From Vitis vinifera (taxonomy: Eukaryota > Streptophyta > Magnoliopsida > Vitales > Vitaceae), in NCBI RefSeq assembly GCF_030704535.1, contig NC_081818.1:29034001-29098000 (forward strand): a DNA stretch of 64,000 nucleotides, read 5' to 3'. This document shows positions 1 through 64,000 of this stretch, one piece after another. Each line of letters starts with the position of its first letter. Within the stretch, counting starts at the first letter, position 1. A program made the translations under genes and the position numbers. Under the pieces are notes generated by a model. That model saw only the letters and a list, made by a program, of their open reading frames with translations. It was not told the origin of the DNA and did not search any database.

Positions 1-126
1 TGGAAAAGGTCTAGATACATATAATTAAAGCAATTAATTTAATAAATAAAATAAATTTGATAAAATCGTTATCTTGATAGAGTAAAATTAAAATAGGAAA
101 ACAAGGAGCTAGTCATGTAATCTTAC

Positions 127-2017
127 CTGGTGCAATATACCCATAAGTGCCTACAAGAAGAGTCTGAATGGATGAATCAGGATCTAGTAGTCTAGCGGTG
201 CCAAAATCTGATACAAAAGCTTCAAGTTGTGAATTCAAGAGGACATTATTGCTTGATATGTCCCTGTGAATGATGGGTGGGGAACAATCATGATGCATGT
301 AAGATAAAGCATGGGCAATACTTTTGACAACATTCAGCCTCTTAGTCCAATCCAACTCTAGAGCCTCAACTTCATGGCTTAACATGCAAAATAAGCTTCC
401 CCGTTCCATGAACTGGTAAACCAAAAACATGCTTCTTCTATGTAAACAGAAGCCATGAAGTTTCACAATGTTTCGATGTCGTATCTTGGACAATATTTGT
501 GCCTCATTTTCAAAACTTTTCAGGTAGGTGGGCTCCTCCCTTTCCCATCCATGAAGCTTCTTCAAGGCTACAACTTTTCCACATGGCAGTTGTGCCCTGT
601 AAACGCTGCCATATCCTCCAACACCTACACAATATTTGATGTCAAAATTCTCCGTTGATTGGATTATGTCTTGGTAAGCAATTGTTCCATCATAGTCCCA
701 TACGGAGAACAAATCTCCCCTTCTTGTTTCTGCTGCGCTTGCTGACATGTGTCGCATTTTTCTCATCTTTCTTGGAAGGAGGAGAAATTTAAGAAATGCA
801 AATGCAATGCACAAGGTGGCAAGTAGAGAAATAACAAGGATGAGCGTGATTTTTTGTCCCTTTTTGCAGTGTGGCCAGTGTCTGATTTCTCCACATAAAT
901 GTTTGTTGTGCTCAAATACCCCCGGGGGAGATTCAAACTGCAATTCGAAGGGTATGTGACCCTCCAAATCATTGTATGATAAATCAATGGATGTCCACTT
1001 GTAGTCATAGGTAAGCGAGGGAGGAATGGCACCTGAAAGTTTGTTACGAGAGAGATTCAAGTTCTCTAACCTCTTCAAGTTTTGGATTTGGGATGGTATC
1101 TTCCCACTGATCGAGTTACTACTTAAGTCCAAATCAACCAAGTCCTCGAGGTTTCCAATATCTTCAGGGATGGGGCCGTTGATTTGATTATTATTGAGAC
1201 ATAGAGAAATTAAATTGGAAAGATGGCCAAAAGATGAAGGGATGTCACCACTGAGTTCATTCCAAGAGAGATCAAAGTAGGTGAGTTTAGCGAGAGCACC
1301 TAGTTGGTGTGGGATGCTGCCATTGAGTACATTGTTAGAGAGATCGAGGTAGGCGAGTTCAGTAAGAGTATCTATCTCGTCTGGGATGCTACCGCTAAGT
1401 TCATTGCTATAGAGATCGAGGTGGGTGAGTCTAATAAGAGTTCCTATTTGTTGCGGGATCCTACCATTGAGCTCATTATGGGAAAGATCGAGGTAGTTGA
1501 GGCTAGTAAGAGTGTTTATTTGGGGCGGTATGCTACCACTGAGTTCATTCCTAGAGAGATCAAGGTAAGTGAGCTTAGTAAGAGTAGCTATTTGGTCTGG
1601 GATACTACCACTGAGTTCATTACGAGAGAGATCAAGATAAATGACCTTAGTAAGAGAACCTATTTGGTGTGGGATTCTGCCACTGAGTCTACCGTCGTGA
1701 AGATCGATGGTTCTGAGGCTGGGAAATGAAGAAAACTTTAGTTTGCTAAGTTCACCGCTGGCTCTATAGTAAACTGCAATGACATGTCCCTCCTCGTTGC
1801 AAGTTATGCCAGACCAGTCGCAATGATCAGAATCATGATCATGATCAGTCTCCCCACTCCACCAACCGGACTCAAGCAGTGCTTCCTTCTCAACCTGTGA
1901 TTGATTAGAAGAAGGATGAACATGAGCACCATGTGTGAACACCATGTTCATCATCACCATCACCACCACCACCACCACCAAATTACTAAATATGAAAGTA
2001 GTCTTCATATTTTTCAT
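127..2017 (-). CDS. LRR receptor-like kinase copy 1, exon 1 (MIK2/At1g35710-type), cut by window edge
   Basis: Plasma-membrane receptor kinase. The 630 codons read as signal peptide, N-terminal cap with a CDWSGITC motif, about 11 LRRs of 24 residues (LDLSxNxLxGxIP), one TM segment (about 390-415) and a kinase domain with glycine loop GVGGYGS (about 463), HRD in IIHRDISSN (about 581) and DFG (about 603), so an RD-type kinase. The start ATG at 2017 is followed by a hydrophobic, valine-rich leader. The exon ends at 127 after GTYGYIAP plus one base, with donor GTAAGATT at 126. RLK copy 2 has the same intron at the same codon and phase, so the last exon (ELAYT... in copy 2) should lie beyond the left edge. 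No stop or frameshift is seen. The MIK2-type assignment is by family recall; the ligand is unknown. The gene could be functional, but the missing exon cannot be assessed. Confidence 0.88.
1948..1980. repeat. CAC/CAT trinucleotide repeat in a signal peptide
   Basis: A run of CAT and CAC triplets on the plus strand. On the coding (minus) strand it reads GTG/ATG and encodes a poly-Val/Met stretch in the hydrophobic core of the RLK copy 1 signal peptide. Confidence 0.85.
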
Positions 2018-2050
2018 CTGATTATTGTCTCAGTTCTTATCTCCCACACA

Positions 2051-2058
2051 GTTTTATA
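2051..2058 (-). promoter_or_regulatory. TATA box of RLK copy 1
   Basis: TATAAAAC reads on the minus strand about 34 bases upstream of the ATG at 2017. The surrounding 60 bases align with the region upstream of RLK copy 2, where TATAAAAG sits at nearly the same distance. Confidence 0.5.
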
Positions 2059-2563
2059 ATATGATGATATCGGTGATGAAGTGCCGTTCCACCCACGCAC
2101 AGCAAGTCAAGCAAGTCTTTTTGAATCTTCCTATCCATATACACGCCTTTTGGAATTATTGCCAACTTTCCTAGTTTTTGATTATCATTCTCCACTTACC
2201 TACTACACCTACAGTGACCCTAAATGCCCCACCATCAAAAGAAAAACGTAAAAGAAGCGCAGACTAAGATGAACAAATTGACTGATGGGGCATGATTCAC
2301 AAATGGAATTACATTTCTATGCATGGGTCACATGGATGTGTTCGTGCCTTCATCTCTAAGAGGATGAACTCCAGTCCTCTTAAATTATGAAAATCCCTGA
2401 TTTTTAACCCCATTGCTCCACTTCTTGAAGTTATAGGTTCTTGATGAATTCCGGCATAAGCAAAAAAAAAAAAAAAAAAATTAACAATTTTGTTAATAAT
2501 CATCCAAGAAGCTTGTAGTAAAATCAGTTTTCAAAAAATATTTTGTGTTTCAAAAAAGATTAG

Positions 2564-2763
2564 GTAAGTTTAATAAGAGTAACTATTTGGTGTTACTGAG
2601 TCGATTATAGGAGAGAGAGATATAGCCATATAGGTAGGTAAGGTTAGTAAGAGTACCTACCTGACTTGGGATTCTACCACCGAGTCCACTACCAGCAGGG
2701 TCGAGAGACATGAGGCTGGGAAATGATCAGAAAGCTTGAAATTGCTAAGCTCAAACAAGGGTC
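2564..2763 (-). pseudogene. Decayed LRR fragment of an RLK
   Basis: The plus strand repeats the phrases that form the antisense of LRR codons in RLK copy 1 (gtaagtttaataagagta, gggattctaccaccgagt, gaggctgggaaatga), but with stops and indels. It looks like the remains of an N-terminal LRR segment of another cluster member. No kinase part is seen beside it. The rest of 2059-3657 holds a poly-A run at 2461-2480 and nothing recognisable. Confidence 0.6.
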
Positions 2764-3657
2764 TATAAACTAACAAATGCAAGATTTTCAGACATCACTT
2801 TAGTAATTAACATTCACTTAGAAAAATAAAAAGTATGAATTGATGATGTAGTAAATGATTATATTTATCATTAAGTTAAAAATCATAATTACCATAAAAG
2901 TCATATTTTTGGTTTCCGAAATGGTACTTTCATGCCATTCTTTCAGCTGGAAAAAAACCTTCAATATGATGGGCTCATCTAGCTCAAATTAAATTTCAGA
3001 TATCAAATTCAAGATTTAGGCATTGTTTGGATAGAAGTTAAAAGCTCTTTTTTAAATTTAATAAGAGTTTCTATATTTGTTTTGTTAATTTCTTTTAAAG
3101 AATTTATGAATTAAAAAAGAACTTAATATAAAAGTAAGAGAAACAATTGTTTCTCACAACAAGAGCCTCTAAACCTTCGTGGAAACTATCATTTTTAATT
3201 CTATAGGGCTCGAAAGAATTTATAGTGATGCATTATAAAAGCAAAAACAAACATAAGCATAAGCACAATAGTATAAAATTGACTTGTGGAGCATTTCATT
3301 GGTGGGGACAAGCTCATTATCAAAAGATGATGACATGGGCACCAAAGAAGAAAGAAATGAGCTTCACCAGATAAAAGTATGCCTATATTTTCCAAAACCC
3401 ATTCAATGGGTTCAAAAAAGGTGTGCCATGCACATTGGAAAATTTTGGCAAGTCAAGCAAGACTTGGAAATTTTGAAGGAAGTTTATCAAGAGCTTAATC
3501 ACTATCTAGTACAACATATTTTGCCTATTTAAGAGTGTGTATGTAACAATTAATTCATCTTTAATTTTATAGATATTGTTTACTTTAAACTCAAAAAGAC
3601 ATTCACAACTTTTATATAAGTTTATAGGATATCCAAAGGTTCTTTGGGATTATTACT

Positions 3658-5006
3658 CAAGGATGAAAATTTTGAAAAATTACAACGAAATTTCACCGAA
3701 ATATTATATTTCAGTGGCCATGAAAACGAAATAGGGTGACAAAATGTCCAAAAAAATCGGCATGTTTCGGCAATATATTAATTTCTGCCAATAAATCAGC
3801 CAAATCATGAAAAAATGGCTAATTTTTTGGGGTTGGCCGGTGCAATACTTGGACTTTTACCTTTTTTTTTTCTTTTTTTCAACTTTAAACGGTTGAATAT
3901 TCAACAGATAAAAAATTATAAACTATTCTCCAACCATCCTTTTCTGATGAGGGATAGTAAAAGGCAGTATTTTTTTTATTAACTAGGATTATTTAAAAAT
4001 TGCAAAACAGAATTTAATTTTTTTTTTTCTTTTTACTTTAAACGGTTGAATATTCGAACAGAAAATGTAAATAAAAAATTATAAACTATTCTCCAACCAT
4101 CCTTTTTTGATGGGGATAGTAAAATGCAGCATTTTTTTTTTATTAACTAGGATTATTTAAAAATTGCAAAACAGAATTTAATTAAAAAAATTAATTTAGA
4201 AAATGGGTTCAATCACTTAGACATGACAATTAAATCTTAAAAAAGAAAATAAAATTCTTGCCTGACAAAATAACTGAATGTGTTTTCACAAGGGTGGGCT
4301 AGCCTGGTCAAATGAAAATTTTTAAATTTTGACTTACAGGCATTGGACTAACTTGCCTTACATTACATAATGTGCACTAGAATAAATATATACTAACTCT
4401 ACGATAAAAACAAAATATTTTAAAAAATAAATTAATTCTAATTATTTTATTTTTAAATTTAATTTAATTGACCACTAAAAATATAAAAATTATGGTAATA
4501 ATGTTCTTAACTTTTTTTATATCATTTATATATTAATTAAATATAAAAAATATAAATATTAAAAAAAATTATACATGTATCATCATTTATTTTATATCAT
4601 TTAATAAAATTAAATTAAATAGATCATAATTTTAATATTAAATATATTTTAAAATGAGATATATTATAATTAAATATCACAATATTATTGTGAAATAATA
4701 TTTGATATAATTTAATAATAAATGTACACTTATAAAATTCATATTTTTTTTATCAATGCATACGATATGATTATCAAATATGATAAATTATATCATACAT
4801 ATATCAAATTTTTCAACAAAACAAATTTAAAATATCTATCATACTTCTAATTATATTTGTATGGGGTTTTTCTTACATTTCCATGAGTTTTGATCAATTT
4901 CAGACCTATTAATGTTTTTTTTCCAAAATATTTACCGATATATCTTCGATATATCCGTAAAATCAAAGTACTGATATGTTTGTTATTTTCAATATTTTCA
5001 TCCTTG
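3658..5006. mobile_element. hAT-like non-autonomous DNA transposon
   Basis: The two ends are inverted repeats starting CAAGGATGAAAAT, and both continue with TTGAAAA after one mismatch. Flanks are TTATTACT (3650-3657) and TTATCACT (5007-5014), an 8-bp target duplication with one mismatch. A CA-rich terminus and an 8-bp duplication fit the hAT superfamily. The interior is AT-rich, has no transposase reading frame, and contains a roughly 140-bp direct repeat. Mutator-like origin is the alternative. Confidence 0.6.
3880..4185. repeat. Direct repeat of about 140 bp inside the hAT-like element
   Basis: Two adjacent copies (about 3880-4018 and 4035-4185) share ctttaaacggttgaatattc, aactattctccaaccatcc and aactaggattatttaaaaat, differing by small indels. 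It is an internal tandem duplication within the element at 3658-5006. Confidence 0.8.
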
Positions 5007-5504
5007 TTATCACTTTTATATTCAAGACTATCAAAAGGTATTTGTTGGAATAAGTACTAGATTTCTAATGTAACTATATAGTAAGTCATAAGGTAAAGAG
5101 TGATATAGACCAGAAAACACTAGAAGATAGTCTCATATTTGCACAAGATAATATGGATCCTAAGGTAGAAGCACATACCATTCTAAATACTTCTAGCTAG
5201 TACATGAGTGTATCATCATGGTGAGAGGATTGTATGCTACTGATTATGATGAAATGAGCAAAGTTGATATTCATTTATGACAAAGAGCTATGGGAGAGTT
5301 AGAATTAATTTTGAGTTCTAACATAGTTTGGGTTCTTATAGAAGTACTTAAAGGGATAAAATCCATAACTGTAAATTGGTCTACAAAAGGAAGACAAAAG
5401 TAGATGGAAAAATTGAGATCGACTTATGTTGTTAAGGTTGTAGCTAAAGGTTGTAGTTAGAAACATTATTTTAACTATGGGAAACCTTTTCAACAATAGT
5501 TATA

Positions 5505-5857
5505 TGTTGATAGATCGGAGGGTTGGTCGCGTCCATCAACTCTCCTTGTGTTCGTCGTGGGCGCTTGGGTGAATGCACTATAAGGTTAGGGTATGCGCCT
5601 TTCTTAACAACAATTGTTTTTAAGAGAGTTGGTAGCACCTAAAGTCCTACAAGTGATATCAAAACTGAAGTCATGGATTCGAACCCCAGGGGTGTCGCTG
5701 GAAGGGAGATTGTTGGCAAATTGGAGGGTTGGCCGCGTCAATCAATTCCATTTGTGTTCGCCGTGGGCGCTTGGGTGAATGCACTATAAGGTTAGGGTAT
5801 GCATCTTTCTTAATAGCAATTGCTTTTAGGAGAGTTGGTCGAGCCTGAGGTCCTACA
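5505..5857 (+). mobile_element. TRIM retrotransposon 1 (353 bp)
   Basis: Two direct repeats of exactly 147 bp, each starting TGTTG and ending CCTACA (5505-5651 and 5711-5857), are about 85% identical with mostly C/T and G/A differences. They enclose only 59 bp. That internal part opens with TGATATCAAAAC at 5653, a decayed version of the initiator-Met primer-binding site TGGTATCAGAGC, and closes with purine-rich GGAAGGGAGA before the second LTR. A perfect 5-bp duplication TTATA flanks it (5500-5504, 5858-5862). It has no coding capacity and so depends on another element for movement. Confidence 0.88.
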
Positions 5858-6349
5858 TTATACTCAAATCTATCAAAGTACTCATATCCATTATAGTGCA
5901 TCTCTATTATGAGATATGGTAGTTAGAGATTAAGATAATGTTCTTGAACGGTCATCTTGATGATGACATCTATATGATGTAACTAAGTGTTTCCATAGCA
6001 AAGGAACAAGAACATCTAGTATGTAAGTTGCATATATCCATTTATGGATTAGTGCAAATATCTTACTCATGAAACATAGGTTTTGATCAAGAATCAAGAC
6101 TCTTGATTTTGATCAAAACAAGGATAAGTATCATGTGTATATAATAAAAAGATTCAAGGAAGCATAGTAGTGTTTTAGACCTTAATTGAATATGACAATC
6201 TACTCATTGGGAATGATGTAGGGTTATTGTCATCAATCAAGATTGATTCGATTCAAGACTAGGGCATTAGACAGATGACAAGTATATACTTGAGTATCTT
6301 AGGAGAATAAGGGATTATATGTTTATGTTCCATTGCAATGAGTTGGTAC

Positions 6350-6650
6350 TATTAAGGAGCATAAGGTTTTAGAAAAATTGGTGATCAACATGGTATCAGA
6401 GTTTGGTTTAACGGGAGGTCTCATGTTTAAGTCGCCTCTCCGCAATTTGCATTTCTCCCATTTGTCTATTGGATATAAATCCAAATTATGTCTGTTGTCT
6501 ATTAGATATGAATCCAAATTCTATTTGTCTCTACACATTTGGTACGGGCCTTATGGGTTTACATGTAAAGAAGAGTGTTAAGGAGCATGATATACATATT
6601 GAGCCCAAATCTTACAAGTTTTAGCTTTTAGGGAAATTGGTAGTTCAACA
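6350..6650 (+). mobile_element. TRIM retrotransposon 2, 5' LTR truncated
   Basis: The 3' LTR is 6576-6650 (75 bp, TGTTAAGGAGCATGATATAC... to TTCAACA). The 5' LTR is 6350-6390, with the same ends but about 34 bases deleted inside. TGGTATCAGAG, the initiator-Met primer-binding site, follows the 5' LTR directly at 6391-6401. Purine-rich AAAGAAGAG precedes the 3' LTR. The internal part is 185 bp. Perfect 5-bp duplication GGTAC lies at 6345-6349 and 6651-6655. It sits in the RNase H end of the copia relic and is unrelated in sequence to TRIM 1. Confidence 0.88.
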
Positions 6651-7010
6651 GGTACCCCTCGGGTATACAAATTTGGACTTCTAGTATGATAAGGACTCTC
6701 GCAAATCTACCTCTAAGTATGTGTACACTTTGGGTGGTGTCTATTACTACTTTTAAAGCAATAGAGGAATCTATTTGGTTTAAGATGTTTCTTATAGGAC
6801 TAGGAGTAATTCCCTTGGTTGTATTGTCTATAATCCTGTTTTATGACAACAATAAAACAGTCTAAAGAACCAAGAAACCACTACAAGAGAAAACATATAT
6901 AGAAGAAATGATTTTTTTTTTTTTGTGAGATAATTTATAAAGATGATATGACTGTGGAGCATATTCATTTTGCGGTGCCTAGTCTGTTTTCAGGAGTAGT
7001 AGAAGATTGT

Positions 7011-9278
7011 TAAGATAAAGCCCTTAAAAAAATGACATGATGTAACAATAAATGGATTATTCTATTTCTCTTTTTTCTATCTGATTTATGCATTATAAAT
7101 GTTGAGCATTCAAGTTTTACATTTCTTGCATTATACATAACTTAAGTGCATTAAGAGTTGTATAGAAAATCTAAGTCATGGATTCTTTATAAGTAGATGA
7201 TATGCTTACAATTAGTTCATAGATTAAGGCAATTCATTTGAGGTTGTAGTACACTTACCTCCTAATTGAAAGGATGATTGGTATTAGTCATCGGAATAGG
7301 GTTCCTATGGTGAATGCAATAGTATACATGGTTATACATTGGTTAAAACCTACAATGAATTATGACATTAGCTATTGGGCAATCATGACCTCACCAAGCT
7401 ACTATACAGTATGAATTCTCAACCTTGAGAGTGTACTAAGCTTGTATTAAAGTCTTCAGCGACTTTCACCTGTAAGTGAGACCTTAAGATGATCATATAT
7501 TCCATATGGAGTAAGTTAATGTTGATGGAAGCTAGTAGTAACAGGTATTCTCAACAAAAGTACCATGATATCTCATGATATTAAGACAATGTGTTTCCTT
7601 AAGTGATCCTAAAGACATGTCATCAAGAAATTTGTAGTTGTAGTAATTCTTTTAGTGAAACTTAACATATGCTCTTTGTAAGATAAGAGTATGTTAGTCG
7701 ATTACATTATAATATGATGATTTGTAACTCAATGATGGAAAGGTAATCTTGAGAGGTTGATAGAACATACTTTATTAGATGATAGATACTAGTTCCTAAG
7801 GAATCTACGTATAGTGGATGGCAGGTCATGGACCTATGTTCTTGTATCTTGTTGCAATATACATCAAACAAACAAGTGTAGTTAACTTTCTATAGTGGGA
7901 TGTTGAGTCAACTTCAAATTGGATTCTAAGAGAGCCAATATTTTCCTTGGGTTCTAGTGATCTTGATCCACTCAAGCTTAGTTTCCATTGTGACACAATT
8001 TATAAGGTTAGGTTGTGTTTTTTATTCACTTATGTGTATAATGGTGTTTTGGTAAATATGTAAGGTTGCATAGGAGCTCATGAATGGTCTCTCTGCACTA
8101 TGCTAATTGATTAATTGGAGCTCAATAGGGTTAATTAATCAATTAGGACTCCAGTAGACTAGTTTAAGTGATCCAAGACAATGATGAATTCAAGTCACTT
8201 AAACCCATAAAAAGCTTATATGAAACCTTTTAAGGGTTAGGGTTTCAAACCTTTTTCCATTCAATCTTCCATTCTCTAAAGAGAAAATGACCCTTAGCCA
8301 CCAACTCTTCCAAGGATTCCATCTCTCTATGTTAGGATCCAAAAAGAAGCCATCGAGTGGAAGATTGTTGAGTATACGGAATTCGTTTCATTTTTAGCAC
8401 TTCTTCACCAACTGGAATTGATTTAGGAACATCCAAATCTCAAGTATGACACATTTATTCTCTTTGAATATATATCTTGTTTATGGTTTTTATTACCATG
8501 GTATTTCGTTGCAATTAGATTTGAAGAGCCCTAAGACTAGCAACATGTACCCTAAGTGATCCAGGACTTGGAATAGAGCAATCTAGATATTCTAGTAGTT
8601 TCTACACAATTTTATCTTCTCGAATTGACTTCACAAGCCTTGTCATCCGAGTCTCATGCCCATGGCTTGTTCTTTTTGTTTTCCTTTGCTCTTAAATTTT
8701 TCACAAGTCTTACTTCTCACCTTACTCGCTTAACCCTTCCCTTTCTTCCTTGGTAGGAGGTGGGGGTTTCTCTTTACATTCTTTTTCCCTTTTTCACTAT
8801 GAAGTTAAACTCAAAATAGGTGTTAGCACCAATGCTAGGGTCTTAGTATTAAATATTTAAACTAAGTTAAATGACTTAAGCCTTTGTATTGCACAATTCA
8901 TACTACATACGTGTCATTTGAACATATATGTTGGTTCTAATTAGTAATTAAATAGAATTTAAAAAAATATTTTTTTTTTTAAATTTTAAAAATTAAAATT
9001 AAAAATCTTGACCCCATCAAAAACATTATTAGTTATAAAAAATAAAATGATAAGGGTCATGTTCATAGCTACTATTATGAACAATAATTTAAGGATGCAT
9101 ACAATAACTTCGAAACCACAATGATACATTAATAAGTAATAAAATTGTAATGCAATATTTTTATTAATCATCTGACATTATAGCATTCAGAAGAAAGATA
9201 TAAAGCTCATGGGTCATTGATTCATATTTAGTTCTATGCATAATAAATCTCTTAATATATATTACTATTAATATTCAA
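7011..9278. other. Gene-free AT-rich stretch, probable old LTR-element sequence
   Basis: No gene is supported. The first part continues downstream of the copia RNase H relic and probably includes its degraded 3' non-coding part and LTR. Around 8100-8900 the text resembles LTR or 5'-leader sequence, but no paired copy or boundary is visible in the window. Confidence 0.35.
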
Positions 9279-10164
9279 TTAAATTACATGATTCTTCAAC
9301 TGGTTTAGTGAAATTGCGTAAAATGGTAACATAGGAAATGGTACATCAATAAGGAGATTGTAGGATAATTGTTGCATTGTTGGACAACATTGCGGCTTTG
9401 AATGGATGCATTTGAGTGCCAAAAATGTCACAAAAACTACATCTTTAGCAACCCTTGGATCTTCAGGCAATATGAGACGTGGATCCAATACATCTCTTAA
9501 CATTATATCTTGGCTTGATGAGGATGACAATGAGGTGAGCAGATCGCTTGGATGTTTTCCTATCATTGTCTCTAGTGCCACCACCCCAAAACTATAAACA
9601 TCGGATTTCTCAGTTACTTTCATGGTATAGGCAAGCTCTGTCAAATATAAAAATGAAAAACAAATCATTAGACATGATAAAATAATTCGTGAATGCTACA
9701 ATGAAATAAAAGGATTAAAAATGGAAAAATTAGAAGTTATGGTAATGTTTCTCAATTAGAACCACTCAAGCATAGAATACATTAATAGAAAGAAAAGTTT
9801 AGATATGAAATTTGTATCACCATTAGCTAGCCCAATTCTAAAATTGAGATCATGAGAACTGTTTGTGAAAATTTTTCAAAGTCTAAACTAAAGAATTGGT
9901 CATCTTACCTGGTGCAATATAGCCATAAGTGCCTACACGAAGCGTTTGATTGGATGAATCGGGATCTAGTAGTCTAGCAGTGCCAAAATCCGATACAAAA
10001 GCTTCAAGTTCTGAATTCAAGAGGATATTATTGCTTGATACATCCCTGTGAATGATTGGTGGAGTACAGTCATGATGCATGTAGGATAAGGCATGGGCAA
10101 TGCTTTTGATCACATTCACTCTTTTAGTCCAATCCAACTCCCTAGCTTCAACTTCATCTCTTAA

Positions 10165-10483
10165 TGTTAAGCAAGCAAACAATAGAATCGCGGAATAATG
10201 GAAGAAAACAATCACACAAGAACAAACACAAGATTTACGTGGTTCGATCAAAGTGATCTACGTCCACGGGCAGAGAGCGAGCAATTCTATTTCACTATTG
10301 AAAGACGGCTCATGCACCTTCTTACTTACATATGTTTTCCCAAGCCACCTATTTATAGAGTTTACAAACCTTAACCCTAAAACCCATTTAAAACAATAAG
10401 ACTCGGCCCATTTAGCCTTAGCCCATGTTTTACAAGGATAGCTTCAACATATTACAAAGGAAAAAAATCAATTCAACTCAACA
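10165..10483 (-). repeat. 3' LTR of the copia element
   Basis: 319-bp LTR lying left on the plus strand. It matches the partner at 14597-14915 except for one T/C difference in the aaacc(t/c)taacc stretch. Confidence 0.95.
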
Positions 10484-10569
10484 ATTCTCCACCTTGAATT
10501 GAGTTTTCTTTCTTCTTTCAATTCAGAATATAGAACTACTCATCTGCTACGCCCCGAAGGGCCTCAAGC

Positions 10570-13500
10570 TCAAACTTTGCAAACATTCACCAAGTCCAAG
10601 CTATGCTTGAACTTTTCAGTAGTAATTGGCTTAGTCAACATATCTGCAGGATTAACTTCCGTGGCAACCTTCTCAATGGAGAATAACTTTTCTTCGATCA
10701 CATCACGAATAAAGTTCAACCTAACATCAATATGTTTTGTCCTCTCATGATAAACAGGATTCTTTGCCAAACACAAAGCACTTTGACTATCACAATAGAT
10801 AACCGGCTTAGACAAATTCAAACCCAAGCTGCCAAGAAAACCATTTAACCACATACCTTCTTTCACCCCTTCTGTCAAGGACATGTATTCCGTTTCAGTT
10901 GTAGATAAAGCAACTGTTGGCTGCAAAGAAGCTCTCCAGCTAATAGCACACCCAAACATAGTGAAAATATAACAGGTCAATGATCTTCTCTTCATGAGAT
11001 CTCCTCCATGATCAGAATCAGTAAACCCAACCAATCCACTAGATACATCACCATTCCCATACACCAAGCATACACTACTTGAACCCTTCAAATATCGCAT
11101 AATCCACTTGACGGCTTCCCAGTGAGCTTTACCAGGATTACTCATGAATCTGCTTACAACACTAACAGCAAAAGCAAGATCTGGTCTAGTGCACACCATA
11201 GCATACATTAAACTACCAACCACACTAGAGTAAGGCACACTCTTCATGTACTCCACCTCCTCATCAGTGCTAGGCAATGTACTATGATCAAATTTAAAAT
11301 GTTGAGCCAATGGAGTACTCACCGGTTTAGAGTGATCCATATGGAAAGCCTGCATTAACTTCTCAATGTATTTTTGCTGTGAGACATACAACAAGCCTGC
11401 ATCTCTGTCTCTCCAAATCTCCATCCCCAAGATTTTCTTAGCTGCACCCAAATCTTTCATCTCAAACTCACTACTCAACAACTGTTTCAGTTTGTTAATT
11501 TCAACTCGATTCTTAGCTGCAATCAACATGTCATCCACATATAGCAACAGATAAATAAATGAGCCATCAGGCAATGTTTTAAAGTAAACACAACTATCAT
11601 ACTGATTTCGCATAAACTCATGAGAAACCATAAATGCATCAAACCTCTTGTACCATTGCCTAGGAGATTGCTTCAACCCATACAAGGACTTCTTCAAAAA
11701 ACACACATGATCAGACTTTTCAGAATCAACAAATCCCTCAGGTTGTTTCATATAAATTTCCTCTTCTAGATTTCCATGCAGAAAAGCAGTTTTAACATCA
11801 AGTTGATCAAGCTCCAAGTTAAAAACGCTTACCATCGCTAAGAGGACTCGAATAGATTTATGCTTCACAACAGGTGAGAACACTTCATTGTAGTCAATCC
11901 CCTCCTTTTGTGAAAAACCCTTCGCCACAAGCCTTGATTTGTACTTAGGTGGTTCATCCTCTGAAATCCCATCCTTTATTTTGAAAAGCCATTTACAATC
12001 AACAGGTTTCACTCCTTCAGGCAAAGGCACAAGCTCCCAAGTTTGATTCTTTCTCAATGATGCCATCTCGTCATCCATGGAACTTAGCCACTTTTTCGAG
12101 TCTTTACTTTCCATCGCCTCCTTATACGACCTTGGTTCCTCCCTTCCTATCTCTTCAGCCACTGCTAAAGCAAAAGCAACAGGATTAGTGATGTTAGCAC
12201 TAACACAATCCACATACCTCATAGGTCTCCGGATTTCCCTTCTTGGTCTAAGTGCTGCTATACTCTGTGAATCATTCTGGTCGATCACGGGTTGTTCTTC
12301 AGATGTGTCATCTACACCATTTTCCATTGGAGCATCGACCTCAAACTCCACCTTCTGGTTAGCACCCAGATCAGTTTTACTAGTACCTGCAAGATCACCA
12401 AACTGGCCAAACATAGCAGATTCATCAAAGGTCACATCTCTGCTAATAATAAATTTTGGGGTTCTATCTTCAATACACCACAGACGATAACCTTTCACCC
12501 CAGTCGCATACCCTAGAAATATGCATTTCATTGCCCTAGGCTCCAGCTTGCCATCACTAACATGAGCATATGCAGGACAACCAAATATTTTCAAGCCAGA
12601 ATAATTAGAGGGTTTACCGGACCATACCTCTTGAGGAGTCTTAAAATCAATTGCAGTCGATGGCGATCTATTTACCAGATAAGCAGCAGTGTTAACTGCT
12701 TCAGCCCAGAACTTTTTCGACAACCCAGCGTCTATCCTCATGCATCTAGCACGCTGTACAAGTGTTTGGTTCATCCGTTCTGCAACTCCATTTTGCTGTG
12801 GCGTATGTCGTACAGTGCGGTGCCTCACTATACCTTCTTTTCTGCAGAACTCGTCGAAATCCTTGTTACAGAATTCCAACCCATTATCTGTTCTGAGTGT
12901 CTTGACTACTTTTCCAGTCCGTTTCTCCACCATAGTCTTCCACTCCTTGAACTTCCCAAACACTTCATCCTTTGCTTTCACAAAGTACACCCACACCTTT
13001 CTAGAGAAGTCATCAATAAAAGTAACATAGTACTTGCATCCACTATGAGACTCCACCGGAGAAGGACCCCATAAATCAGAGTGAATATACTCAAGAACTC
13101 CATTAGTAGTGTGACTACCCATACTGAACTTCACCCTACGTTGTTTACCCATAACACAAGTTTCACAGAATTTCAGCTTCCCGGTCTCAGCACCACTTAA
13201 TAGCCCTTGCTTACTCAAGATAGAGAGCCCTTTCTCACTCATGTGTCCCAATCTTCGATGCCACAACTCAGTACAATTATCTTTCTTCTCTACAGAATCA
13301 ATAGCCATGGAGCTTGACACAGCCGCCGTTCCCAACACTGAACTTCCCATCAATGTGTAAATCCCATGCTGTAATCTGCCTTTCATCACCACAAGAGCTC
13401 CTTTTGACACCCTAAGAACTCCACCACTCCCAGAGAATGTGTACCCATTTTTATCCAGTGTACCCACGGAGATCAAATTCTTTCGCAGTCCAGGAACATA

Positions 13501-14547
13501 CCAAGCATTCAATGTCCTAACCAACCCGTCATACATTTTAATCTGCACAGAACCACTGCCTTTGACACCCAGCTCCCCATCATCTCCCAACTTTACACTT
13601 CCGTTCCACTCTTTAAAAGTAGTGAACAGATCTCGTGAATAAGCCATGTGATACGAAGCACCAGTATCCAAGATCCATGATTCTGCAGAGCTAGATGTAC
13701 TAACAGTTAAAACATCTCCTCCTTCTCCCTCGTCAGAACTATCCTGTTTTTCAGAATCTTTCTGAGCTACTACAACCTGCGCATTTCCATTCGACCCCTG
13801 ACCAATTCCCTTCTGCCTTTGTGGACAGTTCTTTCTAAAGTGCCCTTTCTCTTTACAGTGAAAGCATCTCATTGCAGCCTTCGATTTAGGACGCGACTTA
13901 CTACGTCCTCCACCATTTCGTTCCATGCTCCTGCCCCTACTCACAGTTAACCCAGTCTCCACACTGCCTTCCCCAGAACCAGAAACTAATTTCTGCAATT
14001 CTTTAGACTGTAGAGCATCCTTAACATCATTTATCGAGATACTATCCCTACCATACATCATAGTATCTACAAAATTTTCATAAGAGCTAGGCAAAGAACA
14101 TAACAAAATCATGGCTTGATCCTCTTCCTCAACTTTAACACCAACTCCATTCAAGTCTAAAATAATTCTGTTAAAGTTGTCAAGGTGATCTCTTACCTGC
14201 ATACCTTCTGACATCTTCAAAGTATGCAATCGCCTTTTCTGATAAAGCCTGTTGGTCAGTGACTTTTTCTGGTATTTGCTTTCAAGCTTCCTCCACAAGC
14301 CAACTGCAGTAGTTTCATCAGCTACTTCCCTCAGAACTTCATCTGCTAGACTCAATAGAATCGCACTATGTGCCCTAGACACAACTTCCTCCTTCTCTGC
14401 TGCTGTCAATCCTACAGGTAATTTTTCTTCCCCTTCTATTGCTTGTGCACACTTCTGCTGAACCAGAAGCGCCTTCATCTTCAGCTTCCACAAGGTGAAA
14501 TCATTCGACCCATTGAACTTCTCAACTTCGAATTTCTGTGAAGACAT
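10570..14547 (-). CDS. Copia gag-pol polyprotein, intact
   Basis: 1325-residue polyprotein of the retrotransposon. The frame also contains an upstream GTG inside the primer-binding site, but the first ATG is at 14547 (MSSQKFEVEKFNG), the usual copia gag start. Domains in order: UBN2-type gag; CCHC zinc knuckle CFHCKEKGHFRKNC (about 227-240); aspartic protease WILDTGAS (about 292); gag-pre-integrase zinc module with WHRRLGH and CETC; integrase core with D in HSDLWGP (about 489), D in RTDNGLEF (about 553) and E in NGVAER (about 590); reverse transcriptase with YVDDMLIA (about 1002); RNase H with TDSDHGGD, STTETEY and YCDSQSAL (about 1174-1250). All catalytic residues are present and no stop interrupts it. 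Length is typical for TNT1-like elements. Confidence 0.95.
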   Translation of the reverse strand: MSSQKFEVEKFNGSNDFTLWKLKMKALLVQQKCAQAIEGEEKLPVGLTAAEKEEVVSRAHSAILLSLADEVLREVADETTAVGLWRKLESKYQKKSLTNRLYQKRRLHTLKMSEGMQVRDHLDNFNRIILDLNGVGVKVEEEDQAMILLCSLPSSYENFVDTMMYGRDSISINDVKDALQSKELQKLVSGSGEGSVETGLTVSRGRSMERNGGGRSKSRPKSKAAMRCFHCKEKGHFRKNCPQRQKGIGQGSNGNAQVVVAQKDSEKQDSSDEGEGGDVLTVSTSSSAESWILDTGASYHMAYSRDLFTTFKEWNGSVKLGDDGELGVKGSGSVQIKMYDGLVRTLNAWYVPGLRKNLISVGTLDKNGYTFSGSGGVLRVSKGALVVMKGRLQHGIYTLMGSSVLGTAAVSSSMAIDSVEKKDNCTELWHRRLGHMSEKGLSILSKQGLLSGAETGKLKFCETCVMGKQRRVKFSMGSHTTNGVLEYIHSDLWGPSPVESHSGCKYYVTFIDDFSRKVWVYFVKAKDEVFGKFKEWKTMVEKRTGKVVKTLRTDNGLEFCNKDFDEFCRKEGIVRHRTVRHTPQQNGVAERMNQTLVQRARCMRIDAGLSKKFWAEAVNTAAYLVNRSPSTAIDFKTPQEVWSGKPSNYSGLKIFGCPAYAHVSDGKLEPRAMKCIFLGYATGVKGYRLWCIEDRTPKFIISRDVTFDESAMFGQFGDLAGTSKTDLGANQKVEFEVDAPMENGVDDTSEEQPVIDQNDSQSIAALRPRREIRRPMRYVDCVSANITNPVAFALAVAEEIGREEPRSYKEAMESKDSKKWLSSMDDEMASLRKNQTWELVPLPEGVKPVDCKWLFKIKDGISEDEPPKYKSRLVAKGFSQKEGIDYNEVFSPVVKHKSIRVLLAMVSVFNLELDQLDVKTAFLHGNLEEEIYMKQPEGFVDSEKSDHVCFLKKSLYGLKQSPRQWYKRFDAFMVSHEFMRNQYDSCVYFKTLPDGSFIYLLLYVDDMLIAAKNRVEINKLKQLLSSEFEMKDLGAAKKILGMEIWRDRDAGLLYVSQQKYIEKLMQAFHMDHSKPVSTPLAQHFKFDHSTLPSTDEEVEYMKSVPYSSVVGSLMYAMVCTRPDLAFAVSVVSRFMSNPGKAHWEAVKWIMRYLKGSSSVCLVYGNGDVSSGLVGFTDSDHGGDLMKRRSLTCYIFTMFGCAISWRASLQPTVALSTTETEYMSLTEGVKEGMWLNGFLGSLGLNLSKPVIYCDSQSALCLAKNPVYHERTKHIDVRLNFIRDVIEEKLFSIEKVATEVNPADMLTKPITTEKFKHSLDLVNVCKV

Positions 14548-14596
14548 CTTCCTTCTGCAGATCTGAACCCAGGTGTTTGTGGGCTCTGATACCACT

Positions 14597-14915
14597 TGTT
14601 AAGCAAGCAAACAATAGAATCGCGGAATAATGGAAGAAAACAATCACACAAGAACAAACACAAGATTTACGTGGTTCGATCAAAGTGATCTACGTCCACG
14701 GGCAGAGAGCGAGCAATTCTATTTCACTATTGAAAGACGGCTCATGCACCTTCTTACTTACATATGTTTTCCCAAGCCACCTATTTATAGAGTTTACAAA
14801 CCCTAACCCTAAAACCCATTTAAAACAATAAGACTCGGCCCATTTAGCCTTAGCCCATGTTTTACAAGGATAGCTTCAACATATTACAAAGGAAAAAAAT
14901 CAATTCAACTCAACA
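14597..14915 (-). repeat. 5' LTR of the copia element
   Basis: 319-bp LTR holding the presumptive promoter. Its inner end CTTAACA is followed on the minus strand by two spacer bases and the initiator-Met primer-binding site. Confidence 0.95.
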
Positions 14916-16287
14916 CTTAACATACAATACAAGCTTCCTCTTTCCAAATAATTGCAAATTAAAAACATGCAGCTCTGGTGTAGGCAATAACCATGAAGTT
15001 TCACAATGTTCTTATGCCTTAATTTTGTCAACATATGTACCTCATTTTGAAAGTTTTTCATGCATGCTGGCTCCTCACTTTCCACCCGGTGAAGTTTCTT
15101 CACGGCAACTACTTTTCCACTAGGCAACTGTACCTTGTATACACTGCCATGGCCTCCAGTACCTATGCAATATTTGATATCAAAATCTTCTGTTGCTTCA
15201 ATGATGTCTTCATAAGCAATCCTACCATCATAGCCCCATATTGAGAACAAATCACCATTTTTTGTAGTTGTTGCTGCCTCTGATTGAATTTTTCTTTTCT
15301 TCAGACCAAGGAAAAGAATTGAGGGATGAAATCTTCTTTTCTTCCTCCAAAGGGAAAGAAACCCAAGGATTAAGGCTACAAGAAACAAGGTGATGAAGAA
15401 AGAGATGCCAAAGGTGACAATTGTGATTTTTCGTCCTATCTTGTGGTGGGACTGGTCTTGCGATTCCAAAGGTGTATGACCCTTCAAACCATTGTGTGAC
15501 AAATCAATTGATTTCCACTTGTGGCCATGGCCTAGAAAGGAAGGAATGGAGCCTGATAATCTATTATAAGAGAGATCCAAAGTTTCTAACTTCTTCAAAT
15601 TTTGGAGCTGGTGAGGTATCTTTCCCCTAAGTAAGTTATAACCCAGGCTCAACTCGACCAGGTCCTTGAGGTTTCCAATTTCTGGAGGGATGAAACCATT
15701 GATTTGATTCCGAACAAGGTTGAGAGAAGTCAATTTAATGAGATAGCCCAAAGATGAGGGAATGACACCAGAGAGTGCATTATAAGAGAGATCAAGATAG
15801 GTAAGTTTTGTAAGAGCGCCTAATTGGTACGGGATATTGCCGTGGAGTTGATTATAAGAGAGATCAAGGTAGATGAGGTTAGCAAGATTACCTATTTGAT
15901 CAGGGATGCTACCAGTGAGACCACAAATGCTAAGGTCGAGATGAATGAGGCTAGGAAATGAAGAAAACTTCCATTTGCTGAAGCCACTCGGCACTGCAGT
16001 GTGGCACGACATCAAGTTCATTATCTTAATGACATGCCCTGCCTCATTGCAAGTTACGCCAGACCAGTGGCAATGATTAGAAATATTGCTCTCCCAGGAC
16101 CAGCAACCGGAGCTGCGGAGAGCCTCAGCCTCAGCCTGCGACTGAGGAGAAGAATAAATTGGTGCAGCATGTGAAGAGCCCATGCAAACGATCACCACCC
16201 ATGCTACTACTGCTCCCACCACCACCCTAGATATCGAACTCTCCATTTTTTTCATTTGATTAATGTTTCAGTTCATAGCTCCCAGTA

Positions 16288-16295
16288 CTTTTATA
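16288..16295 (-). promoter_or_regulatory. TATA box of RLK copy 2
   Basis: TATAAAAG on the minus strand, 33 bases upstream of the ATG at 16255, in a stretch that aligns with the RLK copy 1 promoter (shared atcggtg and caagtca motifs further upstream). Confidence 0.5.
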
Positions 16296-16876
16296 CTATA
16301 ACATCGGTGCGGAAGAGTCTTCTCCCAAGCACTGCAAGTCATTCAACTCTTTTTCAGGCATTCAGCCTCCTTGGACTGTTGACCTAGCCAAGGATTTGAG
16401 TTATGTCTCTCCTCGATTGTCTGGAAGTTTCCCCTATCTTTAATTTCTAAACCGTTTTACACTCAGAATTCTCTAGTGATCAGTCCAAGACTCTTCCCGG
16501 AAGCATAGCAAGTCAAGCTTTTGATTAGGTCAGTTAGATATTATGAATTTTAGGTTTGCTTTTCCTTTTTCTTTCTTCTTTTTTTCTTTTTTTTTTTACC
16601 TTTTTGATATTTTCCTCTTAAGAATAAATAAAAAATAAAAATAAATAAATACAAGAACTCTCGATCCTTTCAATAACTTGAATTTCACAAGGAGGGTGAA
16701 AATTTGAAAATATATATATATTTATATTTTAAAACACTTGAGAAAAGTTTTAGAATTGTACATGTTTTGAGAATTTTTTTTTTATTTTTCAAGTAGATCA
16801 AGGAAATGGCCAAGCCTTCTTTTTTTGAGGTTTTCACCTGCACAAGAATAGTTCTGAAAAAATTGAAGGTAGGTTT

Positions 16877-17212
16877 GAGCACTGAAATTTTCATCAAATG
16901 ACTAAGAATAAGGCCAAATAAAAGGGTGATTGAGATTTCAACTACTTATGGTCCAAGAAAAAGAGAAGGAAAAACGAGGTTTGAAGGAAGCATTTTCCAT
17001 GATAGAGAAAAACAATGCAAACCGTTGAAAACAACCATCATATCATAGAATTGAAGCAAAATCTCGACTAAACATCTCTAACTAATCCGTATTATGGTCT
17101 CCATCTAGAATTATGCTTACAACCCAAAACCACAAAAGGTAGAACAAAATTGTCCCAACCATAAGAACAAAGAAACAATCAGTTCAAAAGGCAATAGTAG
17201 GCAAATTGTACC
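16877..17212. repeat. Duplicated copy of the VDAC 3' flank
   Basis: This stretch aligns collinearly with 19058-19452, just downstream of the VDAC stop codon. Shared blocks include gagcactgaaattt, aagaataaggccaaat, gaagcattttccatga, caacccaaaaccac and acaaaattgtcccaaccata. It lacks VDAC coding sequence. It lies upstream of RLK copy 2 just as the original lies upstream of RLK copy 3. Confidence 0.85.
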
Positions 17213-17430
17213 CTAGTTCTAGGATGAGATTAAGTGGCAAAGTGTCGCCCCTTCCATGTTTTAATAGGGAATTGGAGGCTAGTGGAGCATATCATCAACA
17301 CATGTTGAATCTTTATTGTGTCTTGGAATGTCCAGCATATAGTTTATCTATTATTTAACTTATGTTCAAGAATGCTATGCTTTTTAACTTTTGGTATATA
17401 CAGTGGAATCATATATTAAGGAGAGTTAGA

Positions 17431-18614
17431 TTGGTGGGATACAATCATGATGCATGTAGGATAAGGCATGGGCAATTTTTTTTAACAATATTCACCCTCT
17501 TAGTCCAATCCAATTCCACGGCCTCAACCTCATTGCTCAGCATACAATACAAGCTTCCCCTTTCGACGTACAAATAAATGAGAAACATGCATCTATTATG
17601 CAGACGATAATTTCACAATGTTCGTATTTCTTCTACCATCCATACCTCATTCTTAAAACTTCTCAAGTATGCCAGCTCCTCTGTTTTTTATTGATGAAGT
17701 TTCTTCACAGCAACCACTTTTCCACTGGGCAATTATGCTCTATAAACACTGCCATAGGCAGGCAACACCTATGCAATATCTGATATCAAAATCCTCAGTT
17801 GCCAAGATGATTGTTTGAACTTGTCTTTTGTTCCACCAAAGGAAAGCAAACCCCAGTATCAAGGTTACAGAAAACAAGGTGAGGGGCAAAGAGATGATAA
17901 TGGGGAGTGCGATTGTGTCTCCTCCATTGCACGGGGAAGGTGTATAACTCTCCAAATGATCATTGTGGGATAAAATAATTGCTGCTGCCCGCTTGCAATT
18001 GTGGGTGAGAAAGGAGGGGAAGGTGCCTGATGGTCTATTATCAGAGAGAGAAGTAATTTAATCTCTTCAAATTCTTAAGCTAGGAAGGCATCTGTCCAAT
18101 GATTCAGTTAGTATGGAGGTCCAAAAAGACAAGATTCTTAATACTTCCGATTTCTCGAGGGATGGATCCATTGAGTTGGTTGGAAGCAAGGTTGAGTGAA
18201 GTTAAATTGGTAAGATGGCCTAATGATGAAGGGATGGCACAGTGAGGCTATTCCTAGAAAGATCAAGAAAGGTGAGGTTAGAAAGAGTACCTATCTCGTC
18301 TGGGATGCTACCATGGAGTCCAACACCGGCAGTGTGAGATGAATGAGGCTGGGAAACGAAGAAAACTTTAATTTGGTAAGCTGGCTTACGCCCATGAGTA
18401 CATAGTAATCTGGCTGCCTTAACCGATTGGCATGTCCCAACTTGTTGCAAGTTATGGCGTACTATTTGCAGTTATCAAAATCACCGCCCTGCCACATCCG
18501 CCTAACGAAGTTGCTGAGAGCCTCGGCCTCGGCCTGAGAGAGAGTAAAGCAATGAACCATATTCACCATCAACACCACCACAAGACGACATATCAAGCAC
18601 TCCATTTTTCCCAT
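17431..18614 (-). pseudogene. LRR receptor-like kinase copy 3, decayed
   Basis: Minus-strand relic of the same family. The start MGKMECLICRLVVVLMVN (ATG 18614) and the LSQAEAEALSNF cap are followed by a stop. LRR pieces (LHGSIPDEIGTLSNLTFLDL at about 18250-18320), a TM stretch around 17880 (ISLPLTLFSVTLILGF), a shortened juxtamembrane part with DFDIRYCIGV, and kinase fragments as far as the ALSYMHHD region follow in shifting frames. Homology stops at about 17431, so the catalytic loop and C-lobe are gone. It is a paralogue of RLK copy 2 and is beyond simple repair. Confidence 0.85.
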
Positions 18615-19057
18615 TTTATTATTGTCCAAGAGAAACTTCATACCTTTTTTTTTTTCTATGAATAAATAGCAGTATATTAATAAAAAGAAAAAAGACACAT
18701 CAAGAAAGCACCCAAAATATACGGGTGGAGAGACTTCATACCTCCCGAAACTCAACTCTTACAAGACTCCTTCCTGAAAGCGCAGCAAGGCTAGCTCTTT
18801 GACCAGGCGCCAGTCCAAGTCCATGTCTCACGTCAGGCGTTTGGGGCATCGTCTCAGCTAGTCAGCTTTCAATTTTGTCCACCTCAGCCGACTGGAAATA
18901 TGAAGCAGCAATATATATTAAATAGCCCAACAACAAACTAAAATGGATATTTTTGTTGAATATTTGTCTTCTGTTTTCTTTTATAATGGAATCCAATTCC
19001 GACACAGGATTTCTGTGAAAATTTAAACCATAACATGTAGAAATTGCTAATTTATGT

Positions 19058-19452
19058 GAGCACTGAAATTTGCATGAGGTGGCCAAGAATAAGGCCAAAT
19101 GAAAGGGTAACTGATATTTCATAAAAACCAGCTACCACCTGTAGTCCAGGAAAAAGAGAAGGAAAAGGAAATGAAGAACAGGGGAAGCATTTTCCATGAC
19201 AAAAAATTTGAAAAAAGAATGTAACTGCTGAAAACAGCCATCTTAGAATTAAAACAAAATTCCGAGTCAGGCCTCTCTAGCTAAACCGGTATCAAGGTCT
19301 CAATCTGGGAAAGAAACGATATCCAAAGTTGGTTTGTGACACCATTTATAATTATTTTTACAACCCAAAACCACCGACAGGCAGAACAAAATTGTCCCAA
19401 CCATAAGAACAAAGAAACAGTCAGTTCAAAGGGCAACAATAGGCAAACTGTA
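19058..19452. repeat. VDAC 3' flank, source copy of the duplication
   Basis: Partner of 16877-17212. It ends about 43 bases before the VDAC stop codon on the minus strand, so the duplicated part covers 3' UTR and downstream flank only. The rest of 18615-19495 is the RLK copy 3 promoter region and shows no gene. Confidence 0.8.
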
Positions 19453-19495
19453 TCGCTCTTTGCATGCCTACTTCCCACATGATGGAAGCCCCTGC

Positions 19496-22400
19496 TCATG
19501 GCTTGAGCGCCAAAGCAAGTCCAACCTTAGCAGTCTTGTCAACGGCCTTGGTATCCACCTCTCCAGAGATGGTGAAGAGTGACCTTGGACGCCATTCATG
19601 CTGGATAAGGGCGCTTGCCTTGCCAAAGTTGTTCACCCGTGCCTTCACTGTAGTCAATGGATCCAACTTATGCTGGGCCCCAAGAGTTAATGTATTTTGA
19701 TTGGTCGAGAAGCTATGGGTCACCTCTGCGCCTACAGCTGTGTTTGTCAGCAGATTCACTGAATGAAAGTAGGATGCATTCACTGCATCACCTTTGTCAT
19801 TCCTGTATCACCAATAAATTACAGCGTTTCATTGGCCAAGTAAAGAGATACACATGAATAGGGCAATAGATTTCCATCACATGTTCAATCCACTCAACAG
19901 GCATACAAAAATCTGCACTGAGCTAAGCTAAGCCAGTCAAAATTAAACCAACTACCCAGTTGAAATAAAGTTGGAACAATTAATAGAAACTCCATCCATT
20001 GCTGTAAACTTGCAAATCATATCATGTATCACTTTCCTATTTTGGCATATCATATACAGTAAGTTCTTTAAGTGATGATAGATGAATAGAAAAAATATGC
20101 ATACACAAAACATATATATGTTGGAAGCATGAATTGTAGAGTAACCTACAATCAATTCCATGAAAGTTAATAGATTTTAAATAGTTAAAACTATGTCACA
20201 CCATATGAAAACATTGAAAAAAGTTTTGAAAAGTTCAGTTTATCAAAATATGGGTTTAATGCATGCATTTATCATAAAGTTCACAAAAATAAATGTCTTA
20301 AATTTTTAGCTATAATTTTAGTTCTAAATTATGACCAGGCATATATGTTCTTCACATGCATCATGCATGTCTTTATGTGTGATCTAAAGTTCCGACTTTC
20401 CATACTTATCATCACTCCTTTCCTACCATAAGGGGGAGAGCTCATGGTAAATACAAAAAAAATTATTCACTAATCGTCATCATTTTCAATATCTAACACT
20501 CAAATTCAAATGACAATTTCCCAATATTTATTGCAATAACTAATTTACTTAACTTTCAAACATGTCATGCTTCCTTTCACAACCACCTTATAGTTTTTTC
20601 ATCAAGGACTATTTTAGCACTTTCTCTCATTTATGATCAATTTTTGAGCTTAAAGTATATTTTAAACAATTAATATAATATTTCTTTTTAAGGAAAATAA
20701 ATTCGAATCTAATTTTTCTAATAAAATATGAAGAATAGTTAAAAGCATACTTGTCATTGTGTTGTGTATCATATCTGTAGCTTGAGATCCAGTTAAATAT
20801 AAATACAAACTGGTGATAAGTATCAATTTTCATATAAAATCTATCTCATCATTGTATCATCTCGTGTGCAGTAAATTTCAAACAAGTATGACAGTAATGA
20901 TGAAGCACATTTTTTCAAATCCAAAGACACATGGGAAAAATGGAAGGTCACTCTTGCCCTCCATCCCAGGGAAAAAGCTTTAACATTCCTATCTACCAAA
21001 AATGAGGGTAACATTTGAAATAAAGGAAACAGAAATGCAAAAGCTACTTTATATGAAGCATTTACTCACACGGTCAATGAAGCAATTAGGTCCGCATTGC
21101 AAAAGCTTACACCAGCATTGCATTTGGTGAAATTCCCGCTTTTGGTGTCAAAGGAAAGATCCGTCCCGAGTGCAACAACATTAGTCCCAATGGTACCTGA
21201 GAAGTTAACAATGGGATTCGCTGTCAACCCAATGCTTGTGCTTATCCCAGCATAGTCATGCAAGTACTGGAGTTCCACCTGTGATAAATTCACCAAAAAA
21301 TTAGAAATCATACAATGGTCCATAATGTTAGCATCTAATCTTAATAAGATGGGGTGAGCAACAGAAGCAATTGCATCCATACTCCCCTGACATTAATAAA
21401 ACAACTTCTTAAGATAGGAACCAAACATCAATTGCTTACCTTGCCAGACCTTTGGTCAGGAACTTTAAAGTTAAAGATAGACTTCAGGCCAGGAGCAGGT
21501 TCATCCACGGTAACGGTCACAAAAAGCTGAGAATCATCAAACATAACTTAATGAATAAAACAATTGTAATTTAATTTTAAGAATAAAAATAAAATCAAAT
21601 AAGAAACAATTCAACCATACCACTGTCAAACAGAAGGTTGCTTAAGAAAACAATTCACATTCCCATCTATGTAAACAAAAACAAGCATGATCTACTAATA
21701 CAGGCGCTAAATGAGATGCCTATCAATACAGACTCTGTGCAGAAATGCTACAGAATCTTGACAACAAATGATGGATAGTGTTCAATGTAGGCATATCTAA
21801 CATTTGAAGGTTCACACTTCTATTACAACTGCATGCAGTGAAAGAGGGTAAGGGGGTGGAGGGACAGTGCAGCATAATAGTTGGACCATTTCTCAAGTAA
21901 GTTGCAAGACACATAAGAACCTTTCAGTCAGCTTGGTGACCATAGCTGTTGATGATCTAGTGAGACTGTGTCATTATGGGGACTAGCTTATGAGCATGGG
22001 AGAAAGACATCCAGCACCACCTACCATATGGCATTTCCATAACAAGTATACCCTCCAAAGGAAAGTTTCAAATGATACTCTGCAACTCAGTTAGAATAGA
22101 TGTGTTGAAGTAAGTACCCATGTTATGAATCGCTATGATACATAGACAGTTCCTTTTAATAAAACAGTTTAATTATGCTTCCCGATATCTTTAGGTATGA
22201 AAATTAAATAAATACAACAGTTAGCTACACATGCATGCCTTCGATAAGCACATAAATACATGTAAAATAAAGTTTGATGGATGCACAGGCTCAAAGTGGT
22301 TAAGGTACCATACCAAACACAAACCTTTTTTTTTTTTAATAGGTATACCAAACACAAGCCTTAGAGGCCACATTGGTTGGCTAGATATAGCATGAGATAT

Positions 22401-25126
22401 GATAAGAGATGGAATAACATATCTTATCTCATGTTTGGTTAACAATGGGATTATTTTATTTTATTTTTTTTGTATAGACAACAAGAACATGCAATAATAA
22501 GCGCCAAAAAAGGAGGGGGCACGCCCTACGTATACAAGTTGTATACACAGAAACAAGCCAAACACACCTCAAACAAAGAAAGACCACACAAACAAAACAA
22601 AGCAAAGTTAACCACAAAAAATAGTATCTAGGAAAATGAACATAAAGGGGAAATCCAACTCCAAAGAATCCCTAGTCCACTCAAAAAGAGTCCGAAAGAA
22701 GAGATCCTTTAAACCCTGATCACAGAGTTCTTCATCTTTGAAGGTTCTTCGATTACACTCTTTTCAAACACACCAAAATAAGCAAATGGGAGCCAAGCGC
22801 CAAACTGTTTTATTCTTCTTTTAAAACCCCTTAACTTTTCATTGAAAGAGGAGATTTCTTGCTGAAACTAGAAATACCCAAGTCACTCCAAAGAGGGTTA
22901 ATAAAAATATCCAAAGCTCTCTTCATTAAAGTGTCTACAATTGGGATCTTCTCCCAAACAGCTTCCCAAGCAAAAAAGCAAGTTCTGAGAGGAGCACGGG
23001 ATCCCCAAACCTCCTTCCCCAGAAAAACAAAATTATTTGCCCCACTTAGAGAACAATAATAAGACTTGACACTGAAAAATCCTTTCCCATCTTCTTTCTA
23101 ACATAAAGTGTCCTCACCTTCTTGCACTTTTAACAATGGGATAATATAGTTATCCTATCACTTATTTTATCTCATTTCAATCAAGTATGAAATAGGACAA
23201 ATGATATGATATGTTGGATTGAACATGAGATTAAATAAGTGATAAGATTTATCATCCAACCTCTTTTTTAAATCTCCTCTACACAGAACATGATAATCTT
23301 ATGAACACATCCCATGAAACATAAATTTACTCCACATTCATTTTCTTCATTTTTTTTTTCAATTTTTTATATTACTCATTTTATAAAACATAAAATTTTG
23401 ATTAAAAAACTAAAACTGCAATTCAAAAAAAAAAGGAATTAAAAAAATATATGTATAAAATACTATGTAAATTAATACTCATATATGTAGCCAAAATGCA
23501 ACTGAAAATAAACTAGTTTACACTTCCAAAGGTGATTCAAATAGATACATGTACAGAGTTTGACTTAAATATCATAAAGATATCAAACAATAGCATGTAA
23601 AGGTTGGGCCATGAGTGATGGACTAAAATAGTTTTAACTTCTAAGCAACCTTTCCAGCAGATGCTGCATGCCAAAAAAGAACCCAGTTCCACTATTTACC
23701 AATGAGTGGCATCCTACAATTGAGCCTTGGGTGGAAAACTTTTTTCATTCATAACAAAGTGTAGACCAACACGTTAATGTTCATGATTATAACTGACTCA
23801 AAGGCTTGTGTCACTCAGAGTACAAATACATGTAAGTTAGAACTAGAGACCCATGACAGAACTTTGGTCATCAATATCATGTCCTATTCCACCGAACAAG
23901 AGGCATAAACAAAGTATGAAAGAATGAAAAGCAAATGAAAAATACAACAGTTGAGTTCAAAGGCACATGGAACTCACATTGGAGCTAGTGTCAATTTTGA
24001 CATCAGTTGTGATGTTCTTGTTCTTCAGTTGGGTGTTAACATCAGCAACAAATATATCACCTTTCTTCGTTCCTGACGACGTGATAGCCTGCAACAGGAA
24101 GTATTAATACAAAAAACGATTATATCCTGACATGAACGCTTAACAAAAGGAAGTGATACACTGTTCATAAAAAAGATAGAGAATGAAGTAAATGTGAGAT
24201 GGAACTCTAATAAGTATTCACATTAATTCCATAAACTGCAAAAAATTAGAAGACATGAATGCAGTTAAAGAGTTTAGCATGCTTTTGGATGTATCATGCC
24301 ATCCAACTGAGACCCTATAAGATGGAGTCTCCCCTTTGCAGGCATGCCCAGGACAAGTCAAGTCATATAAACCTATCAACAAACTGAATTAGAACAACAC
24401 AATTTGACAGGTGAAAAAATATGCAGAAACCTCATGGAAAATCACCTTAGTGAAAATAGAAACCATAGAAATATATTATGAACAATGTAAATTATATTTT
24501 TATTGAGGACTCATTAATCACCTCAATCGCTTTAGTAACACTTGAATGCCTAACAGGAGCTCATTAAAACAACAGCTTAATCAACCAAAAGTAACAAGAA
24601 TTCAACAAAATGCCCGTAAAATCACATCAATGATAAAAAGGTTTTTTTTTTATTTAAAGGAAAAAAATAAATCTACAGAAATTTGATAGGGACCAGATAT
24701 TTATAACAATAATAACAATAACAATATTAATAACCATATTAATAATAATGACTAATAAATAAATTTCCGAAAATGATATTCGATAATACATTGATTCAAG
24801 ACCACACAGCTCGAACTCTTAAATCCCTAGCTTAAACAGGCTCAAATAAACCGAATAGGAACCGAGAAACTCACAACTCCGGTAGGAGAGCAGCTCGTGA
24901 TCGTCAATTTGTGGTCACTCTGGTAGTCCTTGTACAAAAGATCTGAAACCAAAAAAAAAACAAACAAACAAACAAAAAAATCCAAATAAAAAAATCACCA
25001 ATCTCCAGATTCCACAACAGGAAATCACCACACTCAACACACAACAGAAACATCCAGATAGAGAAATGAAGAAAGACCTCTAGCCTTCTTTCCGATCTCA
25101 GTGTACAGACCCGGACCCTTGCCCAT
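19496..25126 (-). CDS. VDAC: Mitochondrial outer-membrane porin (voltage-dependent anion channel)
   Basis: Forms the beta-barrel pore through which metabolites and ATP/ADP cross the mitochondrial outer membrane. Six exons on the minus strand: 25078-25126, 24875-24942, 23978-24088, 21440-21526, 21070-21278 and 19496-19802. All junctions are GT-AG and phases agree, giving about 276 residues, the standard plant length. Start [17 protein letters not shown] and blocks [50 protein letters not shown] and end [11 protein letters not shown] are diagnostic. No lesion is seen. Intron 3 (21527-23977) is large and carries a LINE insertion; intron 5 (19803-21069) is AT-rich. The paralogue number within the VDAC family cannot be told. 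Confidence 0.97.
22452..23129 (-). mobile_element. 5'-truncated LINE in VDAC intron 3
   Basis: The insertion is flanked by TTAACAATGGGAT at 22439-22451 and 23130-23142. Its left end is T-rich (ttattttattttattttttt), i.e. an A-rich tail on the minus strand. Minus-strand translation near 22950 gives [20 protein letters not shown], the start of the zf-RVT domain found at the 3' end of plant L1 ORF2, as in the LINE at 29233-35318. It is only the last 0.7 kb of an element, typical of target-primed insertion, and in the same orientation as VDAC. Confidence 0.82.
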
Positions 25127-27900
25127 CGCTTCCTACAAAAACGGAGTCGCCGGAGAAGCTCGAACCAGAGGGAAATGGAGGAACCGGAGACGATCAAATC
25201 GAAGAAGAACGAAGGCGAGAGACCTCAGATGCGAAAGGGTTTCAAAGCAATAAATAATGGAAATGATGCCCTCTTTTTTTTTCCCTGGGAATCCGTTTCT
25301 TGGAGAATCTGCACCGTTGGATCTTTCGTTGTCTAATTTATGATCCGTCGATTCGAGATTTCAGGTCTTTTCTTTGTTTTAAAATTTTTTTAGCGGTGAG
25401 GATTGGGGGTTGAGAAAAACTTGGAGAAAAATAACGGAGAGAAGTGATATTGACAATGATGGAATTGTTGGTTGCAAGGTAACCCGGAGGAAGTCATTAC
25501 TCATTATCGCTCCTTGGAAGCAGTAAAAGCGGTTCTTATCATATTCCAAGATAAAAGGATTCTGCAGTTTCATTTTGCTCCATTCACTTGACTGGACCGA
25601 GTCGGTTTGGATTAGTTTTGGGCTAAACCCAATAGCCAGCCCAACTTATCAGACCCAAAACCCTCTATTTCTTTAAAATATTTTATTTTAATCATTTAAA
25701 AGAAACAAGATTAAAAATAATAAAATAAAAAAATAAAAAATAATTTATTCAATTTTTATAATGTAAAAATCAAAAGTAGAATAGCATGCTTGAACTTCTT
25801 TTCAAAACCCCACTTTTTCTCTTTTCCATTAGTGATGTCAAATCATATATTCCCTGCCCTTGGACCTCTCAAATGCTTATTAAATTATTTCAAAGTCTAT
25901 ACCTTATACCATATTGTAAATGTAAAAATTCTTCAATTCTTGTAAACCATTGTAACGATCAATATATAAATTTGATGATTTAAAATTAATTTTATCAAAT
26001 AATTTTTAAATTAAAATATAAATAATAATTTTTAAGTTAACAACTTAAATATAATTTAATTTAGAAGTTAACTTAACTTATTAAATAATAAATAATAAGT
26101 ATTAAATTTTTATAAACATCCTTAAAATAGGTAATATTTCATAACTTTGTCCTATTATAATACCGGGACATACAATATATATACATGAGATAAAATAATT
26201 ATATATTTATATTTTATTGGTTTGTATTATTATACTTTAATCTTATTTATTTATATCTTATTTAATAAATTAAATTTTATGATACATGTTCAAAAGTAGA
26301 AATGGGAAGTTGAATGGAATTAGTGTTCAAGTATTTGTTTCTTTGATATCGGGATTTTGAAAAAAAATATTATAATTTAAAATATGATAATTCATAAAAT
26401 GTTTATAAATCTATTGCACTTTGAAGTAATTAAATTGAAAATTTTCTTTTGAAGAAATAAATTCAATTAAATTTTAGAGTTGGTTTTGAAAAGAGCATAA
26501 AAAATATCATAAATTTGAAAATAATTTTAAAAACGTGATATTTCAATAAATATTAAAAAAAATGGTATTTGTTCTTGTCAAAATCCCTTTAATCTCCGGG
26601 AGAGCAGGGGCGTCTAAGAGGAATCGGCAGTAGCCAATGGACGATGGTGAGGAGACCACGTGTACTACAGAGTGGAGTAGTAGTTGACCACTTTTTGTGT
26701 GGGGGCCCAATAACCAGTAACCACTTAGTTTTGATCAATGAAAGGGAAAAAATTTTGAAAAAGGAAAAATCTGCTGAAAGTGACCCATGAGCCTAATGTG
26801 AGGGCCCAGTGCGTGTTCATACAGAGGGCAATATTGGAATGGAGTCAAACCCCACATGCTCTGATCCTCTGTAAGTTTCATCTCACTTGATTTTGTGTTG
26901 CAGTTTCCATTCTCTATTTGGTTGCTGAGAAAACCGAGGGAAGGAAAGGAAAATGAATGTTGGTCTGGTTTCTCCGAAGGCAGACTATGTGAATAGTTGG
27001 TATTAGGCCCTGATGAGTGGAGGAGTTTCCCACATTTTCTCAGCAATCAAATGGGGGATTAAGAACTTTCAAATGTTTATACTCAGGGAACCCAATATGT
27101 TATTTTCTATTTGTTGTTTGTTGTTAGAAAATTTTGGTGGGTTTAGAATATGTAATCTATGAGAACCAATACATACACTTGAAACTTCTGAAGGAATTAG
27201 GAGGGTTTTGAGAATGTTTGTGTTTGAAATCAAAGAAGTAAGTGTCCACAACACGAGGGCGTTCTTTTTATTATCCTTCTGGGTGTCTCCAACATGATTT
27301 ATAAGAAAGTAATATAGAAAATGGGAGTGATTATATGTACTGTAGAAATGTAATCATTAGATTGAAATTTGCACCTGCAAAATAAAATTGTTTGATTTCG
27401 CTTACATCTTCTATAGCATCCAAAATGAGTGAACTTTCTTTGCATATCATGGAACAGAAAAAGTTTGCCTTCTTTTCTTCTATGATTGTCGTTGTGTCTC
27501 CATTCCAAGTTTTTTAGAGCCAGATGGGGATCGTTCTGCCTCCATAGAATTCAAACTCTTCCAGTTATAGACACTTATGGAATCCATATAATTTTTATGT
27601 CTCTGCAAGAAAGAAAGATTGGCATAACATCATAGTTACACAAGCTCAAGGATTCTGATTCAGTTATTGCCGAGTTGAGGGTTATGATTAACAATATGTT
27701 TGCATGCTTAGACTGTTCCTTAAACATAATGAACTCAACCCCTAAAGAATATTTTGAATCCCATTATTGTTTGAAGGCATCCTACTGCTATTCTTTGTTC
27801 TCTCAAGTCTCACCATACTGCATTCACTAGAACTTTCCTTGAAGCATGTATAGAGAAACTATTGTGTGAACAATGAGCCTTTTGGTGTTCTACAATGCTT
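25127..27900. other. Intergenic region upstream of VDAC, no gene recognised
   Basis: 25127-25280 is the VDAC leader and promoter area. 25650-26580 is extremely AT-rich. 26590-27250 is less AT-rich and contains a G-box core CCACGTGT (about 26656), but no reading frame with recognisable content follows on either strand. Confidence 0.4.
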
Positions 27901-27905
27901 TTCTT

Positions 27906-28180
27906 AATAAGGTATCAGAGCTTGGGTTGAAGATTTCTGGAAGAGTAAAAGATCACAAAGCACACAAGATGAAAACAAAAGGAATTTTCACTGAAGGTGG
28001 AGTCAATTGCTCTTTCGTGGTGATATGATACAAAAAGGTTTGTGTCATGGAGAGATTGAAGATTAACTTCATGTAATTTGGTCCAAGGTGGAGATTGTTG
28101 GGAATTGTCCCAACAGGATGGAACTTGGTGTCCAGGGGGAGGGAGGGAATCTTGTGTGACAAGCTTTTGGAAAGTTATTA
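27906..28180 (+). mobile_element. Possible LTR-retrotransposon remnant
   Basis: GGTATCAGAGC (about 27911), like a Met primer-binding site, is followed about 170 bases on by AAGGTGGAGAT and then TGTTGGGAATTGTCCCAACA, the arrangement of a polypurine tract and copia LTR start. No second LTR copy or target duplication was found, so boundaries are unknown. Confidence 0.35.
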
Positions 28181-28589
28181 GAAGAGGGTGAGCTGCCTTC
28201 CAATCAAGGATGAGTATTTCATGGGTGATGATCTAAAGGCCAAGTTTTGATGTGATGTTAGGTGTGTGAAGTCTTATTAGAAATATTGTTTCCCATACTT
28301 GTTCAACTTCACAGCTAGCAAAAATACTTGGGCAGTTGATTTTTGGATAGGTGGATGACTGGGCTTTATAACCCAAAGTTTCTGAGGGTTCCCATGATTG
28401 GGAGTTGTAGTAAAGCTGGTTTTGCAGCTTCTTTTCCCCTTTGTTGTTCTGGGTGTTTGTGAAGATAGATTAGTGAAGATGGCTTGTAATTATGATTCTC
28501 TATATAAGTATTTCTGCTGATCTTTAAGTTGGGAGGCTCTTAGTCATTTCTAGCTGGTAACATAAGGGATTCTACTGCTCCATCTAAGG

Positions 28590-29150
28590 TTGGTTTCTTT
28601 CTTAGGAGATGATGCAGGAGAAGATTCTTATGCCAATCAACTTATGAGAAGGGGGGCTGGACATTGGTTGATTAAAGTAATCTAGGAAACAAAAGAGTAT
28701 TTTGCTAACCATATCTTCATTCGTTGTGAATGAGCTTGCACTTTGTGGTCAGTTTATGGTCTTTTTTGTTATCCTTTTTGAAGGTGTCATGGGTCCTCAT
28801 CAGTTTCTCAAGGATGCTTTGCATTGCAAGCAGGGTGGTTTTGTGGATAAGGGTAACAAGGCAGCATGCAAGATGACCCTTAGGTTTGTTTTGTCTTGTT
28901 TTAGGAAGAGCAGAATCGAAATAATTTTCATGGATTGACATGTTCCAAATTGGCATAGCAAGATCTCACTCTCAAATATATGTTTGCTTGATCAAAGATT
29001 CTTTGGGATTGGGGAATGTTAATATGTCTTACTTAAATTTTATTGATAGCTTGGATAGAGTTTAAGTGAGGCTTGTGCCAATCAAACTTAGTTTGGTTTC
29101 TTTGGCTTTTGGCATGCATTGTATATTTATATTGTATTAAAGTAGTGCTC
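28590..29150 (+). mobile_element. Decayed 3' fragment of an L1-type LINE
   Basis: In mixed frames the plus strand reads GGFVDKGNKAACKMTLRFVL and RIEIIFMD, matching the post-zf-RVT end of plant LINE ORF2. Preceding fragments resemble the KVGFF...RGWTL part of zf-RVT. Stops and frameshifts are many. It lies just left of the larger LINE but is a separate, older piece. Confidence 0.55.
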
Positions 29151-29390
29151 TCTTTTTTTTTAGGCATCTTATGTTTCTAATTTGAATATAAAAAAAGAAT
29201 GTAAATTTGCAATCAATAGATACGACAACATTATATCTCTTGATACCAATTCTAGTGAGATGGAGGAGAGAGAGAGAGAGAGAGGGCTAGAGAGAGAGAG
29301 AGTGAGAGTGCCGGCGGAGAGCGAGGCGTGCGGCGAGCGAAAGAAAGGGTAGAGGGCGGAGCGAGTGAGGGCGCAGAGGGTGATGTTTTC

Positions 29391-30664
29391 ATGGGGGCTA
29401 GGAAAAGCGTTAGAAAGGGTAGTTTTGGAGTGGAGTCGAAGTCATTTGAGGTCGTGGTGGAGGAGCAGAAAGGTAAGGTGCAAGCTACGATTGTGGAAAG
29501 GAAAGAAAAGGAGGGATCTCCTCGTGGATAAGGCTGGGATCGAAGAGCATTGGGTTCTTTTTCGATGGTCTGGTTCTTTGTATTAAGAACACGGGATCTG
29601 GTAAATGGGAAAGAAAGTGGAGGGAAAGTGGGAGGGCCTACTCTCTGGTGCGGGATCAAAATAAGAGGGAGTGTTTTATTCGATTAGAGGTTGCGGACCT
29701 GGAAAACAAAAGGTTCTGCATCTTTATTCCAAAAAGAAGAGGAGCTAAGGGTGGTTGGGTTTCAATGGTGGAGACGCTACGACGATTGGGTTTTACTAAC
29801 GGAGAAGAGGGATGCCAGAAAGAAGAAGCGCTGTTGTCAAAACCCAGCATGGGGAAAACCTACGCGGAAGTGGCTAAGCAGCCAAAAGGAAAAGAAAAAG
29901 CAGCAATTCGGGTGGAGATAAGAAAGAAGGAGCTGAGCCGAAACTTAAATAAGCTGGCTCACCGTTTGGTTGGGATTTGGAACCCTAGCTCTGTGAGAGG
30001 GGATGACCTAAGAAGTTGGGGGACCTATTTGGCGAATATTTGGAGATTGAAGGGTAATCTAGGGCTAGCGAAATTGGAAAGGGGCAAAGTTTTACTCGAC
30101 TTTGAGTTTTTGGCAGAAGCAGAGAAAGCCCTAAAAATCGAGGGTATTTCGGTTGGGGCGTCTCTCCTTCACTTGGAGAAATGGAGGCTCGAGTTGGGAT
30201 GCCTAATGGATGGGGAGAAAAGGAGCGAGGCTTGGGTGCGTATTGTGGGATTACCCGTTTCCTTATGGGATCGGGCCATTCTGAGAAGGATAGGGGAGGA
30301 GTGCGGGGGCTTCCTCACAATCGATTCCCAAACGGAGAAGCTGGAGGATTTGCAGTGGGCAAGGATCCTGGTGAAGCTCAACGGCGAGAAGCTTCCCAAC
30401 GTGGTGGAGGTTTGGGCTGAGGATTTATGCTACGAGGTAACCCTCTGGTGGGAGGTCAGGTCAGTCCTAAGAACGGCAATGGCAAGAAAGAGCAGAAACA
30501 TTGTCGGTACAGAAGGCAAGGTTGGGGGTGAGGCCATCAAACTTGCGGTCGAGCGCGTGAGGGGGGAGGACAACGCCCCGAGGTTTGAGGACCTGCTACG
30601 ACCTGCTGTTGGGATGAGGGGGCAAACTAGTGGGTCGAGGCAGGCCATGGGCCATGTTTGGTGA
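29391..30664 (+). pseudogene. LINE ORF1 (gag-like, DUF4283-type), frameshifted
   Basis: Begins MGARKSVRKGSFGVESKSFE. It needs a frame change near 29505-29515 to continue as [17 protein letters not shown] and on through [18 protein letters not shown] to the stop at 30664. The middle ([42 protein letters not shown]) is the DUF4283-type nucleic-acid-binding domain typical of plant L1 ORF1. From about 29560 to the end the frame is open. The product would coat LINE RNA. Confidence 0.75.
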
Positions 30665-31605
30665 TCTGTCGGGCTGTCAGTCGGGCCCCAAGGTTCGGGT
30701 GGGCCTCCGTCGCCTCGTCGAGCAGAGCCCTTTGTGACCTTTGGGCTTGCTCCTCTTGAGGCCTTTCCCTGCGAGTTTGGGCCGTCTCATTTTGGGTTGT
30801 CGTCTCTTAAGGGTTCTGGGCGGGCTAAGGCAAAGGAGCCTGTTGTGCCTGGGCTGGTTTGCTGAGGTCCGGCCTTGCCTTTAGCTGAGGGAAAAGCCCA
30901 ACTGGAGGCGTCCTGCCTTTACAATATTTCTAGCCCAAGACTTATGAGGAGTCCAAACCATTCCATCTCTTCCTTCTAGGTGTACGAAGGTCTGCGGAGA
31001 CCTTTGACTGAGGAGCAGCTTTTAAAGGAGAGTTCGAAGACTGACTGTGCTCTAATGGAGGAAGCTTCGAGGTATGGGAACACCTCTAACCCTTGTGGAA
31101 CGTTGGTTTGTGATTTCTCCTCTCCCCCTTCTTCTTTTTCTGGTCGGACTCCATTGGGGGAGTATTACGACCGTTCTGGGGCCGGATTGGAAAACTCCAA
31201 AGGGAATCACCGGGCCGCATGGTTATTGGTAAGGAGTCTTCAGTGATGGAGACTGTTACTCGCTGGGAGCTAATGGAAGTTAATAATGGTAGTATTGAAG
31301 AAAGTGGAGAGGAGCTTTGCTTAGCTAGTGCTATGCCACTTGAAGTTAGAGGTTGGGAGGAAAGCGATTTGGCGAGGTTCAACAAGTTTTTAGGGTTTTC
31401 GACAGAGGGATTGGAGAAGGACATTTTGGAGTTTCTGGTCAAAATCAGAAAAAAAAAAAATGGAGAGAGTTCATAGTAAAACTCTTTTGGAAAAATCAAA
31501 ATTTGAAAGGGAATTGAAGAGACTTGAATGCTCCATCGATTATGAAGGAGGGAGGAAGCAGAAAGGTACAATGCAAGGAAGAGGGTGTCAGATTTTGGTT
31601 GTCCA

Positions 31606-34600
31606 ATGAAGTTAAGGTTGTTGAGCTGGAACGTGCGTGGAGCTAACGATAGCTTTAAAAGAAAGGTGATCAAGACCATGATTAGAAGTCAGAGGGTGGA
31701 TTTGTTCTGTATCTAGGAAATTCAGACAATGTCTGAGGGTGTGGTGAGGAGTTTGGGCTTTGGGAGGTTTCTTGATTGGGGAGCCATGGGTGCTCAAGGC
31801 TCTGCGGGTGGGATTTTGATCTACTGGGACAAAAGGTCCCTGGAATTGCTGAAGATGGAGGTGGGACAATTTTCTATTTCCTGTAGGCTCAGGAATGTTG
31901 AAGATGGGCTTGTTTGGATTTTCACTGGAGTGTACGGGCTGTTCACCAAGAAAGAAATGGAGACTATGTGGGAGGAGCTAGGGGCAATAAGGGGCATCTG
32001 GGATGAGCCCTGGTGTTTAGGGGATGACTTTAATGCCACCCTCTCCCAAAGGGAAATGAGTAGTCAGGGTAGTTTAAATGGTGCAATGAGAAGGTTTGCT
32101 TAGGTGGTTGATGAACTAGAGCTCCTAGATTTTCCTCTGCAAGGGGGTGTGTTATCCTGGAGTGGGGGTAGGAACAATCAGTCCTGGGCTAGACTGGATC
32201 GTTTCCTGGTGACCCAAAGCTGGCTTGACTTGTTTAGGGGGTTGTCCAAAGTAGGCTTCCCAAGCCCACTTCAGATCACTTTCCCATTCTGTTGAAGAGT
32301 GGCGGGCTAAGTTGGGGACCCTCCCCGTTCAGGTTTGAAAACATGTGGCTTAAAGTTGATGGTTTTAAGGATCTCTTTCGGGATTGGTGGCAGGGAGCGG
32401 GGAGGAGAGGAAGGGTCAACTTTAGACTGGCTGCTAAGCTGAAGGTGTTGAAGGAGAAAATCAAAGTTTGGAACATGGATGTGTTTGGTAGGCTGGAAGT
32501 TAATAAAAGCTCAGCTCTCTAGCAAGTTGATTTTTGGGATAGGGTGGAATGTGAAAGGGGTCTGTCAGAAAAAGAAACGGAGTTGAAAAATGAAGCTAAG
32601 GAAACCTTTAAAAAGTGGGTGCTTTTGGAAGAAACCCATTGGAGACAATTGTCAAGGGAACTGTGGCTAAAGGAAGGAGATTAGAACACAGGGTTTTTCC
32701 ACCAGATGGCCAATGCCCACTGGAGAAACAACTCTTTGGATAGAATCAAGATCAATGGGGTGGAGTTGGCTGAGAAGCAGGAGGTGAGGGAGGGGATTGT
32801 GAATGCTTTTCAGCAACAACTCTTGGAAGAGCCAGGATAGAGAGCTGACATTGAGGGGTTGCACCTTCAATGTCTAAACCACAGTGAAGCTGAAGCTCTG
32901 GAGCTGCCCTTTATTGAGGAAGAAATTTTCTTAGCTCTGATGGAACTGAACGGAGACAAGGCTTCAGGCCCAGATGGGTTTTAAGGAATTTTATGACCAT
33001 AAATCTTTTGCCAAAAGTCTAAATATTACCTTCTTGGTCCTCATCCCAAAAAAAGGTGGGGCTGAGGACCTCGGGGATTTTCGGCCTATCAGCCTATTAG
33101 GGAGGCTGTACAAGCTTCTGGCCAAAGTGCTGGCCAATAGGCTGAAGAAGGTGTTAGGTAAGATGGTCTCAGCGGATCAAAATGCGTTTGTGAGGAGGAG
33201 ACAGATTTTGGACGCCTTTCTCATAGCTAATGAGGTGGTTGATTATTGGCAGAAGCGGAAAGAGAAAGGGCTGGTTTGCAAACTGGATATTGAAAAAGCC
33301 TATGATAGTATTAATTGGAACTTCCTCATGAAGGTTTTGCACAAGATGGGCTTTGGGTCTCATTGGATGGAGTGAATTTGGTGGTGCATCTCAACTGCAA
33401 AATTTTATGTTCTTGTCAACGGGGTGCCAGCAGGCTTCTTTTCCAGTTCAAATGGGTTGCGTCAAGGAGATCCCATTTCTCCTTACCTTTTTGTTTTGGG
33501 TATGGAAGTGCTGAGTGCACTTATAAGAAGGGTTGTTAATAGGGGCTTCATTTCTGGTTGCAGACTTCGAGGGAAAGGGGGGATGGAGATGAATGTGTCC
33601 CACTTGCTCTTTGTTGATGACACAATCATCTTCTACGAAGCAAGGAAGGAGCATCTAACTCATCTTGGCTGGATTTTGGCGTGGTTTGAGGCGGCTTCTG
33701 GTCTTAGGATTAATCTGGCTAAGAGTGAATTAATTCCTGTTGGGGAGGTTGAAGATATTGAAGATATGGCTGTGGAGTTAGGGTGTAGAGTGGGGGATTT
33801 TCCTGTTAAGTATTTGGGGCTGCCCCTTGGAGCCCATCACAAGGCCTTGTCTATGTGGGATGGGGTGGAGGAAAGTATGAGGAGAAGATTAGCTCTTTGG
33901 AAAAGGCATTACTTGTCTAAGGGTGGGAGAATTACCCTCATTAAAAGTACATTGGTCAGCATTCCCATCCAATTGTCCCTTTTTCGAATGCCTAAGTTAG
34001 TGGTAAAAAGGCTTGAAAATTACAAAGAGATTTTCTTTGGGGAGGGGGAAGTCTGGAAAGGAAAATCCACTTAATCAATTGGGAGGTGGTGTGCACTCAA
34101 AAGGAGAAGGGGGGTCTTGGCATTCGGAAGATTGTTTTATTGAACAAGGCTTTGCTGGGTAAGTGGATATGGAGATTTGCCTTTGAAAAATATCTATTTT
34201 GGAAGAAGGTGATCGGGGTGAAGTATGGCCAAGAGGGATGTGGTTGGAGAACTAATGAAGCTCGTGGTATTTTTTGAGTGGGGGTTTGGAAGGAGATCCT
34301 GAAGGAGGCAAGTTGGTGTTGGGATAACATTGAGTTCAAGGTGGGAAGGAGGACTAAGGTCAAGTTCTGGACTGACCATTGGTGCGACAACGCAGCGCTG
34401 TCCCAAAATTTTCCCCAACTTTTTGCCATGGCGGTCTTTAGAAACGCAATGGTCAATGAAGTGTGGGATTCAAGCCTTGGTCAAGGAGGGTGGAATCTCA
34501 AATTGTCTAGAGATTCTAATGATTGGGAGCTGGATTTAATAGAAGAGCTACTTCTTTTGCTAAGGGACTTCAGGATTTCTTCAGAAGAGGACTCAATGTT

Positions 34601-35182
34601 ATGGAAAGGAAGGGGTCTTGATATTTTTCAGATTCGGGATGCTTATAATTTGATGGCTGCCCCCAATCCCCGTGTCTTTCCGAAAAAAAGCATTTAGGTG
34701 GATAAGGTTCCAACCAAAGTTGTTTTCTTTGCGTGGGAAGCCACTTGGGAAAAAATCCTCACGTTGGATAGGCTTCAAAAACGAGGGTGGCAGCTCCCTA
34801 ATCGTTGTTATTTGTGTGGCTGTGAAGAGGAAAATGTAAATCACATTCTTTTACACTGTACAGTGGTCAGGGTCCTCGGGGAGATCGTCCTTGCCTTGTT
34901 TGGGGCTCAGTGGGTGTTCCCAGAGACAATCAAAGAGGTGTTATTTTGTTGGAGGGGCCCTTTTGTGGGGAAAAAGAAGAAAAAGATTTGGAATTCCATC
35001 CCGTTGTGTATTTTTTGAACAGTTTGGAAGGAAAGAAATAGATTAGCTTTTAGAGGGGGTTCTTTAGCTATTCAGACACTCAAGAATTCTTTTGTATGTA
35101 ATTTGTAGAGTTGGGTTAGGGTGTATATGGGAGAAGAGTCCTCTTCGCTTTTAGGCTTCTTGGAGTGGTTAGCGGCTCCTTA
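31606..35182 (+). pseudogene. LINE ORF2 (endonuclease, reverse transcriptase, zf-RVT), multiply broken
   Basis: The start MKLRLLSWNVRGAND is the apurinic endonuclease-type domain. CLGDDFNATLSQ and LDRFLVTQSW follow. RT blocks are FLVLIPKKGG, DFRPISLLGRLYKLLAKVLANRL, KLDIEKAYDSINW, GLRQGDPISPYLFVLGMEVL and the catalytic LLFVDDT (about 33610). The zf-RVT part KVVFFAWEATWEKI with CYLCGCEEE...HILLHC lies at about 34720-34860. Stops are at 31714, 32101, 32520, 32682, 32838, 33373, 34275, 34695, 35016 and about 35106. Frameshifts are near 32290 and 34070, and a deletion of about 60 bases near 32980 (after ASGPDGF) removes the start of the next RT block. Several stops fall where the family has Trp. 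Confidence 0.9.
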
Positions 35183-35360
35183 AGGGCTAATGAGGTTGTT
35201 CTGTTTATGCGTTTTTTGCTTTTTGGCTACTTTGTATACTCTCTGTATGCTTTGTGGTTTTCCGCCCTTTTTTAATATATTTTGTGCTCATTTATCAGAA
35301 AAAAAAAAAAAAAAAAAAAGATACGACAACATTGTCATTGCCAATTGTTTGGTATCTTTC

Positions 35361-35498
35361 TGACAGAATGGGATATACATAACTGCCCCATCACTTAATT
35401 TAGGAAAGTTGGTAGCTTATCACATGCGAGAAAGGGTGTTAGAGCATGATATACATAGTTGGGCCACAACCTAATTTAAGAAAGTTAGTAGCTTAACA
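35361..35498 (+). mobile_element. TRIM-like LTR pair, internal region nearly lost
   Basis: Two related segments, 35361-35424 and 35437-35498, share gatatacata, acttaattta/acctaattta and gaaagttggtagctta/gaaagttagtagctta. They are separated by only 12 bases ending GAGAAAGGG. The second starts TGTTAGAGCATGATATACAT and ends TTAACA, closely like the 3' LTR of TRIM 2 (TGTTAAGGAGCATGATATAC). It is probably a relic of the same family. No target duplication was found. Confidence 0.55.
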
Positions 35499-36394
35499 AA
35501 ATGCATGAAGTATCACAACTGCTCAATGTATATACTGTCCTATGAGGTTCAGATTGCTTTGGCCATTCCATTCAGGTGATTTTCCAATTGAATAACAGGA
35601 GCATGGTGCTTTTCTCCATGAATAAGATCAGAATCACAAATTTGTTAAATGTGTGCTATATGGACTTAGGTATAAATATTAGGTTAAAGACATCACTAAA
35701 ATAACCTAATTTCCATTTTTCTCATTCTACGCCACGTGCTGAATTAAAATATATAATTAAGATGAAATATACAATGTGAATCTAAGGATTCTTCTTTGTG
35801 AGAGACACTTGTTGTTTACACATTTGGTCAATAGGCATATCAAGGATATAACCCATACCTAACATTGTTATGTCATGTCCAACACTGTACATAGCATACT
35901 TTGAAGCATCTATGCACATAGTTTAAAATGGACTCATCATCTGCACATCATGCTAGTCAATGGTTGTAGATTGTGTTGTTGCAAGAGCTTTGTTGCACAA
36001 GGAACTAATTAGCCATGCATACTGCATGGAAGAAGCAAGGCAGGCCATTTTCCAGCATGATGAAATGTTTATATATATTAGCTAGAAGGCTGGACCGATG
36101 ATGTGGAATTAGACTTTACATCATATTCAATGAAATATCTACTTTTCCCAGAATATTAGGTTAAAATAAAGCAACCAAATCTACATTATATATTTGTTAT
36201 TTTTGCTGGATTAGCAGGTCATTCTAAAAAAGTGGTTGCCTAAAACTCAGTGTTCTAGCAGTTCTAGGATATATCACGACTGACCACAGGGCATGAGTTA
36301 TTTAGATATGAATCTTAAAATTGTTGAATACTCCCCATGGCAATGTGAGTCATTTTTTTGCCATACAGCCCTAATGAACAGAATTTTCATTGAG

Positions 36395-36840
36395 ATGGAA
36401 CTAGTGTTGTCAAAGGCGATTGCTTGGGTCACCAGGGCCACCAAACAAGGGGGGGAAATAAAGTCTCCTCTTGAAGACCTAGGTGAGGTGGCTTCAAAGA
36501 GGCGATGCCAAGGCAATCGCCCTGGGATAAGGCTCAAGGCAGTTGCCTTTTACAATGGGTGAAGATTACACATAGATTGTCATTTAATTCAATCTAAGAT
36601 CAGATTAAAAGAAAAAAAAAGTATATTATAAAACATTATATTATCAATCATTGGGATAATGAGGTGGAGGGCTATCAATCTATTCTTGATGGAAATTATG
36701 ACAATTTTAATTTCAATGATGACAATGATGATGATGCCTAAAGCTTCTCTAGGATGCTCATTATCTTATTGTGCTTTTATTCTGATTTTTGGATGTTTGG
36801 AAAATTAGAATATGCATTTAGAAAAGGTGAATTTCTTCTC
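36395..36840. repeat. Dispersed repeat of the 'aggcgat..gcctaggtg' type
   Basis: Starts near agtgttgtcaaaggcgattg and runs through imperfect, self-complementary GGCG/CGCC and caaggcaatcgcc blocks in otherwise AT-rich DNA. Similar text occurs in SSRP1 intron 2 (about 51680-52500). It probably belongs to a non-autonomous DNA transposon; the right end is not clear. Confidence 0.4.
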
Positions 36841-36950
36841 TAAACAATATAATGTCTCTTACAATGTGGGATATAATATTTAACACTTAGAATAATTATT
36901 ACTATTTTGTTGACTTTATAAGACACCATGAGGATGAAAATTTAATACTA

Positions 36951-37553
36951 GAATGGACTGATCACTGTAAATGATAGTAAAAATTGGAATTACATCATTT
37001 GATGACCAATGTCTGTTACATAACAGACAAAGAGACTCATCTAAAATGATGTTAAGAAACTTTAATACATTTTAAATCCTATATAAGCCATGTTGGACCG
37101 CATTCAATTCCATAGGATGTTCAAGTGCACCCTCATTTTCAGAATGAATTATAGTCTTACGCCATGGTATTTATCCGGAACTTGAACTGTCTTCCTCTTG
37201 CTTTAACTCTCTTCCTTGTCACCTTTTGCATTAAACTAAAAGGAGTCTTATTGCTTTGATATCCCCTTTTGCTTTAACAATACTGGATGGAACCATTGAA
37301 CAGAATGGACTGATTACTGTAAATGATAGTGAAAATTGGAATTACATCATTTGATGACCAATGTCCTTTACATAGCAGACAAAGAGACTCGTCTAAAATG
37401 ATGTTAAGAAACTTCAATACATTTTAAATCCTATATAAGCCATGTTGGACCACTTTCACTTCCATAGGATGTTCAAGTGCACCCTCATTTTCAGAATGAA
37501 TTATAGTCTTACACCTTGGTATTTATCCGGAACTTGAACTGTCTTCCTCTTGC
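36951..37553. repeat. Tandem direct duplication, 2 x 251 bp
   Basis: 36951-37201 and 37303-37553 are collinear copies of equal length, starting gaatggactgat and ending tgtcttcctcttgc, with about a dozen substitutions and no obvious indel. They are separated by 101 bp. No coding frame or LTR-type TG...CA ends are seen. Both carry cctatataagcc in their middle. 37554-38396 holds nothing recognisable except the 3' flank of the PIN gene. Confidence 0.9.
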
Positions 37554-38396
37554 CAGGAATACAGCACCATCTCTGACTTCTTAGTCATTGTTCAGAAGAT
37601 AAATAGAGTAGCAGGGATGCATAATATATGGGAAGACAAACTTAATGGTGTGATGCTTATGTGGTGTTGCTGAGATACAGGGGGAATAAAAAATGGTGGA
37701 AGTTTAGGTCTCAGGGTGACCTGGATAGCAACATGCTCATAATTGTCTAAAATGCGACCCACCCTAGAAATGCTTTGCAAATTTGTCGTAAGTTTAGATT
37801 CATGTCAATTTGTATGCTTTCCATTATCAAAGAAGAAAGGTATATTTTGTTTTGTAGTCACTTGGTTTTTCAAGCTTGTGATACATAGAGCGTTTCTGCG
37901 CAAGCGCTTCAAATCAATGAACTGATTATCTTTTATAATGAAGCATAAAATTTTTATCAAGAGAACAATACTTAAGTTTTCATGACTGTTTCATGGTCGG
38001 TTGTTGAATGTTCATTTTTTTAGGTTATCGTTAACAGACTCTGGGGCCAAGTGACAGCAGGAAAGTTGATGAAATGAATACTTGGAAGCTTGTGGTCATC
38101 TTTGCCTAAGCATTAAAAAGGTACTCTATCTGTCCCTGTTCACATTACATGTTTCCCTTGAATTTCTACTATTTTTTTCCTTAATGTATATCAAAGCAGT
38201 AAAATTACACAACTGATTTCACATTATTCATTTGTAAGCTTGCTAATAGTCTTAGTGAATATACCTTGTGTAAAATTAGTCATATCACATTTCAAAGAAC
38301 TTTGAATAAATTGAATTAGACCTCCACTATCCATCCTGCATGCTTCAGCCCTCTCCTGGTTATGCCAGATTCATATCATTTGGGTTGCACTATAGC

Positions 38397-40341
38397 TTAC
38401 AACGCCAGTAGGAAGTAGTAGACCAATGCTATTGGCAGTGCAATGAGCATGCCAAAGATTACCCTATATGCAGAACAAAATCATATCTCAAAATCTACTT
38501 GGATTTTATGCAAAGTTCAATTGTTAGGTTGCGTAGAAACATCAATTACCCGGTGCTCAAGATGTCTGGATGGACATCATACTCTTTGGCAAAAACAAAT
38601 GGAACAATTCCTTGAGGAAGGCATGCCTGCAGAATACAGCACATTATTTAGGATTGTAACCTCATTTTAGACTACAGGAGGAAAAAAAAAATTCGAGCAC
38701 CTGCACAATTGACACTTTAAACAAGGTGCCCCTCGAGAGAGTGATACTGGCAGATGCTGCCATTATTGCAGGGCCTACTAAGAACTTCATTCCCATGGCT
38801 AATACTGCCAGCCGGGTCCCACATGCTATAATGCTTGGACGTGAAGCCATGAAAAGACCTGTTGAGTGACATGAAAAGGAGTTGAAGAGAAAAATTATTT
38901 AGTGGTTTTTGTGTGGTCACTGTCAGAAATTCTTGGCAATTAAATACTGATGCTTAACCATACCTAAGCTGAACATTGCCATACCAAGTCCTCCTTTTGA
39001 CAATATTGATATTGAGTCATCAACAACCCCTGGCAATTTTACATTCCACCTACAACAGGTTCAAACCTTTTGCTTTGGTCACTCAAGAGACTAGGAATTT
39101 TTTGGGCTATCCAACCTTAAGCTGAATAATTTAATGACATAAAAGAATTTGTGATCTGTGTGGTGCTCCTGAAAGCTTACCTGAAGCGTATGCATGCCCA
39201 AATAAGGCTGACTATAGTTGCATGAGTATTGGGGTTCATCATGAGCTTTCTTCCCACTATGCGGAGAATGAGCATCGTCTTGGTTTTTCTTGTAGCTGTT
39301 GTTTTTCCTTCCTCCCTTTCCTCTTTCGGTTGTGCTTCTTGTGGGGCCTCCAGCTCCACTTAAAAACAGAAAATGAATTATGGACTTTAAATGAAAAACA
39401 CTTGCAAACACAAATGTAATAAAGTAATATTGGGATTGATGTTGGACCATGTGATAGGATTTTGGACCAAATGCCAATTTGATAAGTTGATATTATTGTG
39501 ACTCTATGTAGAGATTGAAGATTACTACGATGTTAGTGTGTTTACATACATTTGTTGATGTTATAGAATTTCGAAGGCAATTCTCCTAGGTTGGATGTTA
39601 GCTGATACACATGCAAATGAAATGGAGAGAAACCTAAAAGGACTTGTAACTAACTTGGGTTATCTTCTGTGATCAGAGTTGGCTGCACTGAATTAAGATT
39701 GAGTCATGTACTAGGCATTCAAATTAGGCTACAGAAATGACAGGCTCATTACATGAACGCCAGCTATATGCATGATGTAATTGATATTGTGAAATCAATA
39801 GCCTCCAAATGCATTGAATAGTTGAATACCTACCTGCAGCCTCTAATGGTGTTGTTGCTGACACTGCCTTCATGGCATTGAGCTCAAAAAGAAACAGCAA
39901 CAGGTTGTACCAAACTAAGCTCTGCAAGACAACTATCTGGGAAAGGAGTCCAGCAGCTTTATCCCCATACATGGCCTTCAGGAGTGGAATTCCCAGGATC
40001 AAAGTGTTGGGCAATGTTGACAAAGATAGCCCTGTTATGACCCAAGTCAAGCTTCCTCTGGAATTAATTTTTGCAATTGTTGCCAATAAAATGAGGGCAA
40101 GCAGTTTCTGAAGAAAGTCGGAGAGTATGAGTCTCATATTCATTTGGTAGGGGTTGTTTTCAGAGATCAACTGGAAGGACAATAGTGGAATTGAGAATTT
40201 TGCCACAAACTTGTTGATGCCTGAGCATTGTTCTGGTGTGAAGATCTTCCACCACTTCACAGAGATGTAGGCTAAGATCATGACAAAATACAAAGGGATA
40301 GTGGCTGCCACAACGTGGTAGACATCAGCCAGAGAAATCAT
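38397..40341 (-). CDS. PIN8: Short-loop PIN auxin efflux carrier, PIN8-like
   Basis: Auxin carrier of the short PIN class, which in Arabidopsis acts at the ER and controls intracellular auxin. Six exons on the minus strand: 39834-40341, 39181-39358, 38964-39049, 38701-38858, 38550-38626 and 38397-38463. All are GT-AG and the phases fit, giving 357 residues. The N-terminal TM bundle contains [23 protein letters not shown] and [19 protein letters not shown]. The central loop is short and charged ([18 protein letters not shown]), unlike the long loop of plasma-membrane PINs. The C-terminal bundle contains [58 protein letters not shown] and [21 protein letters not shown]. Sequence is closer to PIN8 than PIN5 as I recall them. 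It is intact. Confidence 0.93.
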
Positions 40342-42287
40342 GGCAGCTCTTGGTCAAAGGGTGTTGGATATCTACTGCTTTTATATTACTCCTATGAACC
40401 CTTGGTGATAAAACTGTAATATGGTCTCTTGGTTGCTTTGCTAGATTATTGAAAACGAAAGGCGGGATTGCTTGTTTTAATTAAAAGCTTCCTCAAAAGT
40501 TTTCTCAATTCCCAGGATAACCTTTGGCTGAGATTATGTTTTTCAGGATCCAAACATAGTCCTTACTTTTCCACATATACTCTTTTCGTAATTTTGATTG
40601 TCAATGTTTCTTATATGATATGATTTAAATTAATCTACTTTTGGTGTGTGTATATATAAATTCTGTTGTGATATATAAACTAACAACGGTAAAGATGGTT
40701 ATCATACAGTTAAGAGGATTTCTTTATCAACGAAAATTCAGGATATTTTGGTCACAAGTAAAAAGGTTGATTCCAGTTTTCTTGTGGTTTTGTTCTGTTG
40801 GCCTATTGGTTCTTTTGGCAAAGGAGAGCTATAGGCTAACCCTAAACCTTTCCCAATAGGCTTTAAATTTTATAAACACGATTTTAAAGATTAAAAAAGG
40901 AAAAGGATACTCATGTTCTCTGTTTTTCCTTCATCATCAATATATTTGTGGTATTTTAGTCATTTAATCTGCTATGCTGGTGATTTTGGCCTGCTGCTCT
41001 GACTGATGCATTCCTTTTGTTTTACAAAGAATAAAGTGCAAATGACCAACATGCCATTTCTTTATCGAAATGGATGGTGTGTCCCTTCATTCTAGGTATT
41101 TTTTACTTATGATCTACATTGCTTTTGAATTTGTCTTTTCAGGTTATTCACAAATGGTAGGAGGGAAGAATAAAGAAGTGTATTGCAAGAGAAGTAATTG
41201 AGATAATGAGTTAATAACAGTGGCGAAGGAAGAATTTTTGTTTAATTTGGTCAAAAGTTTGAGAATAAGTGTTGTGGGGAATTTGCTTTTTAAAATGTGA
41301 AATTTTGCCAGAAAAGACCTATTCCTCTTTCTTCAAGTTGTCTTTGTTTTGGGACTGAAAAAATATCCTATACATTGTATGTTTTCCATGATCACCATGA
41401 GATTAACAGGACATCCATGACTATTTTCTAAAGGCACACCCACAAAAACCTTTAGAAGTTTCAAAAGTCGAGTGAATCTCTCTGCTAGTAACTTGCAAGC
41501 TGACCTGAATGCAGGGTTCCCCAGATTCTACCACCACTTGACCATAGTGGAGCTAAAGGTTGTCTGATGCTTGTTGGGTGAAGAGAGGGGGAATGAGGAA
41601 CAGAATTATGATCAGATTGCATTCCCCGACTTGGAGGAATTTATGCAGGTTTGGTTGGCACCACCACCCAGTATCATCTACTTCAATTCTCGTGGTTGAC
41701 AAATTTCAACGACAAAGTCTATTCTCCAAAATCTGTCTGCACTTTTCTGGTACAAACTACAACTGAAACTGGTACACATTCTGTATTTCTACGCTGAGAA
41801 CACATGGTTTCTGGAGACACGATGTATGTTAAACATCACAAGCATGATGCACTTCAACATTTGATTGATTGAGAATTTGAGATAACAAAATGATATCATT
41901 TGGGTTTCCAGAATTGGATGTAACTTGGTTTTCAGGTGATGCCACAAAAGTAGATTCCTTGTGGTTTTTAAGTTTTACAGTAAGGCAACTCAGCCATCAC
42001 CATTAGGGGTAAAGCTGAGTTGGGTACTCCTGAAATTCATTTTTAACCCAGATCATCATAGATTTCTGAGTTGGGTATTCGAGATCAAGCCATCTTAGCG
42101 AAAAGCTTAATAAACACATGCGCGCGCACACCCACACGTGCTGTGTTAAAAGAAAATATCAAAATACATCTTAGAAGATTTGCTTTAGTTAGAAAGCATC
42201 CAATAAGCAAAAGTGCAGTACATTTAGCAGCATCTTCACTCGTATTCCAGTACTGTTCTCACAATAGAAGGAAAGAATGTTGTTTGT

Positions 42288-42290
<3 letters not shown>

Positions 42291-42354
<64 letters not shown>
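42291..42354. repeat. Compound (CT)n(AT)n microsatellite
   Basis: Thirty bases of CT repeats run directly into thirty-four bases of AT repeats. Confidence 0.95.
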
Positions 42355-42357
<3 letters not shown>

Positions 42358-43606
42358 GGAAGGAAAAGCAGTCCGATATCATAGTTACTATCCTATATCT
42401 GTAATGGTGTATTCCATTCTTCTGTTCAGGCTGTCTTTCCTCTTCCTTTACTTTACCTTTTAACAGTTAAAATAACTCAAAGTTAAAGCTTCACATATTC
42501 CTTTCCTTCCATGAGAAATCCTAATTTCCTTCACTCTTTTCCTTACTTTTGTTAAGAGTTTTTAATGTTGCTAATTGGGATTCATGAGCATCTGAGTGAA
42601 TTCCTGACTTGTAATTGCTCGAGGTTCATAATATCTCTTCTTTTTCGATGTGGGAATTGTTGAAAAAGTGATATTGGACTTTGAGCCAACTTCAATTTGT
42701 GAAGTTAAATTTGTTGAAGTTTCAAAATAATGGGGATTGGATTAGAAAATCTTTGACTTTATAAGACATATTACTTACCTTTTTCTCGATAGAGAATATA
42801 GAAGAATGGATGATCCAAGCTTTTATTTTTTGGAAAAAAATTTAATAAGGTATTAAACATTATGCAAATTAATAATTAATAAGTAGCCACTATCTAAGTT
42901 CACAAAAAAAAAAATTACTAAATTAATAATTATTAAACTCCCTAAATTAAATTTCCAACCCTAAAGCCAAAGGTTAAATAATTCCCCATTCAAAAAAAAG
43001 AATGAAAACTTTAAATATGACTGACTACCTTAGAATAAATATACACTTCATTTATTTTCATCACACTTTTTTCTTTTTTCTTTTTTTTCATCATGAATCC
43101 ATCTCTTATTAATTTTGTTTTCTTTTTCTTTCTTTGTTTTAAAAATGGACATTAAAAGGTAAAGGGTATTTTTATTAAAATATATAGGACCACATTTAAT
43201 GTTTATAAAATATAAGATAGAGTTTGTTTTTTAATTGAATAGAAAAAATCAAAAACATTGACTAAGCGTCTGATTTTGAAATGATTTTGTATTAATTTTT
43301 TGTTTGCAAAATCTGTCCCTTGAAAAGTTTTTTCAAAAACCTCGCTAAAATAGACTTTAGTATACTATTTCTATTGGGGCTTGTAAAATCAACCATTTCT
43401 CAATGCAAAATATCCATATCAGTGATCAGAATAGACTCCATGAAAATGGGGTGTTAGAGAGGGAGATGAAAATGGCTATATACCCATTACCCACAAGTCA
43501 AGTATCAAAATTTGTATGGACAGGACCTCACCAAACAGTTACGAGACAGTGGACGCCCACATCTCCCGCTCAAACTCCTCAATTTAGACTCTCCTTTGGA
43601 TGCCAC

Positions 43607-43613
43607 TATATAA
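43607..43613 (+). promoter_or_regulatory. TATA box of the pectate lyase gene
   Basis: TATATAA in ccactatataaccc, 195 bases before the ATG at 43808. The preceding stretch (43490-43600) is unusually C-rich for this region, as expected of a core promoter. Confidence 0.55.
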
Positions 43614-43807
43614 CCCATATCCTCAACTCCACTTCTTCATTTTTAATTTGGCCGAGCCAAACCATGCAGCAAGCCTAGAAAAATTTCACTCTGGTTCAGT
43701 GGGTTGGTCAGTTTACGTCTGACCCTGAAGAGCCAAGGGGCTAGACCCTGGACCCTGGTTAATTTCTTACATTTGATAGTCACAAATAGAAAGAGAAGGA
43801 ATAGCAT

Positions 43808-45460
43808 ATGATCATGAAAATGGGGGCATATAAGTTCAGTAGTCTTTTGTTGTTGTCTTTCTTTGCATTTGCTGTGTTGGCTCCGTCGATTCGAGCCCAC
43901 ATCGGAGAATTTGATGAGGTGTGGCAGAAGCGAGCTGAGGAGGCCCAGAAGGCTGCATTGGAGGCCTATCAACCGAACCCGGAAGAGGTCACCAACCAGT
44001 TCAACAAGAATGTCCGCAAGTGGGTCTTATCTTAACTAGACCAATATTTATTAGTCCAATCATTGTCTTAGTCATCTCTTACCCAATAACTTGAACAAGT
44101 TAAGCTTTTGGTCGAAACAGTAGCTCTTACCAGGTTTGGTAAAATCATTGGCGCAGGTCCATGCAGGGAACCAACACAACGAGGAGGAACTTGAGGAGTA
44201 ACAATGGTCCATGCATGGCCACGAACCCTATCGACAGGTGCTGGAGATGCAAGCAGGACTGGGCTAAAAACCGAAAGAAGCTAGCTGACTGTGTGCTGGG
44301 GTTCGGGCGCAGGACTACAGGAGGAAAGGATGGAGAATTCTATGTGGTAACTGATGCCTCAGACAATGACATGATCGACCCAAAACCCGGTACTCTTCGC
44401 CATGCTGTGATCCAGAAGGAGCCACTGTGGATCATATTTGCCCGCGACATGATAATAAGGTTGAAACAGGAGCTGATCATGGCTGGCAACAAGACCATCG
44501 ATGGCCGTGGGGCTAATGTTCACATTGCATATGGTTGTGGCATTACTATACAGTTTGTGAAGAATATCATCATCCATAACCTCCATATACATGACATTGT
44601 TCCTGCTCAAGGTGGGATGATTAGAGACTCTGTAGATCATTATGGCCTCAGAACTGCCAGTGATGGAGATGGGGTTTCGATATTCGGCTCATCCAACGTC
44701 TGGGTGGATCATCTCTCCATGTCCAACTGCAAGGATGGGCTTGTTGATGTGATCATGGCATCCACAGCCATCACCATTTCAAACTGCCATTTCACTAATC
44801 ACAATGAGGTAGTAGAAAAAATTAAGTAGAAACCATCCCTTCTGAGAATTCACAAATTCTGACTATTTATGATTATAAGGATGAATATGGGGATGATGGC
44901 GCAGGTGATGCTGTTTGGTGGCAGCAATAATTTCCAGGGCGATAAGATCATGCAAGTGACAGTGGCATTCAACCATTATGGAAGAGGACTAGTCCAGAGA
45001 ATGCCAAGATGCAGATATGGCTTCGTCCATGTTGTCAACAACGATTACACTCACTGGCTCATGTATGCCATTGGTGGTAGCCAGAACCCCACCATCATAA
45101 GCCAGGGGAACCGGTTCATCGCCCCTCCAAATATGGCTTGCAAGGAGGTAAACAAAAAATGGTAGTCCATGACTGATACTAATATAGGAGGATTTTTGAC
45201 TCATTTGAGTGGCTTTTGTTGATGGGGTTGGGCAGGTAACCAAGAGGGACTATGCAAGCCCAGATGAGTGGAAATCTTGGACATGGATCTCACAAGGGGA
45301 TCTGCTACAAAACGGAGCATTCTTTGTTCAGTCTGGAGACCCTAAAAAGAAGCATCCATTCACCAGGTACGACATGATAAAGGCGAAGCCTGGCACATTT
45401 GTTAACAGGCTCACTCGCTTTTCGGGGTCGCTGGGCTGCAAGGTGAACCAACCATGTTAG
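43808..45460 (+). CDS. Pectate lyase (PL1 family), pollen-type
   Basis: Secreted enzyme that cleaves de-esterified pectin by beta-elimination. Exons 43808-44019, 44157-44808, 44905-45147 and 45236-45460 are all GT-AG and frame-consistent, giving 443 residues. A signal peptide (cut near SIRA/HIGEF) is followed by a plant Pec_lyase_N segment ([13 protein letters not shown] to FNKNVRK), then the parallel beta-helix: [111 protein letters not shown]. The Asp residues of the calcium site and the Arg of RMPRCRYG are present. [19 protein letters not shown] and [12 protein letters not shown] resemble tomato LAT59-type pollen lyases. [14 protein letters not shown] departs from the usual LLGHSDxxxxDK. 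The gene is intact. Confidence 0.93.
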
Positions 45461-45926
45461 CACTGATAAGAGGATGAAACGCACAGGAGGAGAGGAAGAT
45501 GAGGTGTAGAGAGCCAAGACCAAGTGAATTGTGGGGTGGGGGAGAGAATTTCATTTGGTCCAATTCCTCCGCCCATCTTATGGGGTATCATTTATTATTA
45601 CAATATTACTTGATTATGTATGTAATTACTAATTAGTTGTGGAGCATCTAATCTGTGGTACAAGCGCACAGATGAGAGTTTTAAATTTGTAACTCCTTTC
45701 TTTTCCTACTTCAATAACTCTGACAATATGAATTGTAAATCCAAGTTTAGCCACCACACTGCTCTGACTCTACCCCAAATGCAAATCCATACACTACGCC
45801 TGCACTACAAGTTGTGAATTTCATATGCCTGCTATGTTTATTTTTTAGTTTTAAATTATATTAAATATAAATATATTTTATATATAATCAAATATTAGAA
45901 ATCTTTTACAATTTATATTATTTAAA

Positions 45927-45967
<41 letters not shown>

Positions 45968-46468
45968 CATACATGTTAGTTAAAAACATTTTAAAAAAAT
46001 AAATCATTGTTAAATACCATTATATACATCATACATCATACAACCAAGAGAGGGCCAGTGTTTGAACCGGGCTCACCTCAAGATTTTTTAAATTCAAACC
46101 TACCTACCCCTAACCTGATTATCTTCATTTCCAACCAACTTTAACATAAATCTTAATAAAGTAGAACTTTTACCGATATAATATTTCAAACAAAAATTTG
46201 TGGAAGAGGAATAGCCTTGGAGACTTAAAAGAACCCCTAAACTTGACTGGGATGAAAATGAGATAAATATGGCTCATTAGGCCATTTATATACTGCAATT
46301 TCCGATAAGATTGCTTCTTGAGGTTTAAACTTTCCAAGTCAATTGGAACCTTTCCCTGAACCAAACAGAGAGAGGGGAGCTGCATCTGAGATGAGAGATT
46401 TTACCCGCCCAAGAATGGTTGAATCACCATGCATGTATCAAAAATAGATGCATTGCATTATAAGTCAT

Positions 46469-46508
<40 letters not shown>

Positions 46509-46577
46509 TAAAAAATTATATCATTTATAATGTTAATGCAACAATAACTGATGGGAAACTTCATACTACTTGTGAAA
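45461..46577. other. Convergent intergenic region with AT microsatellites
   Basis: The tail-to-tail gap between pectate lyase and SSRP1 contains (AT)n runs at 45931-45964 and 46472-46506, each about 34 bases. No gene is seen. Confidence 0.7.
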
Positions 46578-49500
46578 CTATTCACTGTCGGATTCATTCC
46601 CGGAGTCTACGTTCATGGGTTGTGGGTTGCTCTTGTAGCCGCTAATTTCATCCCTGTATCGTTTCTTATCTGCTTGAGCTTTCGCTTCGTAGGGTTCTTT
46701 CTCCTCCGCTGCACATATTGGGTACAGCACAGTGAAAATCAGTTAAACCACTGATAATAATCTAAGGCACATGGAAATTAACTGATGAAGTGATATGATG
46801 AAACTGAAACATTAAATTCATTAAAAAAAAATACCTGTCATCTTTTTCCACTTATCACCAAGAACTCTCCCCACCTCAGTGAATGCAATTCCAGGAGTAC
46901 TTTTCTTTATATTCTGCATTGAAAAAATGATGATACAAGCAATCCATTATTGGCCCACATAAAAGAGGTAATGCAGCAATCTTTAATTCCGAATAATTCA
47001 AACAGAACAAGAAAAAACATTTGGAAATGGCATGGATGGAGCACCTGACGTCCGTATATACAACAAACAGAGGTATATTATTAATTGGTGATCTGGTGTT
47101 TAAAATTTAAAGGAGCAGAGTGCAAGCCTATGAGACCAGAGCAACCCATTTGGCATTTATTCTAGGAAATTTGTAGGAGTTTCAAGTGTCCTACCACAAA
47201 ATGACATTCTTAGCAAATTTTGGATAACGATTGATCTTATCAATCCTGGAGATGACACCATTCTGAACAATTTATATACAATGAAATTTCTGCAATGCTT
47301 CCTCCAAATACCACAGTTATAGTTGTCACCACCAAATTCCTACTTACTATACTCAGCAACAAACAAGGTAAAGAAAGGAAAAGGCGACATCAACAGCAAA
47401 AATTGTAATCAAAATCCTAAATTCAAGTGGCGCATGTACACTTAGGAGCATTTCTGTGAAGATAATCCACAATTACAAGTAAATCTAATGACATAGCTCG
47501 GGAAACCCTGGTGGATGCAGTGGTATGTAACAATATCAAGCAGTCATGAAAGGGCATGGGCAATGGCAACTAGAAAGCATTTCCAATCTCTAACCTCTTA
47601 CAACACAGAAACCCATAAACAGACAAAAGAAAATATAAACTTCAAATTTGTTGTGTTAATTCATCACAAAATGTCAACACAGTAGCTTTTCTTGATTGAA
47701 TCTCTCACCATCTGGCATTTAGTCACTAGGCTAAACACTCAGTTAAGCAATGTAAGCAAAGAAAAAAAACCGGACTCATATTTGAAAAAGGTGCATAAAA
47801 ATATACGGCATCATATGATATCACATCTTACCAATACAAAAATGTATAAACAGAGAAGCAGTAATGTATGCAAGAGAAACACACCTCCCTTTCAGTTTGT
47901 GAAAAGAACATGAAACCAGACATAGCCCTCTTTGGCGCATTTGGATCCTTTTTCTTCTTCTGTTTTCTCTTCTTTGAACCATCTTCATCTCCATCTTTGG
48001 GTTTCTTCTTAGACGAAGATGCCTTAGAAACAGAAGGCTCTTTCTTGGATTCCTTTTTGGAAGGCTTCTGGAATTTGATTAATTTGAGTAAATATGGTTC
48101 ACAAGCTTAACATAGATATTTCTTAAAAGATTGAGAATGTAAGATGAGATGAAATAGCTTACTTCTTTCTCGCCTCCACTTTCACTAGCATCAGATTCCT
48201 CTTCCCCAGAATCATCAGTAGGAGAGCCTCCGTCGTCCTTGTCAAGAACAAAATCTTCATCCTGCAGAAATTTACCAGCTTAAAAACATCCATGCATACA
48301 TGGACAAGGACATATGAAAAAAAAAATTAAAAATCAAAAAGGAAGAATTCTTCACAAATTAACTAAAAGAGAGAGAAAAGTAAAGGTCACCTCTTCATCA
48401 CTCTCATCTCCACCAGCTTCATTCTTAATCCGCTCAAGATGTGGGTCAACAGCATCATCATCATCATTCTGAAGAACAGCAGCAACACCATCTGCGGTTT
48501 GGACATCTCCAAGATTCATAATTTTCAAGCCTTTCCCACTGCATGGAAGCAAATGGAAAAGAGATTCAATAACATCCCAAAAATTCTTATCCCTATGAAA
48601 AAAAGAGATTCAATCCAACCTGATAAAGTCAAAAAGATTATGGTATTCATTCCTCTGAATATTCCGGAAGAGATGTTCTTGTTCAGTCTTTAGTCTTATA
48701 AGAAGATCAAAGTAATGCATATTTGAGCCTCCAGCAGCATGCCTCTCAAACTCAACATAGTCAATCTAAATAAAATACAATAAAACTAATGAGATCAAGC
48801 AAAAAAGACAACAAAATTTCATATTCCACATAAAATCAACCAGATCAACTAACCAGATTAAATCACATGGTCAGGAAATTATACCTCCTCATGAAGAATA
48901 AGGGTAGGAGGCTTGGGTAAAAAGAAGAAGCTCTTTTCTAGTGGATACAAAACACCATCTTCAGCTTTCAATGATGACTTCACTGCATAACCATCCTGAC
49001 AGCTCCGGAATTTCCCTGGTTTTGTGACCTTGGCACCAGATAAGCCACGCAATATCAAGGTGAAGACTTCATGAATGAGTCCCTGTTTATTGAAGGCAAC
49101 AAATACTCAGTAATGCATTTGGATTCAGAACACAAGTTCACATATTAATGATGTGCAAAGGTGTATATACAACCATATTTGCTAAATACAATGCGTATTT
49201 AAACCCAATTAAACAACAGAATTGTATAAAAATTGGCTTGAAGAGTTGAAACATCATTCATTCCATAACCTTATATGAAGGCTCCAACTTGTCCTTGTAC
49301 TTGCTATTCAAAAGTTCTTCACTTAATGACAATTCACTTTGAACCACATAGTCTGTTTCAAACTGTAAAAGATAGAGCAAACAATCAGTGCATGGAAGCA
49401 TAAAAATTACAAGAAACCCAAAATGGTTACCATCAACATTAATAAACCAACAATACCTGCATCACAATATGTGGATACAAAGTCTGCCCTTTACGGATTG

Positions 49501-52500
49501 GTGGATCCAGTGTCACAACAACAAAGGTATGTGGCTGGTTAGACTGCACAAACACGTAACAATCCCATATGAAATTTAAACAAGCATAGGTTATCCAAAA
49601 TAGAACTGCAATCAACTGCAACTTGAAGAAACATTACATAAATCCACAGATAAATAACAGATTAGTTATCCCCATGTAGTGCAGAAAGACATTATCTAAT
49701 CAGAATATTAGTGGCATGCAAGATAGGGAAAAACCTTAGGTAGTAAGAAAAGGCGAACGACACTGCTGTATTGAATTTTAAAATCGTTAGCCTGACCCTG
49801 CAGGCGTAGGAATGACAAATGCAGTTCCACACTGTACCGTCCCCTACAGAAAGCAAATGCTTTCATTAGCTACTTGTATAAGAGATGAAATGATAAAAAA
49901 CAAAATAAAAAAATAAAAAATAAAAACAGAATACAAGTACAATAGGTTAACAAATAACTATAGACGATTTTTTTTTCAAAAGGCAAATAATTATTGTAAC
50001 AGACAAAGAAAGATGAAGCCTGCTAGAAATATATTCATTCCCGGTTAGCATTCAACAACATCTACCTTGGTGTAAGAATCGCAATCCCCTCAAATGTAAC
50101 AACTGCTTCTTCACCTCCAGCACCAACATCCGCCATTGACATAATTTTATCACGGAATACCTAACAGCAAGTTCATCGCATGTCATTAGTAAGGAATAAG
50201 TATATGTTCATACGCACAATTCTAACACAGTAGAAAAACAGAACTCACTTGAGCTGGAGGACGATTTTCATCACCAACAAATTGGGTATTGGAATTTGGT
50301 ATGTGAAAGCTTATCTCCATCAATGAATCTTTCTGATCACAACCCAAAAAAATTGTCACAAAGATCAACAGAATTACCCCAAGAAAAAGCAATGTAAAAG
50401 AGTGAAAAAAAAAAAAAAAAAAAAGAAGCATAAGGATCAACAGAATTACTCAAAGAAAAAGTAAACTAGTCAAGGATTTTAACCATGCCACCAATGAAAC
50501 CAGGTTTAGATAGAAGGATACTGCAGGAAACTATGAACCTAGAAGCATCAATTGTAGGAAAACTACCATATTGAGTCATTCAGATTAAGTAGGCAGCATT
50601 TGTAAGCGACAAACCTCATTAGCCCCAGTTGTATCATCCACGTGGAACTCCAAAATGACATCATTTTTCCCTTGCATCTGTGTCTGTGAAACATCTGCTA
50701 AAGATACTTCAAATGCTTGCTTCGAACCAACCAGAAAAGTCAGCATATTGCCTGCAAAAAGCAAGGAGGATTAGTTTGTTCACAGCATACCAGAAAATGG
50801 AAGCAAAGGAACAAAAGATGATCAAGCCAACAAAATAGCTGAAATGCAGAAAATCTAAGGCATGGAAAAGAGTTGAATTGGACAGCGTAGTACATAGAAA
50901 CTAAATGTAAGCAAAAAAAAATAAGTGGCTGAGGGAAAAAAAAAAAAAGGATCTGCATGCAGCATCTATAAAAGCATATGACTAAATTCCAAACAAAATA
51001 TAAAGCTACGAGCTGCGCTTTCACCAGAAGAAAGTCACCTAAAATTTAGTAGCTTATAAAAGGAGCCATTTATTATCTTTTCTTTGTCATCTGTGAGCTT
51101 ATAATAGAATAGAAACAATATTAGTCCTCTACTCCTTGCACTAGGTGATGTTATAGTAGGTACAGAAAATACTATAAGTTAAGCAAAGAAGTCAGAGAAA
51201 TTACAAGTTCATACTGGCATTAAAATCCTCAGCATAACTTTAAGTTTTTAACTTCAAAACTTCCTAGAATTTTACAGGAAACTAGCCTTAAGATGGTGAA
51301 AATTCCTTTAAATAATTTTCAAATATATTTAACTGAAAAAAACGTACAAATCTAAAAGAAAAAGTCTACAGGCCAAATCAGAGGTAGCATGCCCATAAGT
51401 TTAAGTGGATGAATTCTGAGGAACTGAAACTGTAAAAACTACAAGAGACAAGAAAGAGATCATTAAAAAAGGAATGCAATAACAGCAAACATTAGCAATC
51501 ATAAAATACTCACTAACCATTTAAATCAACTTCTCCCCAGTTGCGGCCACTCACAGAAAGCTGCTTCTCTTCTGGGTTTAATCCACAAGAATGTTGGAAA
51601 AAATTGGTCAAATTAGTGACATCCTGCAAAACAAGTTCAGAAGCATGAGATCAGTACTGGGCATATTTATAGTCTGAAACATGCAAGGTGCACCCTGGGC
51701 ACAAAGGTCTCCTCTGGGCTAGGCACAACCCAAGCACACACTTGAGTGAAGTGAGGAACAACCTTAGGCAATGTACAATTTTATAAAATACTATAAATTT
51801 TAATATGCAAACACTCAGTTGTTACCAAGTATGATCCAAACTCCTATTTAAGCAACCAAAAAATACATAAAAAAAATAAAATAAAATAAAAAATCCCAAA
51901 CCTTTATAAAAAGCATCCTCCAAAGAATAATGCAATAATAAGAAATTTCAATATGCATCAGAAACTTCACTAATAAAAGGGTAAAACTGAAAAAAGGAAT
52001 AATCAATTTCTATATTTTTTTGGTGCTGACAAGCTAAAAAAACAGATGAAAACATAAGCACTTTTTGAGTGTTGACATTTTTCAACACATTGTCACAAGT
52101 GTAACATTGTTTTTTTTGGGTTCCCTTTTCCTAAGATAAGAGGGCAACACAACATTTGGTTTTCAAAAAGGGGCCAAAATGATGTTGCTCTTACACTTAG
52201 TTGAAAAATAATAATAATAACAACAACAAAAAAGAAAAACAGATGAAGCACAGCTTGTTGGCAAGATACGTTCACTTTTTCTTCAAAAAAAAACAGTGGC
52301 AAATGATGTTGTTTCCTCTATTCATTTAAAAGAAAAAAAAAGACATTATTTTGCCCTGATTTGGAGGTAAAAAAAATATAGATGAGGTGTTGCCTCGCTG
52401 ACAAGCCACACATCTTCAATGAGGCATGTGGCGCCACAGTTGGGGCGTGGCTGCACCTTTGGCCTGGGTGCTAAGGTATACCTCGATAACCATAACTCAT

Positions 52501-53818
52501 AACCATTCCATTGAACCCAATGGATCAGATAAAATTTAAAAAAAGGCCTTCAATGAGGTGGCACATGCATTAGTTTTGTTCCAAATGCAAACCAAAAACC
52601 AAAATAGTTATAGCAGCCCCCTCTGGAATACTAAACTTCACTGTAAATTCCCAAGCATGCAAAGCTTCAAAAAGCTAAGGGGAAATAAGAATTCCACTGA
52701 TTTTTTTCCCCATGTTAATTTATCCCTTCATAATCAACTTTCTTAACCCATAGTAGGAAAATTCAAGCGAGGAGATAAGAGGCTTGAAATAACCTGCTCA
52801 CGGAAACCAGTGAATTTGTAGTATAACCCATCTTTAACTCGAACACCAAGCTGATTAGTTCTTGGGACTTTCATCCAGGTCACCCCGACAATATCAGATT
52901 TGTCAACCTCAACAGCCTTTCCACCTCCTTGCTTTTTCCATAATATCCCTCCTGGATGAACCCTCAACTGCCCTGGATTCTGCATTTAGAAGAACCAAAA
53001 TATGCATTCACACATAATAGGTGAGAAAATAAATTCCGAAAGAAGCACCCATAGCATTTCTCCAACATTCAGAATTTGGAGAATCAAAGTCGGAGATAAT
53101 GTAACTACCCAAAGATGCCCAGTTTGTTAATCCGAAAATAAAAATAAAAATAAATAAAAATAAAAATAACAATAAAGTTACAAATAAATAAATAACTAAA
53201 TAAAGTTACAACCTACAGTAAGATTCTAAGCTGAGAAACCAAAGGACCCAAATTCACCATTTCCTTATATACAAAGGGGAACAATCTTTTTTTCTAATGA
53301 GCAATACAAAAAAGGGGAAAACTTCTACCAATTGAATGAGTTTAGGGTTTCAAGATAAAGAAAGAAGTGTGGCTTAGATTCATTGCCAGCCAAACTGAAT
53401 CTCCACAAAACTAAACTTCTGCAATTCACATCAGAAATTTTTATTTTTATTTTAAATGAAAAAATGAAAAACCAGGCCTAACGAACTTCTTTTCGCAAAC
53501 TCTACGGACAAAGCACTAGAGGGGAAAAAATGTTCGAACAAGCAAAACTTAGGCCTCCATAGAGCAGGCACAAGAAGAGACACGAACCCGCACAATGTAT
53601 GGGAATAAATTAGATCCTAAAAACTCTTAAAGCAGGTCTCGGACGGACACAAACACATAATTAGGGTTTCGAAAAGCGATTAGGGTTTCGTGAACATATG
53701 AAACGGAAAAAAACAACAGAAACGAAGAAGTAAACAGAAGATAGACAGAGCCGAGGAGACTCACCGTTCCACCGCGACCGCCGAGAGAGATATTGTTGAA
53801 GAGATGACCCTCCGACAT
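46578..53818 (-). CDS. SSRP1: FACT complex subunit SSRP1
   Basis: Histone chaperone subunit that, with SPT16, destabilises and reassembles nucleosomes during transcription and replication. Sixteen minus-strand exons: 53765-53818, 52794-52979, 51518-51623, 50615-50751, 50249-50332, 50066-50160, 49735-49843, 49457-49543, 49270-49362, 48885-49082, 48620-48765, 48391-48538, 48163-48261, 47885-48067, 46835-46913 and 46578-46708. They sum to 1935 nt, or 644 residues (Arabidopsis SSRP1 is about 646). Domains: N-terminal POB3-like part ([18 protein letters not shown]), structure-specific recognition/PH region (HDVTN...[24 protein letters not shown]), second PH-like part, acidic stretch ([20 protein letters not shown]), Lys-rich linker ([19 protein letters not shown]) and a C-terminal HMG box ([36 protein letters not shown]). 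All junctions are GT-AG and in frame. Confidence 0.96.
51680..52500. repeat. Decayed dispersed repeat in SSRP1 intron 2
   Basis: Blocks such as caaggtgcaccctgggcaca, tctgggctaggcacaac and ggcctgggtgctaaggt flank AT-rich DNA. They look like mutated 'aggcgcctaggcgc' sequence, the same style as at 36395. No target duplication was recognised. Confidence 0.4.
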
Positions 53819-53876
53819 GGTTCAGAGAGAGCGAGCGCAGCTCTAAATGAAGTGAGGTGGTTTGGGGAAGGAAAAC

Positions 53877-53885
53877 CCTTATATA
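53877..53885 (-). promoter_or_regulatory. TATA box of SSRP1
   Basis: TATATAAGG on the minus strand, about 60 bases upstream of the ATG at 53818. Confidence 0.55.
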
Positions 53886-53899
53886 CGTGTTCAGCAGTG

Positions 53900-56800
53900 C
53901 GCACTGCGCACACCGACAGATGGCGCGAAAATGGGGAGATAGAAAAAGAAAAATGGATTAATTTTGGAGGAAATTTTAGGGCAGGACTCTACATATCATT
54001 AAAAATAGGAATTTTCTTAAAATGTAATTAAGAATATTTTGTTATGGGTTTTTCCAAAATATGAAAAGTTAATGAGAAAATATGATGGTTTGTAGAGGTT
54101 TTCAAAGATCCAAACGAGGAGGTTTTAAGACGAAAGAATTAAATTTAATAATTTTTTTGGGTCTGTTTTTTTTAAATAGTTCTAAAAAATAACTTTTGAA
54201 AACTGTTATATAATATTTTATAAAATAAAAATTTGTTTCAAATTCTAATCATTTTTATATTTAGTGTTTTATTTTTAATCATTTTATATATTTATATAAT
54301 TATTTTTAAAAATAATTAAAAGATGTTCTCTACAAATATTATATTTCTATCCTTAAAAATAGAAAACAGAGAATGGTTTTTTTTTTTTTTTTTGTCAGTT
54401 TTTTTATTCTAAAAAATAGAAAATTATTACAAAAAACAATTCTCAATATTCATTAAAATGTGAACTACAATCCTTATTCATGTCAAATAATTTTGAATCG
54501 GAAGGAATTTGAGGTAAAAGCGCCATCATGGCCCAAGCCGCCCAATTGTATTGGGCTGACTGGGCCCTTTTTGTATTGGGCTGACTGTCCCCTTTTTGTG
54601 TTTGGCTTTTGATGGAATTTCATTTCCAACCCAACATGAAATTTGGGTTGAACAAGGAAGGGCCCATCAGAAGCCAGTATTGTATCGGTCCTAAGAGTCC
54701 TCAGCCACATGAGTAGATTCCACTTAATTAGGATAAAATCATAATATTTCATATATAAAAAAAAACAAAAGAAATTTACCTTGCATTCTTAAAAATGGTT
54801 TTCAAAATTCTAAAAAATTTGAAGAAGTAATTTTTTGATTTTATATATGTCCATAAAATTTTAACAAACACTTTTAAACATAAGATATGTACATATTTTT
54901 GGAATAATGTTGAGTACAACAATGTTACTTTGAAGTTCGGGATGAGTCGCTCAAATTACAATGATTAAATATCATGATAGGTTGGTCAAAGTCTACTCGA
55001 ATAATTGATATCAAAGTCAAGGTCATGAGTTGGCTTCATGGGAACTTCGTGTTGGGATGAAACAATACCACTCTTAAGCTTGAAAATGAGTCACTCAAAT
55101 GATGATAGTCGAAATTTATATGAGTCTAAAGTGATGTCTATTTTTTAAGCTTAATGTTGAATGCAATTTTTTAGATTTAAGATAATTTTTATTTAACTTT
55201 TTTTCCCCACTTAATACTTATTTTTAAAAAAATTGTATTCAATAAAAAAAGCTAAAATATTTTGTTTTTGTTTTTTTATTGAATGCTAAAAATAACTTTT
55301 TAATACAACCAAAATACAATCTCAACACAACCTTCACATTATTAATATTTAATACCTAACAAAAATAAAATAATTTAAAAATAAACAACATAATACTTAA
55401 TAACATTAAGTTACATTTAAAGTTAAGTTAAATTAAGTTTTATTTAGATTTAAGTAAAAAAAATATTTAGCCTCGTAAAATATAAATTGGTTTTCAAATG
55501 AGATGGTTAAAACCCATTTAAAATTTCTGCATTTCATATATTACTTTATATTTTTAAAAGCAAAAAATAAAAAATGCATCAAACCATACACTAAATTATC
55601 TTATTAAATTATAAATGTAATATGAAAAAAAAACTTATATTAAAAATTATGGTTAAATACATCTTGAGGAACACCCTCCCTCTCACTTTTAGCACTTAAA
55701 CTAATTCTTGCATCACTTATCTATAGTTTGCTCATCTACTTGTCATTTATTTCGTGAATTGTAAATTATTTTCTTTATGATATTACATGTTAGATTAGAC
55801 TTATTGGGATGGATTCAACCCAATGTAATCTTGCCTAACCCAAACTTTAACTTCGATTACTTTGATTAATCCGATGAATTTATTCTCAACCCAAGTTTAG
55901 AAAAATGATATGAGTTTGAACTTCAATTAAACATCTTAGATTAGACTCTTTGAGTACAAGAAACCCGAACACCAGAGTTAAAATTTTTCATCGAGTTTCA
56001 TTCTATCTTAACTTGCAGGCTATTGATGACTTTTCCCCATGAAATACAAAATGGATTCATGTAACAGCAGTTGTCCCACTTCAAAAAGCCAAGTCAAGAA
56101 ATGGTTTTACTCACACAAATCCAACCCATTCACAACTTGATTATGAAGTTGAGACCAGTTGCAAGAATATTTTATCAGTTGATTCCATGGAAAACATCGA
56201 CATTTGAAGCTCCGTAGAGGCAACAAACTCCAAACTACACCCACAGTCACCCCCCTAACTGGGGTGACCAAACTCTAACCACAACTCATTACCGAACAAA
56301 ACCAATCTCAACTAGACGATGAATCCAAGAGAAATGCTGCAGCAGCAGCAGCTAAGAAGCTCATACAATGAGTTACCTTAGTGTCGCGTAACTGACCACC
56401 GCCCATCATCAAGGAATGGTCCATTTGATACTCCAACTGCCAGAGAAAACAAAAACTTCATGCCATTCTGGAGAATTCCCATCTCAGGATATGCCAAATA
56501 TTGCTTGTTTTACATGGTAGGTAAAGGCCAAACATCTCATTCTTGATCTTCCATGGTTTCTTGTCCTCTGCTGCGATGAGATGTGCCCATTGAGACTATT
56601 CCTTGCCGTGTTGTGGGGAACAGTACTTGAAGTTTAGGCATCACCACTGTATATGGATATACAAACTTTAGGTTAGAAAATTGTGAGGATCCAGTATATA
56701 CCATATGGGATCTTTAGTCTATCCCCCAACAAATATGCCTAATTTAGAAGTCATTAGGTTAAGAATCAACATTTTTTGTGTCCAAGTTACCAGCAGGCTG

Positions 56801-57300
56801 AGATACATGAAGTGAAAATAGGCTGGTTGAGTTGCTAGTGATCACTAATCCATCAGTTGTGATACCTAAAAAGTTCAGAAATGGCCTAATGGACACGAGT
56901 TTATGAATGAATTGAGTTACTTGATTACCATTGTTCACAGAGCTGTAAGTGTCCCATACTTTTTCATTCACATCTTGGGTGCCAATCAAAGCTTGCTATA
57001 GAACAGTTTAAATAGGAAATTTTATCATTTGGGAGACTGAATGTTACCAGGTTTTCCTCTGAGGTAGCAGCAGTAACCTTGTAACTTCAAATGGCGAAGC
57101 ATCCAACCAGCCGTGTAAATCCAATACAACCCCCTGAAAGCATGAGTTTTGGATCTTTGGCTGGCAAACAGGGTGGACAAGTCAAATTCGTCTTACAATT
57201 GCCTTGGATTCATCGCTATCCCTTGGCTTTCCCTAAAACTCCAGTTGTAACAACAAAACAAAACATAATAAAACCAAAAGGAAGTAGACATATTATATAC
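53900..57300. other. Intergenic region between SSRP1 and the AP2 gene
   Basis: 54000-56000 is AT-rich without recognisable content. A short imperfect repeat (ttgtattgggctgactg, twice) lies at 54546-54590. From 56150 base composition rises, and a 16-codon exon-like start appears on the minus strand at 56377-56424 without continuation. Confidence 0.45.
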
Positions 57301-57303
57301 ATG

Positions 57304-57311
57304 TATATATA
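57304..57311 (+). promoter_or_regulatory. TATA box of the AP2 gene
   Basis: TATATATA lies 67 bases upstream of the ATG at 57378. Confidence 0.45.
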
Positions 57312-57377
57312 GAGGCACCTGCAGACTTTTTCTTTAAGGTTAAGCAACTGAGAAGGGAAGGATCAGGGAAACAAGAG

Positions 57378-59307
57378 ATGGAGATGATGAGGGTGAAGAG
57401 TGAAGAAAACCTGGGAAGGCGCCGCATGTGTGTGGCAGATGCTGAAGCTCAAGGGACACGCTGTGTCAAGAGACGACGAAGAGATCCAGCTATAGTCACA
57501 CTTGGTTGTGATGATCAAAGTCAGCAACAGCAGCTGCCAAACCAACAACCTGATCAAGCATCTGCTGCTACCACTGTGAAGAGAAGTTCAAGATTTCGCG
57601 GTGTCAGCAGGTCCAAAGAAGAGATACCATACTGCTATCCTTAGTATTTAATCAATTTTCAACTTTTCACTTCCGTTTGATTTCCTAACATGCACTTAAC
57701 TGTGACCAACCAGGCATAGATGGACAGGTCGGTTTGAAGCTCACTTGTGGGATAAGTTTTCTTGGAATGTAACACAGAAGAAGAAAGGGAAACAAGGTAG
57801 ATATTTTTTCTTTCTTATTTAGGGCTTCATTTTTACTCTTTTCGTTGGGATACTTACACCAGCAGTTCCTTTTCTCCCATCGGATTGTGGTCTGGAATCA
57901 ATTTTCGGGAATCAACAGTTTACCTTGGTGAGTACTTCTATTCGCTAATTGCTAGAACCTAGAGGTTTTCTGCTCATTCAGTAACTGTAATAAAGAGAAG
58001 TAACATTGTTTTGGAAACTTTCAGGAGCCTATGATGAAGAAGAATCTGCAGCCAGAGCATATGATTTAGCTGCACTCAAGTATTGGGGGGCATCAACTTT
58101 CACGAATTTTCCGGTATGCTAATCAGTTATCTCACCCAAAACTGAGCTTTGTGAATTGCCATGCATATGCAAGTTGCATGATACCAAACCTTTGATCTTA
58201 CTCTCTTGAATTCTTATGCAGGTTTCAGATTATGAGAAAGAGATTGAGATAATGCAGTCGGTGACAAAAGAAGAGTACCTAGCCTGTTTAAGAAGGTAAG
58301 GCTTCGGGATCCTAGTGCACTTGGTTTATTCATGGCTACCCTCCTTTAACATCGCTAGGTTTTTCTCTATCAACAGAAAGAGCAGTGGCTTCTCAAGGGG
58401 TGTGTCTAAGTACAGGGGAGTAGCAAGGTAAACATCCTTTTTCCCTTCTATTTGGTGAATCAATTTTCCTATATCAGGAAGAAATTTATACTAAAGATGT
58501 TTGGGGGATTAAATGCAGGCATCATCACAATGGGAGATGGGAAGCAAGGATTGGGAGAGTTTTCGGAAATAAATACCTCTACCTTGGCACATACAGTAAG
58601 TTGCAGAGCAAAATCAATAAAAACTGGAAACTTTGTTGAACAACATTAGTCTGAAGCTTTTTTTTTTTTATATCTAAGAACACATTTTACCTTTTGCAGG
58701 TACACAAGAGGAGGCTGCTCGAGCCTATGATATTGCAGCAATCGAATACAGAGGGATCAATGCTGTGACCAACTTTGATTTGAGCACATATATCAGGTGG
58801 CTAAATCCAGCAGCAAACAACCCAGTTGTGCCTCATGAGTCTCGAGCAAACACAGAGCCTCAAGCATTGGCATCCTCCAACTTTGTCCTGAGTGAAGAAT
58901 CAGAACCCTTGTTTTTCCACAGCAACTCTTTCACCATGGATGATCTCAACCCTCCTCATAAACAAGAAGTATTCCAGACAAAAATCCCTATAGAACCATG
59001 CAGCAAGTCTTCCTCTCCCACTGCGCTTGGGTTGCTGCTTCGGTCTTCAATATTCAGGGAACTGGTGGAGAAGAATTCAAATGCCCCTGAAGATGAAACT
59101 GATGCAGAAGACACAAAGAACCAACAGCAGGTAGGAAGTGATGATGAGTATGGGATCTTCTATGATGGGATTGGCGATATCCCATTTGTGTGCCCTTCGA
59201 ATGGTGACCGTAATGAGTTGCAAGAAAGACTTCCACTTCCATTCACAATCAGTCAAGGAAATCCCTATGGAACAGCAGTATTAACAAGCATGCAATCCAT
59301 CAACTAA
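57378..59307 (+). CDS. ADAP: Double-AP2 transcription factor, ADAP/WRI3-type
   Basis: DNA-binding regulator of the WRINKLED1 branch of AP2 proteins; relatives control fatty-acid and cuticle synthesis genes or ABA responses. Eight exons: 57378-57610, 57714-57796, 57919-57927 (9 nt), 58025-58113, 58222-58295, 58377-58427, 58519-58595 and 58700-59307. The phases fit, giving 407 residues. A basic segment [10 protein letters not shown] precedes the first AP2 domain ([20 protein letters not shown] to [11 protein letters not shown]), whose VYL comes from the microexon. The second AP2 domain ([20 protein letters not shown] to [11 protein letters not shown]) follows after [20 protein letters not shown]. 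The C-terminal part is acidic and Ser/Gln-rich, as in activation domains. [16 protein letters not shown] and [13 protein letters not shown] point to the At1g16060 (ADAP/WRI3) group rather than WRI1 itself; that is by recall. Confidence 0.92.
57919..57927 (+). other. 9-nt microexon encoding VYL of the first AP2 domain
   Basis: TTTACCTTG sits between acceptor CAACAG and donor GTGAGT. Only its inclusion joins ...KKGKQ (57796) to GAYDEEES (58025) in frame: the codons are G|TT TAC CTT G|GA. The same VYL microexon is known in Arabidopsis WRI1. Confidence 0.93.
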
Positions 59308-61217
59308 AACATGCAGATGCTTTCAAGAATCTTCACTGCTTTCTGTTAGAAATTATTCAAGTACAGCTTCTCTTCGAAGACATGAAAGCAAGATTTTTCC
59401 CCACTTTTCCTTCCAGTTATGTAAAATAAGCTACTCTCAGTTGTCAACTTGTAATTGACCCACCTTAGAATCTTAATGATCATCTAAGAGTTTCTTCTCC
59501 AAGGATGAATGCAATCTAAATGTACAGAAGCTTTCCACTCAGCATGTAAATAGAGAGAAGCTTTACAGATCCAGCTAACAAATGAACCTGGCTTCCATGT
59601 CTTCTCTCTCAAGATGATTCCAATCTATATAAGCTAAGCTATAGACATTAAGCTAACAATTAGGTTGTCCACTTTGACAAATGTAGAAAGACTCCAGTTC
59701 TGTAAGCTCATTGATCAATTGAAAAATATTGTTCTTGGATACTCAAAACTGAGTTCCAATGGGTAACACATCTCTATACTCTTCTTAAAATTTTAAAACT
59801 ATATGCTACAGTTGAAACATTGGGTTACAATCAAAAACATTTGTAAGGGAGACCCTACACTCGCATACTTTCTCTTTTCAAATCACTGGTTTGAACAATT
59901 GATCTATTTTTCTACACTTAAAACTAGATTAAACCACTCTATTCATTCTGACAAGTTAAACGTCACATATTGCTGGTGTTGATCCAATGTGAATGGTAAC
60001 ATCAATAGAGAACAGTATGGTTCCTCAGTGAACGGATCTTAAGACAACTAGGTTGATGTTTTCTATGAAGTTTCCTGCAACCCAAACTCTACCGCTGCCC
60101 AATGCATCAGGAAGAAAAAATTTCAACAGCATCACTATGGTTTCCATAAAAGTTGAACTAAAACAACAGACTAGATGTTAGCAACACTAACTGCAAAGCA
60201 TATTTCATCTTACTGAACCAGCATGCCCAGATTCATTTGCTAAATTAGAGCTTGAACATGGCGAAAAGTAAGAAGAACATGAGACCAATAAGCATAACCA
60301 CAAGGATAGTTTGGATAGCAGCACATGTCTGGATCCAACTAAAAATTGGTTTCTGGAGTTGCAACTTACCTCTTCTACAGAAATACGTGCATGATATCAT
60401 ACCCAACTAAAATAAACTTATTATGAAAAATGCTTTTGCCAGACAATATTTTATATAATCAGGAAAATCTTCTAGAATTTCTTTTATGGGAACCCATAAC
60501 AAACCAATAAACAGACACCCCTGTAAATGAAGCTATTAAGAATCTGTGGCATCAACCCCAAAAACTCCCTCACTGATATTTGACCTCCTATGCCATTAGG
60601 ACGTTAGGTTTGACATGTTATGAAAGTGTCACAACCATGTTACTGCATCCTTATTTTGAAAAAGAGGATCTAACACCCACAAAACTTTAGCTTTGAAGCC
60701 ACTGAACCAGACAACTCATCTATGATGTTGAAAACCTAAGTTCAATTTATTCTGCCTCTACTACCATACGCATGGCAGTGAGTCAATAACGATGTTAATA
60801 ATGAATAAAGAATGTGAACTTTCTTTTTAAGTAGTTTATAAGACTGTACAGTTTTTAATACTGTTCTTCATAAAGTCATTTACAAGCCAAACACTGCAGT
60901 GACATCATTAGCATAAAAATCAATCCACAAAACATAAGTTTAGCAACATCAACAGACAACAAACAGTATGAAAATGTGGGCAATTGCACAGAAACAGCTA
61001 AAACTCGGGCAGCAACCCATGAAACCAAAAGATGAACCAAACAAATATTCGGTGAGGCTTGAGAAGAAATAGGAAATAATGCAAAATGCTTGTTCTAATT
61101 GCAATACATTTCTAGTCAAACTGAATACTGGTTTCCGAGCTTGTAAGTTACCTCTCACAGAAATACATATGTCATATTGAATTCAACTGTTACAAGGTTC
61201 TTATCCATCAAAAGCCT
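59308..61217. other. Intergenic region downstream of the AP2 gene and of the 673-aa gene
   Basis: No confident gene. On the minus strand at 60245-60352 an exon-like frame of 35 residues with a hydrophobic stretch ends in a stop. About 55 bases around 60350-60405 resemble 61125-61175, in the 3' flank of the neighbouring gene. Confidence 0.45.
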
Positions 61218-63239
61218 TCAAAATTGCTTCCTTTTGTTTCTAAAAAGTTTGTCTCTTTTTGTATAAACATAAAAGAGAGCAAAAACAACTACTACAGATC
61301 CAGAAAATGAAGCCCACGGAAATGGGGGGTCCTTGAAACAAACCAGCGATGCCTCCATTTCTTGTGATGCATGATAAACAAGAGAGTGAATTGCATACAG
61401 ATCATGATCTGAAGACCTCAAGAAATACAAAGCCATTTCAAAATCGAAATGAGACAATGAAGAAACTGCTTTGTCTAACTTGTACTTGAATAAGTTCCAC
61501 CTCTGTACAAACTCAACATGACGATTATGTTTAAGAAGATTCCTTTCCCCGCCATGAGCAGCTATGGATTCTAGGACATCAATAGCACTTGTAAGGCTGT
61601 AATTCAATGATGTCAGAAGAATGTTTCTCCGGGCTGCATCTTTCTGCACAAAGGACAATGATAAGGTCTCCGAGAATGGCCCAAAAGGAGTCTGTCCAAC
61701 ACTCCATGTATAATCAACTAAAGTGCTATTATGCCTTGGACTCCATGACAAATGGGTCGGCGACACTCCCCACATACTCTGCAGGATTGAACCAACCAGT
61801 GGCCTCTCAAGCTCTCGTGTTTGAGTAAACATATGGCGCCCATTACAACTATAATCACTCACAGTCTGCGTATTCCTTGTTCTAACAGCAATAACCATAT
61901 CCTTAAAAGCAACAGACTGGTGATACCGATCAAGTAACAACAGTGCATTGTGATCCAAATCAAACACATAAACCGGCAGAACCCTACCAAAGTCCTCTTC
62001 CGGTATGTTTGCAAATCTCCTAAACTCCTCAGCCGAGTCCGACAATATCTGATGCAAACGCTTAGAGTCCAAATACTCACTAACAATCAAAGTATAGTTA
62101 TCAAACAAGAACCTCGAAGTATATGAATTAGTCGACCTCGAAATTGCGAAAGAACAGATGGCGCAATCAGCATATCTCAACTCATAAGTCTTAAACCGCA
62201 AAGACTGATCCCCCAACAATAATCCACCGTCATTAACCTCATCCATAAAAGTCCTCTCTATTGATTGCCAATCCAACCCATTAGAGTCCATATTCAAGTC
62301 CCCATGAACATGTATAAACTGAACAATCAATGAATTCTCAAAAGGCACAGGAATTCTCAAGGAGGGCACAACAAGAACCTGATAGGCGCTATAGACCAAT
62401 GATGCGAAGTCCGCAAGCAAGGCCTTCTGCGACTTGGGTCGGCCGTGCAACGACGCCAAAGGATGAAACTCGCCTCTGGGCAGAACCCCATCACCGGATA
62501 ACGCCGGCCCGTAGTCCACAGGCCCGGCAGCCAAATCCACCCACAAGTACCGATCTTTTCCGGTCCAGAGACTGCCGAAACACTTGGTGAAGGCGGGGGA
62601 GGACTCGCCGGATCCGTAGTTGTAGGCGTAGGATTTGGATTGAGGACCCAAATTGAGCAAATAGATGTACACCTCTTGATGGGGTTTCTCCTTTTCGAAG
62701 TGTTGTCTGATGATGTTGTCGACGGCGGCGTAGGGGATGGAGATGAGAGAGGATCGGAGGGAATTGGGCGTATTAGAGATTTGGGAGCGAAGGGCATCGG
62801 AGACTTGAGAAGAGAGGGAGGGAGGAGAGAGAGACACGTCGAGGTGGAGGGAGTGTTTGGTGAGGTGGCGGTGGTCTGTGGAGAAGGGGGAGATCACGTG
62901 GAAGTGGTCGGAGGAGGAGACGGCGGAGAGGAAAGAGGAAAGAAGAGAGGGCGCGTCCGATGGAAATGAAGGGCCGACGAGGATGACATGGAGGGAGACA
63001 GAAAGGGAGAGTTGGAGGGAGGAGATGAGGTGGCGATGATGGGTAGTGGCGGAGAAGAGGGTTTTTCTGAGGTGGGAGGGAAGTGAGAGGAAGGAGTCGT
63101 TGGTGGCTTGTGGATCCAACCGAGATTGTTGGCTCAGGAATGAGTCCAGACCCAGGATCGGAGACGATAAGGAAATGGTAGTGGTAGCAGTGAGAAGAAG
63201 GAGAAGCACGGCGGCAGCAGCGCCGGCGGTGGTAGCCAT
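61218..63239 (-). CDS. Type I membrane protein of unknown function (At3g28720-like), intronless
   Basis: 673 residues in one exon. N-terminal signal peptide (hydrophobic VLLLLLTATTTISL, about 10-24), a long lumenal or extracellular part, one TM segment near the C-terminus (SGSVVVVFALFYVY, about 645-660) and a short basic tail KRDKLFRNKRKQF. The lumenal part has few Cys and conserved-looking blocks such as YLWVDLAAGPVDYGPALSGDG, YELRYADCAICSFAISRSTN, VLPVYVFDLD and MWGVSPTHLSW, plus several N-x-S/T sites (NDS, NYT, NST). No enzymatic motif is recognised. I associate it with an uncharacterised plant family (DUF7906; Arabidopsis At3g28720), probably of the secretory pathway, with moderate certainty. 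The first 200 residues are Ser/Leu-rich and probably less conserved. No lesion is seen. Confidence 0.85.
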   Translation of the reverse strand: MATTAGAAAAVLLLLLTATTTISLSSPILGLDSFLSQQSRLDPQATNDSFLSLPSHLRKTLFSATTHHRHLISSLQLSLSVSLHVILVGPSFPSDAPSLLSSFLSAVSSSDHFHVISPFSTDHRHLTKHSLHLDVSLSPPSLSSQVSDALRSQISNTPNSLRSSLISIPYAAVDNIIRQHFEKEKPHQEVYIYLLNLGPQSKSYAYNYGSGESSPAFTKCFGSLWTGKDRYLWVDLAAGPVDYGPALSGDGVLPRGEFHPLASLHGRPKSQKALLADFASLVYSAYQVLVVPSLRIPVPFENSLIVQFIHVHGDLNMDSNGLDWQSIERTFMDEVNDGGLLLGDQSLRFKTYELRYADCAICSFAISRSTNSYTSRFLFDNYTLIVSEYLDSKRLHQILSDSAEEFRRFANIPEEDFGRVLPVYVFDLDHNALLLLDRYHQSVAFKDMVIAVRTRNTQTVSDYSCNGRHMFTQTRELERPLVGSILQSMWGVSPTHLSWSPRHNSTLVDYTWSVGQTPFGPFSETLSLSFVQKDAARRNILLTSLNYSLTSAIDVLESIAAHGGERNLLKHNRHVEFVQRWNLFKYKLDKAVSSLSHFDFEMALYFLRSSDHDLYAIHSLVYHASQEMEASLVCFKDPPFPWASFSGSVVVVFALFYVYTKRDKLFRNKRKQF

Positions 63240-63755
63240 TTTGTAGTGGTGGGTCTGGTTCCGTGGACTCTTCTAAGGTTTTGGGGCTAAAGCGCCTGCA
63301 GTCATTTCTGAAGAACACCAGCTACTGGCAAAGGGCATGTTTGGCTTGCCTAAATAAGCAATCAATAAGAGTCAAAATCATATTTCTTTATATTTGATGA
63401 CAATTCTATTGGATTTTATTTTTTTGAATTTAACCTTTATTTCTTCCTACTTAATTTAAGACTTATTCCTTCTAATTGGTCCCATTTTTTCAAAATCAAA
63501 TGATTGAAATATGAAATTCTCAAAAGCTTTCAAGGTAAAGTAGTGTGTTGAAGGATTGGAAACACTAGCCACTGCTGGAAGGGCAAGATTTTGGGAGTCC
63601 CTTTGCAAGGGCACTTCATGTTGTACTGGTTTGGGGTCTTCAGGATAAAACCCCATCTAGAATTCTCATGTGATTTGCTTTTATTCTTGGCAATTGTGGA
63701 ATGCTTGAATAGAGAATAGTAATGAGATATATTGAATGTGTTAGGATTATTTTTT

Positions 63756-63920
63756 TAAAAATAAAAGTATGTTTAAAAAATTCATGATTATGAAAATAAA
63801 TCCTGGGTATTATGATTTCTCTTCATTTTCATCCTATTTTCATTCTCATTCTTTCTCATCAAACATACTCTAATCCTATTTTCATTCTCATTCTCACTTT
63901 GTACCAAACACACCCTAACT
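63756..63920. repeat. Possible MITE end with internal repeats
   Basis: AT-rich stretch with tcctattttcattctcattct twice (about 63831 and 63874), ending caaacacaccctaa, a typical end of short DNA-transposon-derived repeats in plants. No partner end was identified. The rest of 63320-64000 shows no gene. Confidence 0.35.
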
Positions 63921-64000
63921 TCAATTTGTATGTGAATAAAACTGAGCAAACTTAGAGCCATTAGAACATCAAAACCCTAAACCCTAGAGTGATCAATTTC

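Follow-up and report, generated by a model that had tools for sequence, protein, structure and literature searches.

Did a single recent retrotransposon insertion disable a receptor kinase gene in the grape reference? The question is raised by a 64,000-nucleotide stretch of Vitis vinifera DNA (contig NC_081818.1, positions 29,034,001 to 29,098,000, forward strand; hereafter the window, to which positions refer unless another contig is named), in which a complete Ty1/copia element lies on the minus strand at 10165-14915, inside exon 1 of an LRR receptor kinase gene. A first-pass annotation had given the locus as 9909..16255, a range that holds exon 1 and the element but omits exon 2 (9279-9637). 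The features of the locus are as follows:

14916..16255, minus strand: host exon 1, 5' part, with the N-terminus, LRRs, transmembrane segment and kinase N-lobe to YCML (frame open from the ATG; Pfam matches to LRR and Pkinase)
15434..15481, minus strand: site of the missing LRR C-cap, in frame, which most paralogues have (paralogue alignment)
15296..15337, minus strand: extra juxtamembrane stretch, about 14 residues relative to paralogues (paralogue alignment)
14916..14920, no strand: target-site duplication CTTAA, right copy (sequence)
14597..14915, minus strand: 5' LTR of the copia element, 319 bp, with TATAAATA at LTR position 127 (sequence)
10570..14598, minus strand: gag-pol reading frame, uninterrupted, 1342 codons (ORF; domains on three pieces)
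10165..10483, minus strand: 3' LTR of the copia element, 319 bp, with the private T at 10371 (LTR comparison)
10160..10164, no strand: target-site duplication CTTAA, left copy (sequence)
9909..10159, minus strand: host exon 1, 3' part, with the catalytic loop (HRD) and DFG, to the split APE codon (alignment, Pfam)
9638..9908, minus strand: host intron, GT...AG (splice sites)
9279..9637, minus strand: host exon 2, kinase C-lobe to the TAA at 9279-9281 (alignment)
9384-9386, minus strand: Cys codon in exon 2 (Arg in 15 of 16 paralogues; position counted by eye)

Both LTRs of the element are 319 bp long (10165-10483 and 14597-14915), have TG...CA ends and differ at one base only (10371 T / 14803 C), and both copies of the flanking CTTAA duplication are perfect (10160-10164 and 14916-14920). 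Paired, near-identical 319-bp repeats together with a target duplication are not the product of chance. Two bases internal to the 5' LTR lies TGGTATCAGAGCC, which we take to be a primer site for the initiator-Met tRNA. The gag-pol frame is uninterrupted for 1342 codons from stop to stop, and Pfam analysis of three separate pieces of it identified copia gag, zinc knuckle, gag-pre-integrase, integrase and RVT_2 domains. With rve at 12502-13647 and RVT_2 at 10573-11940, both on the minus strand, the integrase lies upstream of the reverse transcriptase; the assignment to Ty1/copia is based on this order, on the LTR ends with a 5-bp duplication and on the tRNA primer site by the 5' LTR.

When the flanks were joined by script with a single CTTAA, the host frame was open through YCML/RDEVEA, giving a two-exon reading of 649 codons from the ATG at 16255 to the stop at 9279-9281, with an intron (9638-9908) that has canonical GT and AG. 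No further stop or frameshift was found in exon 1 or exon 2 over these 649 codons with the element removed. The first-pass annotation was borne out in each of these respects: exon halves adjoining the element with a perfect CTTAA duplication, a kinase frame restored by a one-CTTAA join, LTRs differing at 1 base in 319, and exons 1 and 2 otherwise free of stops and frameshifts.

Pfam identified LRRs and a kinase in the two exon 1 parts, HRD and DFG are present in the alignment, and a transmembrane segment was recognized by eye. Among PDB chains, the top match to the 5' part of exon 1 was Arabidopsis MIK2 (MDIS1-interacting receptor like kinase 2; 8wec, E 1.1e-127), with a GSO1 chain nearly equal (1.2e-127), and by sequence the host gene is a MIK2-like LRR receptor kinase. 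MIK2 is a receptor for SCOOP peptides; the label 'immune-type' for the grape receptor reflects similarity, not function. Within the grape genome the next best match to the exon 1 3' part was 89%, and, judged by this part alone, the host gene has no closer duplicate. Nucleotide identity to copy 1 (L009) climbs to about 0.9 in the same part. Other paralogues are likewise more similar there than in the preceding part, to a lesser degree than L009, and gene conversion with copy 1 was considered.

Branch omega of the host kinase was 0.25-0.26 versus 0.18 elsewhere, a difference that was not significant under three topologies (p 0.16-0.23). Omega of 1 on the host branch was rejected (p 1.6e-7), and values of 0.45 or more were rejected at 0.05. 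These results support constraint on the host kinase for most of its history, and since the point estimate lies above that of the other branches a short neutral stretch on the host branch is possible.

Whether the element is the sole lesion, as had been proposed, is less clear: the claim stands for stops and frameshifts, but the host gene has several in-frame peculiarities. Its ectodomain, 273 residues to the transmembrane column, is the shortest among the paralogues compared (357-700 in 12 others read from a Met). The cysteine-containing LRR C-cap, present in 11 other full-length paralogues, is absent from the host gene and from L020 and L021. Between the transmembrane segment and the kinase lie 60 residues, versus 42-48 in paralogues, and the kinase subdomain XI Arg, found in 15 of 16 others, is Cys in the host gene, as in L019. 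The receptor may thus already have been altered or weakened before the insertion. Carried further, the short ectodomain, lost C-cap and Arg to Cys change would mean that the gene was drifting or decaying and that the element hit a weakened or near-dead gene. Consistent with this, the point estimate of omega for the host branch is a little above the others, and decay is common in this paralogue family: of the 19 paralogous loci L009-L027, read crudely, six (L013, L014, L015, L017, L022 and L023) carry a stop or a broken frame in exon 1. However, 649 codons free of stops and frameshifts with kinase motifs kept, and the rejection of omega of 0.45 or more, argue against prior decay. The peculiarities are moreover shared in part by other loci, the open-frame L020 and L021 also being without a normal C-cap and L019 also having Cys at the Arg position, and the kinase columns altered in the host copy alone number 5, inside the range of 0-9 seen in 12 of 13 other full-length paralogues. 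We consider prior decay unlikely.

What we regard as very probable is that one recent retrotransposition event, by a Ty1/copia element with full coding capacity, split the kinase exon of a MIK2-like receptor kinase that was old and, until recently, under constraint in the grape reference lineage. With the element inserted in the same orientation as the host gene, transcription from the host promoter would enter the 5' LTR and the frame would stop five residues into it (YCML-SVELN-stop), so that the product would be at most a truncated membrane protein, with a short ectodomain and a kinase N-lobe but no catalytic loop, and kinase signalling would be lost. Such a product could conceivably act as a functional decoy or dominant-negative receptor, as the 5' part codes for LRRs, a transmembrane segment and part of the kinase and a stop follows soon inside the LTR. 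We think this improbable: the ectodomain is short and without a C-cap, and no sign of selection for a truncated product was found. The receptor might also survive with a small in-frame change if the element were spliced out as a large intron, and a host GT lying 10 bases ahead of the element would join in frame to an AG 7 bases beyond it, at a net cost of four residues near YCML. Yet this candidate donor agrees with the consensus at 5 of 8 positions, five donors within the LTR have better scores, and joining to a better-scoring AG, 5 bases beyond the element, yields a stop, making rescue by splicing very improbable.

How recent was the insertion that split the exon? At rates of 6.5e-9 and 1.3e-8 per site per year, the one LTR substitution gives an age of 0.12-0.24 My, with a 95% range of 0.003-1.3 My across the two rates. 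The T at 10371 is derived and private to the 3' LTR of this element, the other 11 of the 12 LTRs with matched context having C (the context was unmatched in 18 more LTRs). The data support a young insertion, in agreement with the earlier figure of about 0.1-0.25 My, but with a single substitution the dating is loose. A date from a single element's LTRs is also open to gene conversion, which could have homogenized the LTRs of an older insertion; we judge this highly unlikely, as the ORF is intact, the duplication is perfect and seven further copies elsewhere have two or fewer LTR substitutions.

These copies belong to a family with at least 18 members in the same genome, 15 two-LTR elements and 3 lone LTRs. 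The LTR-family search returned at least 41 matches, 34 of which were grouped by position into the 18 copies; one 83-base fragment and six matches of less than 70 bases were dropped. Among the 13 LTR pairs dated, from 15 two-LTR elements, 8 have two or fewer substitutions (0, 0, 0, 1, 1, 1, 1, 2; one zero-substitution pair carries an indel) and the remainder 3 to 6. We infer that the element is a member of a recently active low-copy family. Beyond what the first-pass annotation had described, a sister copy with identical LTRs (C13:294622-299377, contig 13) splits the reading frame of a second LRR receptor kinase, whose host frame, over the part read, is likewise open.

Flanks of 17 copies were surveyed for ORFs of 80 codons or more (1.5 kb for ten, 4 kb for seven), with the three longest recorded on each side, and ten of the recorded ORFs were scanned with Pfam; exons shorter than the cut-off would escape. 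Of the 8 copies that show at most two LTR differences, 2 lie in receptor exons, versus 0 of the 10 others (Fisher p 0.18), copy numbers too small to show a positional bias. The two receptor insertions fit published copia targeting, Arabidopsis copia integration being described as H2A.Z-guided into environmentally responsive genes (PMC6668482). Like other plant copia elements, the grape family may be able to land in the bodies of such genes, as the sister copy appears to have done in the second LRR receptor kinase. A bolder and rather doubtful proposal is that grape is seeing a recent burst of the family with integration steered to LRR immune-receptor gene bodies, such that cultivars would carry different sets of switched-off surface receptors, the two single-lesion knock-outs (contigs 13 and 14) marking the process in the reference line. 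The insertion was seen in one near-homozygous assembly. Because S-SAP bands of eight grape retrotransposon families were 54.5-94.7% polymorphic among seven V. vinifera accessions (PMC2576258), it is plausible by analogy that an intact allele of the host receptor segregates among accessions.

If this account is correct, two receptor kinases are naturally knocked out in the reference line of a major crop, element-free accessions would provide ready-made comparisons for what both receptors do, and a woody crop would join the case for copia elements striking environmental-response genes. In gene models derived from this reference, both receptors may be absent or broken in two. Among the matches listed in a search of titles and abstract openings, we found no paper that names the locus or places the element within a receptor gene, which is no proof of absence.

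The host gene resembles Arabidopsis MIK2, its top PDB match, and differs in having a much shorter ectodomain without a C-cap. The insertion has parallels in three systems. Arabidopsis ATCOPIA93 and ATCOPIA78 are likewise Ty1/copia elements with gene-body and exon insertions and defence-related genes among their targets, whereas experiments and chromatin data are available there and positions in one genome here (PMC6668482). In tomato, an exonic COPIA insertion in the NLR gene Ph-3 (CC-NB-LRR) is associated with transcript truncation (PMC7426864); what the two cases share is a resistance-type receptor with a copia element in an exon, and truncation, here predicted, while the receptor class differs and population and transcript data exist for tomato. 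The third parallel is with the grape Ty1/copia families of Moisy et al. 2008 (PMC2576258), in which families are delimited by at least 79% RT identity. Element size and LTR length fall in the ranges reported there, with 5-bp duplications and many recent copies, and among the ten new families uninterrupted ORFs are given for Cremant, Edel and Noble only. Compared by published end letters only, Brand and Rangen have LTRs of the form TGTT...AACA as in the present element, and Noble has the same primer site, TGGTATCAGAGCC.

The retrotransposon in exon 1 of the MIK2-like receptor kinase gene (copy 2) is a 4751-bp copia element in minus orientation, bounded by two 319-bp LTRs that differ at one position. 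It ends in TG...CA and is flanked on both sides by CTTAA. Its internal frame spans 1342 codons from stop to stop, and domain matches were obtained on three separate pieces of it (copia gag and zinc knuckle; gag-pre-integrase and integrase; RVT_2). The host gene lies on the same strand. When the flanks are joined with a single CTTAA, the host frame comprises 649 codons in two exons, with an intron bounded by GT and AG, confirming the interrupted but restorable frame described in the first-pass annotation. The insertion separates the kinase N-lobe from the catalytic loop, and without joining, the frame running into the element stops after SVELN, soon inside the LTR. The insertion would thus be expected to yield a truncated transcript, and the truncated product would lose catalytic signalling. 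A weak alternative is that the element is removed by splicing; an in-frame splice pair is present around it, though a weak one. The PN40024 line, the probable source of this genome, is reported to be ~99.8% homozygous (PMC10199708), so no second haplotype is expected.

The single LTR difference, a base private to the 3' LTR among the 12 family LTRs compared at that position, had been taken to indicate an age of ~0.1-0.25 million years. At 2.5e-9, a slower rate for perennials, the insertion would date to 0.63 My. We obtained 0.24 My (95% 0.006-1.34 My) at 6.5e-9, the rate applied to grape in PMC2576258, and 0.12 My (0.003-0.67 My) at 1.3e-8; the proposed age is reproduced as a point estimate, but with wide ranges. 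Pooling the eight family copies with at most two LTR differences gave 0.18 My (0.07-0.39) at 6.5e-9 and 0.09 My (0.03-0.19) at 1.3e-8, values biased young because these copies were selected for low divergence.

Whether the element is the sole lesion, as had also been proposed, is less clear. No other stop or frameshift was found in exon 1 or exon 2, but alignment with 16 paralogous readings (ten displayed beside the interrupted copy) revealed a short ectodomain, with 273 residues up to the transmembrane column versus 357-700 in the 12 others read from Met. The cysteine C-cap is absent from the interrupted copy and from paralogues L020 and L021, and present in the 11 other full-length paralogues. 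From the transmembrane column to the kinase there are 60 residues, compared with 42-48 in the full-length others. Cys also occupies the column of the subdomain XI Arg, which pairs with the Glu of APE; Arg is kept in 15 of the 16 other readings. Exon 2 of L019, a contig 14 paralogue, has the identical Cys. At five kinase positions where the other full-length paralogues are all identical, the interrupted copy differs; this is not unusual, since the equivalent count is 0-9 in 12 of 13 others (27 in the distant L027). Decay is common among these relatives: on a crude reading, 6 of 19 fetched loci carry an exon 1 stop or frame break. Overall, the earlier interpretation is only partly supported. The neighbouring features are as follows.

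Other features in the window
116-2029: copy 1 (L009), an open LRR receptor kinase, exon 2 just beyond the window
17429-18318: third receptor-kinase copy, a relic whose frame is broken, lying upstream of the interrupted gene
29477-30664 and 33376-34074: ORFs matching DUF4283 and RVT_1, probably parts of a non-LTR element
39724-40353 and 44143-44829: ORFs matching Mem_trans (PIN-like) and pectate lyase

At 9909-10159, and in that stretch only, identity to copy 1 climbs to ~0.9, a possible gene-conversion tract. Across 315 kinase codons the interrupted copy and copy 1 differ with dS 0.77 and dN 0.135. A codon model, run on the kinase codons of 6 of the 11 sequences retained for constraint analysis, gave an omega of 0.25-0.26 on the interrupted-copy branch versus 0.18 elsewhere; two ratios were no better than one (p 0.16-0.23 across three topologies). 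On that branch omega 1 was rejected (p 1.6e-7), as was any value of 0.45 or more at 0.05, with 0.40 borderline (p 0.051). The omega and dS results indicate that the gene lineage is old and its kinase constrained through most of its history; the branch may include a brief neutral stretch.

Disruption of a receptor kinase by a retrotransposon is already known as a kind of event; more interesting is that a sister copy splits a second receptor. A genome-wide LTR search gave at least 41 matches, 34 of which were grouped into 15 two-LTR elements and 3 lone LTRs. LTR pairs were dated for 13 elements; eight pairs show 0-2 substitutions and the other five 3-6. Five copies, including the one in the window, have LTRs at least 98% like those of the window element (contigs 14, 1, 13, 12 and 18 at 33.0 Mb).

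Sister copies in or near receptor-type ORFs
C13:294622-299377: identical LTRs, CGTAG on both sides
C18:33002759-33007198: located 238 bp past an ORF that matches C-JID, which is found in TNL receptors

Judged from its flanks, the contig 13 element splits a second LRR receptor kinase, with a joined frame open as far as read. Each flank has an open frame that comes within two bases of the junction; one encodes LRRNT_2 and LRRs, the other LRRs together with Pkinase. Once the two flanks are joined by script, a single frame stays open from Met, across the LRRs and the kinase, up to the limit of the 1.5-kb flank; the last exon lies beyond the reading. The element has the orientation of its host gene, as at the window locus. 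The catalytic loop reads HCD rather than the HRD of the window receptor, so this is another kind of LRR-RLK. The contig 18 copy at 33.0 Mb is probably internally deleted, since its LTR spacing is ~300 bases shorter than that of the window element (4123 versus 4432). No junction-reaching ORF of 80 codons was found in the flanks of the contig 1 and contig 12 copies. The contig 18 copy at 27.19 Mb has a junction ORF with a weak Enolase_N match under the curated cut-off, unscanned ORFs extend to the junction in the copies on contig 6 and, at 20.24 Mb, on contig 3, and an LRR ORF begins 479 bp from the contig 9 copy at 21.7 Mb. Beyond the window and contig 13 copies, no split receptor exon was seen among flanking ORFs of at least 80 codons, ten of which were domain-scanned.

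To estimate chance we assumed 260 LRR-RLK genes, given as the dicot average in PMC5380761, of an assumed 3 kb each (0.16% of the 495.6-Mb, 21-contig genome), and left out the window copy because it was ascertained. Under these assumptions the chance expectation of one or more hits is 1.1% with the seven other young copies (at most two LTR differences) and 2.6% with all 17 copies outside the window, or 2.2% and 5.2% with gene number doubled, the LRR-RLK class having been picked only after the hit had been seen. Receptor-exon hits number 2/8 among young and 0/10 among other copies (p 0.18); adding the C-JID and contig 9 LRR neighbours gives 3/8 and 1/10 (p 0.27). Because of these p values and the choice of class after the hit, the second receptor hit is no more than suggestive. 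It agrees with the copia targeting reported in Arabidopsis, rice and yeast (PMC6668482), and with the pathogen-response genes reported among tomato COPIA insertions (PMC7426864).
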